Source: a virus
Virus record (IMG/VR): IMGVR_UViG_3300005337_000019
Coordinates: 18,991-82,990 of that record
Reading direction: 5' to 3' (one strand)
DNA length: 64,000 nucleotides
Shown: piece after piece, positions 1 to 64,000 of the stretch
Layout: each line of letters begins with the position of its first letter
How positions within the stretch are numbered: the stretch's first letter is position 1
Notes under the pieces: model-generated
What the model was told of the DNA's origin: nothing
Seen by the model: the letters and a program-made list of their open reading frames with translations, nothing else
Databases searched by the model: none
Made by a program: the position numbers and the translations under genes

Positions 1-1
1 G

Positions 2-205
2 ATCGTTCCCTGCCTGCGCGAGCTCGCCGACATTCTCGCCGGCGGCACCTTCGTCCACATGACCGAGATGACCATGCCGCCGGTCGTCGATCGCGAAGCT
101 GGCGCGCTCGCCGTTATGACCTTCACCGAATGTCCCGTGGAAGGCTGCGCGCTCTGCGTCGCCAAGGTGCCCCGCTACATGATCGCTGCCGAGAATCAAC
201 CATGA
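2..205 (+). CDS. Hypothetical protein, 5' truncated by window edge
   Basis: An open frame enters from the left edge and ends at TGA 203-205, giving the last 67 codons of a larger protein. Its stop overlaps the ATG of the next gene (202) in the ATGA arrangement typical of this genome, which supports the frame. The tail carries a CPVEGCALC segment that may be half of a zinc site. I do not recognise the family; the start and N-terminal part lie outside the window. Confidence 0.6.
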   Translation: MVPCLRELADILAGGTFVHMTEMTMPPVVDREAGALAVMTFTECPVEGCALCVAKVPRYMIAAENQP

Positions 206-474
206 GCCGAGAGCAGGATCTGACGTGGGCCGTCGACGCCGGCGTCCTGGTGGTGGCGAGCCTCCTCACCACGCAGGAGTACGGGCACACGGTGACGCGC
301 GCGCAGAAGCGCACGTGTCTCTGCAGATGGTGCGAAGCGCATCGGTACGTCATCGACCACGAGTCGGACGTTCAACCCGAAAGTCGAAAGACATACCGGC
401 AACTGGTCGCCGCGATCGCGCGCAACGAGGCAAAGATCAAAGCCCGCCCGAAGAGGGCATGGAAGGTGTCCTGA
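202..474 (+). CDS. Small hypothetical protein
   Basis: 90 residues beginning MSREQDLTW. The start is chosen because ATG 202 overlaps the preceding stop by ATGA and the next gene begins directly after this stop. The middle has a CLCRWCEAH motif resembling part of a zinc knuckle, and the C-terminus is Lys/Arg-rich. It is translationally coupled within the first operon. No family recognised. Confidence 0.7.
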   Translation: MSREQDLTWAVDAGVLVVASLLTTQEYGHTVTRAQKRTCLCRWCEAHRYVIDHESDVQPESRKTYRQLVAAIARNEAKIKARPKRAWKVS

Positions 475-993
475 ATGGTGATGATGAAACGAATGCCGCG
501 CGCGTCGGACGCCGTGCGAGTCCCGCATTTGATGTTCCGCCACATCGGTATCGACTTCAACCGCGACGATCCGCGCCCGGAAATCACGGCGGATGTCGAA
601 GCCTTCGTCGACGACATGAACGAGCTGCGCGAGCTCTACGACGCCGGCGCGATCGACATCGGTCACGGCAGCGCGCTTGTGACCGAACCACCGCACTACG
701 CACTGCGTCTGGACCGGTCGATCGACATCGAACCGCCATGGTCGTCGAGTAGACCAGTTCTGCGCGGCAGCGGCCGTGTTTACGCGCGCGACCGAGAAGG
801 CGGTCCAATCATCATTCTCGTACGAGTGCCGTTCCAGCGGCGACCGTGGCGCATCACGATCGAGCTTGACCACGGCCGGGACTGGATTCTGCCGCGGGAG
901 CCTTTGACGATGCGCCAGGCAGGCCTCGCCGAGATGATCATCCAAAGCGCGCGACCGCTCTTTCGAAACCGAGGTGGGAGTACTTCGAAATGA
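475..993 (+). CDS. Hypothetical protein
   Basis: 172 residues; the ATG directly follows the previous TGA, and the stop overlaps the start of the nucleotidyltransferase gene (ATGA at 990). In-frame ATGs at 481 and 484 are alternative starts. The protein is of mixed charge with no membrane segment. I do not recognise a family; its place immediately before the nucleotidyltransferase suggests co-expression only. Confidence 0.7.
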   Translation: MVMMKRMPRASDAVRVPHLMFRHIGIDFNRDDPRPEITADVEAFVDDMNELRELYDAGAIDIGHGSALVTEPPHYALRLDRSIDIEPPWSSSRPVLRGSGRVYARDREGGPIIILVRVPFQRRPWRITIELDHGRDWILPREPLTMRQAGLAEMIIQSARPLFRNRGGSTSK

Positions 994-2249
994 CCAGCAC
1001 AATCCCGATCACGCTTCCCGGCCTGACCGACGAGCAAGTATCGAAGATGTTTCCATTTGGCCTCGTCATGCTCGCCCACGTCGGCAGCAAGAGCCACGGC
1101 ACCTACGTTCCCAAAGCCGACCCGGAGAGCATCGACGACATCGACCTCATGGGCGTCTTCATCCCGCCGCTGGCCGGCTACTTCGGCTTCGGCCGCCAAC
1201 AGACCGTCGAGCGAAAGTTCGGCGAGTTCGGGCCGTACGACTGCGTGAGCTACGACCTGCAGCACTTCGTGACTCTGCTCATGAAGTCGAATCCGAATGT
1301 GCTCGGCATGCTGTGGATGCCGCCCGAGCACCTGCTCTACCGCACGCACGTCGCCAACACGCTCATCGAAAACCGCGACATGTTCGCCACGCGCCACGCC
1401 TACCAGAGCTTCGTCGGCTACGCGAGAGGGCAGTTGCACCGCATGACTCACTTCGACGCCGCGGCGCGCCTCCGGATGCAGCAAGTCGAGGACGAGCTCG
1501 AGCGCCGGACGATCCCACTGAACCTGACGCCAGAGGAGTTGCTGGACACTCGCCCCGATCTTTACCGCGAGGCGGGATCGTGGAAGCCGGGCGAGACAGG
1601 CTCGCGGCCGTTCCTCGAGGAGAAGGGTTGCGATCTCCTCGAGACCTACCGGCAGATGTGCAACAAATACACGAGCGGGTACATGGGGAAGAAGCGCCGC
1701 GAGCTCGTCGAGCGGTTCGGCTACGACGTGAAGAACGCCGCACACCTTCTCCGCCTCCTGTCCATGGCGATCGAGTTTCTGTCGACGGGCGAGCTTCACG
1801 TCGACCGGACCGAGCGCGACGCCGATCAACTCATGGAGGTGAAGCGCGGCGAATGGACCCTCGCCCGCGTGAAGGCGTGCGCTGACGCGTTGTTTTCTGA
1901 GGCCGAGATCGCGCACCAGCGGAGCCGTCTGCCGCTTCGGCCTGACCGGGAGGCGGTCGAGCGCATGCTCGTGCGGATGCTGGGCGACGCCTTCGCGGTG
2001 CCGTTGGAAGCGCGCGGGCATCTCGCAATCATGCTGCATTACGTGCATCTCGTCGCTAAGTCGCGCGGCAACACGACTGTTCTGGCTTCATGCCTCGCGG
2101 TCAACGGAGCACCCTGCGAATGGTGCAACGCGGGATCGCCGATTTCGACGCTGACGCTTACCGGGAGCGGCTACGGCTATCCCCACGGCGTCGATACGGG
2201 TGAGTTCCGGCGCCTGGTCGGCGAGATGAGAGAGCGAGGGTACGTGTGA
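990..2249 (+). CDS. Predicted nucleotidyltransferase, RlaP / DNA polymerase beta superfamily
   Basis: 419 residues. The N-terminal part (about residues 25-60) holds the pol-beta-type signature: GSKSHGTYVPKADPE followed by SIDDIDLMGVF, i.e. the Gly-Ser catalytic turn and the spaced acidic residues (DDID) that bind two metals. This matches the family of large phage and bacterial nucleotidyltransferases called RlaP (RNA-ligase-associated) or COG3541. The rest is helical with a C-terminal PC.WC segment. The likely reaction is nucleotide transfer to RNA or another acceptor; the substrate is not known from sequence, and no RNA ligase gene is visible nearby. It overlaps the next gene by GTGA. Confidence 0.8.
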   Translation: MTSTIPITLPGLTDEQVSKMFPFGLVMLAHVGSKSHGTYVPKADPESIDDIDLMGVFIPPLAGYFGFGRQQTVERKFGEFGPYDCVSYDLQHFVTLLMKSNPNVLGMLWMPPEHLLYRTHVANTLIENRDMFATRHAYQSFVGYARGQLHRMTHFDAAARLRMQQVEDELERRTIPLNLTPEELLDTRPDLYREAGSWKPGETGSRPFLEEKGCDLLETYRQMCNKYTSGYMGKKRRELVERFGYDVKNAAHLLRLLSMAIEFLSTGELHVDRTERDADQLMEVKRGEWTLARVKACADALFSEAEIAHQRSRLPLRPDREAVERMLVRMLGDAFAVPLEARGHLAIMLHYVHLVAKSRGNTTVLASCLAVNGAPCEWCNAGSPISTLTLTGSGYGYPHGVDTGEFRRLVGEMRERGYV

Positions 2250-2803
2250 GCGACGGCGTAGTGATGGACGTCGACGTGTGGCCGGACGGCACGATCTCGA
2301 AAGCGTGGTTCGACGCCTCGCGCCGACTGCGCTACATGCTCGAGCGCGACTTCCGCCCGAACCTCGTCGACCGGGAGCTCGCCGGCGCCGTCACGTTCGT
2401 GATGCTCAACCCGTCGACGGCTGACGCCCTCAAGAACGATCCGACCGTCGCACGGTGCTGCGATTTCGCGAAACGCTGGGGGTTCAAACGCCTCATCGTC
2501 GTCAACCTGTACGCGCTCCGGAGCACCGATCCGCGCGCGTTGCTGGCCGACGACGACCGCGTGGGCGAGCACAACGACCGCTACATCGTCCGCGCGGCCG
2601 AACAGAGCGATCGCGTCATCGCCGCATGGGGCGCGAACGTCACCGTGAAGCGCGACCGGCGCGACATCGATGTCTTGCAACTCCTGCACGGCGCAGGTTG
2701 CGATGTTCACGCGCTCCGCGTCACAAAGCACCGCTACCCGTCGCACCCGCTCTACATCCCGGCAGCCACGGTGCCCGTGATGTACCGGCGGCACCAGTCG
2801 TAA
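2246..2803 (+). CDS. DUF1643 domain protein
   Basis: 185 residues from a GTG start overlapping the previous stop. The stretch FVMLNPSTADALKNDPTVAR followed by CCDFAKRWGF and VNLYALRSTDP is the hallmark of DUF1643 (about residues 50-100), a small family common in phages and bacteria with no established reaction. The C-terminal half (WGANV, KHRYPSHPLYIP) also fits the family, so the protein is full length. Coupled to the nucleotidyltransferase gene upstream. Confidence 0.85.
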   Translation: MSDGVVMDVDVWPDGTISKAWFDASRRLRYMLERDFRPNLVDRELAGAVTFVMLNPSTADALKNDPTVARCCDFAKRWGFKRLIVVNLYALRSTDPRALLADDDRVGEHNDRYIVRAAEQSDRVIAAWGANVTVKRDRRDIDVLQLLHGAGCDVHALRVTKHRYPSHPLYIPAATVPVMYRRHQS

Positions 2804-2813
2804 GGGAGCTCCA

Positions 2814-3077
2814 ATGTCCGACCCGAGAGAACCAGATCCGCGCAGGGTGCAAGCATGGAAGACACGCAGGGCGAGGTACGGCACCGCGGGACATGCCCGC
2901 CCGTACCGCACGTCGCCTACGCCGGCGGATGATCTCGGAAGCCGCGCCCTCGCGTTCGTGCTGCGGCTTCACGCGCAGGGTGATCTGTCAGAGGGGCAGT
3001 GCAGCAAGGCGCTCGGCATCGACCGCGTGACGTTCCGTGCGCTCGTGGACGACAGGGCACCGAGGAGCCACCCGTGA
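2814..3077 (+). CDS. Small basic protein with putative HTH
   Basis: 87 residues, preceded by GGGAG at a good distance. The C-terminal third (GDLSEGQCSKALGIDRVTFR, about residues 57-76) reads like a helix-turn-helix, and the N-terminal third is Arg/Pro-rich. A DNA-binding role is inferred from this only. The stop overlaps the GTG start of the next gene. Confidence 0.6.
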   Translation: MSDPREPDPRRVQAWKTRRARYGTAGHARPYRTSPTPADDLGSRALAFVLRLHAQGDLSEGQCSKALGIDRVTFRALVDDRAPRSHP

Positions 3078-3499
3078 CGCGCCAGGACCGCACGGCAAGG
3101 TGGCGCGAGATCGCCGCGGCCATCGATCGCCACGTGGCTGCCGCGCTGCGCTTTCGGCCGGAGATGCGGCACGTCGTGACGACGGGTCTGGTCGTGGGGG
3201 AGCCCGACGACTCGTTCGCGGTCGGACTGATCGATCCGCCGTCATGCACGAGCGTCGTCGCTGGTTTCGTGGTCACGTGGGAAGAGGCGGCATCTCTCGA
3301 CGCGAACGCCCTGGCCGATGGAGTTCGGCGCATGGTCATGGAGACCATTGCCGCGCTCGACGCCTCCCGCGCCGGCGACCGTAAATTCGGTGAAAATACG
3401 GTGTTGGAGCTCTGCCCAGTGCTCGACGAGGCTTCCTCTATCCCCGAAGCGGCATGGGGCCGCCTTGGGCCGATTCTCGACGGTGGCGAGCCAACGTGA
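3074..3499 (+). CDS. Hypothetical protein
   Basis: 141 residues from GTG 3074, chosen because it overlaps the previous TGA; the open frame extends further upstream but that part is a shadow of the preceding gene. Acidic, no membrane segment, no recognised domain. The stop overlaps the next gene's GTG, so it is one member of a translationally coupled chain (2814-3819). Confidence 0.6.
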   Translation: MTRQDRTARWREIAAAIDRHVAAALRFRPEMRHVVTTGLVVGEPDDSFAVGLIDPPSCTSVVAGFVVTWEEAASLDANALADGVRRMVMETIAALDASRAGDRKFGENTVLELCPVLDEASSIPEAAWGRLGPILDGGEPT

Positions 3500-3819
3500 C
3501 GCCCCGGTTGAAGCCGCTGTGTGCGGTTTGTCGCACAAATCGACTCCCGCACCGGTGGGACGTGATCGACCGGGCCCGCCGCGACGGGAAGATCCTCACG
3601 TGCGGACCTGTCTGCGCGACGTTGCGGAAGCATCGGAAGCGGGACGGCCGCGGCACGAGGCAAGTGCCGGCGCCCAGTGCAGCTCTCCTCGAGACACGGC
3701 CGCGGCGCGTCTTTCAGGAGCCGGAGGACCTGCCGACGCACTCGGAAGCGATCGAGCGCGAGCTGCGCCAGGCCGAGCGCGAGGCCGAGGAGCGTCTGGC
3801 GCGTATCATTCATGGCTGA
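3496..3819 (+). CDS. Small zinc-finger-like protein
   Basis: 107 residues from GTG 3496, overlapping the previous stop. Two Cys pairs (CAVC near residue 9 and CGPVC near residue 33) are spaced as in a treble-clef or ribbon zinc site. The C-terminal half is a charged probable helix (IERELRQAEREAEERLARI). Function unknown; binding of DNA, RNA or protein is possible. Confidence 0.6.
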   Translation: MTPRLKPLCAVCRTNRLPHRWDVIDRARRDGKILTCGPVCATLRKHRKRDGRGTRQVPAPSAALLETRPRRVFQEPEDLPTHSEAIERELRQAEREAEERLARIIHG

Positions 3820-3822
3820 GCC

Positions 3823-4071
3823 ATGGGGAGCCTGTTCGAAGAGATCGCGTTGTCCGAGATGACGCCGCCGCCACGCCTGGGTCGCGCTGGCGAGCCAATC
3901 GGACACATCGCGTGGCACGAGGAATCGCCTGACCGTGTCTTTTGCGGCGTTGCCTGTCCGTGGCATCAAGCGTGGGCGCCGATGCGCGAAGAGGTGCGCA
4001 AGACCAAGCAATTCCGCGAGGAGATCGAGCGCCGCGCCATGCGCCCGCCGATTTTCTGCCGGCCCACCTGA
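3823..4071 (+). CDS. Small hypothetical protein
   Basis: 82 residues, starting three bases after the previous stop. It has Cys and His residues in FCGVACPWHQAW and a terminal FCRP, possibly metal-binding. Last gene of the first operon; the following 230 bases hold no gene but several dyads. No family recognised. Confidence 0.6.
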   Translation: MGSLFEEIALSEMTPPPRLGRAGEPIGHIAWHEESPDRVFCGVACPWHQAWAPMREEVRKTKQFREEIERRAMRPPIFCRPT

Positions 4072-4298
4072 GAAAACCAGCCCGCGCGTCCGTCTCATGA
4101 GAAGCCGGATGTGCGGAGAAACGCCGCGAGTCTCGCGGCACCCGCCGGACCAGAAGGCACCACGGCAACGCGCTGAACGACCGCTGCAGTGAGCGGCCGC
4201 AGAGGCAGCGGGGAGGCGGCGTCCTGTCGTCTCCCCACCCCGTAGCGACCCATTTCTAGAAATTCGGGATTCGATTTCTAGAAATCGCGCGCGCCCTC
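4072..4298. other. Gene-free control region
   Basis: No supported gene here. It contains a GC hairpin (GGGGAG 4210-4215 with CTCCCC 4231-4236), which may end the upstream operon although no T-tract follows, and two identical 12-bp palindromes described separately. It lies immediately upstream of the first class A promoter. Confidence 0.5.
4252..4285. repeat. Tandem perfect palindromes ATTTCTAGAAAT
   Basis: ATTTCTAGAAAT occurs at 4252-4263 and again at 4274-4285. The centres are 22 bp apart, about two helical turns, so two dimers would bind the same face of DNA. The pair lies just upstream of the -35 at 4299 and is strikingly AT-rich for this genome. Inference: an operator or activator site for the gene starting at 4334. 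Confidence 0.6.
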
Positions 4299-4333
4299 TT
4301 GACATGCTAACCGCTAAGCATTACATTATGAGC
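4299..4333 (+). promoter_or_regulatory. Class A promoter 1 with embedded operator dyad, leaderless
   Basis: TTGACA 4299-4304, 17-bp spacer, TACATT 4322-4327. The dyad TGCTAACCGCTAAGCA occupies 4305-4320, i.e. the spacer. The ATG at 4334 lies seven bases past the end of the -10, where transcription should begin, so the mRNA is predicted to be leaderless. An upstream ATG at 4328 would not be transcribed. The same architecture recurs at 4842, 6923, 23997 (minus strand) and 44621. Confidence 0.8.
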
Positions 4334-4537
4334 ATGAAAGAAATCGCATCGCTCCGACACGCCCGCCGCTACGCCGAGTACACCGCAAACGACCTGCGCG
4401 ACCACTACGACCAGTGCGCCACGTGCTCGCCCGGCCGCGATTGCTCCCTGGCGCTGACTCTGAAGCGCAAAGCGGAGACCGCGGCGGACGACCTGAAGAT
4501 GGCCCGCAAGCTCCGCAGCGAGCAGCGCCGGAAGTAG
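4334..4537 (+). CDS. Small Cys-rich protein (CATCSP family), leaderless
   Basis: 67 residues from ATG 4334, chosen because it sits exactly at the expected transcription start of the class A promoter. The core LRDHYDQCATCSPGRDCSLA is a compact Cys motif inside two probable helices. A paralogue with ELRDHEQTCATCSP is encoded on the minus strand at 12561-12761. Function unknown; the motif may bind zinc. Confidence 0.7.
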   Translation: MKEIASLRHARRYAEYTANDLRDHYDQCATCSPGRDCSLALTLKRKAETAADDLKMARKLRSEQRRK

Positions 4538-4559
4538 CAACCCCCAACCAACAACACGA

Positions 4560-4588
4560 GCCCGCCGGGGATGGAGACTCCGGCGGGC
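4560..4588 (+). terminator. Strong GC hairpin after stop codon, no T-tract
   Basis: GCCCGCCGG (4560-4568) pairs with CCGGCGGGC (4580-4588) around an 11-base loop, 22 bases after the stop of the CATCSP gene. There is no T-run, so it is not a classical intrinsic terminator; it could protect the mRNA 3' end or act with a factor. A similar hairpin follows the 541-residue gene at 47090. Confidence 0.4.
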
Positions 4589-4628
4589 CGCACATCGCTC
4601 GCCTGATCGAAGGAAAAGGAGGCTCACC

Positions 4629-4880
4629 ATGCAGACGAACAGCGTCCCGGTGGCCGGCACGTGCCCGGCATGCCGCGACAGCGCGGTCACGCAGCGTGAC
4701 GTGTACGGATATGCGCGCGCCTACCTCTGCGTCACGCATCGATCGACGTGGGACGCTGCGGATCACCATGCGCACTCGAGCGGTTGCCCGTGGCCGCCGC
4801 GAGGCTGCCCGCGCTGCAAGACTGAATCTCAACCGCACCACTTGACAATGCTAAGCGGTGAGCATACATTACCAGTATGA
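4629..4880 (+). CDS. Small double zinc-ribbon protein
   Basis: 83 residues preceded by AAAGGAGG. It has CPACRDS near the N-terminus, YLCVTH in the middle and CPRCKTE near the C-terminus, consistent with one or two zinc sites. Its last codons overlap the class A promoter of the next gene and its stop overlaps that gene's ATG, so the coding sequence doubles as regulatory DNA. Function unknown. Confidence 0.65.
   Translation: MQTNSVPVAGTCPACRDSAVTQRDVYGYARAYLCVTHRSTWDAADHHAHSSGCPWPPRGCPRCKTESQPHHLTMLSGEHTLPV
4842..4876 (+). promoter_or_regulatory. Class A promoter 2 with embedded operator dyad, leaderless
   Basis: TTGACA 4842-4847, 17-bp spacer, TACATT 4865-4870. The dyad TGCTAAGCGGTGAGCA (4849-4864) fills the spacer. 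ATG 4877 is seven bases past the -10, predicting a leaderless transcript. The whole promoter lies inside the 3' end of the preceding gene. Confidence 0.8.
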
Positions 4881-5233
4881 CAACGACGAACGTGCTGCCG
4901 CTCGCTCCCCTCACCACCGCCGACGACCGCTCCGCAACCATCCGCACCATCCGCAAGAACCTCCATGCCCGCGGCCTCACGTGGGTGTCGGTGGTCGGCG
5001 ACCGCGGAACTGCGTGGGCGTGGATCACCATCAAAGCCATGCCGAGCAAAGGTAAGAACAGCTACGGCAGCATGACGGACGCGCAGTGTGCCGAGCTTGC
5101 CGCTGCCCTCGGCCTGGACATCGTGCATCACCAAGGCGTCTCCGTTGCCGGTAGCGACGCATACCGCGTCGAATTTCTCGACCGCAGCGCAGGCCAGACG
5201 CCCCGCATGATCGGCAAGCCGTACTGGGACTGA
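4877..5233 (+). CDS. Hypothetical protein, leaderless
   Basis: 118 residues starting at the predicted transcription start of class A promoter 2. An IRKNLHARGLTWVSVVG-like alpha/beta segment with an aromatic strand (TAWAWITI) is vaguely like the LPD29 domain of large polyvalent phage proteins, but the match is too weak to assign. No membrane segment. Monocistronic or co-transcribed with the methyltransferase that follows. Confidence 0.7.
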   Translation: MTTTNVLPLAPLTTADDRSATIRTIRKNLHARGLTWVSVVGDRGTAWAWITIKAMPSKGKNSYGSMTDAQCAELAAALGLDIVHHQGVSVAGSDAYRVEFLDRSAGQTPRMIGKPYWD

Positions 5234-5281
5234 GCAGCGACCACCCGCATCCACCACCGAGAGAGGGGGAACGAAAGAGCC

Positions 5282-6904
5282 ATGACCGCATCGCTCTTGC
5301 AAGACGTACGCGCCGCCGGCGAGGACTTTGAGTGGTATCCGACGACCGACCGCATGATCGACGCCGTCGTGCGGTGGATCGACAAGACGGCGAAGTCCGT
5401 GATGGACATCGGCGCCGGCGACGGCCGCGTGTTGCGGCGCCTGGCCGCTGTGTTCGAACACGAACCGCAGCTCTTCGCGATCGAGAAGTCGAACGTCCTC
5501 ATTCAGGCGCAGCCGGAGAACGTCATCCCGGTCGGCACGGACCTGTTCGAACAGAACCTCGCGTGTCTGCCGGTCGATTACATCTTCTGCAACCCGCCGT
5601 ACTCGGCTTTCGAGCTGTGGGCGACTGTCATCATCGAGTCAGGCCATGCGCGGAAGGCGTTTCTCGTCATCCCCCAGCGGTGGAAGGGTGACGCGTCGAT
5701 CGCGGACGCGCTGAAGAAGCGCGGCGCCACCGCGCGCGTCATTCACAGCGATCACTTCCTCGACGCGGAGCGGCGCGCGCGCGCCGTCGTCGACATCGTC
5801 GAGGTGTCCTACCCGATGAAGGAAGGCCGTGGGTGGCGCAGCGATCGCGAGGTGCAGGACCCGTTCGATATCTGGTTCGACGAGCACATCACGACGTTCG
5901 ACGAGGAAGTCGAGGGCGACACGTCGAGCAAGTACGAGATCGAGCAGCAGGCCCTCGCGCGGATACGGCACCTGGAGACGATCACCGACATGGTCGAGTC
6001 GTACACCGAGGAGCACGCGCGCATGGAGGAGAACTACCGCGCCATCTTCCACCTCGACTACGCGCTGCTGCGCGAGCTCGGCGTGAACAAGGCCGCCGTG
6101 CGCGACGGCCTGAAGGCGAAGATGGCCGGCCTGAAGTCGAAGTATTGGACGCTGCTGTTCGAACGGCTCGACACCATCACCGAGCGCCTGAGCACCGCCA
6201 CGAAGGCGAAGTTCCTCGAGCGGCTGACCGGCCGCACCGCACTCGCGTTCACCGCCAACAACGCCTACGCCGTCGTCCTGTGGTCGATCAAGAACGCGAA
6301 CAAATACTTCGACGAGCAGGCGGTGAAGCTGTACCGGGATCTGTCCACGCACGAGGGGGTGCTGCGCTACAAGAGCAACGTCCGGACGTGGCAGAAAAAC
6401 GACTGGCGGTACAGCAAGCACTGGGACGAGGAGGACCGGCGGCCGACGCACTACGCGCTCGACTATCGCATCGTGATCGACGGCCACAGCGCGATCGGCA
6501 CGGGCGAGTCCTGGCAGTACGACTACCCCGGCAACCTGCACAAGGGCAAGCATGAGCTCATCGCCGACATCATCGCGGTGCTCTACAACCTCGGGTGGCA
6601 GGCCCGCGGCACGCGCTCGACGGACCGCACGTGGTTCTCCGGCGAGTGGCAGAACTGGTATCAGCCGAACAGCACGGCGGTGCTCTTCCAGGTGAAGGCA
6701 TTCAAGAACGGGAACGTGCACATGCGCTTCGCGCCCGACGCCATCAAGGCGCTGAACGTCGAGGCGGGCCGGCTGCTCGGGTGGCTGCCGAGCGCGGAGG
6801 CGGTCGAATCGGAGCTCGGCTACACCGCCGAAGAGGCGCGCCGCTTCTTCGCGTCGACGAAGATGCTGACGCCGCGGTCGGTGCGTCTCCTCGAGGGCGC
6901 GTGA
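5282..6904 (+). CDS. DNA N6-adenine methyltransferase with C-terminal DUF4942
   Basis: 540 residues preceded by a purine-rich RBS. Residues 41-53 (MDIGAGDGRVLRR) form the SAM-binding motif I, and FCNPPYSAF near residue 102 is the NPPY catalytic motif of amino-methyltransferases acting on adenine. From about residue 200 onward the protein matches the fused methyltransferase/DUF4942 architecture of phages: a coiled segment, HLDYALLRELGVNK, WTLLFERLDTI and a Trp/Tyr-rich end. It probably methylates phage DNA against host restriction; the target sequence cannot be read from the protein. It is followed directly by a class A promoter. Confidence 0.85.
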   Translation: MTASLLQDVRAAGEDFEWYPTTDRMIDAVVRWIDKTAKSVMDIGAGDGRVLRRLAAVFEHEPQLFAIEKSNVLIQAQPENVIPVGTDLFEQNLACLPVDYIFCNPPYSAFELWATVIIESGHARKAFLVIPQRWKGDASIADALKKRGATARVIHSDHFLDAERRARAVVDIVEVSYPMKEGRGWRSDREVQDPFDIWFDEHITTFDEEVEGDTSSKYEIEQQALARIRHLETITDMVESYTEEHARMEENYRAIFHLDYALLRELGVNKAAVRDGLKAKMAGLKSKYWTLLFERLDTITERLSTATKAKFLERLTGRTALAFTANNAYAVVLWSIKNANKYFDEQAVKLYRDLSTHEGVLRYKSNVRTWQKNDWRYSKHWDEEDRRPTHYALDYRIVIDGHSAIGTGESWQYDYPGNLHKGKHELIADIIAVLYNLGWQARGTRSTDRTWFSGEWQNWYQPNSTAVLFQVKAFKNGNVHMRFAPDAIKALNVEAGRLLGWLPSAEAVESELGYTAEEARRFFASTKMLTPRSVRLLEGA

Positions 6905-6922
6905 AATTTCTTCGCCGCCCTC

Positions 6923-6957
6923 TTGACAATGCTCACCGGTAAGCATAGATTGTGAGC
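6923..6957 (+). promoter_or_regulatory. Class A promoter 3 with embedded operator dyad, leaderless
   Basis: TTGACA 6923-6928, 17-bp spacer holding TGCTCACCGGTAAGCA (6930-6945), -10 TAGATT 6946-6951, and ATG 6958 seven bases past the -10. The dyad is the best match to the consensus TGCTNACCGGTNAGCA and is identical on its own strand to the minus-strand copy near 23983. Confidence 0.8.
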
Positions 6958-7293
6958 ATGGAAACGACGAACGCAGTAGCCCAACCCACTCCCACCACCC
7001 CGCGCATCTCGAAAAAGTGCGCGTCCACGATCAAAGCCGGCGACACGATCAAACCGCCGGCACGCGAGTTGAGCCTCTGGCTGCGCCGCGATCTCGCCGA
7101 GAAGGGCATGACCGAGGCCGATGCCATCATGACGGTGACCGAGGTTAAACAGGGTGCGCCGGACAAGCGTGGCCCGTGGCTGATCATCACCGCCTTCATG
7201 CCCGACGCGTGGTATGCGCAGTGCCCGCGCGGCCCGTACCCGTGGCATTTCAACGTCCGCCCGGACACGCTGTGGCCGGTGGTGCAGCAGTGA
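6958..7293 (+). CDS. Hypothetical protein, leaderless
   Basis: 111 residues. ATG 6958 is preferred over the in-frame GTG 6952, which would lie upstream of the transcription start. The N-terminus METTN is shared with the class A minus-strand gene starting at 23961, although the bodies differ. A Trp-rich C-terminal half (WLIITAF, WYAQCPRGPYPWHF) suggests a small beta domain. It overlaps the next gene by GTGA. Function unknown. Confidence 0.7.
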   Translation: METTNAVAQPTPTTPRISKKCASTIKAGDTIKPPARELSLWLRRDLAEKGMTEADAIMTVTEVKQGAPDKRGPWLIITAFMPDAWYAQCPRGPYPWHFNVRPDTLWPVVQQ

Positions 7294-7505
7294 GCGCCCC
7301 GGAACACGTGCGCACGCATCGCTTCGATGCGTCGACGCTCTATCTGCGCGACGACGGCGTCGTGAAATGCGGCGCGCACGTCGGCACGGAAGCCACGTAC
7401 ACGCCCGAGCGGTGGGACGCGGTTGGCGCCGCGCCGCGCGTCGTGGTCGACGGCATCGAACTGGATTGCGAGGATTCGCGCTGCGCACGCAGAGGAGACC
7501 AATAA
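7290..7505 (+). CDS. Small hypothetical protein
   Basis: 71 residues from GTG 7290, overlapping the previous stop. Three Cys residues near the C-terminus (DCEDSRCARR) and one in the middle (KCGAH) could bind a metal. The stop is directly followed by the next gene. No family recognised. Confidence 0.55.
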   Translation: MSAPEHVRTHRFDASTLYLRDDGVVKCGAHVGTEATYTPERWDAVGAAPRVVVDGIELDCEDSRCARRGDQ

Positions 7506-7805
7506 ATGAAGGAGTTCAGCGTCCCCGTCATCTTCACGGTCGATCAAGCCGACGACCAATACCACGCGAATCGCATCGTGCTCAACGCGCTCGAGCATGG
7601 CCGCCGCCGTGTCGCCTTCACAGATGACGCGGTCGAGTTTTTGGGCCTCGACTGGCGCATTGACGGCGACAACTCGGCGCTCATGAGCGTCATTCACGAG
7701 ATCATCGACCACACGTCGCACGCATCGCTCCGCACGCCGGATCAAACGCTCGCGCTGGTGCGTGAAATCGCCATCAAGGCGAGGGATGCGAAGGAGGACA
7801 GATGA
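7506..7805 (+). CDS. Hypothetical protein, tandem paralogue 1
   Basis: 99 residues; the N-terminus MKEFSVPVIFTV closely resembles MKTFTVPMMFTV of the next gene, so the two are tandem duplicates that diverged. Alpha/beta character, no cysteines, no membrane segment. GGAGACC precedes the start. Function unknown. Confidence 0.65.
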   Translation: MKEFSVPVIFTVDQADDQYHANRIVLNALEHGRRRVAFTDDAVEFLGLDWRIDGDNSALMSVIHEIIDHTSHASLRTPDQTLALVREIAIKARDAKEDR

Positions 7806-8173
7806 AGACATTCACCGTTCCAATGATGTTCACCGTGGCCGCGATCGACGGCATCGACGACCAGGGGCGCGCCACGATGCGCATCAAGACTCTGCTCGAA
7901 AGGCTGTGTGACGGCTTCGGGGAAACCACGCGCGGCGTCGACTGGGAATTCGCGTGGAGCGAGCACGCCGAGAGCGGTGTGGCCGTTTCAGCGACGGGCC
8001 TGATGACGGCGAAGGTTACTACGCCGGCGGAGCTCATCGAGGCGCTGGACGGCCTGCACACGCTCGCAATCGAGAACCTGGGCGACGACATCGCCGCGCC
8101 GTACGTTGAAGCTCTCGGCCGCGCCATCGCCGCCATCGTCAACATCACCGCGATCAAGAGGCCGACATCGTGA
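7802..8173 (+). CDS. Hypothetical protein, tandem paralogue 2
   Basis: 123 residues, overlapping the previous gene by ATGA. It shares the opening strand of its neighbour (MKTFTVPMMFTV) and has an acidic central part and a C-terminal helix. A duplicated small-protein pair in a phage early operon; nothing in the sequence indicates a catalytic site. Confidence 0.65.
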   Translation: MKTFTVPMMFTVAAIDGIDDQGRATMRIKTLLERLCDGFGETTRGVDWEFAWSEHAESGVAVSATGLMTAKVTTPAELIEALDGLHTLAIENLGDDIAAPYVEALGRAIAAIVNITAIKRPTS

Positions 8174-8418
8174 GCGACCCGCGCAACCCGAAGCGTCCGG
8201 ACGGCCCGGATGGCGACTCCTGGGCCATTTGCCGCGGCTGCATGCGCGGCGCGCCACACGTGAACGCCATTCGTCACGCGAAGAAGTGCCGCGGCCGCAG
8301 CGTGTTCACCGTACACGGAGTGGACATGAAGGGCGGCGAGCCCGCGCGCATCACCAACCCGACGACGTTGCAGCGCATCGCCGAGGGTCTGCGCAGATAC
8401 AGGGGGCACCGCTCATGA
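8170..8418 (+). CDS. Small zinc-finger-like protein
   Basis: 82 residues from a GTG overlapping the previous stop. CRGCMRGAPHVNAIRHAKKC (about residues 19-38) arranges two Cys, one or two His and a Cys like a zinc finger. The C-terminal third is basic. Coupled to the next gene by ATGA. Confidence 0.6.
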   Translation: MSDPRNPKRPDGPDGDSWAICRGCMRGAPHVNAIRHAKKCRGRSVFTVHGVDMKGGEPARITNPTTLQRIAEGLRRYRGHRS

Positions 8419-8696
8419 AGCGTCGACGAACGCGCCTGACAGTCCTCCTCCTGCGTGGCGTTTTCGATCGCTACACCGCGCGCGCCACAATCGAACAGGC
8501 GAAGTGCCGCGAGGGATATCGTCCCTTTCTCGTGCTCGAGTTTCAAAACCGTGCATCGGCACTCTCGCCGGCGGCGCAGGAGCGGATCGCTAGGAAGGCG
8601 CTGCGCGCGTTGGCCGAGGAGTTCGGCGTCGAGGTGGGCCCTACCGAGTACGAGAGCGAAGGCGGCGCGCGGATACGCCTCGGCGTCGACGACTGA
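8415..8696 (+). CDS. Small hypothetical protein
   Basis: 93 residues from ATG 8415 (MKRRRTRL), which overlaps the previous stop. Strongly basic N-terminus, then an acidic C-terminal half. Last gene of the 6958-8696 operon; a class B promoter begins immediately after it. No family recognised. Confidence 0.6.
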   Translation: MKRRRTRLTVLLLRGVFDRYTARATIEQAKCREGYRPFLVLEFQNRASALSPAAQERIARKALRALAEEFGVEVGPTEYESEGGARIRLGVDD

Positions 8697-8699
8697 GGT

Positions 8700-8727
8700 T
8701 TGACCGCCGTTCGTCATAGCGTATAAT
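8700..8727 (+). promoter_or_regulatory. Class B promoter 1, near-consensus, driving the tRNA/structured-RNA region
   Basis: TTGACC 8700-8705, 16-bp spacer, TATAAT 8722-8727, with the family box TTCGTCATAGCG directly before the -10. It is the closest to sigma70 consensus of its family and lies upstream of the tRNA and the hairpin array, as expected for stable RNA. A 25-codon ORF (8741-8818) follows but has no clear RBS. Confidence 0.75.
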
Positions 8728-8875
8728 CGCCCTCGGGCCAATGAACACCGGAGGACGTGCAGAAAGCCGCGCGGACAGGACTGGACGCCTCACGCATGGC
8801 GTTATCGCATCACCGTGACGGCGGCCCGACTCTTTGACATCTGAGGTCACCGGCGACGCGCCGTAGCCTCCACAT

Positions 8876-8918
8876 GACGAGCATCACGTTGCGCAGGAAC
8901 GCCGCCGTGATGCTCGTC
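8876..8918 (+). other. 13-bp perfect stem hairpin upstream of tRNA
   Basis: The 13-base arms 8876-8888 (GACGAGCATCACG) and 8906-8918 are perfectly complementary around a 17-base loop. No T-tract follows. In the transcript from 8727 this could be an RNase III-type processing site ahead of the tRNA, or part of the larger structured RNA. Confidence 0.55.
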
Positions 8919-8989
8919 GGGGGCGCCATCCGCGGCGTCGGTTAAATGGTTCCGGACGGATGGGCATGCGGCATCCGGGATCGACGTAT

Positions 8990-9065
8990 TCGGGGATCGC
9001 CAAGACGGTAAGGCACGAGATTTTGGCTCTCGCACGCGGAGGTTCGATTCCTCCTCCCCGAGCCA
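8990..9065 (+). tRNA. tRNA-Gln (anticodon TTG), CCA encoded
   Basis: A full cloverleaf can be drawn: acceptor 8990-8996 with 9055-9061, D-stem 8999-9001 with 9012-9014, anticodon stem 9016-9020 with 9028-9032, and T-stem 9038-9042 with 9050-9054 around TTCGATT. The anticodon TTG is at 9023-9025, reading CAA. The discriminator is G9062, followed by encoded CCA 9063-9065. Expressed from the class B promoter upstream. CAA is a rare glutamine codon in such a GC-rich genome, so the tRNA may support translation of unusual genes. Confidence 0.93.
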
Positions 9066-9440
9066 ACCACAAAGCAAAGCTCCTGGGCGGTTTGCTGGTA
9101 GACGCGAGGGGATCAAAGCTCGGGACGGAGACCAGACGAGACTACGGCGGGTCCTTCGCAAGCGACCCGCGGGGCGGTGACGCAATCGCCGACATGCGCA
9201 GACCAGCGCAGCGTCGCGGGTTCCTCAGAGAACCCGAGAATGGTTCGGCCGGTGAAACGCCGGCGCTGCACCGACAGGTAACGGGGCATACCCCGAGAGA
9301 GGCCGCGAATCACGTAACCGCCCGCGCGCGTCCGTGACCGTTCGGCCGTCGATTTGAACCCGCACGAGGGGCCGCCGGTGATTCGGCGGGACGTTCCGCT
9401 CGAGCGGGTTGTAGCGCCGCAGCGCGGAAGGCGGCGCAAG
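9066..9440 (+). ncRNA. Candidate structured non-coding RNA (hairpin array)
   Basis: No convincing gene lies between the tRNA and 9462. At least seven stems follow each other: 9147-9153/9164-9170, 9217-9223/9230-9236, 9248-9252/9260-9264, 9282-9286/9291-9295 (CATA loop), 9372-9377/9384-9389, the palindrome 9396-9407, and 9414-9420/9431-9437. The region is downstream of a near-consensus promoter and of a tRNA, which is where large phage RNAs such as GOLLD and ROOL are found. I could not match the core motifs of group I introns, RNase P or tmRNA. High GC makes some stems likely by chance. Confidence 0.45.
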
Positions 9441-9461
9441 TTTTTCGACAGGAGGGACGAC

Positions 9462-10112
9462 ATGCAATTCCCCGAACGACCCACGTGCCACCAATCCGAC
9501 GTCCAGTCCATCGCCTTTCTCGGCAGAGAGCGTCCGAAAGAGTGGCCCGTCGACATGCCCGACTACAGGGATGCGAACGGTTTCCTCTGGCACACCGCCG
9601 GCGTGCGTCAGCACACCTACGAGCAGGTCGACGGCGAGTGGCGCGAGACGGGCGAGAAGTGGGAGGCCGAGCCGTTCCGCACGTGCGGCTACTGCGGATC
9701 GATCCACCCCGAGGACCTTCTCCGGTTCCTCGACGCCGGCGCGCAGCTCGGCGGCGCCGACTGGAAGTACGGATGGCCGCACAAGTTCTACGTCGAGAAC
9801 ATCCCGAACCCGCAGCCGGAGCGGCTGTACGTCATCAGCACGACGAGCCAGGGCAGCCGCGTGCTCGACGTGAAGTACGGCACGCGTCAGACCCTGCACG
9901 CGAAGTGGTACAACAACCACATCACCGACGATGGCTTCGACGACGAGGCCCGCGCGAAGCTCCTCGCCGCGCTCGAGCGCCACGCCGACATCGTTTTCGA
10001 GATCGTCGACGGGAAGCTCCACTACCGCGCGCCGTCCGCCGGCTACCAGCGCAGCAATCTGCCGTCGCTGCGCGACCTGCACAGCGAAGACGGCGACGTT
10101 CACCCGATCTGA
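9462..10112 (+). CDS. Hypothetical protein with zinc knuckle
   Basis: 216 residues. The start at 9462 (MQFPERPTCH) is set by AGGAGG at 9450-9455; the frame stays open upstream but that part belongs to the hairpin region. CGYCGSIHPEDLLRFLDAGA (about residues 75-94) is a Cys-pair motif followed by a helix, and WPHKFYVENIPNPQPERLYV suggests a beta-rich centre. Probably a soluble phage protein of unknown role. It precedes the Tad2-like gene by 10 bases, so the two are likely co-expressed. Confidence 0.7.
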   Translation: MQFPERPTCHQSDVQSIAFLGRERPKEWPVDMPDYRDANGFLWHTAGVRQHTYEQVDGEWRETGEKWEAEPFRTCGYCGSIHPEDLLRFLDAGAQLGGADWKYGWPHKFYVENIPNPQPERLYVISTTSQGSRVLDVKYGTRQTLHAKWYNNHITDDGFDDEARAKLLAALERHADIVFEIVDGKLHYRAPSAGYQRSNLPSLRDLHSEDGDVHPI

Positions 10113-10122
10113 CGGAGGAGCT

Positions 10123-11013
10123 ATGGGCTGGAGCATTGGATTCGATGAACGGTGGCAACGCGATGTCGGCTACGGCGTGCCGGCGATCTGCGATCAACCG
10201 ACGTGCTTTGCGCCGATCGATCGCGGGCTCGCGCACGTCTGCGGCGAGCAACCGTTCGGAGGCGAGCACGGATGTGGCCTGTACTTCTGCGCCGACCATC
10301 TCGAGTACTCCCACCTGAGCGAAACCGACACGACGCGCTTGAGCCGTTGCGAGCGGTGCATCGCAGGGCGTGAACCATTCCGTCCCAAGGCCGACGTGCC
10401 GCGGTGGATCGCGTTCAAGCTCGCGGATGCGAGCTGGCAGCAATGGCGAGACGAGAACGCTGTCGAGGTCGCGCAGCTCCGCGCATTCCTCGCGGCAAAG
10501 GGGAAAGGCATGGATTTCGGCCGAGCACTCGCCGCGCTTCGGAGCGGCAACCGCGTCAAGCGTTCCGGATGGAACGGAGAACCGCTGGATCTCGTGCTCA
10601 AGACGAGCGCGGAAGTCGAACTGTCGTGCATCTACATGCGGATGGCGAGCGGTGATCAGTTCCCGTGGATTTCGCCGCAAGCCGACCTGCTCGCGTTCGA
10701 CTGGTCGATCGTCGCGCCGGAGGGCGTCGAAGACACGCTGCTCGTGTGCTCGGCCGATTCGCGCAACGCCGTCACGATCACCATGGTGATCGCTGGACGC
10801 CGCTTCGACGTGATCGCGCAGACCACCGCGAACCTCCTGGCGTGCGCTCTGGAAGCCACCTCGCTCGAGCAGTACGACTGGCCCGTGATCGAGGTGCGCT
10901 TCGAAGACGGCACGTCCGCGACTCCGAGCACGCGCATCAGCGATGTGCTCGGCCGCGGCGTCATCTTCGTGAATGCGCCGCCGTCACGCGACGCCGTGCA
11001 GGTCAAGGCATGA
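10123..11013 (+). CDS. Three-part protein with central Tad2-like (DUF2829) domain, candidate anti-Thoeris protein
   Basis: 296 residues preceded by GGAGGAG. Residues about 1-90 carry a Cys/His cluster (CDQPTC, CGLYFCADHLEYSH, CERC) that should bind zinc. Residues 130-194 run MDFGRALAALRSGNRVKRSG, WNGEP, YMRM, FPWISPQADLLAFDWSIV, which is the DUF2829 pattern (start with FGxAL, GxxVxRxGW, and the DLLAxDW end). DUF2829 includes Tad2, known to sequester the gcADPR signal of Thoeris defence. The last 95 residues form an unassigned beta-rich domain. Stand-alone Tad2 proteins are about 90 residues, so the fusion is unusual. Function as an anti-defence sponge is inferred from family. Confidence 0.75.
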   Translation: MGWSIGFDERWQRDVGYGVPAICDQPTCFAPIDRGLAHVCGEQPFGGEHGCGLYFCADHLEYSHLSETDTTRLSRCERCIAGREPFRPKADVPRWIAFKLADASWQQWRDENAVEVAQLRAFLAAKGKGMDFGRALAALRSGNRVKRSGWNGEPLDLVLKTSAEVELSCIYMRMASGDQFPWISPQADLLAFDWSIVAPEGVEDTLLVCSADSRNAVTITMVIAGRRFDVIAQTTANLLACALEATSLEQYDWPVIEVRFEDGTSATPSTRISDVLGRGVIFVNAPPSRDAVQVKA

Positions 11014-11156
11014 GCGACGACGCCAAGCAAATCCGTTGTGACCACTGCCGCAAGCAAACGCCGGCGAACGACGCGATCGGTTGCGCACTGCTCTACTGCG
11101 AGACGTGGTTCTGCAGCAAGGAATGCCGCAACGCGCATCGCATGCAGGAGCACTGA
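11010..11156 (+). CDS. 48-residue MYND-like zinc finger protein
   Basis: Very small gene overlapping its neighbours on both sides (ATGA upstream, TGATG downstream). The protein is almost only a zinc site: CDHCRKQ near the start, then YCETWFCSKECRNAHRMQEH at the end, a Cys2-Cys-Cys-His-His spacing resembling MYND or treble-clef fingers. Such fingers usually bind proteins. Its coupling to the Tad2-like gene suggests a partner role, which is inference. Confidence 0.65.
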   Translation: MSDDAKQIRCDHCRKQTPANDAIGCALLYCETWFCSKECRNAHRMQEH

Positions 11157-11494
11157 TGAGATACCGCGACCACCGCGGGGGCTTGGGGGAATCTCTTGCG
11201 ACGCAACGGGAAGTGAGTACGTGGGACGAGTTGGTCGCCACGGTTCGCGATGCGTTGCGTGGGTGGTTCGTTTTCGAGGATTCGGCGCTTCATGTCGAGG
11301 CGTACGGCGGCGATGACGATCGCATTGGATGGAAGGACGTGCAGATCGTAACCGTCGACGGATGGGGGCCTGTCGGATTCGTGGAATGGGGCGACGCGCT
11401 CAGCCGGCCAGGCGCAAGCGAGAAGGAGAAGCGCACAGCGGAACGCCGCCGCGCTGTCGCTTTGGCGCGTGAGCGCATTTACCGAACGGGATGA
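11156..11494 (+). CDS. Hypothetical protein
   Basis: 112 residues from ATG 11156, overlapping the previous stop. An acidic beta-rich centre (FVFEDSALHVEAYGGDDDRI) is followed by a basic C-terminal helix. Coupled to the next gene. No family recognised. Confidence 0.6.
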   Translation: MRYRDHRGGLGESLATQREVSTWDELVATVRDALRGWFVFEDSALHVEAYGGDDDRIGWKDVQIVTVDGWGPVGFVEWGDALSRPGASEKEKRTAERRRAVALARERIYRTG

Positions 11495-11856
11495 CAGTGA
11501 TGCCGCTCATATTCGAAGATCCGGAGCTCTTCGCACGACGCCGCGACCGCGCGATGCTTGCGCTGATCGAATTCATCCACTGGAACATGCTGACGGAGCT
11601 CGGATGGCCTGGCGCTGTCGTGCAACTTGAGGCGGCCCGTGACGAGATGCCGGATTTGTTCGTACTCGAGCTCCTACGCTACGAGGAGCGCCACCGCCGG
11701 ATCCCGGTCGTCGACATCGACGAGGTGATCGCGTGCGCCGAGGAATGGCCGGAGATCGCGCACCAGCACGGCTACACGAACGGCATCGTCGTCGGCGTCG
11801 AAGTCATCCGCGCCGTGCGGGCGGACGGCACGCCGATTCGAAACGAGGACTGGTGA
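11491..11856 (+). CDS. Hypothetical protein
   Basis: 121 residues, overlapping the previous gene by ATGA; the alternative ATG 11500 is possible. Helical and acidic (ARRRDRAMLALIEFIHWNML), no cysteines. Overlaps the next gene by GTGA. No family recognised. Confidence 0.6.
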   Translation: MTVMPLIFEDPELFARRRDRAMLALIEFIHWNMLTELGWPGAVVQLEAARDEMPDLFVLELLRYEERHRRIPVVDIDEVIACAEEWPEIAHQHGYTNGIVVGVEVIRAVRADGTPIRNEDW

Positions 11857-12272
11857 CCCGGATGAAGCGTTTCGCGATGAGCCCCGAGCAGCTAGAACGG
11901 TTGTACGCGGCCAGCAGACCGGTGATGTGCATCGTCGGAACGTGGCCCGGCCCTGTTCCACCAAGTCCCCAGGAGAACGCGAACCGCTTCTGGCAGCAGC
12001 TCGGCGACGAGATGGGTTTCGCATGGGAGACAGCGCGACCCATTGCCGGCGAGCCGGATTCGATTTTCGAGGCTGAAGAGACGCTTCTACATGCGGTCCG
12101 CAGCCGCGACGGTGTGCCGCCCGATGAACCCGCGCGCGTCGTGACGCTGATGAAGTGCGGCGGGGATGGCTGTTGGGCTTGCGCAGCAGGGGAGCCGCAA
12201 TCCGTGCTCGCCACGAAAGACGAGTGGGAGGCCGCCGTTCGAAAGCTCGGGTCGAACCCCGTCGACGTGTAG
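11853..12272 (+). CDS. Hypothetical protein
   Basis: 139 residues from GTG 11853 overlapping the previous stop, or from ATG 11862. The opening MSPEQLERLYAASRPVMCIV and the segment FWQQLGDEMGF are typical of small phage proteins of unknown role. A Cys cluster (CGGDGCWACAAG, about residues 103-114) may bind zinc. Confidence 0.6.
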   Translation: MTRMKRFAMSPEQLERLYAASRPVMCIVGTWPGPVPPSPQENANRFWQQLGDEMGFAWETARPIAGEPDSIFEAEETLLHAVRSRDGVPPDEPARVVTLMKCGGDGCWACAAGEPQSVLATKDEWEAAVRKLGSNPVDV

Positions 12273-12276
12273 GCCC

Positions 12277-12531
12277 ATGCCGGTTGATGTTGAACTGCTC
12301 GGCCGCCCGCGCTCATGCCGCTTCCGCGGCCTTCCGCCGCCCGCTGGCGCCGTCTTGCGCGCGCGCCGCGCCTGGTACGTCGTGCTCGCCGTCCGCGCGA
12401 CGCGCAGCACCGATTACCCGTCGAATCTGACCATCGGCCGCATCACCGAGACCACAGCGCGATCGCTCGCTGCCGCCGGCGCGCCGCGGTGGTCATTTGC
12501 ATGGGACCGCGGCCGCCGGCGAAAAGTCTGA
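12277..12531 (+). CDS. Small hypothetical protein
   Basis: 84 residues. A beta-strand pattern around AWYVVLAVRATRSTDYPSNL suggests a compact fold; Arg-rich ends. Last + strand gene before the convergent minus-strand gene at 12761, with a hairpin terminator between them. No family recognised. Confidence 0.55.
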   Translation: MPVDVELLGRPRSCRFRGLPPPAGAVLRARRAWYVVLAVRATRSTDYPSNLTIGRITETTARSLAAAGAPRWSFAWDRGRRRKV

Positions 12532-12532
12532 C

Positions 12533-12552
12533 GGAAACTCTCGCGAGTTTCC
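12533..12552. terminator. Bidirectional hairpin between convergent genes
   Basis: GGAAACTC (12533-12540) and GAGTTTCC (12545-12552) form a perfect 8-bp stem with a TCGC loop. It sits in the 29-base gap between genes that converge (ends at 12531 and 12561). T-tracts are short, so strength is uncertain. Confidence 0.5.
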
Positions 12553-12560
12553 CGGAAACA

Positions 12561-12761
12561 TCAGCGTTTGTATCGCTCGATCGCGTCGATGTGCGTCCGC
12601 GCGATGCTGCACGGTTTGCGCGGACTGCACGTGGCGCAGGTCTGCTCGTGGTCGCGGAGCTCGCGGCGGGCGTGCTCGCAGCGGCGGCGGGCCTCGAGAT
12701 CGCTGATGCTACGCGGTGGGCGGGCGGGGGCGGTTGCCTTGCGGCGCGTCGTGTTTTTCAT
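12561..12761 (-). CDS. Small CATCSP-family protein, paralogue on opposite strand
   Basis: 66 residues on the minus strand. The core ELRDHEQTCATCSPRKPCS matches LRDHYDQCATCSPGRDCS of the gene at 4334 almost residue for residue, which supports that this minus-strand frame is real. The N-terminus is Lys/Arg/Pro-rich. It is the first of the few minus-strand genes and lies between the early block and the head genes. Confidence 0.7.
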   Translation of the reverse strand: MKNTTRRKATAPARPPRSISDLEARRRCEHARRELRDHEQTCATCSPRKPCSIARTHIDAIERYKR

Positions 12762-13017
12762 GCTTCTACAGACACGGCCACGCCGGGAAGGTGGCGCGGC
12801 ACGATCTAGATTCTTCTATGACCCCATAGAAGCGAGAGCAGCTATCATCCCGGACGGCGAAGCGCGCTGCATGGCGGCGCGGGTGTCCAGCGGTCGACGC
12901 CGTAACATTCGTGGCGGGCTCACTCGACGGAGCCGACAGCTACGGGCGCGTGGACGACAAGCGAGACGATTCCCCGGTGCAGCGCGTGAGCCTCCAACTT
13001 TGCTACGCTGGCGGCCG
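12762..13017. other. Divergent intergenic region with dyad
   Basis: About 256 bases between the minus-strand gene at 12761 and the minor head gene at 13018. It includes the perfect inverted repeat CTTCTATG (12813-12820) and CATAGAAG (12825-12832) separated by four bases. The reading frame of the head gene stays open across this region but its residues are almost all Arg, Ala and Ser, typical of non-coding GC-rich DNA. A promoter for the head operon is expected here; I cannot place its -10 with confidence. Confidence 0.5.
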
Positions 13018-13854
13018 ATGAAGGGCGTCATCCTCTCCCACGTCGAGCAGGTCGAATACATGAAGGAGCGTGCGCGTCAGCTCGCCGCCGAGATGGCGTC
13101 GAAGCTCGATCCGCGCGAGGCCGTCAGCGATCCCGCCGCATTCGTTGAACGCCTGCTGATCGCACTCCTGGCAGTACTCGGCCCTGACGCCGTCGCGCTC
13201 GCGCGTGACGCCGCGGAGTACGCCGCGCAGCTCGGTCTCCCGACACTCTCGGCCGACCGCGTGAAGGAAGTGACAGCAGAAGCCGAGCGTCGCTTCTATG
13301 CCTCCGCCGCGCCGGCGCTGAAGGATGTCGTTTTGCAGATCGCTGCCCGCGTTGGCGACATCGCGGCCGCCGGCGTCGCGCTCCCGATTGCCGCTGCGGC
13401 CCTCGGCACCATCGCCACTCAGGCGGCCCTGCTCGCGCCGCTGACCGGCGTGGCGAAGCGCCTGTCCGCGAGCTACATGCAGTTCGTCGAGCGCGACGTG
13501 AACGACGCCGCGGCCAACGATCTGCTCGAGCGGTCAGCAACTGACCGGAAGTTCGCGGAAACGCGGACGTTCACGTGGATCGCGGTCATGGACCGCAACA
13601 CGTGCGACAGCGAGGCGAAGGACGCATTCAACCACGCATGCGCGCCACGGCACGGGCACATGGCCGACATCGGAACATGGCGCGCGTACGGGCTTCCCGG
13701 CTCGCCGGTGCTCATCTGCTCGATGCACGCGCCCCGTGGCGCAAGCCCGTGCCGATGCATCGTGGCCGACAGCGAAGTCGTGGGCGGACTCGGGCCGATC
13801 GACGCTTCGGAAGCCGTCAAACGCGGCCGCGATCGCGCGCGCCCGGCTCGCTGA
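13018..13854 (+). CDS. Minor head / head morphogenesis protein (Mu gpF, SPP1 gp7-like C-terminus)
   Basis: 278 residues from ATG 13018 (MKGVILSHVEQVEYM); the open frame upstream looks non-coding. Residues 10-180 are helical and Ala-rich. The end (about 185-250) has FTWIAVMDRNTCDSEA, CAPRHGH, WRAYGLPGSPVLICSMHAP and CRCIV, the Cys/His pattern of phage Mu gpF and SPP1 gp7 minor capsid proteins, where a TCxxC...RHG...WxxxGxPG...CRC signature occurs. In the family this protein sits inside the capsid near the portal. Portal and terminase genes normally precede it but are not in this window. Confidence 0.7.
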   Translation: MKGVILSHVEQVEYMKERARQLAAEMASKLDPREAVSDPAAFVERLLIALLAVLGPDAVALARDAAEYAAQLGLPTLSADRVKEVTAEAERRFYASAAPALKDVVLQIAARVGDIAAAGVALPIAAAALGTIATQAALLAPLTGVAKRLSASYMQFVERDVNDAAANDLLERSATDRKFAETRTFTWIAVMDRNTCDSEAKDAFNHACAPRHGHMADIGTWRAYGLPGSPVLICSMHAPRGASPCRCIVADSEVVGGLGPIDASEAVKRGRDRARPAR

Positions 13855-14054
13855 GCGGTTATACGTGATGTGAAATCGTCACGATAACCCGCATTCAACA
13901 TCACGACGAATATTCGTGCGGCCCCGCGCAAACGCTCCAAACGAAAGACTTGCAAAGTCTCCCCCCACTTGTGGCACCGTCGTCACATCCGGTTGAGGCT
14001 GGGCCTCCACCAATCGTCCAAAAGCGGTTCAAAAAGTTCGGAGGATTTCACCGC
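13855..14054. other. Intergenic region with long inverted repeat
   Basis: No gene. The arms 13855-13868 (GCGGTTATACGTGA) and 13879-13892 (TCACGATAACCCGC) are nearly complementary around ten bases, giving either a terminator-like hairpin after the minor head gene or an operator. A weaker hairpin (AGACT 13946-13950 with AGTCT 13956-13960) follows. GGAGG at 14039 serves the scaffold gene. Confidence 0.5.
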
Positions 14055-14972
14055 ATGCGTGACCTGCATCTGCGCTCGGGCTGGGCCCATTTCCGCGCAA
14101 CCATGGCTGAGCCTTTCACTCGTCGTCGGTCGTCGTTTCTCGGGGCTCCGCTCCAAGTAGAGGGCGAGCCGGGGAGTGGTGGCGGCGGTGGTGGCGGAAA
14201 CGGAAACGGCGGCGGGGGCGGCGAGGGCAACAACGGCGGCGGCGACGGCGGGGCCGGCGGCGCGGGCGGTGAAGACGAAGCGGCCAAACGTGCCGCGCAG
14301 GACAAAAAGCTCACCGAGGAAGCGGCGGCGTGGCGTCTCAAGTATCGCGGTGCGGAATCCCGCATCAAAGAGCTCGAGGACGCGCACAACGCATCCAAGG
14401 CGGCGCTGGAAGCACAGATCGAGGAGCTGCGTTCGCGCGGCGGCAGCGGCAAGGACACCAACCCCCAGGGTGGAGCTGGCGCGCAGCCGATCGAATCGCA
14501 CCCCGAGTTTCTGAAGATTCAGCGCACCGTCAAAGAGCTCAGCGACAACCTGCGCACCGAGCGCGAAACCCTCGCGAATGAGCGCAAGGCGCTCCGCACC
14601 GAGAAGATTCAGCGCGCGGTTTCCGAAGTCACCGGCGAGGGCAAGTTCCTCATGCAGGGTGTCTTCCGGAAGATGCTCACCGACCGGGTGGACATCGCGA
14701 AGGACGGCGCTGTCGTCCTGAAAGTCCCGAACGAAGTGGGCGGCACGGACGATGTCCCGTTCACGCTGCAGAACGTCCTGAAGTACCGCCCGATCGAGGA
14801 GTTCGACAGCTTCCTGCCGTCGAACGGCTCGGCCGGTTCGGGCTCCGGCGGCGGCAACGGCAACGGCGGCGGCAACGCTTCCGATGGTGTGGACTGGGCG
14901 AAGGTGAACGCCAACGATCTCGATTACATCCAGAAAAACATGACCAAGATTACCGCTGCATTGGGTCGGTAG
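14055..14972 (+). CDS. Scaffolding-like protein
   Basis: 305 residues from ATG 14055 with GGAGG upstream; ATG 14103 (MAEPFTRRR) is an alternative. A Gly/Asn-rich linker (residues about 37-72) leads to a long charged coiled coil (about 85-210: KKLTEEAAAWRLKYR, RIKELEDAHNASKAALEAQI, LRTERETLANERKAL), then a second Gly-rich linker before a short C-terminal helix (DLDYIQKNMTKITAALGR). An acidic coiled coil directly before the major capsid gene is the usual picture of a phage scaffold. No protease motif seen. Assignment rests on context and architecture. Confidence 0.7.
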   Translation: MRDLHLRSGWAHFRATMAEPFTRRRSSFLGAPLQVEGEPGSGGGGGGGNGNGGGGGEGNNGGGDGGAGGAGGEDEAAKRAAQDKKLTEEAAAWRLKYRGAESRIKELEDAHNASKAALEAQIEELRSRGGSGKDTNPQGGAGAQPIESHPEFLKIQRTVKELSDNLRTERETLANERKALRTEKIQRAVSEVTGEGKFLMQGVFRKMLTDRVDIAKDGAVVLKVPNEVGGTDDVPFTLQNVLKYRPIEEFDSFLPSNGSAGSGSGGGNGNGGGNASDGVDWAKVNANDLDYIQKNMTKITAALGR

Positions 14973-15031
14973 GGCCTACCCCACGCTGCGCTGATCTCCA
15001 ACAAATCGAAAGAGTTAGGAGATAACGCATC

Positions 15032-16252
15032 ATGGCTAACCAGTTCGCAAACATTGCCGAACAGATCAACTTCTTCGGCAACCTCGTTCTCATCCAGCTC
15101 CGCCAGGAGCTCGGCCTCGTCAACCGCGTCAACCGCAACTACCGCGGCGCCGCCGAGGCGTCCGGATCGACCGTCACGGTTCCGACCATCGACATGAGCG
15201 GGACCGCGCAGACGCGCGCCGTGGGTGGCGGCGTCACGCGCAACTCCGGTGCGTCGAAGCTCACCAGCGTGACGATGCAGCAGGTCACGTACTCGTGGGA
15301 CCTCGACAACCTGCAGCAGACTTTCAGCAACGTCAACCTGATGCTCGAGATGGCGCAGCGCGGCGCGATCAAGATGGCCGATGGCATCGAGGGCATGATC
15401 TCGGGCCTGTGGCCGATGATCCCGTACCGCGTCGGCACGCTCGACGGCAGCGCGGCGTTCAACTCCACCGACAAGGTCAAGGAATTCGCCCGCGCGAAGA
15501 AGGTCCTCAAGGACAACCTCGCCCCGGTCGACCGCCTCTTCTCGATCCTCGGCACCACCGAGGAGTTCAATCTCACCACGCTCGACATCTACACGCAGGC
15601 GCAGCAGTCGGGCGACCCGACGCAGCTCCGCACCGGCGCGCTGAAGCCGATCCTCGGCATTCAGCCGTACACGTCGCAGGCGGTGCCGACGAATATCGCC
15701 TTCACCTCCGTCGCCGACTGGGGTACGCCGACCATCTCGGGCACGCCCGCGATCGGCTCGACGACCATCAACATCGCCGGCGCCGGCGCGTCGAAGACGC
15801 TCACCAAGGGCAGCATCATCACCATCGTCGGCGGCGGCACCACGCCGCACGGTGACCCGCAGCCGTACTCGCTGACGGCCGACGCCACCTCCAGCGGCGG
15901 CGGCGCCGCGACGCTCTCCATCTCGCCGGCGCTCAAGGGCGCTCCGTCGAATGGTGCGGCGATCACGCCGGTGGCGCACACCAACACCCATTCCATCAAC
16001 CTCGTGGCCGACCCGGCCGCGTACCTGCTCGTCATCCGCCCGCAGGCGGATTTCGTTCCGGGCGCCGGCGTGCTGTCGACCACGTTCACCGATCCGGATT
16101 CGGGGCTGACGTTCCGCCTGCACATCGAGGCGAACGTCGCGCGCGACACCGACGCGGGCCGCGCGTACACGCAGGTTATGACGCTCGACATTCTCGCCGG
16201 CGTCAACATCATCCGTCCCGAGCTGGCGGTGCGTTTCGAGGGCGAAGCGTAA
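15032..16252 (+). CDS. Major capsid protein, P22 gp5-like HK97 fold
   Basis: 406 residues preceded by AGGAG. The N-terminus (MANQFANIAEQINFFGNLVL), the VPTIDMSG segment and the QVTYSWDLDNLQQTFSN region follow the P22 coat protein pattern; the central 220-330 stretch rich in Gly/Thr/Ser is a likely surface insertion domain, and the C-terminal TQVMTLDILAGVNIIRPELAV strand returns to the capsid fold. It is placed directly after the scaffold and followed by an intrinsic terminator, as expected for the most highly expressed gene. The family call is from pattern; the role is well supported by context. Confidence 0.8.
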   Translation: MANQFANIAEQINFFGNLVLIQLRQELGLVNRVNRNYRGAAEASGSTVTVPTIDMSGTAQTRAVGGGVTRNSGASKLTSVTMQQVTYSWDLDNLQQTFSNVNLMLEMAQRGAIKMADGIEGMISGLWPMIPYRVGTLDGSAAFNSTDKVKEFARAKKVLKDNLAPVDRLFSILGTTEEFNLTTLDIYTQAQQSGDPTQLRTGALKPILGIQPYTSQAVPTNIAFTSVADWGTPTISGTPAIGSTTINIAGAGASKTLTKGSIITIVGGGTTPHGDPQPYSLTADATSSGGGAATLSISPALKGAPSNGAAITPVAHTNTHSINLVADPAAYLLVIRPQADFVPGAGVLSTTFTDPDSGLTFRLHIEANVARDTDAGRAYTQVMTLDILAGVNIIRPELAVRFEGEA

Positions 16253-16287
16253 AGCCGGTGAACCGTTTTCTTTCGTTCGCAGTTCGC

Positions 16288-16323
16288 ACGGCGGGGGTCT
16301 CAGGCTCCCGCCGTTGCGTTTTT
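16288..16323 (+). terminator. Intrinsic terminator after capsid gene
   Basis: ACGGCGGG (16288-16295) pairs with CCCGCCGT (16307-16314) across an 11-base loop, followed by TGCGTTTTT. It lies 36 bases after the capsid stop. It is the most canonical terminator in the structural block and would reduce transcription into the lysis genes. Confidence 0.8.
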
Positions 16324-16337
16324 CCGGGAGGCTACTG

Positions 16338-17069
16338 ATGTCGTCGAACGAGCAATCGAAGCCCGCTGCTGCCCCGTCCCCCGCCAGAGTCGGCTCGAAG
16401 CCGAACCTCGAAATGTCGGAGAAGGCGCTGAACCTCGTCCTGCAGTTCGAAGGATTCGACGAGGGCGGATGGCCTGGCGGTGCATCCGGAATCACGATCG
16501 GATACGGCTACGATCTCGGCTACCACACCCTCGGGCAGTTCGGGGCAGATTGGCGTCTGCGCCTCTCGGTCAACGATTTTCAGATTCTCCGGGCGCTCGT
16601 CGGTATCACGGGCACCCGCGCGCGCGACCGGGCTCGCTCGGCCCGCGGCGTCACCATCAAGCGCGACGACGCCCGTGCAGTATTCGCCACCTCGTCGATC
16701 CCGCGTGCGATCGCGGCGACGCTGGAAGCGTTTCCGGGCGCCGAGAAGTTGCCGGCCGATGCCGCCGGCGCGCTCATCTCGCTCGTCTTCAACCGCGGCG
16801 GTCGGATGAACGACCGCGATGAGCGCCTACAAGAGCGCCGTGAGATGCGTGCAATTCGCGATGTCGTCGGGGCTTTCAGCGCCGGCGCCAGAGCGGAAAG
16901 CGAGGCCCTCATGGAGATCGCGATGCAACTCCGCTCCATGACGCGCCTCTGGGAGGGGGCGAACCTGGGTGGCCTCATTCGCCGGCGCGAGGCAGAGGCC
17001 GCCCTGGTTGAATCCTGCATCACGGGCGTCGGCGCGCCCGCCAAATCGAACGCTGCCCGGTCGTCGTAA
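16338..17069 (+). CDS. Endolysin, pesticin-like lysozyme (muramidase)
   Basis: 243 residues from ATG 16338 with GGGAGG upstream. After a short linker, LVLQFEGFDEGGWPGGASG and ITIGYGYDLGYHTLGQF (about residues 32-65) show the catalytic Glu and the conserved GYGYDLG of pesticin/T4-type lysozymes, and ALISLVFNRGGRMNDR (about 144-159) is the second family motif. It should cleave the N-acetylmuramic acid bond in peptidoglycan. There is no signal peptide, so it would need a holin; none is recognised here. Its place right after the capsid gene is unusual. Confidence 0.85.
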   Translation: MSSNEQSKPAAAPSPARVGSKPNLEMSEKALNLVLQFEGFDEGGWPGGASGITIGYGYDLGYHTLGQFGADWRLRLSVNDFQILRALVGITGTRARDRARSARGVTIKRDDARAVFATSSIPRAIAATLEAFPGAEKLPADAAGALISLVFNRGGRMNDRDERLQERREMRAIRDVVGAFSAGARAESEALMEIAMQLRSMTRLWEGANLGGLIRRREAEAALVESCITGVGAPAKSNAARSS

Positions 17070-17096
17070 CCGGGCTCGAAACGCATCGGAGGTACC

Positions 17097-17555
17097 GTGA
17101 AGAACCCGCTCAAAGCATCGCTCCTCGTCATCTACTCGCTCGCATTCGTGCTCCTGACCAGTTGCAGGAGCGGCAGCGGCGCCGCGCCGCATGTCACGCC
17201 CGACCAGATCATCACCGTCGCAAAGCTCGGCGCGCACTTCGCCGGCGAGACCTACATCAATCAGCATTGCAAGGACGGGCTTTTCGCCGGCGTGCCGTGC
17301 GATGAGGCGGCGGCGCAACTGGCGGCGACCATCGATACGCTCGCCGCGGATGCGCAGCCCGGCGGAGTCGTGGATCCGGCATCGCGAGAGGCGACGCGCC
17401 ACGCGGCCGCGACGCAATTCGCTCGATCACTGCATCCCGAAGATTTCGCCGGCACGGACGACGCTGCGAAGGAGCGCCAGGCGAGGGACATCGCTGCGGT
17501 GCGGCCGATCGTGAACGTGATCGGCGACGCCTTCCTCCTCGCTCTCGGCAAGTAG
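17097..17555 (+). CDS. Phage lipoprotein
   Basis: 152 residues from GTG 17097 with GGAGG directly upstream. The N-terminus is a lipoprotein signal: two Lys, a hydrophobic stretch (ASLLVIYSLAFVL) and the lipobox LLTSC with Cys at residue 22. The mature part is Ala-rich and soluble. Located between lysozyme and lipase, it could be an outer-membrane disruption factor or a superinfection-exclusion lipoprotein; the sequence does not decide. Confidence 0.75.
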   Translation: MKNPLKASLLVIYSLAFVLLTSCRSGSGAAPHVTPDQIITVAKLGAHFAGETYINQHCKDGLFAGVPCDEAAAQLAATIDTLAADAQPGGVVDPASREATRHAAATQFARSLHPEDFAGTDDAAKERQARDIAAVRPIVNVIGDAFLLALGK

Positions 17556-17578
17556 TCGCCGTACCCGCGGGAGTCGAC

Positions 17579-18388
17579 ATGCAATACGACCGGCGCCTTT
17601 CACTGGACCTCGGCGAGCACGCGATCGCCATCTACGAGCTCTCCAACGGCTTCGACCGGTGGGCGAGGGAGCGCGGCTATGTCGGCGCCGACATCATCGA
17701 CCGCGGCGCGACGCAGATCGGGATCGCGTACTCACCTGAACGCATCACGATCGTGGCGCGTGGGTCGTCGCAGTTCGGCGACTGGGTGAACAACTTCACG
17801 CCGTTCCGCGCCCGGTGGATCACCCGCACGATCGCGAACGGGGTGCAGATGGCGCCGGGCCGCATCCATCTCGGGTTCCGGTTGCAGATCGAGCGCGCGG
17901 CGATCGAGCTTCTGGTCACGGTGCGCGAGCTCCGCAGCCGGTACCCGAACGCCGCAATCATGGTGACGGGTCATTCCCTCGGCGGCGCGCTCGCGACGCT
18001 CATTCGCGTGCTGCTCGAGCACGACGCGATCCCCGTCGCCGCCACCTACACCTTCGAATCCCCGCGCGTCGGGAACGGGGAATGGGCGCGCTGGTACGAC
18101 AGGAAGTACGGCTCCGACACCTTCCGCGTGGTCAACATCAACACGGGCGAGCAGGACATCGTCACCCGTGTGCCGCTGTCGTGCTTCGGATGGCGCCATG
18201 TCGGCGGGCCGGTCATCCTCTGCGAAGGGCGGGCGTACGAGTCCGAAAAGCTGTGGGAGGACCACCGCCGGCGAAACCCGGTCGGGATTCTCACGCACCT
18301 CCGCGTCGTGCGGCGCGCGTGGCTGAGCGTGGCGGCGCACCTCGGGCAGTCGCTGTTGCGCGAGTTGCGCCTGCAGGCGGGCGTGTAA
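17579..18388 (+). CDS. Class-3 lipase (alpha/beta hydrolase)
   Basis: 269 residues. GHSLGGALATL (residues 130-140) is the nucleophile elbow of lipase_3 enzymes, IVARGSSQFGDWVNNF (about 57-72) matches their oxyanion-loop strand, and YTFESPRVGN (about 157-166) is another family motif. The acid is probably Asp in GEQDIVTRVP; the His is one of those in the last 70 residues (WRHVGGP or a later one). There is no signal peptide. With the lysozyme and lipoprotein just upstream, an envelope-lipid role in lysis is likely but inferred. Confidence 0.8.
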   Translation: MQYDRRLSLDLGEHAIAIYELSNGFDRWARERGYVGADIIDRGATQIGIAYSPERITIVARGSSQFGDWVNNFTPFRARWITRTIANGVQMAPGRIHLGFRLQIERAAIELLVTVRELRSRYPNAAIMVTGHSLGGALATLIRVLLEHDAIPVAATYTFESPRVGNGEWARWYDRKYGSDTFRVVNINTGEQDIVTRVPLSCFGWRHVGGPVILCEGRAYESEKLWEDHRRRNPVGILTHLRVVRRAWLSVAAHLGQSLLRELRLQAGV

Positions 18389-18448
18389 ACTGTTGAGCAC
18401 CAACGCGCCGGGCCTGCCCCGTCGTGATTCGTCCATCGGAGGTTTTTC

Positions 18449-19144
18449 ATGAGCTCCATCAACGTGATCCTGCCAGGTCAGGACCGCAAGATCGTCATGG
18501 TGTACATCCCGCCGGACGGCGAGCCGAAACCATGCTACGAGGATTACCTGGCCGAGGCGTATCGCGACGGCTACCGGCGGTATGAGGAGCCGAGCGCGGC
18601 GCCGGCGGCGGTGCCCGCTGGCATCGCACCGGAGGAGACGGCGTCCGACAAGGCGGAGCGCATCGAGCGTGAGTGGGACGAGCGCGAGATGAAGCTCGAG
18701 GAGCGCAGGATCGATCTCGGTCTTGCCGGCGTACCGAAGGCGGATTGTGCGACTTGCGGCGGCACCGGCCTCACGGCGGACCTCGCCGCGCCATGCGAGA
18801 CGTGCTACCCGTGGACGAAGCCCGACGACGCGCATGCCGATGCGGACGGGAAGGCGCAGGTCGACACCCCGCCGATCGGCGGCGACAACGGCAGCGCCAT
18901 CGTGGGCGCGCCGGAACCTTTCAGCGTGACGGTGACCGGAACCGGATACACCGAAGGTGCGGTCGTTCTGCCGACCACGGCGCCGGCAAGCTGCACCGAG
19001 AAGGACTGCAGCGGGCTTTGCGGAATCTGTCCGCCGCCGCGGAAGGTCACGGTGCGGCAAGGGCGCGAGCTCAATCGCAACCGCCGCGCACGCGGTCTTG
19101 ATCCTCTCCGGATCGTCGACGGCATCGTGAAAGGTCGTGAGTGA
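18449..19144 (+). CDS. Hypothetical protein with DnaJ-like CxxCxGxG motif
   Basis: 231 residues with CGGAGG upstream. A charged helix (residues about 65-95) is followed by CATCGGTGLTADLAAPCETC, which resembles one zinc module of DnaJ. A second Cys cluster (CTEKDCSGLCGICPPP) lies near residue 190, and the last 40 residues are basic. Between the lysis genes and connector genes; a structural or assembly role is possible but unproven. Confidence 0.65.
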   Translation: MSSINVILPGQDRKIVMVYIPPDGEPKPCYEDYLAEAYRDGYRRYEEPSAAPAAVPAGIAPEETASDKAERIEREWDEREMKLEERRIDLGLAGVPKADCATCGGTGLTADLAAPCETCYPWTKPDDAHADADGKAQVDTPPIGGDNGSAIVGAPEPFSVTVTGTGYTEGAVVLPTTAPASCTEKDCSGLCGICPPPRKVTVRQGRELNRNRRARGLDPLRIVDGIVKGRE

Positions 19145-19632
19145 TGCCGGCTTACGACGACCTCGCCGAGAAGGCAATTCAGCGCATCACGGAAACGGCC
19201 GAAACGCAAAAGATTGCGGAGCACATGGCGCAGCAGATCGCGGATCACGTCGACACGCAGATTGCCGGTGTGCCGATCTCGTCACTGTGGCCGCGCCCCG
19301 ACTACGTCACCGGCGTCGACCTGGCGCGCGGCGCTGATCGCGGCCACATCCACCTCGTGAAGCCGTCTGAGCTCGGCGGCAGCCAAATGACCGCCGATCA
19401 GCAGCCGAATGACAGCCAAACGGCGGTCATGGACCGATGGAACCGCGATCCGGTAGCGTTCGCGCGCGACATCGGCCTCCACCTCGACCGGCGCGAGGAG
19501 AAGGCGTTGCGCGACGCCATGAAGGGCGAGACGCGTGGCGGCCGCCGTCACCGTCGCACGCTCGAGCGCGTGCGAGTGAAGATGGAAGCCGCGCTCCGCC
19601 GCATCGCCGTACAGAACGGGAGCGGGAAGTGA
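19144..19632 (+). CDS. Hypothetical protein
   Basis: 162 residues from ATG 19144 (TGATG overlap with the previous stop); GTG 19141 is one codon earlier. Helical N-terminus (EKAIQRITETAETQKIAEHM), then a basic C-terminal part (RGGRRHRRTLERVRVKME). Overlaps the next gene by GTGA. No family recognised. Confidence 0.6.
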   Translation: MPAYDDLAEKAIQRITETAETQKIAEHMAQQIADHVDTQIAGVPISSLWPRPDYVTGVDLARGADRGHIHLVKPSELGGSQMTADQQPNDSQTAVMDRWNRDPVAFARDIGLHLDRREEKALRDAMKGETRGGRRHRRTLERVRVKMEAALRRIAVQNGSGK

Positions 19633-20354
19633 CGGAACCGTTTCGGCCGATTCTCATCAAGCAATGCGACGTGACGATCGGTTACGCCGAGGGCTTGACG
19701 ATCGCGCCGGCGGAGAAGCCGAAGCCGGCGCCGCCGCTTACGGCCGGACCGCTGCGCGTCAGCGAAACGATGGATCTACAGTTCGCCGACATCCGGTTCT
19801 ACGAGGCGGCGCGGCGATCGTGCGCGTCGCGCATCACGGTTGATGTCGGCCCATACCTGGCGCTGCTGCGCAAGAACCTTCTGCGTCTCGCCGAGGAGAT
19901 CGTCTACGGCCGCAAGCTCGTGCCGTGGGAGCGAATGAAAATCGCGGAGCTCGAGCGCAGCTCGGCCATGGATTTCCTGCCGGCCGACGACCTCGAGGCT
20001 CTGCAAATCCTCGTCAAGGCGATTCACGCGCGGATCGGCGCGTCGCGCGCGCAGAACCGCCGCCGGCGAAAGGCTTCGCACCTGGAGACGCTGCGGCACA
20101 TGCGGCGGAACCCGAAGCACTTCATCGACCTGCGCTACTGCCACAAGGTGATCCGCGCGCGCTGCGGTGCGTGTCGCGCGCTGTACGCGACGGAGACCTT
20201 CATCAGCTTCCGTCTCACGAACGGCCGTCGCACTTACCTCGTCGAGCGGGAGGGGCTGCTCGAGTGCGGCCACGGCTCGATCTTCCTTTACCCCGTGGAG
20301 TGGGAACGCGATGGCCTCCCGATCGCAGCCGCAAGCCAAAGCCCGCGAGATTGA
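19629..20354 (+). CDS. Hypothetical protein with C-terminal zinc ribbon
   Basis: 241 residues from GTG 19629, overlapping the previous stop. The C-terminal half has RARCGACRALYATETFISFR and LLECGHGSIFLYP, a four-ligand Cys/His ribbon. A basic stretch (RAQNRRRRKASH) precedes it. Nucleic-acid binding is plausible. It overlaps the next gene by 44 bases, an unusually long overlap here. Confidence 0.6.
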   Translation: MTEPFRPILIKQCDVTIGYAEGLTIAPAEKPKPAPPLTAGPLRVSETMDLQFADIRFYEAARRSCASRITVDVGPYLALLRKNLLRLAEEIVYGRKLVPWERMKIAELERSSAMDFLPADDLEALQILVKAIHARIGASRAQNRRRRKASHLETLRHMRRNPKHFIDLRYCHKVIRARCGACRALYATETFISFRLTNGRRTYLVEREGLLECGHGSIFLYPVEWERDGLPIAAASQSPRD

Positions 20355-20661
20355 TCCGCAACGGCTGCGCGAGCTCATCGAGCACGTGCGCAAGCGGGCC
20401 TTCGAACGCATCGGTATCGATTTCGAGATCACCGACGCCCGCTACGGCGAACTACGTGCGCGATGCCGGGAGCGCCGCGGGACCTACATCGGTTACCGCG
20501 GGCACGGAGAGATATGGCACCTCACCGTCTGGCGTGGCGTCGTGCTCTACGTCATCTACAAGCGCCGCGAGGACGAGCTCGTGACGGTTGTCAGCGAGAC
20601 CATGTTTCAGGAAAACTGGGTGGCAACGTATCCCGGCGGCAAGGTCCGCCGCCGGCGATGA
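20311..20661 (+). CDS. Hypothetical protein
   Basis: 116 residues from ATG 20311, starting inside the end of the previous gene. Helical first half and a beta-rich second half (GEIWHLTVWRGVVLYVIYKR). No cysteine motif apart from one Cys, no membrane segment. Sits in the connector region; function unknown. Confidence 0.55.
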   Translation: MASRSQPQAKAREIDPQRLRELIEHVRKRAFERIGIDFEITDARYGELRARCRERRGTYIGYRGHGEIWHLTVWRGVVLYVIYKRREDELVTVVSETMFQENWVATYPGGKVRRRR

Positions 20662-20674
20662 AGGGAGATCGTCC

Positions 20675-21166
20675 ATGAGCCTCATTCCGCTTTCCGATCC
20701 GGACATCGCCGTCATTCGGCGTCAGTACATCAAGGATCTTTACGTCCCGCCGGTGCCGAACGTGTCGGTCGCCGAGGCGTTGTCGCACTACAACGCCGCG
20801 AACCGGAAAAACTTCATCAGCGACGACGACCTCAAGGCGAAGGCGGTCAATGTCGGGCGGGCGTACCGCGAGGAAATCGGCGGCGTGTACGACGAGGAGA
20901 TGGGCAAGCAACTCGTCGGAGGCGCCGACGAAACCACCGCAGATACCGAAGCGATGGGGATGCAGAAAGACGCGTTCTTTCGTCTCATCCGCGCGAGCGT
21001 CCTCGAGGACATGATGATCGATCCCGGCTTCTGCGGATCGATCACCGACAACGACCAGCGCAGCGCGCTCTTCAAGACGTGGAAAGAGCAGATTCTCAAG
21101 GACCGGCAGTTCACGAAAAATCGCACGACGGCGCCGTTCCGGTCGATTGCGCTCGAGAGGTACTGA
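20675..21166 (+). CDS. Putative head-tail connector region protein
   Basis: 163 residues from ATG 20675 with AAGGGAGA upstream. Acidic, helical protein (ISDDDLKAKAVNVGRAYREE). Its position between capsid genes and the gpG-like completion protein fits a head-completion or adaptor role, but no family signature is seen. Confidence 0.5.
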   Translation: MSLIPLSDPDIAVIRRQYIKDLYVPPVPNVSVAEALSHYNAANRKNFISDDDLKAKAVNVGRAYREEIGGVYDEEMGKQLVGGADETTADTEAMGMQKDAFFRLIRASVLEDMMIDPGFCGSITDNDQRSALFKTWKEQILKDRQFTKNRTTAPFRSIALERY

Positions 21167-21168
21167 GC

Positions 21169-21501
21169 ATGTTCGCACACGTCATGGGTGTCACCGAGGG
21201 ACCCGAAGAAGAGATTCTTTCGGTCACGCTGGTGCATGAAGTGCCGCGCAAACCGACGCGAACGGAGCGAGTTGTCGATCGACTTCTGTTCTGGCGGCCG
21301 ACGCCGCGGCGCTTCGACCGCATCGAGTTGCACTTTCCGCATGTGGCCATGGCAAAGCTCGCGTATGGCGTCGCGGTCGATGGCACGATCACCTCGACGA
21401 TGACCTTTACCGCCACAGCGGACGAGAAGGTCAAAGCGCGTCTCCTACATCCGCCTGAGTCGTACGCCACTGTCGATCTGAAATCGTTTCTACGGAGCTG
21501 A
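21169..21501 (+). CDS. Putative connector region protein
   Basis: 110 residues beginning MFAHVMGVTEG, two bases after the previous stop. Beta-rich and without motifs. By synteny it may be a head-closure or neck protein; this is inference only. Confidence 0.5.
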   Translation: MFAHVMGVTEGPEEEILSVTLVHEVPRKPTRTERVVDRLLFWRPTPRRFDRIELHFPHVAMAKLAYGVAVDGTITSTMTFTATADEKVKARLLHPPESYATVDLKSFLRS

Positions 21502-21509
21502 CACACGCC

Positions 21510-21977
21510 ATGGCGCTCGGATTCGGAGGCAGCACCACGGGAAACGCAAGCATGGCGCTCACCGCGCTCGTGCAGCGCCTTTCCAACACGCGGCCGCTGG
21601 TCGAAAAGATGACCGAGCGGTCCGCGGCGTCGCAGCAAAAAAACATCGACGAATCGCACTCGCCTGCTGGCGATGCGTACCCGCCGCTCGCCGACTCGAC
21701 CAAGGCCGGGCGCGGGTTCGGGCATCCATACGGCGACCTCCCGCTCAAAGACTCGGGCGACATGTACGGATCGATCCAAGCTCACGCGGAGCTGCAGAGC
21801 GAGACGAGCGGATGGGCCGGTCCCGATGAGATGGTCGCGCCGTACTTTGCATATCAGAACCAGGGCGCGCCGCGCGCCGGCATTCCAGTTCGTCAATTCA
21901 TCGGCATCTCGGCGGACGACACGACCGGATGGCAGGATGATGTTCACCAGTTCGCCGCGCACGCGGTAGGAGGTTGA
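21510..21977 (+). CDS. Virion morphogenesis / tail completion protein (Mu gpG, GpS-like)
   Basis: 155 residues. The pattern SAASQQKNIDESHSPAGDAY, YPPLADSTKAG, LPLKDSGDMYGSIQ and YFAYQNQG, ending with a surface GIPVRQFIGIS strand, is that of the Mu gpG / P2 GpS virion morphogenesis family, which joins head and tail. Length matches the family. It precedes a gp37-like protein, the same order as in Mu-like morphogenesis modules. Confidence 0.75.
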   Translation: MALGFGGSTTGNASMALTALVQRLSNTRPLVEKMTERSAASQQKNIDESHSPAGDAYPPLADSTKAGRGFGHPYGDLPLKDSGDMYGSIQAHAELQSETSGWAGPDEMVAPYFAYQNQGAPRAGIPVRQFIGISADDTTGWQDDVHQFAAHAVGG

Positions 21978-21979
21978 TC

Positions 21980-22492
21980 GTGCCCACATACCCGACGCCG
22001 AATCCGGAAGTGACGATCGTCAAGAACGGACTGCTCGCGCTTCTTCGCAACATCGCGTACCTCGACCCGACGCACGGCGGCACGCTGGAGGCGGTCAACG
22101 ATCCGAAGCTCGTGCTCGAGTGGAAGAGCTACACGCCGCCGACGATGGTGCTGGCGTTCGCCGGCGCCGTGCTTCGCGGGGACCCGACGACAAAGGCGCA
22201 GGATGCGGGCGTTTTCGAGGAGTGGTGGCACTGGTCGATATTCGTCATCGCCGGCAACTACGACATCACCGGTGCCGGCGTAGGCGATCTGTATCCTGGC
22301 GATCCCGGCGTCGAGGCCATGATCAGCGACGTGCGCGCGGCGACGTACGGGCGCACGGTGCTGCTGACGCCGCACATCGTCAAGGCGTTCCCCGCAAGCC
22401 CGTCGATCGCGCCCATGCCGCTCGATCGAGAGCGGGTGGTCTACCGCCTGGGCCTGCGCACGAATTGGCTCGTGAACACGCCGATTCCATGA
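21980..22492 (+). CDS. Putative tail terminator / Mu gp37-like (DUF1834)
   Basis: 170 residues. GTG 21980 is chosen because AGGAGG 21968-21973 is six bases upstream; TTG 21974 would be too close. The pattern of an N-terminal helix, a strand with PTMVLAFAGAV, and HWSIFVIAGNYDI resembles the Mu gp37/DUF1834 family found beside gpG. The likely role is capping the tail tube at the head side. Moderate confidence from pattern and synteny. Confidence 0.6.
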   Translation: MPTYPTPNPEVTIVKNGLLALLRNIAYLDPTHGGTLEAVNDPKLVLEWKSYTPPTMVLAFAGAVLRGDPTTKAQDAGVFEEWWHWSIFVIAGNYDITGAGVGDLYPGDPGVEAMISDVRAATYGRTVLLTPHIVKAFPASPSIAPMPLDRERVVYRLGLRTNWLVNTPIP

Positions 22493-22752
22493 GCGGGCCG
22501 ACGATCCGCGATTATCTCGACCACTTCATCGGTCGCACGGTCGTCGACATCACCTCGCATGATCCCGGCGTCGACGATCCCGAGACGGCGCACATCACGC
22601 TCATGTTCGACGATGGATCGCACATCAAGATTCCGCTCGGCGAGAGCGGGTTGCCGTGGGGCGTCACGAACGATTGCCTCGATCATGCCGGCTGCATCGC
22701 CGGCGAGGACCGTCCGCCCGATCCCGCGCTCCTCATTCGGGGCACGCCGTGA
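22489..22752 (+). CDS. Small hypothetical protein
   Basis: 87 residues, ATGA overlap with the previous gene and GTGA with the next. Acidic, beta-rich first half (GRTVVDITSHDPGVDDPETA). No known motif. Possibly a small accessory protein rather than structural. Confidence 0.6.
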   Translation: MSGPTIRDYLDHFIGRTVVDITSHDPGVDDPETAHITLMFDDGSHIKIPLGESGLPWGVTNDCLDHAGCIAGEDRPPDPALLIRGTP

Positions 22753-22979
22753 CGCACTCCCTCATCACGCACGAGCGGACGCCGTTCATCCTGGCCGATA
22801 CGTGGTGCGGGCCGCGGTTCCTCGGCCGCCGGCGGTGCTTCGCGTGTGGAGCTCGAGCACGGCGACGGCGCCGCGTCACGCTAATGCTCGTGAATCTCGC
22901 GACGCTGGACGTAGCACCCCCGTACATTCAGCCGCGGCGCTGGCCCGTCTGCTGGCGCTGCGCGCGCGAGCTGCGGTAG
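22749..22979 (+). CDS. Small zinc-finger-like protein
   Basis: 76 residues from GTG. Two Cys pairs (CFACGARARRRRR and CWRCAREL) separated by about 40 residues could form one zinc site with a very basic loop. Last gene before the accessory island. Confidence 0.55.
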   Translation: MTHSLITHERTPFILADTWCGPRFLGRRRCFACGARARRRRRVTLMLVNLATLDVAPPYIQPRRWPVCWRCARELR

Positions 22980-23183
22980 GATCACCCGGCCCGGTGTGAT
23001 GCTTCTCCGCGTGGCCATCGCAAGGTGGACCGTTTCGCGGGAGCACACCGGCGCTCTCTGCGCGCTGTGAATAATCCGGCGCATAAAATGCGCGCGAAAA
23101 GACAAAGTGCCAAGCATCAGACGTGGTAACCCATTGAGATGCAGCGGTTTCAGCGTATACCGGCCACGTCGATCTGCAGTGAA
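22980..23183. other. Gap between convergent genes
   Basis: No gene supported. It contains a compact hairpin GCGCAT (23079-23084) with ATGCGC (23088-23093) and an AAA loop, which may terminate transcription from either side. Nothing else stands out. Confidence 0.4.
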
Positions 23184-23426
23184 TCAATCCTCGACGGGCG
23201 TCGCCGATGCCTCGAGAGGCAGCATTCCGGTCTGCGGCGGCGGTGCCGCGGTGACATCCTCGACGTAGAGCTCAGGATTCGCGCAGTTGCGGTGACGCAC
23301 GCGGGCGCCATCGAAAAACCACTTATCATGTCGGCGGATGGGCTGTTCGCATGCGTAGCAGATGCGCACGGCCTTTCCAACAGGCCAGGGCTGATGACAG
23401 GTCGGGCAGCGGCGCGGTTCGCTCAT
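23184..23426 (-). CDS. Zinc-ribbon protein, third gene of minus-strand operon
   Basis: 80 residues from ATG 23426, two bases after the previous stop; the longer frame upstream encodes the neighbour in another frame. Two zinc pairs are seen, CPTCHQPW and CYACEQPIRRHDKW, followed by HRNCANPELYV, i.e. an LIM- or HNH-like ligand set without a visible catalytic motif. Expressed with the two genes upstream from the class A promoter at 23997. Confidence 0.65.
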   Translation of the reverse strand: MSEPRRCPTCHQPWPVGKAVRICYACEQPIRRHDKWFFDGARVRHRNCANPELYVEDVTAAPPPQTGMLPLEASATPVED

Positions 23427-23428
23427 GA

Positions 23429-23611
23429 TCAGAACCACGGCAGCGACGAAGACACCGAGTAGACCTTCCCGCAGAAACACTGCGCCGTCATTTTGCCCAC
23501 GCGACCGACGCGCACGGTGATAACGCGCTTGCAGCGCGCGCAGCGAAATGACTTCTCGTCGTGGGGCTCGTCGACCGGAGGCTCATCGACGGTGCGGGTC
23601 GGCGCGCTCAT
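23429..23611 (-). CDS. 60-residue zinc-ribbon protein
   Basis: Starts at 23611, overlapping the previous minus-strand gene by ATGA. The motif FRCARCKRVITVRVGRVGK then CFCGKVY gives a standard four-Cys ribbon. Function unknown; second gene of the class A minus-strand operon. Confidence 0.65.
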   Translation of the reverse strand: MSAPTRTVDEPPVDEPHDEKSFRCARCKRVITVRVGRVGKMTAQCFCGKVYSVSSSLPWF

Positions 23612-23961
23612 TCGGCACCACGCACCACATCAATGATGGTTTCTGAGCGCCATTCCGACGTGCCGACCTTGCCGCTGTTACGGCGGAACGTGACCTCGTG
23701 GTGTCGCGCCGTCGTGCGCGCACCGCGAGACACGCTGACGATCGTGCGTTTCGTGGACGGCAGGTAGTCTCCAGGGCAAAGGTCGGCAACGCGAACGCTG
23801 ATCGTGCGCGCGCGCATCGCATTGCGCGTCTGCGCTTCGGCGGCCACGCGCTCTGCGGTCTCACGAGTGTTGAATGGCCCGTAGGTTGCGCCGGCGAGCA
23901 GGATGGTGATGCCGTAACGGGTTTCGGTGTATTGCGGCGTGTTGTCGTTCGTCGTTTCCAT
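23608..23961 (-). CDS. Leaderless class A gene, possible DNA-interacting protein
   Basis: 117 residues from the ATG at 23961, which lies seven bases past the -10, as in the other class A genes. It begins METTN like the gene at 6958. GITILLAGATYGPFNTRETA looks like a short sandwich with an SPOR- or AP2-like turn; the C-terminal part resembles a small beta barrel (RTISVRVADLCPGDYLPSTK). First gene of a three-gene operon. Function unknown. Confidence 0.65.
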   Translation of the reverse strand: METTNDNTPQYTETRYGITILLAGATYGPFNTRETAERVAAEAQTRNAMRARTISVRVADLCPGDYLPSTKRTIVSVSRGARTTARHHEVTFRRNSGKVGTSEWRSETIIDVVRGAE

Positions 23962-23997
23962 GCTCACAATGTAATGCTTACCGGTGAGCATTGTCAA
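23962..23997 (-). promoter_or_regulatory. Class A promoter 4 (minus strand) with embedded operator dyad, leaderless
   Basis: Read on the minus strand: TTGACA (23997-23992), an 18-bp spacer containing TGCTCACCGGTAAGCA (23990-23975), TACATT (23973-23968), then six bases and the ATG at 23961. The dyad also lies 18 bases upstream of a plus-strand TAGAAT at 24008-24013, so one bound regulator could act on both directions. Confidence 0.8.
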
Positions 23998-24003
23998 GGG
24001 CGT

Positions 24004-24013
24004 GGTGTAGAAT
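24004..24013 (+). promoter_or_regulatory. Possible weak class B-like -10
   Basis: GGTGTAGAAT ends with the TAGAAT hexamer seen in class B promoters, but the upstream TTCGTCA box is absent and no -35 is spaced correctly. It could drive the gene at 24083 with a 63-base leader. Low confidence. Confidence 0.35.
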
Positions 24014-24082
24014 CTTTGCCAGTCGAGTCGAGACCACGCAGCACCTGCAGCACCACGTCACGTCAAGTACAGGAGGGAAGTC

Positions 24083-24685
24083 ATGGATAACACAGGACAG
24101 TCCGGCGATCAGACGCCGGCGACGACCGCCAACAACAGCAGCGGCGGTTCGGTCACATTCACCATTCCCGGCGCCGTCCAAACCGGCGCGCCCAACGCGA
24201 TCGCCGCGGGAAACCCCGGCAGCAGCAGCACTACGAGCGGCGCGCCGTCACGCGTCGTGCCGGCTGATTTCAGCACATATCAAGCGCGCGTTTTTGCGAT
24301 CCGCGAGTTGCGCGATTTCGTGCAGCACCTTGTCGGCGACATGCTGACGATCATCGATGCTTCGGTGATCAACCCGCAGCAAAATCGCGCGTTGAAATCA
24401 CTGTTCAAGCGCGCTGCGTGGGACGATCACTACACAAAGGCGCTGGAGTGGGCGGAGCGACAGATCGAGGTCGAGTATCGCGCGCTGGCCGCGTGGGATG
24501 AGTATCGCAACAGCCAGCGGGCGGCCACGAGCGCGAGCGAAGGCCCGTTCCCCGTCGCGCCGCAAACGTGGAAGGATGTCGACGAGTACCTGCGCCGCGC
24601 TCCGCTCGATACCTTCAACGTCTTCCCATTCAGCCGCACGCCAGGCCAGGAGCCCGTCGACGAGCGCGCAGCCGATCCTCGCTGA
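24083..24685 (+). CDS. Hypothetical phage protein with C-terminal helical domain
   Basis: 200 residues preceded by AGGAGGG. The first 65 residues are low-complexity Ser/Thr/Asn/Gly. The rest is helical, with LRDFVQHLVGDMLTIIDASV, NPQQNRALKSLFKRA and WDDHYTKALEWAERQI, a pattern I associate with a widespread phage family of unknown role. It stands alone between two minus-strand units and is closed by an intrinsic terminator. Confidence 0.6.
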   Translation: MDNTGQSGDQTPATTANNSSGGSVTFTIPGAVQTGAPNAIAAGNPGSSSTTSGAPSRVVPADFSTYQARVFAIRELRDFVQHLVGDMLTIIDASVINPQQNRALKSLFKRAAWDDHYTKALEWAERQIEVEYRALAAWDEYRNSQRAATSASEGPFPVAPQTWKDVDEYLRRAPLDTFNVFPFSRTPGQEPVDERAADPR

Positions 24686-24721
24686 GTCACATACCCGTCA
24701 CATAAAAACGACTCGACTACA

Positions 24722-24753
24722 GGGCGCGGCGCGGAGCCGCGCCCTTCTCCTTT
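24722..24753 (+). terminator. Intrinsic terminator
   Basis: GGGCGCGGC (24722-24730) and GCCGCGCCC (24736-24744) form a 9-bp stem with a five-base loop, followed by TTCTCCTTT. It lies 36 bases after the stop of the 24083 gene and just before the end of the convergent minus-strand gene. Confidence 0.75.
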
Positions 24754-25118
24754 CAACGAGTTACGCCGTCGTCGACCGTCGTCAGGTCCTGCCACGGGAT
24801 CGACCAGAGCTCCGAAAACTCATAGCGAACGTGTGCCGCTTCGGCTTCGGCGTCGAAGCACTCCGGGCACACGCTTCGATTGTCGCAGCCATCGCCGAGC
24901 ACCGCACGCCAGACCTCGCGCGCCACACGAAATCCGATCGTGCATCGCCGGTCGCACAACGCGCAAGTTGTCGTGATCGGGGCGGGAAGCGATGAGCACG
25001 TGCGATCCGATCCGAGCAGGATCATGTCGAGACGGCGCTCCATCTCGGCGTCGAATGGCTCGAGGAAGCCGGCGATCGCGTACAGCATGGAAGAGAGGCG
25101 GGTTCGGATGTTCTTCAT
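24753..25118 (-). CDS. Hypothetical protein with four-Cys zinc site
   Basis: 121 residues from ATG 25118; ATG 25169 would add 17 residues and neither has a clear RBS. The core TTCALCDRRCTIGFRVAREV, then VWRAVLGDGCDNRS and CPECFDAEAEAAHV, follows a small phage family with paired Cys knuckles around a conserved VW segment. The minus-strand orientation is supported by this pattern. Function unknown. Confidence 0.6.
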   Translation of the reverse strand: MKNIRTRLSSMLYAIAGFLEPFDAEMERRLDMILLGSDRTCSSLPAPITTTCALCDRRCTIGFRVAREVWRAVLGDGCDNRSVCPECFDAEAEAAHVRYEFSELWSIPWQDLTTVDDGVTR

Positions 25119-25207
25119 GCCATCTGAAGACACGAACCCGCGAAGAAGGTGGCGAGGCGCGCGTCTCATACCAATTTCGTGAGCTCGCGAAAATGGTCCG
25201 AGGCGAA

Positions 25208-25223
25208 CGTTCCACGTGGAACA
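25208..25223. other. parS-like palindrome
   Basis: The 16-mer CGTTCCACGTGGAACA differs from the chromosomal/plasmid parS form TGTTCCACGTGGAACA only at the first base; its inner 14 bases are a perfect palindrome. parS is the loading site of ParB CTPase clamps. No parA or parB gene is seen in this window. Confidence 0.55.
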
Positions 25224-25264
25224 CGCATCGGAAAGAACCCGATAACAATGGCATTCTTATCGGG

Positions 25265-25302
25265 TGGTCATCATGTTGACCACAAAGTCAACTTATTGAC
25301 CA
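25265..25302. repeat. Cluster of TTGACC/GGTCAA operator half-sites
   Basis: TGGTCA 25265-25270, GTTGAC 25275-25280, GTCAAC 25287-25292 and TTGACCA 25296-25302 alternate in orientation in 38 bases, including the perfect inverted pair GTTGAC-N6-GTCAAC. This is the layout of a cooperative operator. Confidence 0.5.
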
Positions 25303-25314
25303 TTTCGGCGCGGA

Positions 25315-25341
25315 TGTAAAGCGTCTCTTTACGTCTTTACA
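25315..25341. repeat. TGTAAAG/CTTTACA inverted array
   Basis: TGTAAAG (25315-25321), CTTTAC (25327-25332) and CTTTACA (25335-25341) form two overlapping inverted pairs. It overlaps the 3' end of the small minus-strand gene at 25329 and is probably regulatory. Confidence 0.45.
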
Positions 25342-25544
25342 TTCCGCCTTGCCTGAACCGCATCGACATACGCCGCCGGCGCGCCGCTCAGCCAGCACCA
25401 CGGCCTCGTCCACGTGTCTGTATGGTTCGTCGTCTTGTGCATCGGAAGGTGCGCCGATGGCAGCAGTCGCCGTCCGCACGCCGGGCAAGGCGTCCTGCGT
25501 GAGCGCGCTGCCGCGCGTCGTCTTCGCTGTTGCCGCCGGCCCAT
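25329..25544 (-). CDS. Possible small zinc-ribbon protein
   Basis: 71 residues on the minus strand. After a basic N-terminus, CPACGRRLLPSAHLPMHKTT and a Trp-rich WTRPWCWLSG segment resemble small phage zinc proteins. A TACAAT hexamer lies about 12 bases before the ATG. Competing frames on both strands make this call tentative. Confidence 0.45.
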   Translation of the reverse strand: MGRRQQRRRRAAARSRRTPCPACGRRLLPSAHLPMHKTTNHTDTWTRPWCWLSGAPAAYVDAVQARRNVKT

Positions 25545-25763
25545 GGTGTTGATCGCATTGTAGCGACGGCACTTGCGAAGTCACCCCGCCTTTGTGCCAC
25601 TCTGATCGCGTCATTCGACGCTTCTGAACCTGACGGCAGGGCCGCTCCGGTTCACTGGGGGGCGTTGGAAAGTAACCGCCGAGAACCTTTCTGCATGGGG
25701 GTGCAGATCGGAACGAAGCGGCAAAACGGTCCAACAACTCATTTTCAGTGAAGGAGTCGCGCC
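25545..25763. other. Gap upstream of tail tube gene
   Basis: Between the divergent minus-strand gene and the tail tube gene. I see no gene; several overlapping frames are open but none has a coding-like composition. A late promoter is expected but no clear -35/-10 pair is visible. GAAGGAG at the right end is the tail tube RBS. Confidence 0.4.
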
Positions 25764-27047
25764 ATGCTTCCTCCGGTCGCACAGGGAACCAGTGAGTCCC
25801 TGACCCTCGGCTTCGAAAACGGCTTCAAGACCATGCCCAACTCGCCGGTTCCCGGCGACAAGGTGCCGGTCACGAACCCGAATATTCGTCCCGAGCGAAA
25901 CAAGTTCACCTCCAACGCGCTGACCGGCTCTCCCGAGCCGCGTCCTGTCATCTTCGGCAAGATCGGCGTGTCCGGTTCGTTCGGTCTCGAGTGCAACCCC
26001 GCTTCCCTCATGCCCGTGTGCAAGGGGCTCTTCGGCGGGACGCGCACGAGCGGCGTCGCCGGCGTCTACGCCATCGAGTACTACCTCTCGACGATGCTGC
26101 CGATGTTCGTGCAGCAGAACCACACCGACATCAATCAGTTTCTCCTCTGGAACGGCATCTTCCTCGGCTCGACCACGTGGACGTTCGGCAGCGAAGGTCT
26201 GATGGAGGCCACCGTCAACGTGATGGGCGCGAAGGAAACCGTTTTCTCCGCGAACCAGGTCGACGGCACGATCACCGACCGCACCGGTTACGAGCCGTTC
26301 TCGTACCTCGCCGTCGTCGTCAAGAAAGCCGGCACCATCCTCGGCTACTCGCAGAGCGTCGAAATCACCATCGACCGCAAGCTCGGCAAGGCGATGGCCC
26401 AGGACCAGACGAACGAAGTCGCGCTCGTCTATTCGGAAGTCGCCGAGATCAGCGGCAAGATGACGGCGCTCTTCCCGGACGCCACGTTCCTCAACCTCGC
26501 GCTGGCCGGCAGCGAGACGAGCCTCGAGATTTTCCTCCCCTCGGTGAACGGCTACGGCATGTTCGTCGAGCTGCCGACCGTGAAGTTCCGCCCGCCCGCG
26601 GTCGTGACCAACGGCACCGGCGTCGTCACCCAGGAGCTCGAGTTCGACGCGTACGGCAAGTCCGGCGTCAGCAAGCTCCCCGGCCGCGTGCGCTCGTCGT
26701 ACTTCACCACCGCGACGCTGCCGACTCTCGACACGCTGACCCTCGTCATCGCCGTCGACGGCGGCGCCGATCAGACCGTGACGTTTGCCGCGCCGGCGGA
26801 CCTCGCCGCAGTCGTGACGCAGATCAACGCCGGAACGACCGGCCTGACCGCGAGCCTCGACAAGAACAACGACGACACCACCGGCGGCGTGATCCGCATC
26901 GAATCGGACACGAAGGGAACCGGCTCTTCGATCCTGGTCAAGTCCGCGTCGACCGCCGACGTGCTGCTCGGCATCGACAACGCGACGCACTCCGGTCTCG
27001 ACGGCAAATCGATCCTCGTCACTCTTCTCACGCCGCTCGCGGCGTAA
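25764..27047 (+). CDS. Major tail tube protein with C-terminal Ig/flagellin-like domain
   Basis: 427 residues with GAAGGAG upstream. The body (residues 1-310) has the features of phage tail tube proteins: SLTLGFENGFKTMPNSPVPG, FGKIGVSGSFGLECNPASLM and repeated beta strands such as GYSQSVEITIDRKL. The last 110 residues (TLTLVIAVDGGADQTVTFAA, VVTQINAGTTGLTASLDKNN, GVIRIESDTKGTGSSILVKS) resemble flagellin hook-type modules, likely displayed on the tube surface. It is followed by chaperone genes with a frameshift, the standard order in siphophages. Confidence 0.8.
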   Translation: MLPPVAQGTSESLTLGFENGFKTMPNSPVPGDKVPVTNPNIRPERNKFTSNALTGSPEPRPVIFGKIGVSGSFGLECNPASLMPVCKGLFGGTRTSGVAGVYAIEYYLSTMLPMFVQQNHTDINQFLLWNGIFLGSTTWTFGSEGLMEATVNVMGAKETVFSANQVDGTITDRTGYEPFSYLAVVVKKAGTILGYSQSVEITIDRKLGKAMAQDQTNEVALVYSEVAEISGKMTALFPDATFLNLALAGSETSLEIFLPSVNGYGMFVELPTVKFRPPAVVTNGTGVVTQELEFDAYGKSGVSKLPGRVRSSYFTTATLPTLDTLTLVIAVDGGADQTVTFAAPADLAAVVTQINAGTTGLTASLDKNNDDTTGGVIRIESDTKGTGSSILVKSASTADVLLGIDNATHSGLDGKSILVTLLTPLAA

Positions 27048-27056
27048 GGCGCCCCC

Positions 27057-27083
27057 GCGGGCGGCGCTCATGACGCCGCCCGC
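27057..27083 (+). other. 10-bp perfect GC hairpin after tail tube gene
   Basis: GCGGGCGGCG (27057-27066) and CGCCGCCCGC (27074-27083) around a seven-base loop, directly after the tail tube stop. AAAAATT rather than a T-tract follows, so it is probably an mRNA-stabilising or attenuating hairpin rather than an intrinsic terminator. Confidence 0.55.
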
Positions 27084-27116
27084 AAAAATTCAACAGAAGG
27101 AGCTGAACGAACCACC

Positions 27117-27536
27117 ATGGAAGTCACCAAAGCAATCCGCAGCACGCCCGGCCGCACGCGCACCGTCTATCCGCTCTCCGATCCCGCGAAGATCGCCGAG
27201 AAGTATCTCGATCCGAACTTCGCCGTGACCACGAAGGAGGAGAGCAACATCGCCTCCGCGCGCCGGTGGGACAAGTTCAAGTGGGACCCGTCGAACAAGA
27301 AGGACCCCCACTATTCCGAGAAGGCCATGAAGGTCGGCGAAGCGGCCGTCGAGGAGTTGCTCGTCGAAGTCGTCGGGCTGACCAACAACGGCGAGCCGAT
27401 CGACCTCGAGACGATCAAGCGCGACAGACTCCTCACCAACATTTCGGTCTACACGACCGACGACGAAGTGAAGTCGCTCTGGACGCTGACGCAGGATGCG
27501 ATCGACGAGCAGAAGAAGGAAGAAGCGGGAAACTAG
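27117..27536 (+). CDS. Tail assembly chaperone, zero-frame product (gpG-like)
   Basis: 139 residues with GAAGGAG upstream, charged and helical, ending KKEEAGN. Place (between tail tube and tape measure) and size match the lambda gpG class of tail assembly chaperones that coat the tape measure protein. The last two sense codons are part of the slippery heptamer GGGAAAC, so a fraction of ribosomes should continue into the downstream frame. Confidence 0.8.
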   Translation: MEVTKAIRSTPGRTRTVYPLSDPAKIAEKYLDPNFAVTTKEESNIASARRWDKFKWDPSNKKDPHYSEKAMKVGEAAVEELLVEVVGLTNNGEPIDLETIKRDRLLTNISVYTTDDEVKSLWTLTQDAIDEQKKEEAGN

Positions 27537-27949
27537 AGGCGCTCGTTGCCTACTACTTTGGCGCCCCGCTCGACGATGCTGGCAAGCGGACAGCGCCCGG
27601 CAAGAGCGCATGTGATCTTTGCAAAAGCCAGGGCCTCCAGGCGGGGCTTCCGATCAAGAGGGACCCCGCCGAACAGGTTTGTCTCGCGAACCGCGCGGCA
27701 GGGCCGGGCGGCTGCGTCAATCCGGAGCCGACGATCCATTACCGCCTCGCGGGGTTGTGGCGCGTCTTCGGACTCGTGCAGGGCGATTACCGGCCCGATG
27801 GTCTGACCGGACGGTGGCAACGACCGTCCTGGGATGCCATCGAGACCATGGTCGTCGGCTGTGGCGAGCCGTGGGACGACATCACGATCTCGCGCATTTG
27901 GGCGTGGCTCGACGGCTTCGAATCTCGGTTGCCGAAGCCGAAGAAGTGA
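27117..27949 (+). CDS. Tail assembly chaperone, -1 frameshift fusion (gpGT-like)
   Basis: Predicted join of 27117-27533 with 27533-27949 (277 residues). After the slip at GGGAAAC the reading goes on as LEALVAYYFGAP, an open frame of 138 codons without its own start. The extension contains CDLCKSQG and a Cys pair further on, and a Trp-rich end (WDAIETMV, WAWLDGFESRL). In lambda the T extension contacts the tail tube protein; the same role is expected here. Frame change is minus one, the usual direction. Confidence 0.8.
27527..27565 (+). promoter_or_regulatory. Programmed -1 frameshift signal
   Basis: GGGAAAC 27527-27533 is a perfect X XXY YYZ heptamer in the phase G GGA AAC, directly followed by the TAG stop (27534-27536). 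GGCGC 27538-27542 can pair with GCGCC 27561-27565, a short stem four bases after the heptamer. The heptamer differs from lambda GGGAAAG only in the last base. Confidence 0.85.
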
Positions 27950-27961
27950 AGGAGCCGCGCC

Positions 27962-28357
27962 ATGAAGAAGACGATCGCCACCTTCGCGATGTGCATCGCC
28001 GGTGCCCTTGCCGCGCTTTTGTGCGCGCAGGAGGCGCCGGCGCCCGCGCGTGTCGTCGTCCCGCTGTCGAGTGCCAAGCGCGCATGCACCTTCGCGCGCG
28101 GTGCGCGCTCCGTCTTTTACGAACGGCTGTATGTCGTGGCGAAGAAGGAAGTGCCCGCCGGCGAGCCGGATGAGTGGTGGGGCATCTTCCCCGACCGCAA
28201 ACAATCTCGTGATGCGAACGGCCTCCTGCGCGCGGTGAATGTGCCCGCGGCGGAGGTGCTGTTTACCGACCCCCACGACGGTCCGCTTTTTAGTGGGTCG
28301 TGCAAATGCCCGCCGGGGATGTGGACCGGCATTCCAGCAACGAGCGCGGTGCAATAG
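27962..28357 (+). CDS. Secreted or periplasmic small protein in tail operon
   Basis: 131 residues with AAGGAG upstream. MKKTIATFAMCIAGALAALL is a typical Sec signal peptide, with cleavage likely after ALLCA. The mature part has about three more Cys (KRACTFARG, GSCKCPPG) that could form disulfides. A secreted protein between chaperone and tape measure genes is unusual; superinfection exclusion or envelope modification is possible, but not shown. Confidence 0.65.
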   Translation: MKKTIATFAMCIAGALAALLCAQEAPAPARVVVPLSSAKRACTFARGARSVFYERLYVVAKKEVPAGEPDEWWGIFPDRKQSRDANGLLRAVNVPAAEVLFTDPHDGPLFSGSCKCPPGMWTGIPATSAVQ

Positions 28358-28359
28358 CG

Positions 28360-31300
28360 ATGGACATCGTTCAGGGCGTTCGCATTGAGGTTCAGACGAA
28401 GGGTACCGACAAGGTCGGCACTCTGAGCCGAAGTGTCGAAACGCTGATCGAAAAAGTCGGTGGCCTGAATAACCTGTCTCTCGCCGGGCTGACCTCCAAC
28501 TTGAACAGCGCCGCGCAAGCCGCGGCGAATCTCGTCAAGTCCATCAGCGGAACCGCAGTGACGCAACAGACCGCGCAGATGGGCCGCTCCGTCACGGCGG
28601 CCGCCGAAACGAGCTCGCGTGCCGTGGATCGCGCCGCGGCGCAGCAGGAACGTGCCGCCAAACGCGCCGCCGACACGCAGGCGCGGGAAGCGAAGCGCGC
28701 GGCCGACGCTGCTGAGCGCGAGCAGAAGCGGGCGACGGACGCCGCCGAGCGCGAGCAGAAGCGACTCACCGATGCGGCGGAACGGGAGCACCGCCGCATG
28801 ACGGCGGCTGTTGAACGCGAGGCGCGCAAGCGCCAGGCGGCCATCGAGCGCGAGGCCCGCGCCGAAGAGCGCGAGATGATGAACCTCGCCACGCGCGCCG
28901 CGCGAGGAGTGCAGCGCAACTTTGCGCTCGGCAAGCTCACGGACGGGCAAACGTCGACGCTCGGCAGCCTCGGTCTCTCGGCCTCCAGTCTTGCCGGGAT
29001 GGCGACGAAAGACGCGGCGAAGGCCATCAACGAAGCGTTGGGCAACATCCCGGACAAAGCGGAACGCACGCGCATGGCGTTTCAGCTCATGGGGCAGGCC
29101 GCGCAGTCGGCGACGCCGCAGATCAATTCCCTGAGCGGCGGCCTGATCGTCCTCCTACAGTCCTTCATGAAGGGCGGCACGAGCGGCATGTCGGCGGCGC
29201 TCGGCGCGCTGATCAACCCGTTGACGATCATCCTTGCCCTCGTCTTCGCCGTGACGGCCGCGTTCCGGATTCTCGTCAACGTCATCTCCATGGTCGCGAG
29301 CGCGATGTACGAGGCCGGGAAGACGGGGCTCGAGTACAACGCGTTTCTCCTTGAAGCGAAGCTCGGCATCGGCTCGCTGCTGATGACCTACGGCCGATGG
29401 ATCGACGGGCAGGGGCGCGTTATCGATTCGTCCCGCGCCTTTGTGCGCGCGCAGCAGTTGTCGGTGCAGGTGCTCGAGCAGGCCCGCATCGCCGCGCTGG
29501 AGACCACCGCCACATTCCCGGAAATGGTGAGAGGGCTTCAAGAGGGCATGGGTCCGGCCCTGCAGGCCGGCTTCAACCCGACGCAGGTGGTGAGGTTCAC
29601 GCAGGCGATGACGCAGGCCGCCGGCGCGATCGGCATGCCGTTCGAACAGCTCGGCCAAGAAATCCGCGGCGTGTTCGAATTCGACTTCTCCAAGAACAGC
29701 CGCATCAGCCGCATGCTGTTTCAGGGCATGGGCAAGAGCGCCGAGGAGCTGCGCACGCAGTTCGCGGCGATGAGCTCCGCCGCGCGGTTCGATTTCATCA
29801 TGGACCGGCTGAAGGCGTTCAGCCTCGCCGGCGATCAGCTCGCGCGCACGCCCAAGGGCGCGCTGTCGAACCTCAAGGACGCGTATCAGCAGATTCTCGG
29901 CGCCGGCACGGTGAAGCTGACGGACGACTTCACGAAGGCGGTGCTGCGCCTGTCCAACTCGTTCCTGATCGTTGGGAAGAACGGCGAGAAGGCATTCAAT
30001 CCGTTCCTCATCGAGGCGATCAAAAAGACGTACGACAGCGTCGACCGTCTCGGCATGAGGGTGCTCGATCTCGCCGAGGCGTTCTCCGCGCTCGTTCCGT
30101 TCGTGTCGTTGGACTTCAAAGGCGACACCACTTTTGAGCGCCTGTCGGACGCGATCAGCGACGCCACGCACAAGCTGCGCGAATACGCCGAAATCCTGCG
30201 CGACATCAGCAACCACCCGTGGAGCTGGGCGAGCACCGGCGCCACCGCGGGATTGATGGGGATGATGCCGTTCGGCACGCCGCTCGCCGCGCTCATCCTG
30301 AAATTGCGCGGAGCGACGAGCGGCCAATCCGCGAGCGCACGGGTCAGCGAAGAGGACGACTGGCTCAAGGACATCGCCGATCCGAAGGTCGCGAAGTGGA
30401 TTGCCGAGAACAGCACGGAGAACGGAGACCGGCGGTGGATTCGCGAGAACATCTCGTGGCTCAAGCAACTGCGCATTCAGTCCGGCGGGCCGGCGGCAGA
30501 AGAAGGTGCCATGCCGAACACCGGCAACGTCGACGCCTACTACCTGCAATACGACAAGCCCGACGACGCCGACACGGCCCACAAGATCGAGCAGATGAGG
30601 CAGGGTGTCGAAACGGCGCAGCAGCAGGCCAAGCTCGCGGGTACGGTGAACCAGTACGACCGCGAAAACCTCCAGCTCAAGATCGCGATCGGCAACGCCG
30701 ACGAGAAGCTCCTGAAATCGCGCGCCGAAGCCGAGAAGATGGAGGGCTCGGCGAAGCAAAAGACCGAGCTCCTGGCGCTTGCGCAGAAGCAATCGGATGC
30801 CGACAAGCTCGCCGCGCAGAACGCCTACAGCGTGGCGATGGATCGCATCTCGCGCCAGGCGAACGAACAAGTTCGGTCCGCGCAGGCGCAGCTCGAGATC
30901 ACCCGCATGCAGATCGGTGCGGCGGGCAAGCTCGATGAGCTCGTGCGCGCGCGCGTAAATCACAACGTGGCGCTTGCGAACATCGAGAACGAGCGTCTGT
31001 CGACGCGCGCCGGCATCGACCCCGGCAACCCGAACAAGGGGCGTCTGGAGAGCCTTGCCGATCAGACCGCGGCGGCGAAGCGCACGGCGGAAAACGTCGC
31101 GTACGAGGAATCGATCGCGGAGACCACGCGGCAGCAGGAAGAGCAGACGCGCGCGATGAAGTTCTCGGCCGACCAGGCCGAACGGAACCTCAGCCTCGCC
31201 CACGCGACCTTCGATGTGGAGAAGGCGAAGACGGCGGAGATTCTGACGCAGGGCGACGCAGCCCGGCTCGCGATCACGCAGCGCATCGCGGCCGAGACCG

Positions 31301-34152
31301 AGTACGAGAACAAGCGTCTGGAGATCGAGGAGAACACTCGCAAGGCGATCGCCGAGCAGCAGGCCCTCATCAAAAGCTCCGAGCGGCGCATCGAACTGCA
31401 CGTTGCGCTACCGGAAGACACGCAGGCGATCCAGCGCGCGACCGATCGCATCAAGGAAATCACGCGCAAGGGCACCGCGGAGATCGAGACCGAGCGCGTG
31501 AACCGCGACACGAAAATCATGCAGGTCTACGCCGAGATGCAGAAGACGATGCGCACCTCTCGGCAGCAGACCGAAGAGGCGCGCGCCGCGCAGGTGGCCG
31601 GCGATGAGGCGGAACGTGGCCTCGAAATCGCGCGCGCCACGCTCGATGTCGAGAGGGCGCGGTCGGCCGAGATCATGACGCAGGCCAACGCCTCACGCAT
31701 GGCGAGCGCCGAGCGTCTCGTCGCCGAGCAGGAGTTCGAATCGAAGCGCATCGCGATCGCCGAGGAAGCAAACAAACAGATCGCCGAACAGCGGTCGATC
31801 ATCGATACGGCGACGCAGCGCATCAACGGGAATTTCGACGGGATCGCGGCGACGCCGGCGGACTATCAGGCGTTGGATCGCGCGATCGCGCGCATTCGCG
31901 AGATTCAGCGCAAGGCGAACGCCGACACGCTGAAGGAGCGGCTGCAGCTCAACGCGAATACCACGAACATCGACATCAATGAACAGCGCAACCGGCAGGA
32001 GGCCCTCAACACGCTCCGCGGCGATTCGTACGCCATCGAGCTCGCCGAGAAGATCATCCATGAGCGGGCGAAGGGCACGATCGAAGGCGCCGAGGCGGCG
32101 CGCTCTGCGGCGCACCTGCTGCGCATCTACCTCGACACGCTCGATCTGATCGAGGACCACTGGAAGAACGTCGCTCAATCCATGGCGGACTCGGTCACCT
32201 CGGCATTCGAAACGATGCTGCGCGGCGGCAAGCTGGCGGACGTGGCGAAGGCCATCGGAGAGGTTTGGCAAAAGAACGCGCTGGGCGACATCAGTGAATG
32301 GCTGAAGAACTGGGCCGGCAAGGTGGCGAACGCGGCGAACGGCCGCGACGCCAACGGTAACGTGATCCCGGACGGCTCCCCTGGCGCGAAAGGCTCGCCC
32401 GAGCAGAAACGCGCGATGGTCAAGCTCGGCGCAGCGCAATCGGTCGGTGCTGGCCTTGCCGGCTATGCCGCGGGGCAGGGCGGCGGAGCTGCGACCGCGT
32501 CGGCCGTCGCCGCGTTCGCATCGGGGCTGATGTCCGGAAACATCTACGTCGCGATCGCTGCCGCGATTGCGTCGCTGATCGGATCGGCGATCGCCGGCGA
32601 GCAGAAACGCGCCAACTACAAATACGGCGTTCCCACCTTCCTCGGAAATGGGCAGGTGGACGTGCAGGGCACGCGCAACATCGAGAAGCCCGAGCGCGAC
32701 GCGATGATTTCGAAGTTCCAGAGTCAGTTTAATGACCAGTGGAACGCCTGGGTGAACATCGCGCTCAAGCTGCCGGGCACCAAAATCCCGAAGCTGGACA
32801 CGGCGTTCACGCCGTACTCTCGCGACTATTTCCAACCCGAGGCGTCGCAGAACTTCCTCAAGCACTGGGACGAATACCTCGCCAACACGTTGCCCGACGA
32901 GATCGCCGGCAAGTTCAAAGACGGCCTCCGTGCGTCGTTCATCGACGCGATGGCGACGATGGCCCGAGGTCCTGTAACGGCAGACGTGAAGAAGCTGCTC
33001 GGCGCGCAGTTCGATAAGTTTTGGGCCGAAGCCGACAAACTCGACGCAAACAAGCGGACGCAGTTCTGGAGCGATCTCGCGGACGGTCTCAACGCCTTCG
33101 CCAACGCGCAGCGCCGCCTGAAGAACGTCGGCCTCGCGATGGGCAACCTGTCGGCCGCACGCTTCGACGAGAACGGCAATTTCAAACAGAACGGCGATTC
33201 CGACTTCGTCTCGACGCTCAAGCAAGGCACGCAGGGCATCTTCGATCAGGCGCGCGCAATGGTGAACCTCACGGGTCCGGATCGCGTTGCCGCGTTCAAG
33301 CAACTGGGGCAATCGATCGAACAGGTGACCAAGTCGCTGAGCGACTACATCGCCCACATCGGCGAGGTGCTGCGCAACCTGCGCAACAGCTTCGACGACG
33401 CTTACTACCAGCACAAGCTCTTCATGGCCGGCGAGGTTCAGGACGCGAACGGCAACGTGATCCATCCGGCCGACAAGAACGCGCAAGCGCGGATCATGGA
33501 GGAGGAGTACAACCGAACCGTCAACAAAATCCAGAACGCGGCATCGCTCGGCCTGAGCGCCGACGAAGTGGAGGCACTGACCAACAAGGCGATGGGCCTG
33601 CTCAACGACATCTTCATGCTCGACCCGACCGCGAAGGCGGATGCGTGGTGGGCAGATCAGATGGCCGTTCTCGACCGGCTGAGCCAGCAGTCGATTCTCG
33701 AGCTCGGTGAGAGGGCAAAGAGCGCGGTCGACAAGCTCTTGCTGGAGGTGCAGCCGTTCGTCGATTGGTTCAACGGTCTGCCCGTCGATCTGAAGGCCGC
33801 GCAGGCCGAGCTCACCGGGCCGGGAGGAGCGTTCGACGGATTCGCTCAGGCGCTCGAGGACCTGACGAAGCGCATCAACGAAACCTTGCCGGGCGGCGGC
33901 ACGACGCCGAGCGGTCCCGGCACTGGCGGCAACGGTCCTGGCGATGGCGGCACCGGCGGCGAAAAGAATCAGGACCTTCGCACTGGGTCCTCTTTCTCGG
34001 CATCCTCTGCGGCGGTGGTCACGTCCGCCGGCGACACGTACAACTTCTACTTTGGAAACGTCTACGGCGTGGATGACCTTCAGGGACAGATCCTCGCCGC
34101 GATCGAGTATGCGGCCAACAGCAAGCCGCAAATCCTACAGAGGAAATGGTGA
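28360..34152 (+). CDS. Tape measure protein
   Basis: 1930 residues from ATG 28360 (MDIVQGVRIEV). The largest gene, located after the tail chaperones. Residues about 110-190 form a highly regular coiled coil (repeats of AAERE/QKR type), residues about 285-320 a hydrophobic segment (ILALVFAVTAAFRILVNVI), residues 770-1270 a second long coiled-coil region with internal repeats (the ERNLSLAHATFDVEKAKTAE and ERGLEIARATLDVERARSAE units), and residues about 1350-1420 a Gly/Ala-rich membrane-active segment (YVAIAAAIASLIGSAIAG). Tape length scales at roughly 1.5 angstrom per residue, so a tail near 290 nm is suggested if the whole protein is extended; this is inference. Confidence 0.92.
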   Translation: MDIVQGVRIEVQTKGTDKVGTLSRSVETLIEKVGGLNNLSLAGLTSNLNSAAQAAANLVKSISGTAVTQQTAQMGRSVTAAAETSSRAVDRAAAQQERAAKRAADTQAREAKRAADAAEREQKRATDAAEREQKRLTDAAEREHRRMTAAVEREARKRQAAIEREARAEEREMMNLATRAARGVQRNFALGKLTDGQTSTLGSLGLSASSLAGMATKDAAKAINEALGNIPDKAERTRMAFQLMGQAAQSATPQINSLSGGLIVLLQSFMKGGTSGMSAALGALINPLTIILALVFAVTAAFRILVNVISMVASAMYEAGKTGLEYNAFLLEAKLGIGSLLMTYGRWIDGQGRVIDSSRAFVRAQQLSVQVLEQARIAALETTATFPEMVRGLQEGMGPALQAGFNPTQVVRFTQAMTQAAGAIGMPFEQLGQEIRGVFEFDFSKNSRISRMLFQGMGKSAEELRTQFAAMSSAARFDFIMDRLKAFSLAGDQLARTPKGALSNLKDAYQQILGAGTVKLTDDFTKAVLRLSNSFLIVGKNGEKAFNPFLIEAIKKTYDSVDRLGMRVLDLAEAFSALVPFVSLDFKGDTTFERLSDAISDATHKLREYAEILRDISNHPWSWASTGATAGLMGMMPFGTPLAALILKLRGATSGQSASARVSEEDDWLKDIADPKVAKWIAENSTENGDRRWIRENISWLKQLRIQSGGPAAEEGAMPNTGNVDAYYLQYDKPDDADTAHKIEQMRQGVETAQQQAKLAGTVNQYDRENLQLKIAIGNADEKLLKSRAEAEKMEGSAKQKTELLALAQKQSDADKLAAQNAYSVAMDRISRQANEQVRSAQAQLEITRMQIGAAGKLDELVRARVNHNVALANIENERLSTRAGIDPGNPNKGRLESLADQTAAAKRTAENVAYEESIAETTRQQEEQTRAMKFSADQAERNLSLAHATFDVEKAKTAEILTQGDAARLAITQRIAAETEYENKRLEIEENTRKAIAEQQALIKSSERRIELHVALPEDTQAIQRATDRIKEITRKGTAEIETERVNRDTKIMQVYAEMQKTMRTSRQQTEEARAAQVAGDEAERGLEIARATLDVERARSAEIMTQANASRMASAERLVAEQEFESKRIAIAEEANKQIAEQRSIIDTATQRINGNFDGIAATPADYQALDRAIARIREIQRKANADTLKERLQLNANTTNIDINEQRNRQEALNTLRGDSYAIELAEKIIHERAKGTIEGAEAARSAAHLLRIYLDTLDLIEDHWKNVAQSMADSVTSAFETMLRGGKLADVAKAIGEVWQKNALGDISEWLKNWAGKVANAANGRDANGNVIPDGSPGAKGSPEQKRAMVKLGAAQSVGAGLAGYAAGQGGGAATASAVAAFASGLMSGNIYVAIAAAIASLIGSAIAGEQKRANYKYGVPTFLGNGQVDVQGTRNIEKPERDAMISKFQSQFNDQWNAWVNIALKLPGTKIPKLDTAFTPYSRDYFQPEASQNFLKHWDEYLANTLPDEIAGKFKDGLRASFIDAMATMARGPVTADVKKLLGAQFDKFWAEADKLDANKRTQFWSDLADGLNAFANAQRRLKNVGLAMGNLSAARFDENGNFKQNGDSDFVSTLKQGTQGIFDQARAMVNLTGPDRVAAFKQLGQSIEQVTKSLSDYIAHIGEVLRNLRNSFDDAYYQHKLFMAGEVQDANGNVIHPADKNAQARIMEEEYNRTVNKIQNAASLGLSADEVEALTNKAMGLLNDIFMLDPTAKADAWWADQMAVLDRLSQQSILELGERAKSAVDKLLLEVQPFVDWFNGLPVDLKAAQAELTGPGGAFDGFAQALEDLTKRINETLPGGGTTPSGPGTGGNGPGDGGTGGEKNQDLRTGSSFSASSAAVVTSAGDTYNFYFGNVYGVDDLQGQILAAIEYAANSKPQILQRKW

Positions 34153-34715
34153 TTTCAATGGTGCTACATCTCATCGCCTGGGTCGTCGTTGCGTACGTCA
34201 CGATGTCGGCAACCGAGTACGTCTCTCACCGCTGGTTCATGCATCGGCCGATTGCGGCGCGCTGGCCTGCGCTGACGCAATTTCCGCGTCTGCAATGGCT
34301 GTGGGGGATCGTACGGCACGCGTACGCCAGGCACGCCGTGCTGCATCACGGTCGGCACTACGGGCGCTCCTTTGAGCGTTCGGACGACCCTGAAGCGCAG
34401 CACACCAGCGTGGATGTGACCCCCGCCGAGATGCTCGTCGGGCTGGCGCCATTGTGGTTGCCGGTGTTCTTTTTCGTGAGTTGGACGGGCGGCGTGATTC
34501 TGGCGATGACGTTCGTCGCCCACGGCTTCGCGTGGGGCGTGTTGCATCGCGAAATGCACGAACCGCAAGGCCGTTGGTTTGCCACGACGCGTCTCTATCG
34601 GTTCTTTCGCGGCTACCACGCCGCGCATCACGCGCACGTGAATCGGAACTTCAACGCGATTTTCCCGTTGTTTGACCACCTTTTCGGCACCTACGGAGGG
34701 CGCACCGTTGCGTGA
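34146..34715 (+). CDS. Membrane fatty-acid hydroxylase / desaturase superfamily
   Basis: 189 residues overlapping the tape measure stop. Four membrane segments are likely (VLHLIAWVVVAYVTM, LVGLAPLWLPVFFFVSW, GVILAMTFVAHGFAW and neighbours). The di-iron His clusters are complete: HRWFMH near residue 28, HAVLHHGRHYG near 63, HREMH near 138, and YHAAHHAHVNRNFNAIFPLF near 157, the last typical of the FA_hydroxylase / carotene-hydroxylase family. The expected reaction is O2-dependent hydroxylation or desaturation of a lipid. Its place inside the tail operon, fused by overlap to the tape measure gene, is remarkable. Confidence 0.8.
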   Translation: MVISMVLHLIAWVVVAYVTMSATEYVSHRWFMHRPIAARWPALTQFPRLQWLWGIVRHAYARHAVLHHGRHYGRSFERSDDPEAQHTSVDVTPAEMLVGLAPLWLPVFFFVSWTGGVILAMTFVAHGFAWGVLHREMHEPQGRWFATTRLYRFFRGYHAAHHAHVNRNFNAIFPLFDHLFGTYGGRTVA

Positions 34716-35301
34716 TCTCTCCAACCTTGAGGGGAAGCACACCGCGTCGGAAAACAACGCGCCGGTGTCGCTCGTCGCGATGGAGTTTCCCGGCAACCCC
34801 TACTACATGACGGACATCGACGCCGACTTCGGCGACGTGTATCTCAACCGCTCGAGCGGCGCGATGCAGCACGTGCCGGCTACGGGGTTCGATCTGTTCC
34901 TTCCGACGCCCGGCCTCAAGGTGCCGACCATCACCCTCTCCGACCAAACTATTCAGGACGACATGACGATCACCATCGCGAATCCGAATCGCGCATGGTT
35001 TCAGATCGTGGGCGCGAACGCATACCGCGATTCCCTCGTCACGGTGTGGCAGGGGCAGCTCGACGTGAGCTCGAGCTCACCTGAGCTCTTCAACTTCACC
35101 GAAGGCGGCGTGCGCCTCTACGTCGGCCGCGTCTCGGGCAATCTGCATGTCACGCGCGAGACGGCGACGATTCTCGTAAAGCCGCACGTCGTGCCGTTCA
35201 CGGTCACCATCCCTTACCGGATTCACGATGCCTCGCAATTCAAACGCCTCCCGCCGGCGAACAAAAAGCTGACGTGGGGATTCACGGTGCGGACGGAGTA
35301 G
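34708..35301 (+). CDS. Tail-tip region protein
   Basis: 197 residues from TTG 34708, eight bases after GGAGG and overlapping the hydroxylase stop; an earlier start at 34672 is open but lacks an RBS. Beta-rich (VPTITLSDQTIQDDMTITIA, GGVRLYVGRVSGNLHVTRET). Position right after the tape measure suggests the distal tail protein or first baseplate hub component; it has a loose similarity in layout to DUF1833/DUF2163 proteins. Confidence 0.6.
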   Translation: MRDLSNLEGKHTASENNAPVSLVAMEFPGNPYYMTDIDADFGDVYLNRSSGAMQHVPATGFDLFLPTPGLKVPTITLSDQTIQDDMTITIANPNRAWFQIVGANAYRDSLVTVWQGQLDVSSSSPELFNFTEGGVRLYVGRVSGNLHVTRETATILVKPHVVPFTVTIPYRIHDASQFKRLPPANKKLTWGFTVRTE

Positions 35302-35307
35302 AGACCG

Positions 35308-36027
35308 ATGCCGCGCTCCTACATGCCCGCTTTCCCCGACATCCGCGGTCAGAAGTATGAACGGACGCCGATCAGCGAGACGCAGTCATCGCCGCTCGAC
35401 ACCGCCGGTGATGTGCACGGCATCACTGGCACCGTCATCTCGTCCGGGACCGATGGCGAGATTCGCCTGCCCGTCATCCGACGCTACCGCTACCGCCTGG
35501 GATGGGACCTTGTGTCCACCGAGCAGGCCGTCGACATCGAATATGCGGCGCTCTACCTCTGCGCGGACGGCACGGGCGTCTGCCCGTTCATTGAATGGGA
35601 GGTAACGGACGAGAGCGATTATCCGATCGTCGAGTCGGTCGGAAATCCGACGTTCGCGTTTCCGCTGATCCAGCCCGACCTCGATGCCGGAAGCATCATT
35701 TTCGTCCACTGGTGGGAAGTTCGGAGCTTCACGCTCGTCGACTTCGGTGGCGGAGCGATCGATCAAGGGTGGCCCGAACCGGACGGATCGAGTTACGTCG
35801 TCACCCAGGACGATACGTGGCTCGGAAACATCCCGTCGATGCATGTTCCTGACTGGGCGCCCGACACGATCGGCGGTGCCTACGTGCAAGGTCGGCGGAT
35901 TCGCATCGTGACGACCGAAGCGGGATCGTATGTGCGCGAAAAGACGAAACAGCCCGACCGCTGGTCGGTCAGCGTGACGCTGATCGAAAAGGAGACCGGC
36001 ATCGCGCCGGGATACGCGCGCGCATGA
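35308..36027 (+). CDS. Tail-tip region protein
   Basis: 239 residues, mostly beta strands, with aromatic-rich patches (WWEVRSFTLVDFGGGAIDQG). Overlaps the next gene by ATGA. Assigned to the tail tip by synteny; no family motif. Confidence 0.55.
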   Translation: MPRSYMPAFPDIRGQKYERTPISETQSSPLDTAGDVHGITGTVISSGTDGEIRLPVIRRYRYRLGWDLVSTEQAVDIEYAALYLCADGTGVCPFIEWEVTDESDYPIVESVGNPTFAFPLIQPDLDAGSIIFVHWWEVRSFTLVDFGGGAIDQGWPEPDGSSYVVTQDDTWLGNIPSMHVPDWAPDTIGGAYVQGRRIRIVTTEAGSYVREKTKQPDRWSVSVTLIEKETGIAPGYARA

Positions 36028-36647
36028 CGGCTTTCATCGATCTCTCGCCCGACACGCTCGGCGTCGGCAACAAGTACCGCATGGTGCCGTTGTGGGGGCC
36101 GAAGTCCGTGCACTCGCGTGGCGCGCCGCAGTTCACCGGCTTCCGAAAGTTCCGGCGCCCGCGGTTCACGTTCGACCTGGCGTGGACGCAACTCGAAAAG
36201 CCGATCGCGCAGGAGATCGATCGACACGTGCGCGCGCAACTCGCCACGGTGTTCCCGTTTGATTGGTTCGACTGGTATTCGTGGTGGTGGCAGTCGGTCC
36301 TCGTTGGCGTTGGCAACGGCGTCACGGTGCAATGGGTTTTGCCGGCGAAGGACGTAACCGACGTGACCATCTACACCGGCGGCGCAACGCTCGCCGGCGG
36401 TGCGAACGATCGGCAACTGATCGGCGGCAACATCGAATATCGCATCGGCCCGAACCTCGAGGACGGCGTCACGCTCTTTTCGCCGCCGCCGGCGGGGCGA
36501 CCGATTTGGGCGTACTTCCGCGGCCGCCGCCGCTGGAACGTCACGATCGAATCCGACCTGCAGCAGGCGCTCAGCCGCGACCTCGATACCGGTCTCTACT
36601 CGGTTCCGATGCGCATCATTCAGACGAAACCAACGGTGACCGCATGA
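36024..36647 (+). CDS. Tail-tip region protein
   Basis: 207 residues, ATGA overlaps on both sides. FPFDWFDWYSWWWQSVLVG (about residues 80-98) is extremely aromatic. The C-terminal FSPPPAGRPIWAYFRGRRRW with the final strand pattern suggests a minor tail protein of the DUF2460/TIGR02217 kind, but this is uncertain. Confidence 0.55.
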   Translation: MTAFIDLSPDTLGVGNKYRMVPLWGPKSVHSRGAPQFTGFRKFRRPRFTFDLAWTQLEKPIAQEIDRHVRAQLATVFPFDWFDWYSWWWQSVLVGVGNGVTVQWVLPAKDVTDVTIYTGGATLAGGANDRQLIGGNIEYRIGPNLEDGVTLFSPPPAGRPIWAYFRGRRRWNVTIESDLQQALSRDLDTGLYSVPMRIIQTKPTVTA

Positions 36648-39600
36648 GCGATCTACGCGAAATCAAAGGGGACGAGACCGAAAGCGACCGCGCCAAACGC
36701 GAGCGTGAGATCGAGCGCGGCGCGACTGTTCTGAACGAACAGATCGAGCGTCGGCGGGCGACTGGATCAACGCCGGAAGTCATCTCGCGCGGCCCGTTCA
36801 CCGTTCCGAACCGGCCATACATCCCCGGCGCAGGTCCGCCGGCAGCGGCGCCGACCGAGCGGACGTTCCTCGATCCGCGCGAGTACACGACGACGATGAG
36901 CGCGGCCGGGCTGCCCATCGACATCGCGCTCGGGCGATGCCTTCAGCCGCAGACGAAGCTGATTTACGAGGAGTCGTGGGCGAATTCCACGGTTCTCACG
37001 TGGATCGTGTCGCTGTGCGAGGGCCCCATTCAGTCGGTGCAGCCGATCGCCGACAACAAGCCGCTGCGGATGGCCTCCGGCAGCTTCACGAACCCCAACG
37101 GCACGCTGTTCGTCGACGACACGGGCTTCATTCGCGTCTACGTCTACGACGGCTCGCAGACCTCGATCGCATCGTCGGGGCTCGGCACGTACGACGCGCT
37201 CGCCGCGGCCGAAGAAGTTCACACCGGGATCGCGCTGGCCGTCGTGTTCATCACCTTCGACAACGACAAGATGAACACGGCACCGACGATGACGTGGGTG
37301 CTCGAGGGTTACCGTTTGTGCAAGGACCCCGTCGACGGCGTGCGGCGCTATTCGCCGTATCCGCCCGTTCACGCGCGCGAGCTGCTGACGAACACGACGT
37401 GGGGCATTCAACTGCCCGACGACGCGCAACATCTCGACGACCACCTCACGAACCTCGGCGGCTGGGGCCGCGCGCGTAATGACTGCGCGGTCGCGATTTT
37501 CCCGCCGACGCCGTCCAACGCTCCAACGGCCGCGATCACGGGATCCGGCAGCATCCCGGCGGGCGGCTACTGGTACACGTTCACCAGCGTAACGGGCGAT
37601 GGCGTGGAAACGCTCGAGTCGCCGCTCTCGGCGCAGGTCACGGTGGCGGCCGGTCCATCAAAGCAGATCACGGTGACCGTGCCCGCCGGCGGCGCCGGTA
37701 CAGCGAAGCGGAACGTCTATCGCAACGCGACGATCGGCGTACAGACGCCCCGATATCTCGTCGGCACCATCAGCAGCAACACCGCCGGCGCGACCCTCGT
37801 CGACAACACGGACAACACGACATTGCTCGGCCAGGGCGTCACGGCGCCCACCGTCGCGCCGCGCCCGGAGCGGTACATCGCCGGAATCCTCATCTCCCGG
37901 CAGGCTAACGGACAGGACTGGCTCGACACGATCCTTGCGCACTTCGCCGGCAAGATGACAATGGACAACGGCCGCTATCAGTGCCGCGTGGATCAAAAGC
38001 TCGACGCCGGCTACACGAAGATGGTCCTCCGGGATGAGATTTACGACACCGGGACGGATCTTCTGGTGGGATCGCCTGAGCTCGCGCCGGCGAACGTCGA
38101 TCCGATGAGCGTCGAGGTGTGGCGGAAGGACGAGACCGAGCTTTTCAACGTCATCACCATCAACTACCTCGATTCCAACAACAACTTTCAGTCCGCGAGC
38201 GTCACGCTGAAGCGCGACAAGGTGAAGGCCCTGCTCGAGCGGCCTCGTATCGCGACGTTTGAGCTTCCGGGATGTCCCGACAAGAACCAAGCGATGCGCC
38301 TCGCCACGCTTTACCTCAACCGGGCGTGGGACGATCTGTTGTGGCGCGTGCGCGGCGATCGCGCACTGCTGGCGCTGCAGCCGGGTCTGGACGTCGCGCA
38401 TCTGCTCATCGGTGGGCTCGTTTTCGATGGGCGCGTGCTGAAGCTCACGACGGATGGTGACGCTTTCATCGCTGAAGGTGAGGAGTACCAGGAACCGAGC
38501 TATGCCGAGCGCGTGCAGAACGAGGACTCGCCGATCGGTTCGACGATTCCTGACCCGAGCGCGACGCCGCCGAACCCGACGAACTGCGCCGTGCGCGAGG
38601 TGATGAGCGAAGGCACCGGCGGCGCCTCTGGCTACTTGCTGGTGAGCTTCACGCCTGGCAACACGCCGTATTACCGCGCGACCCGCGTGGTGGTGAACGA
38701 CGGCCTCAATACCTACGTCGCCGGCGAGATGGCCGTGGGCCCGATCCCGGTCCGTAATCCGCGTCGCGGGTATCCGCACATCATCACGCTCTACACGATC
38801 ACCGATCGCGGAACCCGCATCTCGACCGGCTTCGTGTTGGCGCCGATCACGCCGCAGCTCCTCGGCCCGGTCGTCCCGGACGTGCAGAACCTCTCGGCTC
38901 CGTTCGACACGTTCACGAACCGCGGCACGATCACCTGCACGCTGCCTCCGTATGTCGGCATCGACCACATCGAGATTTTCGACAACTACGGCAACCCCGC
39001 GGTTCCGCCCCGTCGCCACAGCGTTCCCGCGTCGACCGTGGCCGCAGGTCAGCCGATCGATCTCAAAGACATGATCCACGGCGACGGGTATACCGACGAT
39101 CTCTCCTTCAGCATCATCGTCAAGGTGGTCAACTCGTTCGGCGACAAATCGCCGGGGTTGCCGATCACGTGGAAGGTAGCGCGCAACGGCCAGGCGAGTT
39201 ACGCGGTCGGATACGACCCGCGCGATGTCACCTTCGACGGCGCGAAGATTTGGGTGAGCAACTACAACGGCGCGAACGTGTCGCGCCTCGATCGAAGCAC
39301 GACCCCCGCCACGGTCGACCTGACCGTGTCCGTTGGATCGAAGCCGTTCGGCATCCTCTACGCGAACGGCTACGTGTGGGTGGCGAACTTCGGCAGCGAC
39401 TCGATCACGAGGATGAACCCTGACGGCACTGGCGTGACGACGCTGAGCCTCACAGCCGGTGACGGGCCGATCGGCCTCGTGAAAACGGTCTCGTCTACGG
39501 GCGCGCAATCCATCGCCATCAGTTGCCACACCTCGGGCAAGGTGAAGGCGATCGATTTGTCGACGCTTTCGGTGTTGCCGTGGTCCGCGACGGTCGGCCG

Positions 39601-40147
39601 CAAGCCGTGCTTCATGTACCCAGTCACGGTGAGCGGGAAGCTCTTTCTCTACGTCTGTAACTACCTCGACAACACGCTGAGCGTGATCAATGAGGCCGGC
39701 AGCGTCATCGCCACGATTCCCGTGGGGCAGGGTCCGTTCGGCCTCACGTACGACGGCACGAACCTGTGGATCTGCAACTACGCGGATTCGACGATGTCGA
39801 TCGTGAACCCCGCGACGAACACGGTGGTCGGAACGGTGGTGCTCGGAACGCACACCGGCCCCACCGACGCGGCGTACGTGAACGGTTACGTGTGGGTGAC
39901 GGAGGCTCAGGCGCGCCAGCTCACGCGCATCAACGTGAACACGCGCACGGCAACGGCCCACACACCGCAGCCATCGTCGCCGCGGTCGATTCTGTACGAC
40001 GGCACCGATCTATGGATGCCGCTCAATCTCAACGACGCCTCGAGCACGGTGCCGGTCACCGTGACGAATCCGGGACCTGGCGGCGGAACGTCGGCACCGG
40101 TGAACTTCAAGATTCTCGGTCTCGATCCGTCACCGTTACCGTCCTAA
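36644..40147 (+). CDS. gpJ-like tail tip protein with C-terminal YVTN-type beta-propeller
   Basis: 1167 residues from ATG 36644. The first 760 residues resemble the host-specificity / baseplate hub protein (lambda gpJ, phage-tail_3): VLTWIVSLCEGPIQSVQPIA, an FN3-like insert (GGYWYTFTSVTGDGVETLES, about residues 306-325) and ATLYLNRAWDDLLWRVRGDR. Residues about 846-1125 are a propeller with recurrent blades (GAKIWVSNYNGANVSRLD, NGYVWVANFGSDSITRMN, GTNLWICNYADSTMSIVN, NGYVWVTEAQARQLTRIN). The final 30 residues (VTVTNPGPGGGTSAPVNFKI) are the end of an IPT/TIG repeat like those of the next protein, suggesting domain shuffling. Confidence 0.8.
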   Translation: MSDLREIKGDETESDRAKREREIERGATVLNEQIERRRATGSTPEVISRGPFTVPNRPYIPGAGPPAAAPTERTFLDPREYTTTMSAAGLPIDIALGRCLQPQTKLIYEESWANSTVLTWIVSLCEGPIQSVQPIADNKPLRMASGSFTNPNGTLFVDDTGFIRVYVYDGSQTSIASSGLGTYDALAAAEEVHTGIALAVVFITFDNDKMNTAPTMTWVLEGYRLCKDPVDGVRRYSPYPPVHARELLTNTTWGIQLPDDAQHLDDHLTNLGGWGRARNDCAVAIFPPTPSNAPTAAITGSGSIPAGGYWYTFTSVTGDGVETLESPLSAQVTVAAGPSKQITVTVPAGGAGTAKRNVYRNATIGVQTPRYLVGTISSNTAGATLVDNTDNTTLLGQGVTAPTVAPRPERYIAGILISRQANGQDWLDTILAHFAGKMTMDNGRYQCRVDQKLDAGYTKMVLRDEIYDTGTDLLVGSPELAPANVDPMSVEVWRKDETELFNVITINYLDSNNNFQSASVTLKRDKVKALLERPRIATFELPGCPDKNQAMRLATLYLNRAWDDLLWRVRGDRALLALQPGLDVAHLLIGGLVFDGRVLKLTTDGDAFIAEGEEYQEPSYAERVQNEDSPIGSTIPDPSATPPNPTNCAVREVMSEGTGGASGYLLVSFTPGNTPYYRATRVVVNDGLNTYVAGEMAVGPIPVRNPRRGYPHIITLYTITDRGTRISTGFVLAPITPQLLGPVVPDVQNLSAPFDTFTNRGTITCTLPPYVGIDHIEIFDNYGNPAVPPRRHSVPASTVAAGQPIDLKDMIHGDGYTDDLSFSIIVKVVNSFGDKSPGLPITWKVARNGQASYAVGYDPRDVTFDGAKIWVSNYNGANVSRLDRSTTPATVDLTVSVGSKPFGILYANGYVWVANFGSDSITRMNPDGTGVTTLSLTAGDGPIGLVKTVSSTGAQSIAISCHTSGKVKAIDLSTLSVLPWSATVGRKPCFMYPVTVSGKLFLYVCNYLDNTLSVINEAGSVIATIPVGQGPFGLTYDGTNLWICNYADSTMSIVNPATNTVVGTVVLGTHTGPTDAAYVNGYVWVTEAQARQLTRINVNTRTATAHTPQPSSPRSILYDGTDLWMPLNLNDASSTVPVTVTNPGPGGGTSAPVNFKILGLDPSPLPS

Positions 40148-40240
40148 CAAGGACCTATGTAGGTACTACTTAGAACCAGAAGGGGACCAGCGGAAACTAG
40201 TTAAAACCAGTAAAAACTAGTTTTTACCGTCTGAAATACG
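40148..40240. other. AT-rich intergenic element with perfect palindrome
   Basis: This gap is far more AT-rich than its surroundings. TAAAAACTAGTTTTTA (40211-40226) is a perfect 16-bp palindrome, AAACTAGTT occurs upstream at 40194, and ACCAG recurs three times between them. No RBS is seen before ATG 40241. It may be a promoter/operator or terminator separating two fibre genes. Confidence 0.5.
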
Positions 40241-43200
40241 ATGGCGACACTCAGCAGCCTCACTCCGAACAGCAAGCCGGTCGGCTCGCCGTCATTTGTT
40301 CTGACGGCCACCGGGTCGGGATTCATCCACCGCACCGGCGGCACGATCGATGACCCGACATACGCCTATCCGGATGTGATCGAGTTCAACGGCAACGAGT
40401 ATCAGATCGATCCGACCACCGCGAGCGGCAACAGCGTCAGCGCCACGATCCCCGCTTCGGAGTTGACCGTCGCCGGCACGTACAGCGTCCGGGTGATCCT
40501 CGACGACTTGACGGCGAGCAACAGTGTGTCCTTCAGCGTCACGGCGACGGTGCCGACGCTGACCAGCGTCTCGCCGACCAGCATCGCCGCCGGCGGCAGC
40601 GCGCAGATCACGTGCAACGGCACGAGCTTCACGGCCTCGAGCGTCGTACGCGTCGACGGCGTCGATCAGACGACGACGTTTGTGAGCTCGACGCAGATCA
40701 AGACGACGGGCAGCTACGCGTTCTCCGCCATCGGGAAGATTCAGACGGTCACGGTCAACACGCCGGGCGTCGGCGAGTCGGGCGGACAGTCGATCACAGT
40801 CAACAACCCAGTGCCGACGATGAGCAACATCTCGCCGGCGAGCGTGAACGTCGGCGATCCGACGTTCACCATGACCATCACCGGCACGGGCTTCAATGGA
40901 AGCACTCGCGCGGCGATCAGCGGTTCGTTCCGCGACACCGTGGTCGTGAGCTCGACGACCCTCCACGTCACGATTCTGAACACGGACCTCGGCAGCGCCG
41001 GATCCCCGGTCATCGGCGTGGTCAACCCCTCGCCTGGCGGCGCGACAATCCGCAACGATCAGGCGCCGAACATCACCGCCTTTACGATCAACAACCCCGT
41101 TCCCGTCATCGACAGCATCTCGCCGTCCTCGGTCATGTCGGGCAGCGGCGCGACGACGATCACGGTCACCGGCAGCCTATTCGTCAGCGGCACCGGTGCG
41201 AGCGTTGTGAAATGGAACGGCGTTGCGCAGACGACCACGTTCGTCAGCGGGAACCAGCTCACCTTCGCTGCCACGCAAACGATGCTGGCGCAAGCCGGCA
41301 CGGCGACGGTGACGGTGTTCAACGGCGGGCCGGGCGGCGGCACGTCGAATTCGAAGACGTTCAACATCACCGGCGGCACGCCGAACCTCAACAGCATTAC
41401 GCCGTCGACGGTGCCCGCGAACAGCACGACGGGGATCATCCTTGCCGGCAGCAACTTCTCGACCTCGTTCACCGTTCGCATCAACGGTGCGTCCGTCGCC
41501 GCGAACTGGATCAACTCGACGCGGATCGATGTGACCGTCACGCCGTCGATGGTTCCGACCGCCGGCGATTACACCGTGACCGTGACCAACAACGGCGCAG
41601 GCGGCGGCACCTCGCAGACGCGCCACCTGACGGCGACGAATCCGGCGCCGACGCTCACGTCGCTCTCGACCACCACGAAGACAGTCGGGGACGCGGCCTT
41701 CACGCTGACTCTGACCGGCACGGGCTTCATCAGCGGCGCGAGCTCGGGTACGGTCAGCGGAGCTGCGCGGACGACGACGTTCGTCAGCTCGACATCACTT
41801 CAGATCGCGATCACGGCTTCCGACCTGGCTACGGGTGGAACGCTCGCGATCGGGGTGACGAACGCCAGTCCGGGCGGTGGCTCGAGCTCGACCATCAACC
41901 TCACGGTGAATTACCCCGTTCCCACGGTCAGCAGCTTCGACAGCAATACGATCGTGATCGGATCGCCGGACACCACCGTCGTGATCAATGGCACGGGATT
42001 CGGCACCGGTTCGCAGGTGAAGATCGGCGCCACGAACCTCACCACGACTTACGTGAGCTCGATCAAGCTGCAGGCGGTGGTGCCGGCATCGTCCCTCACC
42101 ACGATCACGACGCTGAGCCTCACGGTCACGAACCCGACGCCAGGCGGCGGCACCGTGTCATGCCCGACGCTGTCGGTGGTGAATCCAGTGCCGGCCATCT
42201 CGTCGCTCTCGCCGGCGAACGTCAACGCGGGGAGCGCCGCGTTCGATCTCACGATTACCGGCACCGGCTTCCGGTCTGGTGTCTCCTCGGCCTACATCAA
42301 CGGATCGGCCCGCACGACGACCTTCAACAGTTCTACGCAGCTCACGATGGCCGTCAACGCGAACGACGTGACGGCGGCCGGCACGTTGAACGTCACGGTC
42401 GTGAACACTGGTCCGGGCGGTGGCTCGTCGGCGCCGGCGCCGTTCTATGTCGGCTCCGTCAATCCCGTGCCGACGCTCACGAGCATCAGCCCATCCACGC
42501 GGAATGCCGGTGACCCAGGCCCCGTGGTCACCGTCACCGGCACCAACTTTCTGACCTCGAGCGTGGTGCGCTGGGAAGGTGCCGATCGGCCGACGACGTA
42601 TGTCGACGCGACGCACCTGACCGTGCAACTTCAGAACGGCGACCTCGCGCTTCCCGGCACGTACAACATCACGGTATTCAATCCGGCGCCCGGCGGCGGC
42701 CTCTCTGGCGCGAACGGGTTCGTCGTCGTCGCGGTGAACCCCGCTCCGCAAGTCACGAGCGTCTCGCCGGCGTCGGCAACCACCGGCGGCGGTTCCTTCA
42801 CGCTGACGATCAACGGTGCCCAGTTCATCGCGACCTCGACCGTCCGGATTACCGATGCGGTCGGTGGCGTAACGAATCCGACGCCGACGTTCGTCAACTC
42901 GACCACCCTGACCGTAACGGTTGCCTCGTCGGCGATCGTCAACGCTGGCTCGGTCACCGTGCAGGTCACCAATCCGACGCCGGGCGGCGGTTCCGCGTCG
43001 ACGACGTTCACTGTTGGATCGGGCAACCCTGTTCCGACCATCGCCAGCATCTCGCCGACGACGGTCAACGTGGGCGCCGCGGCGACGACGCTGACCATCA
43101 ACGGGACCGGCTACATCGCCACCTCGCAGGTGAAGGCGAACGGCACGAACCTCACGACCACATTCGTGAGCTCGACGCAAGTCACGGCGACGCTCACCAC

Positions 43201-44182
43201 CACGTTCACCGGCACCGCGGGCATCGTGCAGATCACCGTGACCAACCCGGCGAGCGGCGGCGGAACGTCGAACGTGTACGCATTCAATGTGCTCAACACG
43301 ACGAATCCGGTGCCGTCCATCGACAGCCTCTCGCCCGAGCAACTTCTGCGCGGCCTGGCGACGTTCGTTCTCGCAGTCTTCGGGAAGAACTTCATTCCGT
43401 CGAGCACGGCCGCGTTCAACGGCGTGAACAAAACAACCACCTACGTCTCACCGACGCGAGTCGATGCGTCGATCCCGGCGGCCGACATCGCGCTCGCGAC
43501 GGGCGGCGTCGCGCGGGTCAACCCGAACGGTCATCCGGAGAGCCTGTCCGCGAACGCGCAGAACGTGCGCGCCTTTGCCGCCGGCAGCGCCGAAGCGCCG
43601 GCGATGACCATCGGTCCGAATGCCACGAAGACGGGCTGGCACGCCCCGGAAGAGCACACCTGGGAATGGGTTGCGAATACGATCTCGCAGATGCGTCTCG
43701 GCCCTGACGGGGTCGAAACGTCCGATCTCGCGGTGTACGGCGATCACGACGTGCACAACTCGACGGGCGCGCTGATGATCATCAACATCACGAGCACCGG
43801 GAGCAGCTACTCGAGCATCCCCACGGTCACGATCGGCGCGCCGCCGCCGGCGGGGCATCAGGCAACCGCGGTGGCGGTGCTCGACGGCGACGGCGGGGTC
43901 GATCACATCGTCATGGTCGATTCGGGCGAAGGGTATGACCCCGCGAACCCGCCGAGCGTGACGATCACCGGCGGCGGCGGCACCGGCGCCGCGGCGACGG
44001 CTGTGGTGACGAGCGGCCTCATGGCGTCGGTGGCGAATGGGTTCATCTACATCCCGACGCTGAACGGGCAACCGAACGGCGTGCCGCCGACGAAGACGGG
44101 TCTCGCGCCGATGGTGCTCGACACCTTGCACAACAAGCTATGGGTGTACCGCGGTTCGTGGAAGGGCGTGGGGCTGACCTAG
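40241..44182 (+). CDS. Giant tail fibre with twelve IPT/TIG domains
   Basis: 1313 residues. Twelve successive Ig-like IPT/TIG repeats of about 85-90 residues fill residues 1-1110; each opens with a variant of NPVPTLTSISPS, then GTGF and ends near NPAPGGG. The C-terminal 200 residues (GWHAPEEHTWEWVANTISQM, a Gly-rich sandwich and LDTLHNKLWVYRGSWKGVGL) form a distinct tip with the ending common in phage fibres. The modules should make a flexible rod and the tip binds the host surface. The start lacks an obvious RBS. Its stop overlaps the convergent regulator gene by four bases. Confidence 0.85.
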   Translation: MATLSSLTPNSKPVGSPSFVLTATGSGFIHRTGGTIDDPTYAYPDVIEFNGNEYQIDPTTASGNSVSATIPASELTVAGTYSVRVILDDLTASNSVSFSVTATVPTLTSVSPTSIAAGGSAQITCNGTSFTASSVVRVDGVDQTTTFVSSTQIKTTGSYAFSAIGKIQTVTVNTPGVGESGGQSITVNNPVPTMSNISPASVNVGDPTFTMTITGTGFNGSTRAAISGSFRDTVVVSSTTLHVTILNTDLGSAGSPVIGVVNPSPGGATIRNDQAPNITAFTINNPVPVIDSISPSSVMSGSGATTITVTGSLFVSGTGASVVKWNGVAQTTTFVSGNQLTFAATQTMLAQAGTATVTVFNGGPGGGTSNSKTFNITGGTPNLNSITPSTVPANSTTGIILAGSNFSTSFTVRINGASVAANWINSTRIDVTVTPSMVPTAGDYTVTVTNNGAGGGTSQTRHLTATNPAPTLTSLSTTTKTVGDAAFTLTLTGTGFISGASSGTVSGAARTTTFVSSTSLQIAITASDLATGGTLAIGVTNASPGGGSSSTINLTVNYPVPTVSSFDSNTIVIGSPDTTVVINGTGFGTGSQVKIGATNLTTTYVSSIKLQAVVPASSLTTITTLSLTVTNPTPGGGTVSCPTLSVVNPVPAISSLSPANVNAGSAAFDLTITGTGFRSGVSSAYINGSARTTTFNSSTQLTMAVNANDVTAAGTLNVTVVNTGPGGGSSAPAPFYVGSVNPVPTLTSISPSTRNAGDPGPVVTVTGTNFLTSSVVRWEGADRPTTYVDATHLTVQLQNGDLALPGTYNITVFNPAPGGGLSGANGFVVVAVNPAPQVTSVSPASATTGGGSFTLTINGAQFIATSTVRITDAVGGVTNPTPTFVNSTTLTVTVASSAIVNAGSVTVQVTNPTPGGGSASTTFTVGSGNPVPTIASISPTTVNVGAAATTLTINGTGYIATSQVKANGTNLTTTFVSSTQVTATLTTTFTGTAGIVQITVTNPASGGGTSNVYAFNVLNTTNPVPSIDSLSPEQLLRGLATFVLAVFGKNFIPSSTAAFNGVNKTTTYVSPTRVDASIPAADIALATGGVARVNPNGHPESLSANAQNVRAFAAGSAEAPAMTIGPNATKTGWHAPEEHTWEWVANTISQMRLGPDGVETSDLAVYGDHDVHNSTGALMIINITSTGSSYSSIPTVTIGAPPPAGHQATAVAVLDGDGGVDHIVMVDSGEGYDPANPPSVTITGGGGTGAAATAVVTSGLMASVANGFIYIPTLNGQPNGVPPTKTGLAPMVLDTLHNKLWVYRGSWKGVGLT

Positions 44183-44547
44183 CGGGCGGCGGTTGCTCTA
44201 CGCCGGATTGCATCCATCGCATGCAGGAGCATGCCCGGATGCTCGATCGTGCCGCCGAGCTCCCAACGGGAGATCGTCGCGACGCGGATCGGCTTTCCGG
44301 GAGAGCCGAGCTCGACGCCGAGCTCCTCCTGCGTCATGTGCGGATGCTTGCCGCACGTGCACGGCAGCGCCATGCGGCGGCGGCGCAACTCCTCGCCGTA
44401 GTTGATGACGCGCGCTCGCTTCGCTGAGCGCGGACGACGGCGCGATGATGCGGGGACTTGTCGCGTTTGTTTGGCAGCGAGGGGCGTCTTGGAAGGCATG
44501 CGCGTGGCTCCTCGTTTGGGCGTCTTCATTCGCTGGGGATTATACAT
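44179..44547 (-). CDS. XRE-family HTH regulator
   Basis: 122 residues from ATG 44547, eight bases past the end of a class B -10 on the minus strand, so leaderless; ATG 44529 is an alternative. A basic N-terminal arm (residues 1-45) precedes INYGEELRRRRMALPC, HMTQEELGVELGSPGKPIRV and ATISRWELGGTIEHPGMLLH, the Cro/C1-type helix-turn-helix with a CTCGKH insertion that may bind zinc. It lies back to back with the class A gene at 44656. A role as repressor of the phage promoters is inferred from this layout. Confidence 0.75.
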   Translation of the reverse strand: MYNPQRMKTPKRGATRMPSKTPLAAKQTRQVPASSRRRPRSAKRARVINYGEELRRRRMALPCTCGKHPHMTQEELGVELGSPGKPIRVATISRWELGGTIEHPGMLLHAMDAIRRRATAAR

Positions 44548-44554
44548 CACGCCG

Positions 44555-44567
44555 AATCTACGCTATG
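44555..44567 (-). promoter_or_regulatory. Class B promoter (minus strand) for the HTH gene
   Basis: On the minus strand CATAGCGTAGATT (44567-44555) matches the class B core CATAGYGTAGAAT with one change. The ATG at 44547 is eight bases past the -10. A second hexamer TATAAT (44544-44539) overlaps the start codon region and could be an alternative -10 for the ATG at 44529. Confidence 0.65.
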
Positions 44568-44584
44568 TAGCTTGTGGCGGCATT

Positions 44585-44600
44585 ACTCGTGACGTAGAAT
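44585..44600 (+). promoter_or_regulatory. Class B promoter, diverging from the HTH gene
   Basis: ACTCGTGACGTAGAAT resembles the class B copy at 61088 (TTCGTCGTGACGTAGAAT). TTGTGG at 44572-44577 is 17 bp upstream of TAGAAT 44595-44600. It lies 21 bp upstream of a class A promoter for the same gene, so that gene has dual promoters. Confidence 0.6.
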
Positions 44601-44620
44601 GACGCCGCGCGAAGAACCTC

Positions 44621-44655
44621 TTGACATGCTGACCGGTAAGCATTACATTGGATTC
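44621..44655 (+). promoter_or_regulatory. Class A promoter 5 with embedded operator dyad, leaderless
   Basis: TTGACA 44621-44626, 17-bp spacer with TGCTGACCGGTAAGCA (44627-44642), TACATT 44644-44649, ATG 44656 seven bases past the -10. It is in the 108-bp region between the HTH regulator and the next operon. Confidence 0.8.
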
Positions 44656-45174
44656 ATGCAAACCGACACTTTCACGCTTCCCGCTGTCACCGACGTTGCC
44701 GACTTGCTCCCCGTCAAGGTCCAGCGCCGCTATCGGTGGATCATCGCCGACGCCGCTTCTGCCGAGCGTGCCGCGCAACACGCCGCCGACTTCAACCGCC
44801 GTCCGGTTTTCGTGATCGCCGAGAAGGTGTGGACGCCGTACGGCGAGCCGACCATGTTCGTCATGGCCGACCAACTGGACGCCGAGGAGTACGCCGCGCT
44901 GGTGAGTGGCGTTGGCCGCGTGACGATGTACACGCCGGCGGCCGGACTCAACGAGCGGTGGTGCGCGCGGTGTTTCCAGATCGTCGTCAGTTCCACCATG
45001 GGCGGACAACCGGTTGACGTTGTGACCTACCCGTCTCGGAACAGTGACGCTGCGCCATTCGCGCAGCACTGGAGCAAGAGCACGTACCACACCGCCGATA
45101 ACTGCGCTGCGTGGGAGGCGTTCTTCGCGCGCGAGCATCGGGCCGCGACGATCACCTACGACGGTGCTGAATGA
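44656..45174 (+). CDS. Hypothetical protein, leaderless
   Basis: 172 residues from the predicted transcription start. An alpha/beta protein with one Cys pair (RWCARCFQIVVSST) and a C-terminal HTADNCAAWEAFFAREHR helix. First gene downstream of the divergent regulatory region, so probably an early gene. It overlaps the next by ATGA. No family recognised. Confidence 0.7.
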   Translation: MQTDTFTLPAVTDVADLLPVKVQRRYRWIIADAASAERAAQHAADFNRRPVFVIAEKVWTPYGEPTMFVMADQLDAEEYAALVSGVGRVTMYTPAAGLNERWCARCFQIVVSSTMGGQPVDVVTYPSRNSDAAPFAQHWSKSTYHTADNCAAWEAFFAREHRAATITYDGAE

Positions 45175-45449
45175 CGCTCGATTACGAAGAGTGGTGCCGC
45201 GCGGGCGATCCGGTGCCCTTCATCTGTTCGGACTGCGGCGCCGCGTTCGATCCGGACGACAACGCAGAGATCGAAGCGCACCGGGACGAGCACTGGATCG
45301 AGTTTCTACGCGCGCAGTGCCCGATTCCTGACGAGATAGGGGCGCTTGAACGCCTTGTGCAACGCCACGGCTATGACCACGGTTTGAAGATTGCCGGCAT
45401 TCGCGAGTGGCCGCCAACTTCTATAGAGGAAGAGGAAGATCCATTCTGA
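45171..45449 (+). CDS. Small C2H2-like zinc-finger protein
   Basis: 92 residues, ATGA overlap. CSDCGAAFDPDDNAEIEAHR then DEH (about residues 19-41) has the two Cys and two His of a classical finger, although the turn is longer. The rest is acidic. Probably binds DNA or protein; expressed with the gene upstream. Confidence 0.65.
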   Translation: MTLDYEEWCRAGDPVPFICSDCGAAFDPDDNAEIEAHRDEHWIEFLRAQCPIPDEIGALERLVQRHGYDHGLKIAGIREWPPTSIEEEEDPF

Positions 45450-45464
45450 ACGAGGAGGAAATTC

Positions 45465-47090
45465 ATGACATTGACAACGAAGCACGTTACCCCTGACCAG
45501 TTGACGGCCGACGACCGCAAGTTGCTCGCATGCATTCGCGATCGTTTCGCGTCGGTCGTCGGCCCCGACGACGGGGCTGGTGTGCCGCTCTTCACGACGG
45601 ACACGCCCGATCTTTGGGATACGTTCCTGACCATGCTGTCGCCTGACCTGCGTGCGATCTACACGTGCAACGCGTGCAGGAAGTTCGTCGAGCGTTATGG
45701 CGGGCTCGTATCGATCGATGAAGCCGGCTTCCAGCGGTCGGTGATGTGGGACGACGGGCCTGGCGCATTCCGAAATGCCGTGCGCGTTCTCGCTGAACGC
45801 GTCGAGCACGCGCGCATCACCGGCGTTTTTTGCACGAAGGACGCGCAGTGGGGGACGCCGGTCACTGGGGAATGGCAGCACTTCGCAGTGACACCGCCGA
45901 AGGCGATGGTGTGGACGAGCAAGACGAAGGCGGCGCACGAGCGCGCCGCAGAGCTTCGCGAGGAGTACGGCATTCTGCGGCGCAGCCTGGCCGAGTATCC
46001 CGCCGAGATCGTGCGCAATGCGTACAACCTCCTCGAAACCGGGCAGCTTTATCGATCCGAGAAGTGCATCGGCATTGCAGCGTGGCTCCTCGAGCTTCAC
46101 GAAAAGCTCGCCGCGCGCAAGAACCGGCTGCAGAACGAGGCAACGGCGTGGTTCGCGGTCGCCACCGCGCCGCCGGGGTTCTGCCATGTTCGTACGACGG
46201 TCATCTCCACCCTGCTCGATGACATCGTTGCGAGGAAGCCGTTCACGGAGATCAGTCGCGCATTCTCCGCGAAGATGCACCCGACGCAGTATCAGCGGCC
46301 GCAGAGCGATCCGGCGAGCGGCAACATTCAGCGCGCGGAGGAACTGGTCGCGTCACTCGGCATCGCGAGCGCGCTGCATCGCCGCTTCGCCCGCGTCGAG
46401 GAGATCGATGCGATGTGGCGCACGATGCCGGCAGCGAAAGACACGCGCGCCACGCAAGGCGGCGTGTTCTCGCACCTCAAGCCGCGTGCCGATCAGCCGC
46501 ACACGCCGGTCGAGGCGCCGCCGACGCTCATGACGTGGTCCAAGTTTGCGAGCACCGTTCTGACGGAGGCGGAGTCGATCGAGGTTCTGGTTCCGCGTGG
46601 AGCGAGGGGCTTCGGCGCGATCACGACTGCGTCGGACCCGACCGCTCCGCCGATCCTTCAGTGGGACCGCGAGGACCGGCGCAACCCGTTCGACTTCTTC
46701 ATGTACGTGAGGGGGACGCTCGCGAACCGCTGGAATCTCATCGCCGGCACGTTCACGCGCGTCACCGCGATCACGTCGCTGCCGGAGCGGTGGTTCGGCA
46801 ACACGCAGGCGTCGCATCACGCGGAGGGCCTGTTCATCGTGATCGAGGGATGTCGCGACACCGAGTACACGAGCGGTGGCGCCCTGTTCCCGGAATCGAT
46901 GCGCAGCGAGCTCCACGAGGTGCGCGCGACGATCGAGTCGTACTCGAGAACGGCCGTGATCGATGGACGTGACGAAGCGTCGGCGTGCGGCCTGGTTCTG
47001 GCGAAGTCGGTCAAGTCGTCGTGGGATGTCGTCCTTCGCGTCACGACGAAGCGGGGCCGCGCCAGCTACAAGCTCGACCGGTGGGACTGA
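45465..47090 (+). CDS. 541-residue conserved phage protein of unknown function
   Basis: Preceded by GAGGAGG. The N-terminal part contains FLTMLSPDLRAIYTCNACRK followed by FVERYGGLVSIDEAG, a Cys knuckle with an acidic end; the central part is helical (IVRNAYNLLETGQLYRSEKC), and the C-terminal 150 residues are beta/aromatic (NPFDFFMYVRGTLANRWNLI). I recall this arrangement from other phages of high-GC hosts without an assigned role. It is not a portal or terminase: no Walker motifs and no portal pattern. Confidence 0.65.
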   Translation: MTLTTKHVTPDQLTADDRKLLACIRDRFASVVGPDDGAGVPLFTTDTPDLWDTFLTMLSPDLRAIYTCNACRKFVERYGGLVSIDEAGFQRSVMWDDGPGAFRNAVRVLAERVEHARITGVFCTKDAQWGTPVTGEWQHFAVTPPKAMVWTSKTKAAHERAAELREEYGILRRSLAEYPAEIVRNAYNLLETGQLYRSEKCIGIAAWLLELHEKLAARKNRLQNEATAWFAVATAPPGFCHVRTTVISTLLDDIVARKPFTEISRAFSAKMHPTQYQRPQSDPASGNIQRAEELVASLGIASALHRRFARVEEIDAMWRTMPAAKDTRATQGGVFSHLKPRADQPHTPVEAPPTLMTWSKFASTVLTEAESIEVLVPRGARGFGAITTASDPTAPPILQWDREDRRNPFDFFMYVRGTLANRWNLIAGTFTRVTAITSLPERWFGNTQASHHAEGLFIVIEGCRDTEYTSGGALFPESMRSELHEVRATIESYSRTAVIDGRDEASACGLVLAKSVKSSWDVVLRVTTKRGRASYKLDRWD

Positions 47091-47098
47091 AACAACGA

Positions 47099-47129
47099 GG
47101 AGGGGCCGGCGCCTGAAACCGGCCCCTCC
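47099..47129 (+). terminator. Strong GC hairpin after stop codon, no T-tract
   Basis: GGAGGGGCCGG (47099-47109) and CCGGCCCCTCC (47119-47129) form an 11-bp stem nine bases after the stop. No T-run follows. It is the second example, with 4560-4588, of this kind of element. Confidence 0.45.
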
Positions 47130-47170
47130 CGCTACCCACCTGATGAGATGAACGAGGGAGGAGGCCCCGA

Positions 47171-47323
47171 ATGGTATCAAAGAAACGCGGCCCTGTACGG
47201 CGCGCCCTGTATCGCTGGCTACTGCGCATCTTCCCGCAAACGGTGTTTGAGGTTGTTCCGGCGCAACACCTGCGCACGCGTGCGCTGATTCGTGTTGCGA
47301 TGGCACGGCAAGCTGCACGATGA
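47171..47323 (+). CDS. 50-residue basic protein
   Basis: A short gene with a strong RBS (GGGAGGAGG) beginning MVSKKRGPVRRALYRWLLRI. It is Arg-rich with hydrophobic residues, so it may be membrane-associated or amphipathic. Its stop overlaps the next gene's ATG. Function unknown. Confidence 0.55.
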   Translation: MVSKKRGPVRRALYRWLLRIFPQTVFEVVPAQHLRTRALIRVAMARQAAR

Positions 47324-47574
47324 GTTCTGAGCAGCTATCCGCGCGTGCCGGCGACATCAGCGATGGCCGCTTCGTCCATTGGCTTCGTGGTAGACCACGC
47401 GACAGGCGTTACACGCTCGCTGCATGTGGACGCACGTTCGATATGACCATGGCGGCGGGGCGAGCGAATCTCACGCGCCACATCAATCTCGTAACGTGTC
47501 CGAAGTGCCGTGCCACGGCCGCGGCGAAAACACAGGAGGCAAGTCCGCATGAAAAAGCCCATGACTTACGCTGA
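47320..47574 (+). CDS. Small hypothetical protein with Cys residues
   Basis: 84 residues from ATG 47320. Basic, with ACGRTFD, an HIN segment and CPKCRATAAA, a three- or four-ligand zinc site. Overlaps the next gene by 26 bases. No family recognised. Confidence 0.55.
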   Translation: MSSEQLSARAGDISDGRFVHWLRGRPRDRRYTLAACGRTFDMTMAAGRANLTRHINLVTCPKCRATAAAKTQEASPHEKAHDLR

Positions 47575-48037
47575 AGCCATCGCCGCCGTCGAAGAGGCGC
47601 TGCAGTCCAACGCTGACGAGGTGGAGTGTCCAATCATCCGCATCAAGCGGATCGACGCCAGAAGAAACGACTTGTCCGTGATGATGCTCGCGCGACAGAT
47701 CACGACAGGTTTCGCCGCCGGTTCGGAAATCGAAATTGACGCGAGCCTCGTGGTCTACCCGCCGCCCCATGAGCCGAACGCCGCGCCGATCGTGGGCAGT
47801 CCCACGCCGGCGGAGCCGATCATGGGCCGCGTCTCATTCGCTGGAACGCTTTCGATCGACATTCCAATGAAGGACGGGCGCATCGATCCTGTCGATGTTG
47901 CCCAGAGCGTGAACTGGGCGGTGTGGGAGATCGCGCAGGCGGCCAAGTTCGACGCCGACAACGCGGCTACGTTCTGGCGCGAGCTGCGGGGATTGCTCGC
48001 GGTTGACGCCCACGCTACCGATGTTCATTCGTCATAG
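47549..48037 (+). CDS. Hypothetical protein
   Basis: 162 residues from ATG 47549 with AGGAGG upstream. Begins MKKPMTYAEAIAAVEEALQS; beta-rich middle and a C-terminal helix. Its end is immediately followed by a class B -10. No family recognised. Confidence 0.6.
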   Translation: MKKPMTYAEAIAAVEEALQSNADEVECPIIRIKRIDARRNDLSVMMLARQITTGFAAGSEIEIDASLVVYPPPHEPNAAPIVGSPTPAEPIMGRVSFAGTLSIDIPMKDGRIDPVDVAQSVNWAVWEIAQAAKFDADNAATFWRELRGLLAVDAHATDVHSS

Positions 48038-48045
48038 TGTAGAAT
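48026..48045 (+). promoter_or_regulatory. Class B promoter for the RecT-like gene
   Basis: Full family box ending TAGAAT (48040-48045) over the stop of the previous gene. No -35 is obvious. The transcript would start near 48052 and reach ATG 48084 behind GAAGGAG, so this copy has a leader with an RBS. Confidence 0.7.
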
Positions 48046-48083
48046 GAGCCACACAATCCCACCACCTTCGAAGGAGACATTTG

Positions 48084-49271
48084 ATGACGAATCCGGCGTT
48101 ACCAGAAAGCCCGAGTGATGCGACGAAGATGTTCAACGATGCCCATCGAAACATCTCCGAGGCGCTTGCCGGAAATCAGGCGGTTACGCGTCTCGATGCG
48201 GCCGACCAACGCGCGATGCAACGCCAGCGTCCGCCGGTCAGCGGCGATCTCGCGAACCTGATCGAGCGCGCCGAAATCTTCGCCCGTTCCGGCTTCTTCA
48301 GCGACGCGAAGAGCGTGGCGCAGGCGGCCGTCAAGATCATGATCGGCCAGAGCATCGGCTTGACCGACATCGCCGCGCTGTCGGCGATCTACCTGTTCGA
48401 AAGCAAAGGCCGGACGGTCATAACGGTCGGTGCGCACATCCTCGCGGCGAAGATTCGTGCGAGCGATCGCTACCGCTTCAAGATCGCGGAGAGCACCGAC
48501 AAGCGGTGCGAGATTCACTTCTATGAAAAGGGATTCCTCGACGAACCCGGATGGACGATGGTGGGGCCGAGCGTCTTCACCCTCGAAGAGGCACAGGCCG
48601 CGGACCTCCTCAAGAAAGACAACTGGAAAGGCTACCCGCAGGACATGCTCTACGCTCGAGCTCTGGCGCGCGGGTTCCGCCGGTACACATCCGATCTGAC
48701 GGCCATCGTGCCCTACGTGCCCGAGGAGTTCGCGGACACAAATTTCCGGCCCGCCGGTATGACCATGGAGGCACCGCCATCGGCAGCGCCGTCGAACATC
48801 GCGCCGCGGCGTGCGAGCGAGGCGTATGCCGCGATCAAATGGCCGACAGACCGGCGCGATGAATGGCTTCGCGTGCACGAAGGCGCCGATATGCCGCAAT
48901 GCACGCAGAGCGGCTGCACCACATGCAGGTGGGACGAATGGGAAACCGCCTGCGCGGCGTGCGGATGGCCGATGGCACAGAAGGTTCACGACAAATGCAT
49001 CATCACCGTCGTCGATCCGCCGCTGTCGGACATGGCGCCGCGTCCGATGACGGTCGACGAGCTCCGGAAAGCGCGCGCGGAACAGCCGCCGATCGACGTG
49101 CCGCCGCAAGGCGATGACGAGGAGCTCCCGCGGACAGGCGACCGCAAGGCTGTCGAGGAATCGCTGATCGGGAAGCCGTGTCCGAAGCCAGGCCACGGCA
49201 CCTACTTCGGGCTGTGGTGTCCGGTCTGCGCTGACCCCGGTCTGCTCAACGATGCGAAGGAGCCGGAATGA
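48084..49271 (+). CDS. RecT-like single-strand annealing protein (candidate)
   Basis: 395 residues from ATG 48084. Residues 55-215 show LIERAEIFARSGFFSDAKSV, KIMIGQSIGLTDIAALSAIY, TVITVGAHILAAKIRASDRY and MLYARALARGFRRYTSDLTA, a layout I associate with a family of phage proteins distantly related to RecT/Red-beta recombinases. The C-terminal part has several Cys pairs (CTQSGCTTC, CAACGW, CPVCADPG) for zinc. It would anneal single strands during phage recombination and replication, with the PD-(D/E)XK nuclease at 53901 as the likely partner exonuclease. Confidence 0.6.
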   Translation: MTNPALPESPSDATKMFNDAHRNISEALAGNQAVTRLDAADQRAMQRQRPPVSGDLANLIERAEIFARSGFFSDAKSVAQAAVKIMIGQSIGLTDIAALSAIYLFESKGRTVITVGAHILAAKIRASDRYRFKIAESTDKRCEIHFYEKGFLDEPGWTMVGPSVFTLEEAQAADLLKKDNWKGYPQDMLYARALARGFRRYTSDLTAIVPYVPEEFADTNFRPAGMTMEAPPSAAPSNIAPRRASEAYAAIKWPTDRRDEWLRVHEGADMPQCTQSGCTTCRWDEWETACAACGWPMAQKVHDKCIITVVDPPLSDMAPRPMTVDELRKARAEQPPIDVPPQGDDEELPRTGDRKAVEESLIGKPCPKPGHGTYFGLWCPVCADPGLLNDAKEPE

Positions 49272-49456
49272 GGAAGTGGAAAATCGTGACGCCTTTCATC
49301 GTCGCCGTCGACGCCGCGCTGTACGGCTTCGTGATGCGCGGATATGCCGTCCGACACGCCGTTGACCACGCCACCCGCTTTGGCGTGATCCACGGCGTCA
49401 TCTTCGCGGTGTGCTTCCCGATGGTGGTGTTGGGGCTCCGGAGATTGCTCAGATGA
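49268..49456 (+). CDS. 62-residue membrane protein
   Basis: ATGA overlap with the previous gene and overlap with the methyltransferase start. Two hydrophobic segments (VTPFIVAVDAALYGFVM and FGVIHGVIFAVCFPMVVLGL) separated by a charged loop with His. Could be a holin-sized inner-membrane protein, but the context is not lytic. Function unknown. Confidence 0.6.
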   Translation: MRKWKIVTPFIVAVDAALYGFVMRGYAVRHAVDHATRFGVIHGVIFAVCFPMVVLGLRRLLR

Positions 49457-52035
49457 CGGCCGCCGCGCCGCTTTCATGGGAAGTCGAGGCGCAGCAGCTT
49501 CGCATCCTCGGCTTGCATCGATCGAGACTTCGCCCCGGCGAGATCGGAGTTGATCTCTTTGCCGGCGGCGGAGGCTACTCGGAAGGCTACCAGTGGGCGG
49601 TCGGGATGCCGCCCGCCGTCGCGGTGAATCACGACGCGAACGCGATCGCGATGCACACGATGAATCACCCGGAGGCTGAACACTTCCTCGAGGACGTGTT
49701 CCACGTCGATCCGCTGATCGCGTGCCGCGGGCGTCTGGTCGGCATGCTGCACGGCTCGCCGGATTGCACTCACTTTTCCCGAGCCAAAGGTTCGGTTCCG
49801 AAGTCGAAGAAGATTCGCGGGCTCGCGTGGGCGATCGTCCGGTGGGCGGCCGAAGTCAACCCGCGCATGCTCTCGCTCGAGAACGTCGAGGAGTTCATGA
49901 CCTGGGGGCCCCTAGACGACCGCGGCAATCCCGTCAAAGCGCGCGCCGGCGAGACATTCCGTGCGTTCGTTGCGTGCTTGACCGATGGACTTCCGGCCGA
50001 TCATCCCGCGTATGAGGACATGCACTTCGCGTTGGTCGGCGATCCTCCGGTGCCGTGCCGGAAACATCCTCGCCGCCGGCGAGCTCGCTGCCTGAAATGC
50101 CAGGCGATCGCGGCGTCCGACTATCCGCGAATGCCGCTCGACCGCTACGAGGCGATCGTCGCGAAGTGCGTCAAGGGACTGCGCTACGAGGTGGAATGGC
50201 GCTCTCTCAAGGCTGCCGATTTCGGAGCGCCGACCTCACGCAAGCGCCTCTATGTCTTCGGCCGCCGTGACGGCGAGTCGATTCGCTGGCCGCTGCCGAC
50301 GTACGGACCGAAAGCGCACAAACCCTACCGCACCGCGGCCGACTGCATCGATTGGCGGGATCTCGGCGTCTCGATTTTCCTGACTCCGGAGGAGGCGCGC
50401 GCGTACGGCGTGAAGCGGCCTCTCGCTGAGGCCACGCAGCGCCGCATCGCGGAGGGCATTCGCCGGTATGTCCTGAACAGCCCGAAGCCGTTTCTCGTGC
50501 CGTACCACAGCGCCAGGCGGCCCGAAGAGACGCCGCGCGTGCACGATGTCGACGACCCGCTGGCGACGCAGACGACCGAGAACCGGTTCGCGGTGGTCAC
50601 GCCGACGCTGATGAGCAACAACACGAACAACGCGCCGCACTCTATCGAGGAGCCGCTCGGCACGGTGACGACCGGAAACCGGCACTTCGCCATTGCGCCG
50701 TTGCTCACGCCGGCGAACAGCCACGGTTTCGACGCGGACGGTGGTTCGCCCACCGCGCCGGCCGATCGTCCGATGCGGACCGTCATCACGAAGGACCCCA
50801 AGGCGCTCATCGCGCCGCAGCTCCTGAACGTGACGCACGGCGGGCGCATTGAACCCGCCGACGAACCGTTCAAGACGATCACGGCCGCGCACCGCGGCGA
50901 GAAGGCGCTCGTCGCGCCGACGCTGATTCAGACGAGCTACGGCGAGCGGAAAGGGCAAGCGCCTCGAGTCCTTGACCTCGACGAACCTCTCGGCACCGTC
51001 GTCGCCGGCGGTGTCAAGCATGGCCTCGTGGAGACGATCATGACGCGCGAGGAAGATGTCGCGGCCTTCCTCGTCCGCAATAACACCGGCATGAACGCGC
51101 GCGACCTGAAGGAAGTGATGCCGACCGTCTGCGCGCGCGAGACGATGTCACTCGGCCTGGCACACATCACAAAGTTCAACACCGGCAGCGTCGGCGCTTC
51201 CGTCGAGGACCCGCTGCCGACGATCACCGCCGGCGATGGATCGAAGCGGCCCGCCGGAGCCGCGCACGGCCTCGGCGTCGTCACCGCGCACGTGGTGACG
51301 CACAACGGGCAGTCGGTCGGCTCGGCTGCCGATGCTCCGGTCCCGACCGTGACAGCGGGCGGCATGGGTCATCAGGGCGTTGTGATCGCGCACATGCTCG
51401 ACGTGACGCCGTGCCCGGAGATCGAAGGCCGGTGGCACGTCGGAAACGGGTGGGATCTCTGCGTCGACGAGACAGGACTCTCGCACGTGCAGGAGAAGGA
51501 GCGCGCGGAGGAACGAGAGCAGGCCGAGCTTGCGGCGGCGATCCACGTCACGCAGTTCAACGGGACATCGGAAGCCGGCGCGCCGGTCGACGAGCCGATG
51601 CGCACGGTGACGAGCGGCGGCAACCGCGGCGGCGGGCATCATGGCGTCGCGGCGGTGCACCTCGCGAAGTATTACGGTTCCGATGAGCACGGCCAGGCAG
51701 CGGATGAGCCGCTTCATACTGTACCGACCGTCGACCGTTTCGCGCTCGTCGCTGCGTTCCTGCGAAAGTTCGACGTGATCGACGACGACCGCCCGTACGT
51801 CACGGTGTCGATCGAGACTGAACCCGGCAAGCACGAGACATTCATCCTCTACGACATCGCCATGCGCATGCTTCAACCGCGCGAGCTGGCGCGCGCGCAG
51901 GGGTTCCCCGACAGCTATCAGCTCACCGGCACCAAGTCGCAGCAGGTCGCGCGCATCGGCAATTCGGTCTGCCCGCACGTCGCCGCGGCGATCGTCCGCG
52001 CGAATCTCGACAGCGAGGAGGAAGTGTGGAACTGA
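49453..52035 (+). CDS. DNA cytosine-C5 methyltransferase with expanded repeat-rich recognition region
   Basis: 860 residues from ATG 49453. VDLFAGGGGYSEGY (about residues 33-46) is motif I; HGSPDCTHFSRAKG (about 101) is the catalytic Cys loop with an Asp-Cys in place of Pro-Cys; LSLENVEEF (about 141) is the ENV motif; TSRKRLYVFGRR (about 260) is motif VIII-like; and QVARIGNSVCPHVAAAIV (about 831-848) is motif X. Between residues 340 and 780 the protein carries many copies of a short module of the form EPLGTVTTGN then HxLV, resembling repeats in large phage C5 enzymes. It should methylate cytosine in a specific sequence to evade restriction. Confidence 0.88.
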   Translation: MTAAAPLSWEVEAQQLRILGLHRSRLRPGEIGVDLFAGGGGYSEGYQWAVGMPPAVAVNHDANAIAMHTMNHPEAEHFLEDVFHVDPLIACRGRLVGMLHGSPDCTHFSRAKGSVPKSKKIRGLAWAIVRWAAEVNPRMLSLENVEEFMTWGPLDDRGNPVKARAGETFRAFVACLTDGLPADHPAYEDMHFALVGDPPVPCRKHPRRRRARCLKCQAIAASDYPRMPLDRYEAIVAKCVKGLRYEVEWRSLKAADFGAPTSRKRLYVFGRRDGESIRWPLPTYGPKAHKPYRTAADCIDWRDLGVSIFLTPEEARAYGVKRPLAEATQRRIAEGIRRYVLNSPKPFLVPYHSARRPEETPRVHDVDDPLATQTTENRFAVVTPTLMSNNTNNAPHSIEEPLGTVTTGNRHFAIAPLLTPANSHGFDADGGSPTAPADRPMRTVITKDPKALIAPQLLNVTHGGRIEPADEPFKTITAAHRGEKALVAPTLIQTSYGERKGQAPRVLDLDEPLGTVVAGGVKHGLVETIMTREEDVAAFLVRNNTGMNARDLKEVMPTVCARETMSLGLAHITKFNTGSVGASVEDPLPTITAGDGSKRPAGAAHGLGVVTAHVVTHNGQSVGSAADAPVPTVTAGGMGHQGVVIAHMLDVTPCPEIEGRWHVGNGWDLCVDETGLSHVQEKERAEEREQAELAAAIHVTQFNGTSEAGAPVDEPMRTVTSGGNRGGGHHGVAAVHLAKYYGSDEHGQAADEPLHTVPTVDRFALVAAFLRKFDVIDDDRPYVTVSIETEPGKHETFILYDIAMRMLQPRELARAQGFPDSYQLTGTKSQQVARIGNSVCPHVAAAIVRANLDSEEEVWN

Positions 52036-52436
52036 GACTCGCGGCGCTTCTCGATCACATCCAGAAGGAGCGCGACTTCAACGAAGGGTGGATTTCGCTC
52101 CACATGCGCGACGGTCATCCGGCCGCGGCGGAGAGGCGCCGCGCTGTCGTCGCAGAACGTGACGAATGGATTGCCGCCCTCCGCGCCGTCGCCGCGCCGT
52201 GGGTTCGCTGCTCGGAACGTCTGCCGGACCGGCCCAACGCCGTCCTCGTCGTCGACGGTGGCGTGACGCGGATCGGTTATTTCGAAGATGGATGGTTCTA
52301 CGGCAGCGAACCGCTGACGCACGTCACGCATTGGACGCCGCTACCAGCAAAGCCGTCGCCGCAAGAGATCGGCGAGGAAGCACGCAAGCAATGGCCCGAA
52401 TGGGTGCACGACATCGGAGAGGAGGATGAATCATGA
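52026..52436 (+). CDS. DUF551 protein
   Basis: 136 residues from GTG 52026, overlapping the methyltransferase end. The C-terminal half (WVRCSERLPDRPNAVLVV, then GYFEDGWFY and THWTPLPAKP) is the DUF551 signature, a small domain frequent in phages with no known function. The N-terminal helix is charged. Overlaps the next gene by ATGA. Confidence 0.8.
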   Translation: MELRLAALLDHIQKERDFNEGWISLHMRDGHPAAAERRRAVVAERDEWIAALRAVAAPWVRCSERLPDRPNAVLVVDGGVTRIGYFEDGWFYGSEPLTHVTHWTPLPAKPSPQEIGEEARKQWPEWVHDIGEEDES

Positions 52437-52855
52437 AAGCGTTCCAATACGAATACGGGTCACTCCAACGCGTCGTGCACGAGAACGAGATCGCGCCGGC
52501 GCTTGCCGGTGGTAGCGGTGAAGTCGACGGGCCCGCAGCGAACGTGCGCAAAGTTCTCGGACTCGAGCTCAACGAAGCGGTGACGTTTCCGAGCGGTGCC
52601 AAGTGGACACGTCTGGCTGATGACACACCGAAATTCACCGCGATCATTTGTCGCGGTCGTGGCTCTGCGAAGCCGTGCAAGTATTGCAGCGCATCGCACA
52701 CGAAGCTCTGCGACTATCCGGTCACGAGGAACGGCAAATTTGAGACGTGCGATATCCCGATGTGCGACAGATGCACCACGCGCGGTGGCCCGAACGTCGA
52801 CTATTGCCGTCCGCACGCGAAGATGGTTCGCACGGGCGGTGCGGCGCAGAGGTAG
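52433..52855 (+). CDS. Multi-zinc-knuckle phage protein
   Basis: 140 residues. The C-terminal half reads CKYCSASHTKLCDYPV, FETCDIPMCDRC and NVDYCRPHAK, at least seven Cys and two His, enough for two zinc ions. This layout occurs in a family of phage proteins that I recognise only as conserved. The N-terminal half is acidic. Function unknown. Confidence 0.7.
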   Translation: MKAFQYEYGSLQRVVHENEIAPALAGGSGEVDGPAANVRKVLGLELNEAVTFPSGAKWTRLADDTPKFTAIICRGRGSAKPCKYCSASHTKLCDYPVTRNGKFETCDIPMCDRCTTRGGPNVDYCRPHAKMVRTGGAAQR

Positions 52856-52858
52856 GCG

Positions 52859-53095
52859 ATGGCGCGGAGCTGCTGGAACTGCGGGCACTTCGAAACGGAG
52901 CACATCGGTGCGACAGGGCCGTGCATCGTCTGGATCATCGGGCCGCTGGTGAAGGAGCGGCAGTGCTCGTGTCAGATATTCGATCCGATCACGATCGAGC
53001 GGTGCGAGAAATGGATTCGCGCCACGTACAACCGAGACTATGCGACGGGGCGGGTGATGTTCTTCCTGCTCGAGGAGTTAAAGCGATGCGTGTAG
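52859..53095 (+). CDS. Small Cys-rich protein
   Basis: 78 residues, CWNCGHFETEHIGATGPC followed by RQCSCQIF and RCEKW; a four- to six-ligand zinc site. Overlaps the ASCH gene by 10 bases. Function unknown. Confidence 0.6.
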   Translation: MARSCWNCGHFETEHIGATGPCIVWIIGPLVKERQCSCQIFDPITIERCEKWIRATYNRDYATGRVMFFLLEELKRCV

Positions 53096-53472
53096 ATCAC
53101 AAAGACACCGTGCCAGTAATGGCGAACATCGTGCCGTGGAACGAGGCGATCCTCCGCGGCATCCGCACGTTCAAGACGCTGCACTTCAATTGGTCGTATC
53201 GCGGGCCGCTCGTGCTCTACAACAGCCACGGCCAGCCTGCCGCGGATGACATCGTCTACGGAGCCACGCACGGCATCAATATCGCCGAGCAGCGCCGCGG
53301 GTTCATCGTGGGCGTAGTCGATGTGGTCGACTGCGTCGATGCGCGCCGCGAGGACGGTCATTGGCACGTCGAACTGCGCAATCCGCGCCGCGTTGACCCT
53401 CTGCCGTACAAGCCGACGCGCGGATCGATCCGCATCTCGCGCATGCCCAGGACTGCTGCGCCATGGCTCTGA
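53086..53472 (+). CDS. ASCH-like domain protein
   Basis: 128 residues from ATG 53086. ILRGIRTFKTLHFNWSYRGP followed by LVLYNS, a GFIVGVVDVVDCVDARR segment and a basic end match the PUA-like ASCH fold, in which the GxKTxxxR motif is replaced by GIRTFKT. ASCH proteins bind RNA or nucleotides. It overlaps the XRE gene by 10 bases. Confidence 0.6.
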   Translation: MRVDHKDTVPVMANIVPWNEAILRGIRTFKTLHFNWSYRGPLVLYNSHGQPAADDIVYGATHGINIAEQRRGFIVGVVDVVDCVDARREDGHWHVELRNPRRVDPLPYKPTRGSIRISRMPRTAAPWL

Positions 53473-53885
53473 ACTGGGCCGGCATTCGTACAGGGCTTGT
53501 CGCTTTGCGCGTGAGCGCAGGGATGACGCAGAAGGGCCTCGCCTTGGCGTCTGGCGTCGGCGAGAAGACGATCGGCAGCTATGAGGCCGGCAGCCGCATT
53601 AAAACGATGAAGGTCAAGCAACTCGATGCCATCCTCGGCGCGCTCGGCACGAACCTCGTCGACTTTTTCTCCTCCATCGACGAGAGCGCCGCCGCCGAAG
53701 AAGAATCGGAGGCGCCGCCACCGAGGCGCCCTGCGCACAATGTGCCGGATGATGATCTCGATGCCGTCGCTTGCGACCTGGCGCGCATGACACGCCCGCA
53801 AAGTCTTGCCTATCCGAGCCCGCAGAGTTCTCTCAGCAACCACGCCCGCATCGGCGTGCATCTGTCGCGGCGTCATTCGTCATAG
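53463..53885 (+). CDS. XRE-family HTH repressor-like protein
   Basis: 140 residues. Residues about 5-65 (GIRTGLVALRVSAGMTQKGL, ALASGVGEKTIGSYEAGSRI, KQLDAILGALGTNLVDFF) form a complete Cro/C1 helix-turn-helix with the expected final helices. The C-terminal tail is acidic then Ser-rich and lacks the LexA-type cleavage or dimer domain. The class B promoter of the nuclease gene lies at its 3' end. It is one of two candidates for the regulator of the class A dyads. Confidence 0.8.
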   Translation: MALNWAGIRTGLVALRVSAGMTQKGLALASGVGEKTIGSYEAGSRIKTMKVKQLDAILGALGTNLVDFFSSIDESAAAEEESEAPPPRRPAHNVPDDDLDAVACDLARMTRPQSLAYPSPQSSLSNHARIGVHLSRRHSS

Positions 53886-53893
53886 TGTAGAAT
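53874..53893 (+). promoter_or_regulatory. Class B promoter for the nuclease gene, leaderless
   Basis: The family box at 53874-53893 ends with TAGAAT (53888-53893). ATG 53901 is eight bases past the -10; ATG 53892 overlaps the hexamer and would not be transcribed. The promoter lies across the stop of the XRE gene. Confidence 0.75.
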
Positions 53894-53900
53894 GGCGCTC

Positions 53901-54629
53901 ATGAGCGGTGCACGGCCATGGGAGTCCATTCGCGAGCAGACGCGCGCCGAGCGGCACGCGCGCGAGGTAGGCGTCAAGTTCGACGAGCAGTTGCACCGAT
54001 ACACGATCGGTGACCGCAAGCTGCTGAACGTCACGACCATCCTGAAGCTCGCCGGCTACTACGACTTCTCGCACATCGATCCGATTTACCGAGACCGCGG
54101 CAAGGACGCGCACGCGGCCGTGCACTACTCGATGGATGGCGACCTCGATCGATCGCACCTCGAAACCATCGCCGAAACAGGCGCCTTCGATCTGCGTCCG
54201 TACGTTATTGCCGCCGAGAAATTCATCATGGAAAACGATATCGAAATCGTTCATCCGGAGGCGGTCGTGGTTGCCGCGAACATGGGCTTTGCCGGCAAGG
54301 TTGATGTGTTCGGGTTCATCCGCCGCATGAAAATCCTGTCCCTCATCGATTGGAAGCTCGGTGATCTCATCGACGCGTACGGCGTGCAGCTTGCCGCCTA
54401 CAAAATCGGATGGTGGGAGATGACGCGGGCCGCAACCGGGAAGGGCGAGATGGTCGGGAAGCGGTTCTGCGTGCGCCTCCTGCCCGACGCCACCTATCGC
54501 GTGCGCGAGTACAAGGACAACCGCAACGACGAACGGCGCTTTCTCAGCGCGCTCGACGTGGTGCAGACGCGCATCGAGTACGGCACGCTCAAGCCCGAGG
54601 AGGTATGGCCGGAGGCGCATGCGGCATAA
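53901..54629 (+). CDS. PD-(D/E)XK nuclease, RecB/YqaJ-like
   Basis: 242 residues from ATG 53901 (three codons downstream of an alternative that lies inside the promoter). The active site is readable: GKVDVFGFI (Asp near 133), SLIDWKLGDLI (Asp-X-Lys near 148-150) and YGVQLAAYK with the motif IV Gln/Tyr. An early Glu/His (RDRGKDAHAAVH) fits motif I. Such enzymes act as 5'-3' exonucleases paired with annealing proteins in phages; the RecT-like gene is 4.6 kb upstream. Confidence 0.75.
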   Translation: MSGARPWESIREQTRAERHAREVGVKFDEQLHRYTIGDRKLLNVTTILKLAGYYDFSHIDPIYRDRGKDAHAAVHYSMDGDLDRSHLETIAETGAFDLRPYVIAAEKFIMENDIEIVHPEAVVVAANMGFAGKVDVFGFIRRMKILSLIDWKLGDLIDAYGVQLAAYKIGWWEMTRAATGKGEMVGKRFCVRLLPDATYRVREYKDNRNDERRFLSALDVVQTRIEYGTLKPEEVWPEAHAA

Positions 54630-54702
54630 CACATCGGCGGCACGAGTTTCCGCGACCAGTGCCGTCGCCAACTTTCAGCGGAATGAAAGGGGTTCAGGTT
54701 TG

Positions 54703-55296
54703 ATGAATAAAGTCTTCGCAGCACTTCTCGCCGTCGTGGTTCTGATCGTAGTAGCGGCCGGCATCGTTGCCGCCGTGTGGGTCAGCTATTCGAACACCGA
54801 GATTCGTCTTCGCGCGCAGGTCGAGGCGCAGCAGCAATCGAACGAGGCTGTGTTCGACAACACGTGGAAGATCATCGCGCAGCAAGCCGGCGTGTCCTCG
54901 CAGTACAAGGACGCCTTCAAAGAGATTTACCCGGCGCTGATGAACGGTCGCTACGGCAACGCCCGCGGCGGCGCGATGATGTCGTGGATCACCGAGCACA
55001 ATCCCAACTTCGACGCACGGCTCTACGAGAAGGTGATGAATTCGATCGAGGCGCAGCGCACGATTTTCACCACCGAGCAGAAGAAGCTGGTCGACCTCAG
55101 CCGTGAGCAGAAGACGCTCCTGGCGACGTTCCCCGGTTCATTCTTCCTGTCCGGACGCACGCCTACCGCCATCACGATCGTCACGTCCTCGAAAACCGAG
55201 GCTTCCTTCAAATCGGGCAAGGATGACGATGTCGATCTGTTCAAGCACGATTCCACGCCGGCGCCGAGCACCACTTCTGCCGCCGCCTCACGTTGA
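54703..55296 (+). CDS. LemA-like membrane-anchored protein
   Basis: 197 residues from ATG 54703, with AAAGGGG upstream. One N-terminal membrane anchor (AALLAVVVLIVVAAGIVAAV) then a long helical domain: NEAVFDNTWKIIAQQAGVSS, YKDAFKEIYPALMNGRYGN and YEKVMNSIEAQRTIFTTEQK, the layout of phage LemA-like proteins. It is directly upstream of a Cys-rich membrane protein, a pairing seen in other large phages. Function unknown. Confidence 0.65.
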   Translation: MNKVFAALLAVVVLIVVAAGIVAAVWVSYSNTEIRLRAQVEAQQQSNEAVFDNTWKIIAQQAGVSSQYKDAFKEIYPALMNGRYGNARGGAMMSWITEHNPNFDARLYEKVMNSIEAQRTIFTTEQKKLVDLSREQKTLLATFPGSFFLSGRTPTAITIVTSSKTEASFKSGKDDDVDLFKHDSTPAPSTTSAAASR

Positions 55297-55322
55297 TCTA
55301 GAACAATGGAGAGGAGTGCCGC

Positions 55323-56513
55323 ATGTTGATCTGGTTCGCACTCGTGATCCCCGTGCTGTCGGCCGTCGTCTTGCTGATCTTTTGGCGACGATTCGTGACG
55401 TGGTGGGAGCTCGCGATCCCGGTTGCCGCTGCGGCGCTCCTCATCGTCGGTTTCAAAGCCGGCGTCGAGTCATCGCTGACGACGCAGACCGAATACTGGG
55501 GCTCGAGCGTTGCGCGCGCGACATATACCGAGCACTGGGATGAAGAGGTTTCGTGCCGCCACTCGTACAACTGCCGGTGCAAAAAAGATAGCAAGGGCAA
55601 CGAGTCGTGCGACACGTGCTACAGCCACGCGTACGACGTTGACGATCATCCGGAGACGTGGACCGTCGCCGCTACCTCCGGCGAAACCTTTCCGATCGGC
55701 AGCGGCGAGTACTCCCGCCTGACGAGGCAGTTCGGGAACCAAGCGTTTCGCGCGCTGCATCACCACAACGTGCACTCGATCAACGGAAACGCCTACGACA
55801 CCACATGGCCGGGAACGGACGAGACGCTGGAAGCGGTGACCACGGCGCACACGTACGAGAACCGGGTGCAGGCGTCGAACAGCATTTTCCGGTTTCAGGA
55901 CGTGGACCCGAAAGACGTTGCGACGTATGGGCTCTATCAGCATCCCGGCATCAGCAACTACAGCAGCCCGGCTCTCCTCGGTTTCAATTCGCCGGCGGCC
56001 GAACGCGCGCTGCAGGTCATCAATGCGCGCCTCGGCGCGCGCAAACAAGTGCGCGTTTATCTGCTCGTGTTTCGCGACAAGCCGATCGAAGCCGGCGCCC
56101 TGCAACAGCGGTATTGGCAGGGCGGGAACAAAAACGAGTTCGTCATGACGGTCGGCATCGACAAGGCCGGTGCCGTTTTGTGGGCGTTCCCGTTCTCCTG
56201 GAGCGAACGCGAAGGGCTCAAGATCGATGCGCGCAATCACATCATGGAGCAGCCTCGATTCGATCCCGTCGAATATGCGACGTGGTTGCGCCCGCAGATT
56301 CTTCGCCAGTGGCAGCGGAAACGGTTCCGCGATTTCAACTACCTCACCGTTGAGCCTCCGACATGGGCGGTGGTCACGACGTATTTGCTGACCACCATCG
56401 TGACGGTCGTCATCGCGTTTTGGATCGTGAGAAACGATTTCGTCGCGCCTGATGAACAACGGCGCCGGCGCGAGGATGCCGCGACCAGGCGACGCCGCTA
56501 TCCATGGGCGTAG
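55323..56513 (+). CDS. Cys-rich membrane protein, LemA partner
   Basis: 396 residues. Two membrane segments at the N-terminus (about residues 1-45) and one near 350-370 (YLLTTIVTVVIAFWIV). Between them lies VSCRHSYNCRCKKDSKGNES then CDTCYSHAYDVDD, the signature of a phage membrane family that occurs next to LemA-like genes. The domain probably faces the periplasm. The role is not known; the pair may modify the host envelope during infection. Confidence 0.65.
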   Translation: MLIWFALVIPVLSAVVLLIFWRRFVTWWELAIPVAAAALLIVGFKAGVESSLTTQTEYWGSSVARATYTEHWDEEVSCRHSYNCRCKKDSKGNESCDTCYSHAYDVDDHPETWTVAATSGETFPIGSGEYSRLTRQFGNQAFRALHHHNVHSINGNAYDTTWPGTDETLEAVTTAHTYENRVQASNSIFRFQDVDPKDVATYGLYQHPGISNYSSPALLGFNSPAAERALQVINARLGARKQVRVYLLVFRDKPIEAGALQQRYWQGGNKNEFVMTVGIDKAGAVLWAFPFSWSEREGLKIDARNHIMEQPRFDPVEYATWLRPQILRQWQRKRFRDFNYLTVEPPTWAVVTTYLLTTIVTVVIAFWIVRNDFVAPDEQRRRREDAATRRRRYPWA

Positions 56514-56531
56514 TGAGCACGCATGCGCGCT

Positions 56532-56551
56532 CATTCGTCATAGCGTAGAAT
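56532..56551 (+). promoter_or_regulatory. Class B promoter for the coiled-coil gene
   Basis: Full family box ending TAGAAT (56546-56551). Transcription should start near 56558 and reach ATG 56581 after AAAGGA, so this copy has a short leader with RBS. No -35 is evident. Confidence 0.75.
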
Positions 56552-56580
56552 GCATCTATCTCACACATGAAAGGACGTGC

Positions 56581-57585
56581 ATGACTATTTCCAGCGAAAC
56601 CACCGGTGCTCAAATGGAGATCGTCGTTCCCGAAAAGCTGGCGCACGACGTAAGTGAGCTCGTGCAACGGGCTTCGGAGATCACGATCGCGAGCGACCAG
56701 GACTACGCCGCGGCGGCCGCCTTCCTTAATGAGCTCGGCCGCGGCATCACGCAGATCGAGGATTTCTTCAAGCCGCACAAACAGAAGGCGCGCGCCACAT
56801 GGCAAGGGCTTGTCGACGACGAGAAGGATCGTCTCGCGCCGCTCGAGGCTGCACGGACCATCGTCCGCGACAAAAAGATGAAGCCCTATTACCTCGAGCA
56901 GGAACGGCTGCGTGCAGCCGAGAAGAAACGTCTCGAGGAAGTTGCGCTGAAGCAAGCGGAGGAGCGCAAACAGGCCGAGATCGCACAGGCGAAGAAGGAA
57001 GCCGAAGAGAAGGCGCGCATCGAGATCGAGGCGGCGAACCAGAAGGCGCAACAGGAGAAGGAAGCGAGCGAGCGCCAGGCGAAAGCAATCGAAGCCGACG
57101 CGCTCAAGCGCGCTGATGAGCTATTGGCATCCGGCAAGGCGGATGAGGCGCAACGCGTTCTCGATGACGCGGCCCAACGCCAGCAGAACCTGCGAGATGA
57201 CGCCGAAGAGACGGCCGAAAGGATTCAGCGCGAGGCTGCCGACGAGGCGGAGCGCGTGACCGCCGAGGGCGAGATCATCGCGCAGGACATCGCATCTACT
57301 GCCGTGCATGTGCCGATCGTCAGCATGGCCGCAGCTCCAAAGGCGCGCGGCACGTCGGCCGCCAAAAAGTTCAAGGCAGACCGCGAGACCTACGACAAGC
57401 GCAAGGCTGTGGCCTTCATCGCTGCCGAAGTCGCCCGCGGCAACGTGGCGCTCCTGTCCTGGTTCGATCTCAACTTCGCGAAGATTGACCAGAGCGCGGG
57501 TCAGATGCAGGAGCTTTTCCCGTCGTTCGAAACGTGCGGCATCAAAGTCGGCGAGGACACCACCATCCGCGGGAGCCGAAAGTAA
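56581..57585 (+). CDS. Coiled-coil phage protein of the recombination module
   Basis: 334 residues from ATG 56581 (MTISSETTGA). The N-terminal domain (ADQDYAAAAAFLNELGRGI-like, DFFKPHKQKARATWQGLVDD, RTIVRDKKMKPYYLEQERLR) matches a widespread phage coiled-coil family that travels with single-strand annealing and nuclease genes. Residues about 110-250 are an extremely charged single helix. The end is a small globular domain (VALLSWFDLNFAKIDQSAGQ). Role in DNA metabolism inferred from genome context. Confidence 0.65.
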   Translation: MTISSETTGAQMEIVVPEKLAHDVSELVQRASEITIASDQDYAAAAAFLNELGRGITQIEDFFKPHKQKARATWQGLVDDEKDRLAPLEAARTIVRDKKMKPYYLEQERLRAAEKKRLEEVALKQAEERKQAEIAQAKKEAEEKARIEIEAANQKAQQEKEASERQAKAIEADALKRADELLASGKADEAQRVLDDAAQRQQNLRDDAEETAERIQREAADEAERVTAEGEIIAQDIASTAVHVPIVSMAAAPKARGTSAAKKFKADRETYDKRKAVAFIAAEVARGNVALLSWFDLNFAKIDQSAGQMQELFPSFETCGIKVGEDTTIRGSRK

Positions 57586-57890
57586 TGAGCGTACTTCTCG
57601 CCGCGATCAATCGTGCCCGCCAGGCTCGCGGAAATGACGACAGCGGCATTTTGATCGAGTGCCCCGATGGTTTGGTCGTGGGGGCGACGATCGACGCTCA
57701 CGGGCGCGAGAGTGGCGGCGAGTTCGTGCCGTGCGGGAGACAGGTGTCCTACCGGGGCGCCTGTCCCCGCTGTGGCAGCCGTAGCTGGGCGCCGGCGGGG
57801 CCGGATGAGTCGACGCCTGTCGACCTGAAGGCGAAGCGCGAGGAGCGTGCCGCGCGCAATATTTTGAGGCTCGTGGGGGGCATGGATTGA
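57585..57890 (+). CDS. Small zinc-ribbon protein
   Basis: 101 residues, TAATG overlap with the previous stop. FVPCGRQVSYRGACPRCGSR gives three to four Cys ligands, and a basic helix follows. Function unknown. Confidence 0.6.
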   Translation: MSVLLAAINRARQARGNDDSGILIECPDGLVVGATIDAHGRESGGEFVPCGRQVSYRGACPRCGSRSWAPAGPDESTPVDLKAKREERAARNILRLVGGMD

Positions 57891-57899
57891 TGATCGTGG

Positions 57900-58170
57900 A
57901 AGGCTCGAGCAACGCTGTGGAAAACCTGCGGAATCTCTCCGGATTTCCCGAGTCGCGCCACTCGGCGCAATCGAGGCTGCGGAAAAATGCGGCCTCGATC
58001 CTCAAATTTTCCGCGCTGTTTTCCGCAATTCAAAACCCACCTATCCGACGCAGGGCCATAGCGTTGCCCGAGTTTTCCACAATTCATGCTAACCACTACC
58101 ACTACCACAAGAAAGAGAGACCTGTATTTCAGATGGAACCGGCGACTGAGCAAACTGCGGAAAACGCACC
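57900..58170. other. Candidate replication origin: DnaA-box cluster
   Basis: Six copies of TTTTCC(A/G)C(A/G) lie within 250 bases: 57916-57924 (minus), 57978-57986 (minus), 58007-58015, 58019-58027, 58073-58081 and 58156-58164 (minus). Two of them, TTTTCCACA, fit the bacterial DnaA consensus TTWTNCACA; the others differ by A to G. The stretch is less GC-rich than its surroundings. It precedes a gene for a double-HTH protein, which is a common place for phage origins. Confidence 0.55.
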
Positions 58171-58897
58171 GCCACCGGTGCCGCGGTGTCGCGGCAAAAT
58201 CATGAAGCCGTGCGACGATTGCCGCGCGGATTTCTTCGGTCTCGGCACGACGCGCTTCTGCGCCGAATGCCGCTACAAGCCTGGCAACCGCAAGCCGGCT
58301 GGGAGGAAACGTTACGTTCCCACGCCTGAGATCGATCGCGTCATCCGGGATGAATTCGCGCCGCACACGCGGGACGGGCGAACAAAGCGCCTGGCGGCGC
58401 AACTCGGGTGGAGCGTGGACGCAGTACAGAAGCGCGCCACTGAGCTCGGCCTCACGGTCAGACCGCGCGTCGCATGGGGGGAAAAGGACACGGCTCTGCT
58501 GGAAAAGTGGGCTGGTCAGCGGTCGCCGGCGTGGATTGCGGAGAACCTTCGCAAGCGTGGATTTCCGGGCCGCACCCGATCGGCCGTCGTGCAAAAAATC
58601 AACAAGCTCGGCCACCTCTCCGCCGTGAAGGAGGGTTACAGCGGAAACGAGTTGATGGTCTGTTTCGGCGTCACCGAGCCGACCGTCAGCGCATGGATTC
58701 GAAAAGGCATGCTGAAGGCGCGCGCATCGGAACACCTGCGCGGCCGCCGGCATCCATGGGTGATCGAGGAAGAGGCCATCGTCGATTTCATCCTCAAAAA
58801 CCCGACAGCATTCCGGCTGCGCGACGTGGATCAGACCTGGTTTCTCGATCTGATCGATGCGTACATGTGCCGCAAAGCGGTGCCGGGGAAAACGTAA
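58133..58897 (+). CDS. DNA-binding protein with zinc knuckle and two HTH segments, possible replication initiator
   Basis: 254 residues from ATG 58133; the frame is open to 57887, but the upstream part reads as non-coding and overlaps the DnaA-box cluster. CDDCRADFFGLGTTRFCAEC (about residues 25-44) is a zinc ribbon. LAAQLGWSVDAVQKRATELG and a second WSV/KINKLGHLSAV segment form one helix-turn-helix set; MVCFGVTEPTVSAWIRKGML (about 177-196) forms another. A replication or regulatory role is inferred from the domains and from the adjacent candidate origin. Confidence 0.6.
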   Translation: MEPATEQTAENAPPPVPRCRGKIMKPCDDCRADFFGLGTTRFCAECRYKPGNRKPAGRKRYVPTPEIDRVIRDEFAPHTRDGRTKRLAAQLGWSVDAVQKRATELGLTVRPRVAWGEKDTALLEKWAGQRSPAWIAENLRKRGFPGRTRSAVVQKINKLGHLSAVKEGYSGNELMVCFGVTEPTVSAWIRKGMLKARASEHLRGRRHPWVIEEEAIVDFILKNPTAFRLRDVDQTWFLDLIDAYMCRKAVPGKT

Positions 58898-58899
58898 CG

Positions 58900-59481
58900 A
58901 TGGCGCGCATCAACACGCAGTGCCCGGACTGCAAGCGGATGTTTCTCGTCGAGCGAGAGATGTGGCTTGCGATCCAGCGAGGAGACGCTGACGCGCTCGC
59001 GCAGACGTGCGGTCGCGGCGATTGCCAGGAGCTCGCGCGGGCGATCGCTGTAGAGCAAACCAAAGCCATCTCATCACCGCGGCGCCGGCGGCAGTCGTTC
59101 CCGCCGGAACTGCGTCAGCAAGCGGTCCCGGAGAAGAACACGCAGGCCGCGATTCTCCACTACCTCGCCATTCGCGGGATCTTCGCCTGGCGTCAAAACC
59201 AGGGCGCGATGCGGATGGAAAACAAAGCAAACGAGATGGGCCGCAGAAAGCGCCGGGACAGATTCATCAGGTTCGCCGCGGTCGATGGCATCAGCGATAT
59301 CATCGGCATCTACAAAGGCCGGTTTCTCTCCATCGAAGTAAAAAAGGTCGGCAACAAACCCACGGATCACCAGCGCGATTTTCTGACGCGCGTCGACAAA
59401 GAGGGCGGCATCGCAATCGTCGCCTACAGTGTCGACGACGTTGTGAGCGCGCTTGCAGACGTGGATCGAGGAGCACGATGA
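58900..59481 (+). CDS. VRR-NUC domain nuclease
   Basis: 193 residues. The N-terminus has a CPDCKRMF knuckle; the nuclease core starts near residue 77: EKNTQAAILHYLAIRGIFAW, WRQNQGAM, GISDIIGIYKGRFLSIEVKK (about 131-150) and GGIAIVAYSVDDVVSAL. The Glu, the Gly-Ser-Asp and the IEVK Glu-X-Lys are the PD-(D/E)XK ligands of VRR-NUC enzymes, which cut branched or flapped DNA. It probably resolves recombination intermediates. Confidence 0.8.
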   Translation: MARINTQCPDCKRMFLVEREMWLAIQRGDADALAQTCGRGDCQELARAIAVEQTKAISSPRRRRQSFPPELRQQAVPEKNTQAAILHYLAIRGIFAWRQNQGAMRMENKANEMGRRKRRDRFIRFAAVDGISDIIGIYKGRFLSIEVKKVGNKPTDHQRDFLTRVDKEGGIAIVAYSVDDVVSALADVDRGAR

Positions 59482-59559
59482 ACGCACGGGATCCGCCGCT
59501 GAAAACGAAAACCGAGAACCATGCGGTAACCACCGATCGAGAAACGCAAAGGAGAGTTC

Positions 59560-59928
59560 ATGACAACCACCGACGACGAACCTCTGGCACGCATCGACTT
59601 CACGCTGCTCACGCAAACGATCACCGTGAAAGAGGGCGGCCTGACGCTCACGCTGGCCGAGCAACTGGACAACCTGTTCCGCCAGGCGGTCGCGGAAGCG
59701 CGCTACCACGGGAAAGAGGCGTCCATCACGCTCGAGCTAAAGTTCAAGCCCGGCAGCGGCAATCAGCTCGACGTTTTCCCCACCACGAAATCGAAGCTGC
59801 CGATCGCGAAGCCGAACGCAATTCCGCTGTTCGGCAACGACGCTGGCGATGTGTTCGGCGAAGACCCGGCGCAGCGCCCCATTCCGAAAACCACGCAGTT
59901 CCGAACCGTCAGGAATGAACGCAAATGA
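59560..59928 (+). CDS. Hypothetical phage protein
   Basis: 122 residues preceded by AAAGGAGAG. A short helix (LDNLFRQAVAEARYHGKEAS) and a strand (TLELKFKPGSGN) form a small alpha/beta fold I recognise only as common in phages next to DUF2303. It overlaps the DUF2303 gene by ATGA. Confidence 0.65.
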   Translation: MTTTDDEPLARIDFTLLTQTITVKEGGLTLTLAEQLDNLFRQAVAEARYHGKEASITLELKFKPGSGNQLDVFPTTKSKLPIAKPNAIPLFGNDAGDVFGEDPAQRPIPKTTQFRTVRNERK

Positions 59929-60812
59929 CCGACCTCACTCAAGCAGCCATCCTTCACATTCAGGACACCTCGGCCGCCGCGAAGCGTCAGGCGGTCATCA
60001 CGCTCAGCGATGGCAGCGGCCGCGTGCTCGTCTACAACGACGGCGAGAAGAAGTACGACGATCTCGCGCGCTACGTCGTGAAGTCGGACACGGTGTCGAA
60101 CATCGAATCGTTCGCCGACATGGTGATCGCCGAGGCGCAGCGCCGCGGCCAGAAGAATCACGTCGCAGGATCGGTGGAAGGAGACGACGGCTACAACCCG
60201 AATTCCGGCGAGTTCATGAACGTCATCTTCACCGAGAGGGGCGCCACGTTCATCGCCGACACCAACGACCGGCGCGATGTTTTCTATTACCAGCGCAAGC
60301 CGAGCGTGCACTGGGAGCTTCTGGTCAACGCGCTCGACAAACAGATGGCGCACAAGGCGTTTCTCATCTGGCTCGAGAAGCTGCGCCCGATCATCGGCAC
60401 CGTGGGCCCGCAAGGACAGTTTCAGCCGGCCTACAACGACATCGCGTCGGCGTTCCGCGCGCTGCGTCTGTCGCAGTCGTCGAAGATGCTCAGCGAGCCG
60501 CTCCTCAACGACGGCGGTGCGAAAGGCTCGACGATCGAGTTCAAGCTGGAGGTGCGCGGTCAGGCCGGCGGCGTCGACGTGCAGATCCCGCAACTGATTC
60601 CGGTCTCGGTGCAGTTCGCCCGCGGCGACAAGCGGCGCTACGAGTTCGACGTGGCGATCGACATCAACGGCGGCGAGGGCGATCAGCCGATCATCACGCC
60701 GTATGCGCCGGCGGTGACCGCGATTCAGGAACAGGCCATCATCGACGAGATGATGGAATTCGACGCGGCCACTCAGCAACTGCCGAAGCTCCTGAACGTC
60801 GTCAACTTCTGA
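59925..60812 (+). CDS. DUF2303 family protein
   Basis: 295 residues. The pattern SNIESFADMVIAEAQRRGQK, a beta segment with RDVFYYQRKPSVHWELLVNA and the C-terminal VDVQIPQLIPVSVQF stretch is that of DUF2303, a phage family of unknown function often near recombination genes. Length matches the family. The same frame stays open for 68 codons after the TGA (see findings). Confidence 0.75.
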   Translation: MTDLTQAAILHIQDTSAAAKRQAVITLSDGSGRVLVYNDGEKKYDDLARYVVKSDTVSNIESFADMVIAEAQRRGQKNHVAGSVEGDDGYNPNSGEFMNVIFTERGATFIADTNDRRDVFYYQRKPSVHWELLVNALDKQMAHKAFLIWLEKLRPIIGTVGPQGQFQPAYNDIASAFRALRLSQSSKMLSEPLLNDGGAKGSTIEFKLEVRGQAGGVDVQIPQLIPVSVQFARGDKRRYEFDVAIDINGGEGDQPIITPYAPAVTAIQEQAIIDEMMEFDAATQQLPKLLNVVNF

Positions 60813-61044
60813 ACGCACAGCGCATGCGCGGAGCTCGTATACCCAACGCTTTACGCAGGAGATGAGAACCCGTATCGGTGGATAATCGAGTTTTCAGAAG
60901 CAATGCGCAAGGCATTCAAAAGCATCGAAAATTTAGCTCTCGAAACGGGTTCTTACGCCAACGCGAAGGAACAAGCCGACCGGAGTTTCAGCCGCATCTG
61001 GCGTAACACGTTCGGATGACGGTCGGTCCCATCCCTGGGGAATG
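60813..61044. other. Intergenic region with in-frame open extension
   Basis: No separate gene is certain. The frame of the DUF2303 gene continues open from 60813 to TGA 61017-61019 with protein-like residues (for example ENPYRWIIEFSEAMRKAFKS). An ATG at 60903 would give a 38-residue peptide but lacks an RBS. Either readthrough or a gene remnant is possible. Confidence 0.4.
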
Positions 61045-61079
61045 AACGGCGTCGGCGAAAGTCGGCGCCGTTTTCATTT
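61045..61079 (+). terminator. Intrinsic terminator
   Basis: AACGGCG (61045-61051) pairs with CGCCGTT (61066-61072) and TTTTCATTT overlaps and follows the stem. It ends the DUF2303 transcription unit and precedes a class B promoter by nine bases. Confidence 0.75.
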
Positions 61080-61087
61080 GCGCGCTT

Positions 61088-61107
61088 CATTCGTCGTGAC
61101 GTAGAAT
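61088..61107 (+). promoter_or_regulatory. Class B promoter for the Gp37/Gp68 gene, leaderless
   Basis: Box 61088-61107 ending TAGAAT (61102-61107), variant TTCGTCGTGACG. A weak TTGCGC at 61078-61083 could serve as -35. ATG 61115 is eight bases past the -10; an in-frame ATG at 61106 overlaps it. Confidence 0.75.
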
Positions 61108-61114
61108 GATCCGC

Positions 61115-62188
61115 ATGGGAAACACAACGATCGAATGGACGTGGCAACGGCTGCCCGGCGGCGGCCTGATCATCGAAGGCAGAACCGTCAACGGATGGAG
61201 CGGCTGCACGAAGGTCATCCTTCCGAGCGGCAAACCGGACCCGCAGTGCATGCACTGCTATGCCGAGCGAGAAGAGGACAAACGGCGTGGCCGCTCGCGG
61301 TGGGGCCGCGGCAATCCGCGAACGCTGTTCAAGTCGTGGAGCGCCAACATGCGGAAGTGGAATGAGGAGGCGAAGAAGCTCGGCGTGGCGCCGTTCGTCT
61401 TCGGTCACTCGCTTTCTGACTGGGCCGATGAGGAAGTTCCCGACGCATGGCGCGACGCCATCATGGATGTCGCAGAAAAGTGCACGAACCTCGTCATGCT
61501 CTGGCTCACGAAACGCGTGGAGTACGCGGCGGAATACTGGCACCGCCGATATCCGACTGGGATTCCCGACAATTTCTACTTCGGATTTTCTGCCGGCAAC
61601 GTAGAAGGCTTTCTGACGCGCGCGAAGTGGGCGTCGATCGTTCCGGCGGCCGTCAAGTTTGTGTCGATCGAGCCGTATGTCGAGCCGTTCGCGGAGCTCC
61701 TTCGGATGAACGTGAAGCGCCCCGAAGGATGGGCCGGCGGGTGGCGTCCTCTGGTCGACTGGGTTCTGACCGGCGGCGAAACCGACACCTTCGAACGGAT
61801 CGCCAGTCGGATCGTGCACAGCTCGCATTACGAGGACGTGATCGACGTGGCGCACGAGGCCGGATTGTGGGGCCATTTCAAACAGTGGGGCAACCTCGCG
61901 CCGTTGACGCAAAGCCTCGGCGGCGTGGTGCCTGTGCGTATCGCCGGCGTGACCCGCAGCGGCATCCACATCGTCGACATGCGCATCGAAGGGCGCGCTG
62001 TTGAGGGTCCCGACATCGTCAGCGGCCGCGTGACGGTCGAGCAGCTAAAAGAGGCATTCGGCATCGCGCCCGATGATGATCTTGAGATCCACGGCTTTCT
62101 CGGCGGACCACAGGGCAAGCACGCGCACGGCCGGATGCTCAATGGTCGCGAGGTGCACGAGCACCCGCCGGCGAGGTTGATCGCCTGA
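61115..62188 (+). CDS. Gp37/Gp68 family protein (DUF5131), radical-SAM-like
   Basis: 357 residues from ATG 61115. TTIEWTWQRLPGGG, VNGWSGCTKV and PDPQCMHCYAEREEDKRRG reproduce the family signature IEWT...GC...C..CYAE, where three Cys should hold an iron-sulfur cluster. LWLTKRVEYAAEYW and VDWVLTGGE are other family segments. Members occur in many phages and prophages; a modification role is suggested by the radical-SAM-like cluster but no substrate is known. It is followed by a Dam methylase whose start overlaps its stop. Confidence 0.85.
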   Translation: MGNTTIEWTWQRLPGGGLIIEGRTVNGWSGCTKVILPSGKPDPQCMHCYAEREEDKRRGRSRWGRGNPRTLFKSWSANMRKWNEEAKKLGVAPFVFGHSLSDWADEEVPDAWRDAIMDVAEKCTNLVMLWLTKRVEYAAEYWHRRYPTGIPDNFYFGFSAGNVEGFLTRAKWASIVPAAVKFVSIEPYVEPFAELLRMNVKRPEGWAGGWRPLVDWVLTGGETDTFERIASRIVHSSHYEDVIDVAHEAGLWGHFKQWGNLAPLTQSLGGVVPVRIAGVTRSGIHIVDMRIEGRAVEGPDIVSGRVTVEQLKEAFGIAPDDDLEIHGFLGGPQGKHAHGRMLNGREVHEHPPARLIA

Positions 62189-63066
62189 TGGCGACGACCC
62201 GAGTCACGAGACCGCCGATGCGATATTTCGGCGGGAAATGGGTCATCGCGAAATGGCTCATCAGCAACTTCCCCGATCACCGCGTATACGTCGAGCCGTA
62301 CGGTGGCGGAGCGTCCGTGCTGTTGCGAAAGCCGCGCGTCTACTCCGAGGTTTACAACGATATCGATGGCGAGATCGTCAACGTGTTCCGCGTGCTCCAG
62401 AACCCCGAGAAGGCGGCGCAGCTCCGCAAGCTCCTGCACCTCACCCCGTTCGCACGCGACGAGTTTAAGCTCTCGTTTTCGCCGTTCACGCCGACGAACC
62501 TGAAGAAGTTCGGCGACGTCGAGATGGCGCGCCGCACGATCATCCTCTCGCTCATGGGCTTCGGTGCGGACGCGATGCTGCGGCTGTCGACAGGCTTTCG
62601 CGCGGTGTCCAACCGCTCCGGCACAACACCGGCGCATGATTGGAGCAACTATCCAGATTGTGTGCCGGCGTTCGTTGAGCGACTGCGTGGCGTCACGATC
62701 GAGAACCGCGACGCGTTGGACATCATCCGGCAGCACGACGGGCTCGAGACGCTGTTCTACCTCGACCCGCCATACGTTCATGACACGCGATCGCGCAAGA
62801 CGAACCGGAAGAGCGGACGCGTCAAGGCACACGGCTACCGGCATGAGATGACCGACGACGACCACCGCGAGCTAGCGGCGCGTTTGATGGAGCTGCGCGG
62901 CGCAGTCGCGATCTCCGGTTACCACTGTCCGCTCTACGACGAGCTTTATGGCGAATGGCAGTGCGTCGAGAAGACAACGCATGCGGACGGCGCGCGCGAT
63001 CGCCTGGAGGCGTTATGGCTGTCGCCGCGGGCGGTCGTGCAGCAGAAGCTCTTGGCGGTGGGTTGA
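62188..63066 (+). CDS. dam: DNA adenine methylase, Dam (D12) class
   Basis: 292 residues. MRYFGGKWVIAKWLISNFPD (residues 11-30) is the FGGK motif, VEPYGGGASVLL follows, YNDIDGEIVNVFRVLQ is the DxN motif, and FYLDPPYVHD (about residues 190-199) is the catalytic DPPY. GYHCPLYDELYGEWQCVEKT is a further family motif. It transfers a methyl group to N6 of adenine; the target, often GATC in this class, cannot be confirmed from the sequence. Symbol used in the family sense. Confidence 0.88.
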   Translation: MATTRVTRPPMRYFGGKWVIAKWLISNFPDHRVYVEPYGGGASVLLRKPRVYSEVYNDIDGEIVNVFRVLQNPEKAAQLRKLLHLTPFARDEFKLSFSPFTPTNLKKFGDVEMARRTIILSLMGFGADAMLRLSTGFRAVSNRSGTTPAHDWSNYPDCVPAFVERLRGVTIENRDALDIIRQHDGLETLFYLDPPYVHDTRSRKTNRKSGRVKAHGYRHEMTDDDHRELAARLMELRGAVAISGYHCPLYDELYGEWQCVEKTTHADGARDRLEALWLSPRAVVQQKLLAVG

Positions 63067-63240
63067 ATGAGGATCGGAATCGTCGAACATCGGTGGACGG
63101 CGCGTGCATACGACGAAGCCCTGTTCAGCATCGTCTGCAGTGTGCATAAGTGGGCGCTCGGCATCGTCGTGCACACTTGGGGGCTGCGCGTGATTCTAGT
63201 CGCGTGGCATGTCTGCCTTCACTGGAAGGGCGAGCGATGA
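63067..63240 (+). CDS. 57-residue membrane-like protein
   Basis: Starts directly after the Dam stop: MRIGIVEHRWTARAYDEALF, then SIVCSVHKWALGIVVHTWGL and RVILVAWHVCLHW, a hydrophobic helix with His and Trp. Its stop overlaps the next ATG. A small membrane peptide of unknown role. Confidence 0.55.
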   Translation: MRIGIVEHRWTARAYDEALFSIVCSVHKWALGIVVHTWGLRVILVAWHVCLHWKGER

Positions 63241-63446
63241 TCGTCAGGTCGGCCGAACTTTTTTTCACGCGGATCACGAGGCCGAGGTACGGAAGCCGCT
63301 GCCGGCGCGGCGAGCGGCTGTATCGAATGCACGGACTTCGACGGGCGACGCCGATGAAACCAACTATCGCGCGCCTTTTGAACTGCGTGCTCCTCTCTTC
63401 GCCATTCACGCGGGCCCTTCGCGTTCGTCCGAATATGGTCAAGTAG
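63237..63446 (+). CDS. Small basic protein
   Basis: 69 residues from ATG 63237, overlapping the previous stop; the next gene begins directly after its stop. Arg-rich, with one hydrophobic stretch (ARLLNCVLLSSPF). No family recognised; the tight packing supports it, composition does not strongly. Confidence 0.45.
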   Translation: MIVRSAELFFTRITRPRYGSRCRRGERLYRMHGLRRATPMKPTIARLLNCVLLSSPFTRALRVRPNMVK

Positions 63447-63971
63447 ATGACGATCACGCGGCCACTGTTCCCGCTCCTCTGGTTCGATGAGATCGCGCTC
63501 GACGACGCGAATGCGCTGCTCGCCGCGTGGGAGCACAAGATGGGCGCCGTCGAACGACCGAACGGCTACGCCGTCTGTCACGCCCTCGTGCATCGCAGTG
63601 AGCCTGTCGCGGTCACCGTCTCGTCGACGCTCATCCGCCTCAACGCCGGCGCGGGCCTGAAGCACCTGACGCGTGACAACACCGTCGAGTTGTCGCGTCT
63701 CTGCGCCTCGCGCTCGGGACTGTGCCGCGTCGCACTTCGCATGTGGCGCGAGTTCGTGTTTCCGAGCTTGGGGTTCAAGCACGCGCTGAGCTACCAGGAC
63801 GCAGACCTTCACAACGGCGCTACGTACCGCTTTGACGGGTGGGCGCGCGCGCCGCGCATCTCCAGCAGTGGGACCGATCAACGCAGCGGCAAGAAAGGCC
63901 GGAGGAAGTGGCTGTGGGTGTGGCCGCCGACCGGCTTGGACGCCTCAAAAATTCAGACCGCGGAGGAATAA
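63447..63971 (+). CDS. Mom / XF1762-like GNAT acyltransferase
   Basis: 174 residues. VAVTVSSTLIRLNAGAG, VELSRLCASRSGLCRVALRM, FPSLGFKHALSYQDADLHNG and ATYRFDGWARAP follow the pattern of the XF1762/Mom GNAT family: the ELSRL strand, the helix, the second Glu/Asp-rich strand with HxGATYRxxGW. Mu Mom attaches a carbamoylmethyl-type group to adenine in DNA. Next to Dam and a radical-SAM-like protein, a DNA hypermodification role is likely but inferred. The C-terminus is basic. Confidence 0.7.
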   Translation: MTITRPLFPLLWFDEIALDDANALLAAWEHKMGAVERPNGYAVCHALVHRSEPVAVTVSSTLIRLNAGAGLKHLTRDNTVELSRLCASRSGLCRVALRMWREFVFPSLGFKHALSYQDADLHNGATYRFDGWARAPRISSSGTDQRSGKKGRRKWLWVWPPTGLDASKIQTAEE

Positions 63972-64000
63972 AATCATTGACACTCTACCCCCCCCCCCCC
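63972..64000. other. Right end with poly-C run
   Basis: After the last stop there is ATTGACACTCTA and then 13 C residues to the end of the window. This may be a true homopolymer, an assembly limit or a sequencing artefact. TTGACA (63978-63983) could be a -35, but no -10 can be read. Confidence 0.6.

Follow-up and report, generated by a model that had tools for sequence, protein, structure and literature searches.

A conserved non-coding leader with clustered DnaA-type boxes as a candidate replication origin in an 83-kb phage genome

It is generally assumed that large double-stranded DNA phages mostly supply a replication initiator of their own. In the phage genome studied here, a cluster of 9-bp boxes resembling DnaA boxes lies next to the gene of a DNA-binding protein, which raises the question of whether replication starts at this place, and whether host DnaA or the adjacent protein starts it, as the original prediction suggested. 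The analysed window is a stretch of 64,000 nucleotides, bases 18991-82990 of the 82,990-bp virus record IMGVR_UViG_3300005337_000019 (G000), and positions below are those of the window unless indicated. A syntenic relative, IMGVR_UViG_3300030511_000001 (G001), was reached via TerL and VRR-NUC protein queries (77% and 66% identity to G000, respectively), and all comparative results are from these two genomes. Queries for further relatives with the RecT-like, exonuclease, TerL, VRR-NUC, phrog_204-type and D5-like proteins returned at most G001 alone, and phage database matches to G000 were none or distant. A pattern scan with a box plus CTAACCACTA returned five further contigs, which we attribute to chance, because none of them contains a box cluster. 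The host of the phage was looked for and not found.

The last bases of G000 align to G001 up to position 4951 and its first base aligns to 4953, and the G001 record has a terminal overlap of ~253 bp. Therefore, both records look like complete circles that were cut at different places. The G000 record is closed by a C run (window 63988-64000), which has the appearance of an assembly artefact where the circular map was cut, since the record end and start adjoin each other in G001.

Box cluster and conservation of the leader

The original prediction described six TTTTCC(A/G)C(A/G) boxes in both orientations, two of them fitting TTWTNCACA, and considered so many unlikely to occur at random. All six are located exactly where it placed them, at 57916-58164 with spacings of 62, 29, 12, 54, and 83 (Table 1), and they are the only copies in the window, with seven in the whole 82,990-bp record. 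Most boxes are TTTTCCGCR variants. The two that fit the strict consensus are of the sequence TTTTCCACA, which is an established DnaA box; one box fits it exactly in G001, and the window has two further strict matches, at 23066 and 63141, each standing alone. A look-elsewhere test matters here because the motif had been picked by eye. We searched the whole record with every 9-mer containing two R/Y positions for at least six non-overlapping copies per 270 bp with at least 80% exclusivity. This motif-agnostic search returned this cluster alone, and no cluster was found in 16 local shuffles. The predicted rarity is thus borne out, and the idea survived the check that the motif might be equally dense elsewhere. 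With the relaxed DnaA-box consensus, YYHTMCRHM, which was fixed in advance, the element has more sites than any other 270 bp in the record, 6 versus 0.4 expected, a count reached in 2 of 200 shuffles, although the host's own box preference may differ. One of the six boxes (TTTTCCGCG) misses even the relaxed consensus. The homologous place in G001 is likewise the densest in relaxed DnaA boxes. With five relaxed boxes, the AT-rich gap at 60813-61105 is a rival location in G000, but it does not rank with the densest windows of G001.

Table 1 Features of the element and of related sites (window positions unless indicated)
Feature	Position	Strand	Remarks
Full operators, other, start positions	4304, 4848, 6929; 23974	+; -
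Full promoter-operator, ATGCTGACCGGTAAGCAT between TTGAC and TACATT	44626-44643	+
HTH_3 (Cro/C1-type) regulator, candidate operator-binding protein	53463-53885	+
Upstream gene	57588-57890	+	Ends at leader start, TGATG overlap; from ORF list
Conserved non-coding leader, candidate origin element	57891-58132		Aligned with L010 4937-5185
Left arm, long inverted repeat	57896-57920 (repeat search: 57893-57920)		Covarying pairs
Box 1, TTTTCCACA	57916-57924	-	Fits TTWTNCACA; 8/9 identical in G001
Inner helix, left side, CCTGCG	57925-57930		Helix 2 of covariation analysis
Box 2, TTTTCCGCA	57978-57986	-	6/9 identical in G001
Box 3, TTTTCCGCG	58007-58015	+	9/9 identical in G001; last base breaks relaxed DnaA consensus
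Box 4, TTTTCCGCA	58019-58027	+	3 bp after box 3; 9/9 identical and same spacing in G001
Inner helix, right side, CGCAGG	58049-58054		Helix 2 of covariation analysis
Right arm, long inverted repeat	58056-58080 (repeat search: 58056-58083)		Covarying pairs
Box 5, TTTTCCACA	58073-58081	+	Fits TTWTNCACA; adjoins unstable stretch; 9/9 identical in G001
Low-stability duplex, candidate DNA unwinding element	58080-58129		Lowest 0.05% of the record's 50-bp windows
Lone operator half-site, ATGCTAACC	58086-58094	+	Conserved block to 58099
Multi-HTH DNA-binding protein, T5 D5-like, 254 aa	58133-58897	+	G001 homologue 45% identical
Box 6, TTTTCCGCA	58156-58164	-	Within the 58133 gene; 7/9 identical in G001
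VRR-NUC/endonuclease-like gene	58900-59481	+	Syntenic
Full operators elsewhere in record (record numbering)	14842, 15192	-
Full operators, G001 (G001 numbering)	20523, 21403, 46105; 32764, 67013	-; +

The element extends over ~57891-58132, plus box 6 inside the downstream gene. The predicted local AT-richness agrees with a GC content of 53.6%, compared with ~64%, which places the segment in the lowest 0.7% of 250-bp windows. Identity between G000 and G001 is 89% in the boxes (48/54) and 57% elsewhere in the leader (128/226; p=4e-6), and 2 of 280 rotations do as well. Boxes 3, 4, and 5 are identical in both phages, and the 3-4 spacing is kept. Mismatches in the leader have no codon periodicity, its indels are mostly not multiples of 3, and its codon score is -0.24 versus +0.37 for real genes in frame, with scores of non-coding type in both phages. 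We also considered the leader as an N-terminal extension of the 58133 protein, as its frame is open in both phages (P ~0.03 each); this was ruled out by the non-coding codon scores, the lack of codon rhythm, and the location of the boxes in different frames. Conservation between the two genomes thus shows that the DNA of the boxes is what counts, not a protein encoded by it.

Unstable duplex, inverted repeat, and operator half-site

The original prediction missed the inverted repeat that encloses the boxes, the unstable duplex after box 5, and an operator half-site. An unstable stretch beside boxes is what an origin would be expected to have. In G001, the minima of duplex stability of the genome begin 16 bp (30-bp window) and 5 bp (50-bp window) beyond box 5, which itself lies within the 100-bp minimum. 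An attractive CTACCACTACC look also suggested DnaA-trios. The published criterion asks for a box, a spacer of at most 16 bp, and at least three DnaA-trios (PMC8287927). Box 5 of G000 passes this criterion, with 7 such places in the record, but G001 does not, so that the trios are not conserved. The GC skew, a check suggested together with the original prediction, is weak throughout and does not turn at the element in G000 or G001; its minima are at ~60-62 kb and 68-74 kb, respectively. We therefore dropped it as support for an origin, and note that a skew turning point is not required of phage origins. The original proposal of a replication origin is partly supported, by the box conservation and the adjoining unstable stretch.

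In each genome, no long-range inverted repeat is longer than the one that surrounds the leader. The arms differ between G000 and G001 yet pair, with 95% of cells paired and 5 two-sided compensatory changes, compared with 30-44% paired in slid controls, so the pairing itself is probably under selection. The shuffle control for covariation is modest (21/500), with two sequences only. Such pairing could occur in RNA or in single-stranded DNA, or the arms could be a long site for one protein, present in two inverted copies. Mutation, for example by quasipalindrome correction, is another possible cause.

A dispersed palindrome, ATGCTNACCGGTNAGCAT, is found between TTGAC(A) and TACATT-like hexamers at 7 places in G000 and 5 in G001, which look like the operators of a phage regulon under one dimeric regulator. 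Most operators are then followed by ATG(G/A)AAACGACGAA within ~7-8 bp, as if their transcripts were leaderless and had an N-terminus in common. Only two ATGCTWACC half-sites occur outside full operators, one in each leader, and each is located 4 bp after box 5 (chance expectation 0.0007 in 250 bp). The half-site of the element is without the TTGACA/TACATT frame that surrounds the 12 full operators. The half-operator suggests that the element may be controlled by the phage's regulator.

Gene content and readings of the element

We compared ~40 proteins or ORFs with PHROGs, Pfam, or NCBIfam. The recognised ones include a terminase, a portal, several methyltransferases, a RecT-like protein, an exonuclease, VRR-NUC, the D5-like regulator, and the HTH_3 regulator. 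A HerA/FtsK-like ATPase was recognised as well; among phage proteins, it matches a terminase best. None of the ~40 scanned proteins was recognised as a polymerase, replicative helicase, primase, or Rep. Since the scan covered ~40 ORFs and several of the conserved proteins are without any match, this absence is only suggestive; the phage could still encode an initiator of its own, as many of its proteins have no family match. The adjacent HTH gene of the original prediction does have HTH matches, and its product also resembles D5 of phage T5 (PHROG 323, E=9e-9). When examined as a recognisable initiator, the 58133 protein matched D5-like and HTH families only. Its structural model is of low confidence (pLDDT 65), with weak Myb/homeodomain and MerR-type HTH matches only.

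Several other genes were observed in these genomes. A fatty-acid hydroxylase-like gene (PF04116, window 34146-34715; 45% in G001) is a possible auxiliary metabolic gene. An RlaP-type RNA-repair nucleotidyltransferase (PF10127, E=4e-18) is encoded at window 990-2249, and a 541-aa protein at window 45465-47090 matches phrog_1735 (E=6e-97), with relatives in 485 phage records from very different hosts. The DNA-modification set is rich, containing a Mom-like protein (weak, E=6e-4), a D12-class adenine methylase, a large repeat-bearing methylase, and an N6/N4 methylase (window 63447-63971, 62188-63066, and 49411-52035, and L008:34-813). GATC and CGATCG occur at 2.7 and 5.9 times the expected count, and CTAG is depleted 18 times.

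Our preferred reading, at about even odds, is that the leader acts in cis as DNA and serves as a replication origin, which host DnaA would open and the phage would probably control. Its anatomy, with boxes in both orientations, an unstable stretch next to the outermost plus-strand box, non-coding DNA, a DNA-binding neighbour, and no recognised replisome, fits an origin of this type. We infer that host DnaA would bind the box array, in which boxes 3 and 4 are spaced 3 bp apart and box 5 is nearest the AT-rich side, and that the stretch at 58080-58129 would then open. DnaA would next load the host helicase; we propose the host enzyme because none of the scanned phage proteins was recognised as a helicase, primase, or polymerase. 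Access could be controlled by the D5-like protein or by the phage regulator, which would act at the half-operator (58086) where the unstable stretch begins, and the inverted repeat may form a hairpin once the strands part. A more complete scenario seems unlikely to us: an 83-kb phage without replication machinery of its own would take over host DnaA with a mini oriC, the hairpin would aid helicase loading, and a repressor or regulator would gate the process through the half-operator, as in iteron plasmids.

The inverted repeat could instead belong to a structured leader RNA, a reading that we regard as conceivable but rather doubtful. The stem would form in the sense transcript ahead of the D5-like gene, enclose ~100-190 nt, and control expression of the gene through processing, stability, or translation, and the plus and minus boxes would be alike partly because they pair. 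The long stem with its compensatory changes and its pairing above the slid controls agrees with this reading, as does its rank as the strongest long-range inverted repeat of both genomes. The RNA fold of the leader has z values of -5.5 to -6.5 in G000 and -2.8 in G001, and the non-Watson-Crick stem cells on the sense strand are 7 G-U versus 2 A-C, a mild tilt to RNA. However, the DNA folds are likewise unusual (z of -4.2 and -5.1), and pairing in DNA is equally possible. The inner helices differ between the two phages, boxes 3 and 4, which are best conserved, sit in the loop of the shared stem, and an Rfam search of the leader returned nothing near the gathering score and no described RNA family. 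Box 5, the genome-minimum duplex stability, and the half-operator would also be left unexplained by an RNA.

Control of transcription, with the 9-bp motif as an operator that governs the operon from 58133 and is bound by a phage or host protein (the D5-like protein, the regulator of HTH_3 type, or DnaA in a regulatory role), appears quite unlikely. The DNA-binding gene directly downstream, whose relatives are filed under transcription regulation, and the conserved half-site of the phage-wide operator within the element would be consistent with such control. But a sigma-70-type promoter was searched for in the element and none was found, the half-site is without the hexamer frame, and TTTTCCRCA is asymmetric and has no other cluster, unlike the operator of a regulon; moreover, an operator does not need an unstable stretch. 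We consider it very improbable that the element is another cis-acting site of the phage, for example for packaging (pac) or partition. This idea draws on the HTH part of the 58133 protein, which weakly matches a terminase small subunit (E=0.0013), but the terminase large subunit is ~12 kb away on the circle, and no Par protein was recognised among the scanned proteins.

Relation to known origins

If the host initiator is indeed recruited through an oriC-like element, the leader would show how far replication outsourcing goes in so large a phage and provide a short, testable origin. Even if it is not an origin, the conserved stem, box array, and half-operator form a new, well-bounded regulatory element, common to two phages for which no close relatives turned up in the searched collections. 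The element resembles bacterial oriC (Escherichia coli, Bacillus subtilis) in its several two-way 9-bp boxes adjoining an unstable stretch in non-coding DNA, and the TTTTCCACA type is found in mioC R5. In contrast to oriC, it is located on a phage, contains mostly TTTTCCGCR boxes and a long inverted repeat, and has no conserved DnaA-trios and no skew turn. Iteron plasmids (pi of R6K, RepE of F) have a palindromic operator at promoters and half of it at the origin, beside DnaA boxes. The phage has the same arrangement of promoter palindromes and a half-site beside DnaA-type boxes, but with one half-site only, no iteron array, and no recognised Rep homologue. Lambda-type origins lie inside the initiator gene, and the sites here similarly adjoin or sit inside the gene of a DNA-binding protein; however, regularly spaced direct repeats, as in iteron- and lambda-type origins, were looked for at the element and not found, and the protein resembles D5 of T5 rather than O.

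A possible role for the inverted repeat is suggested by analogy with the A-site of the ABC primosome, where DnaB can be loaded from a DnaA box that lies within a single-stranded hairpin (Masai 1990, as cited in PMC6127211). Box 5 is similarly placed in the stem of the long inverted repeat in G000, but just outside the stem in G001, and the loop is far longer than in the A-site. In Pseudomonas phage vB_PseuGesM_254, which has its own primase and polymerase, an origin was likewise predicted from DnaA boxes and an AT-rich region (PMC11512268). In contrast to that phage, no primase or polymerase was recognised among the proteins scanned here, and the candidate origin is further characterised by the comparison with a relative and by a covarying stem.
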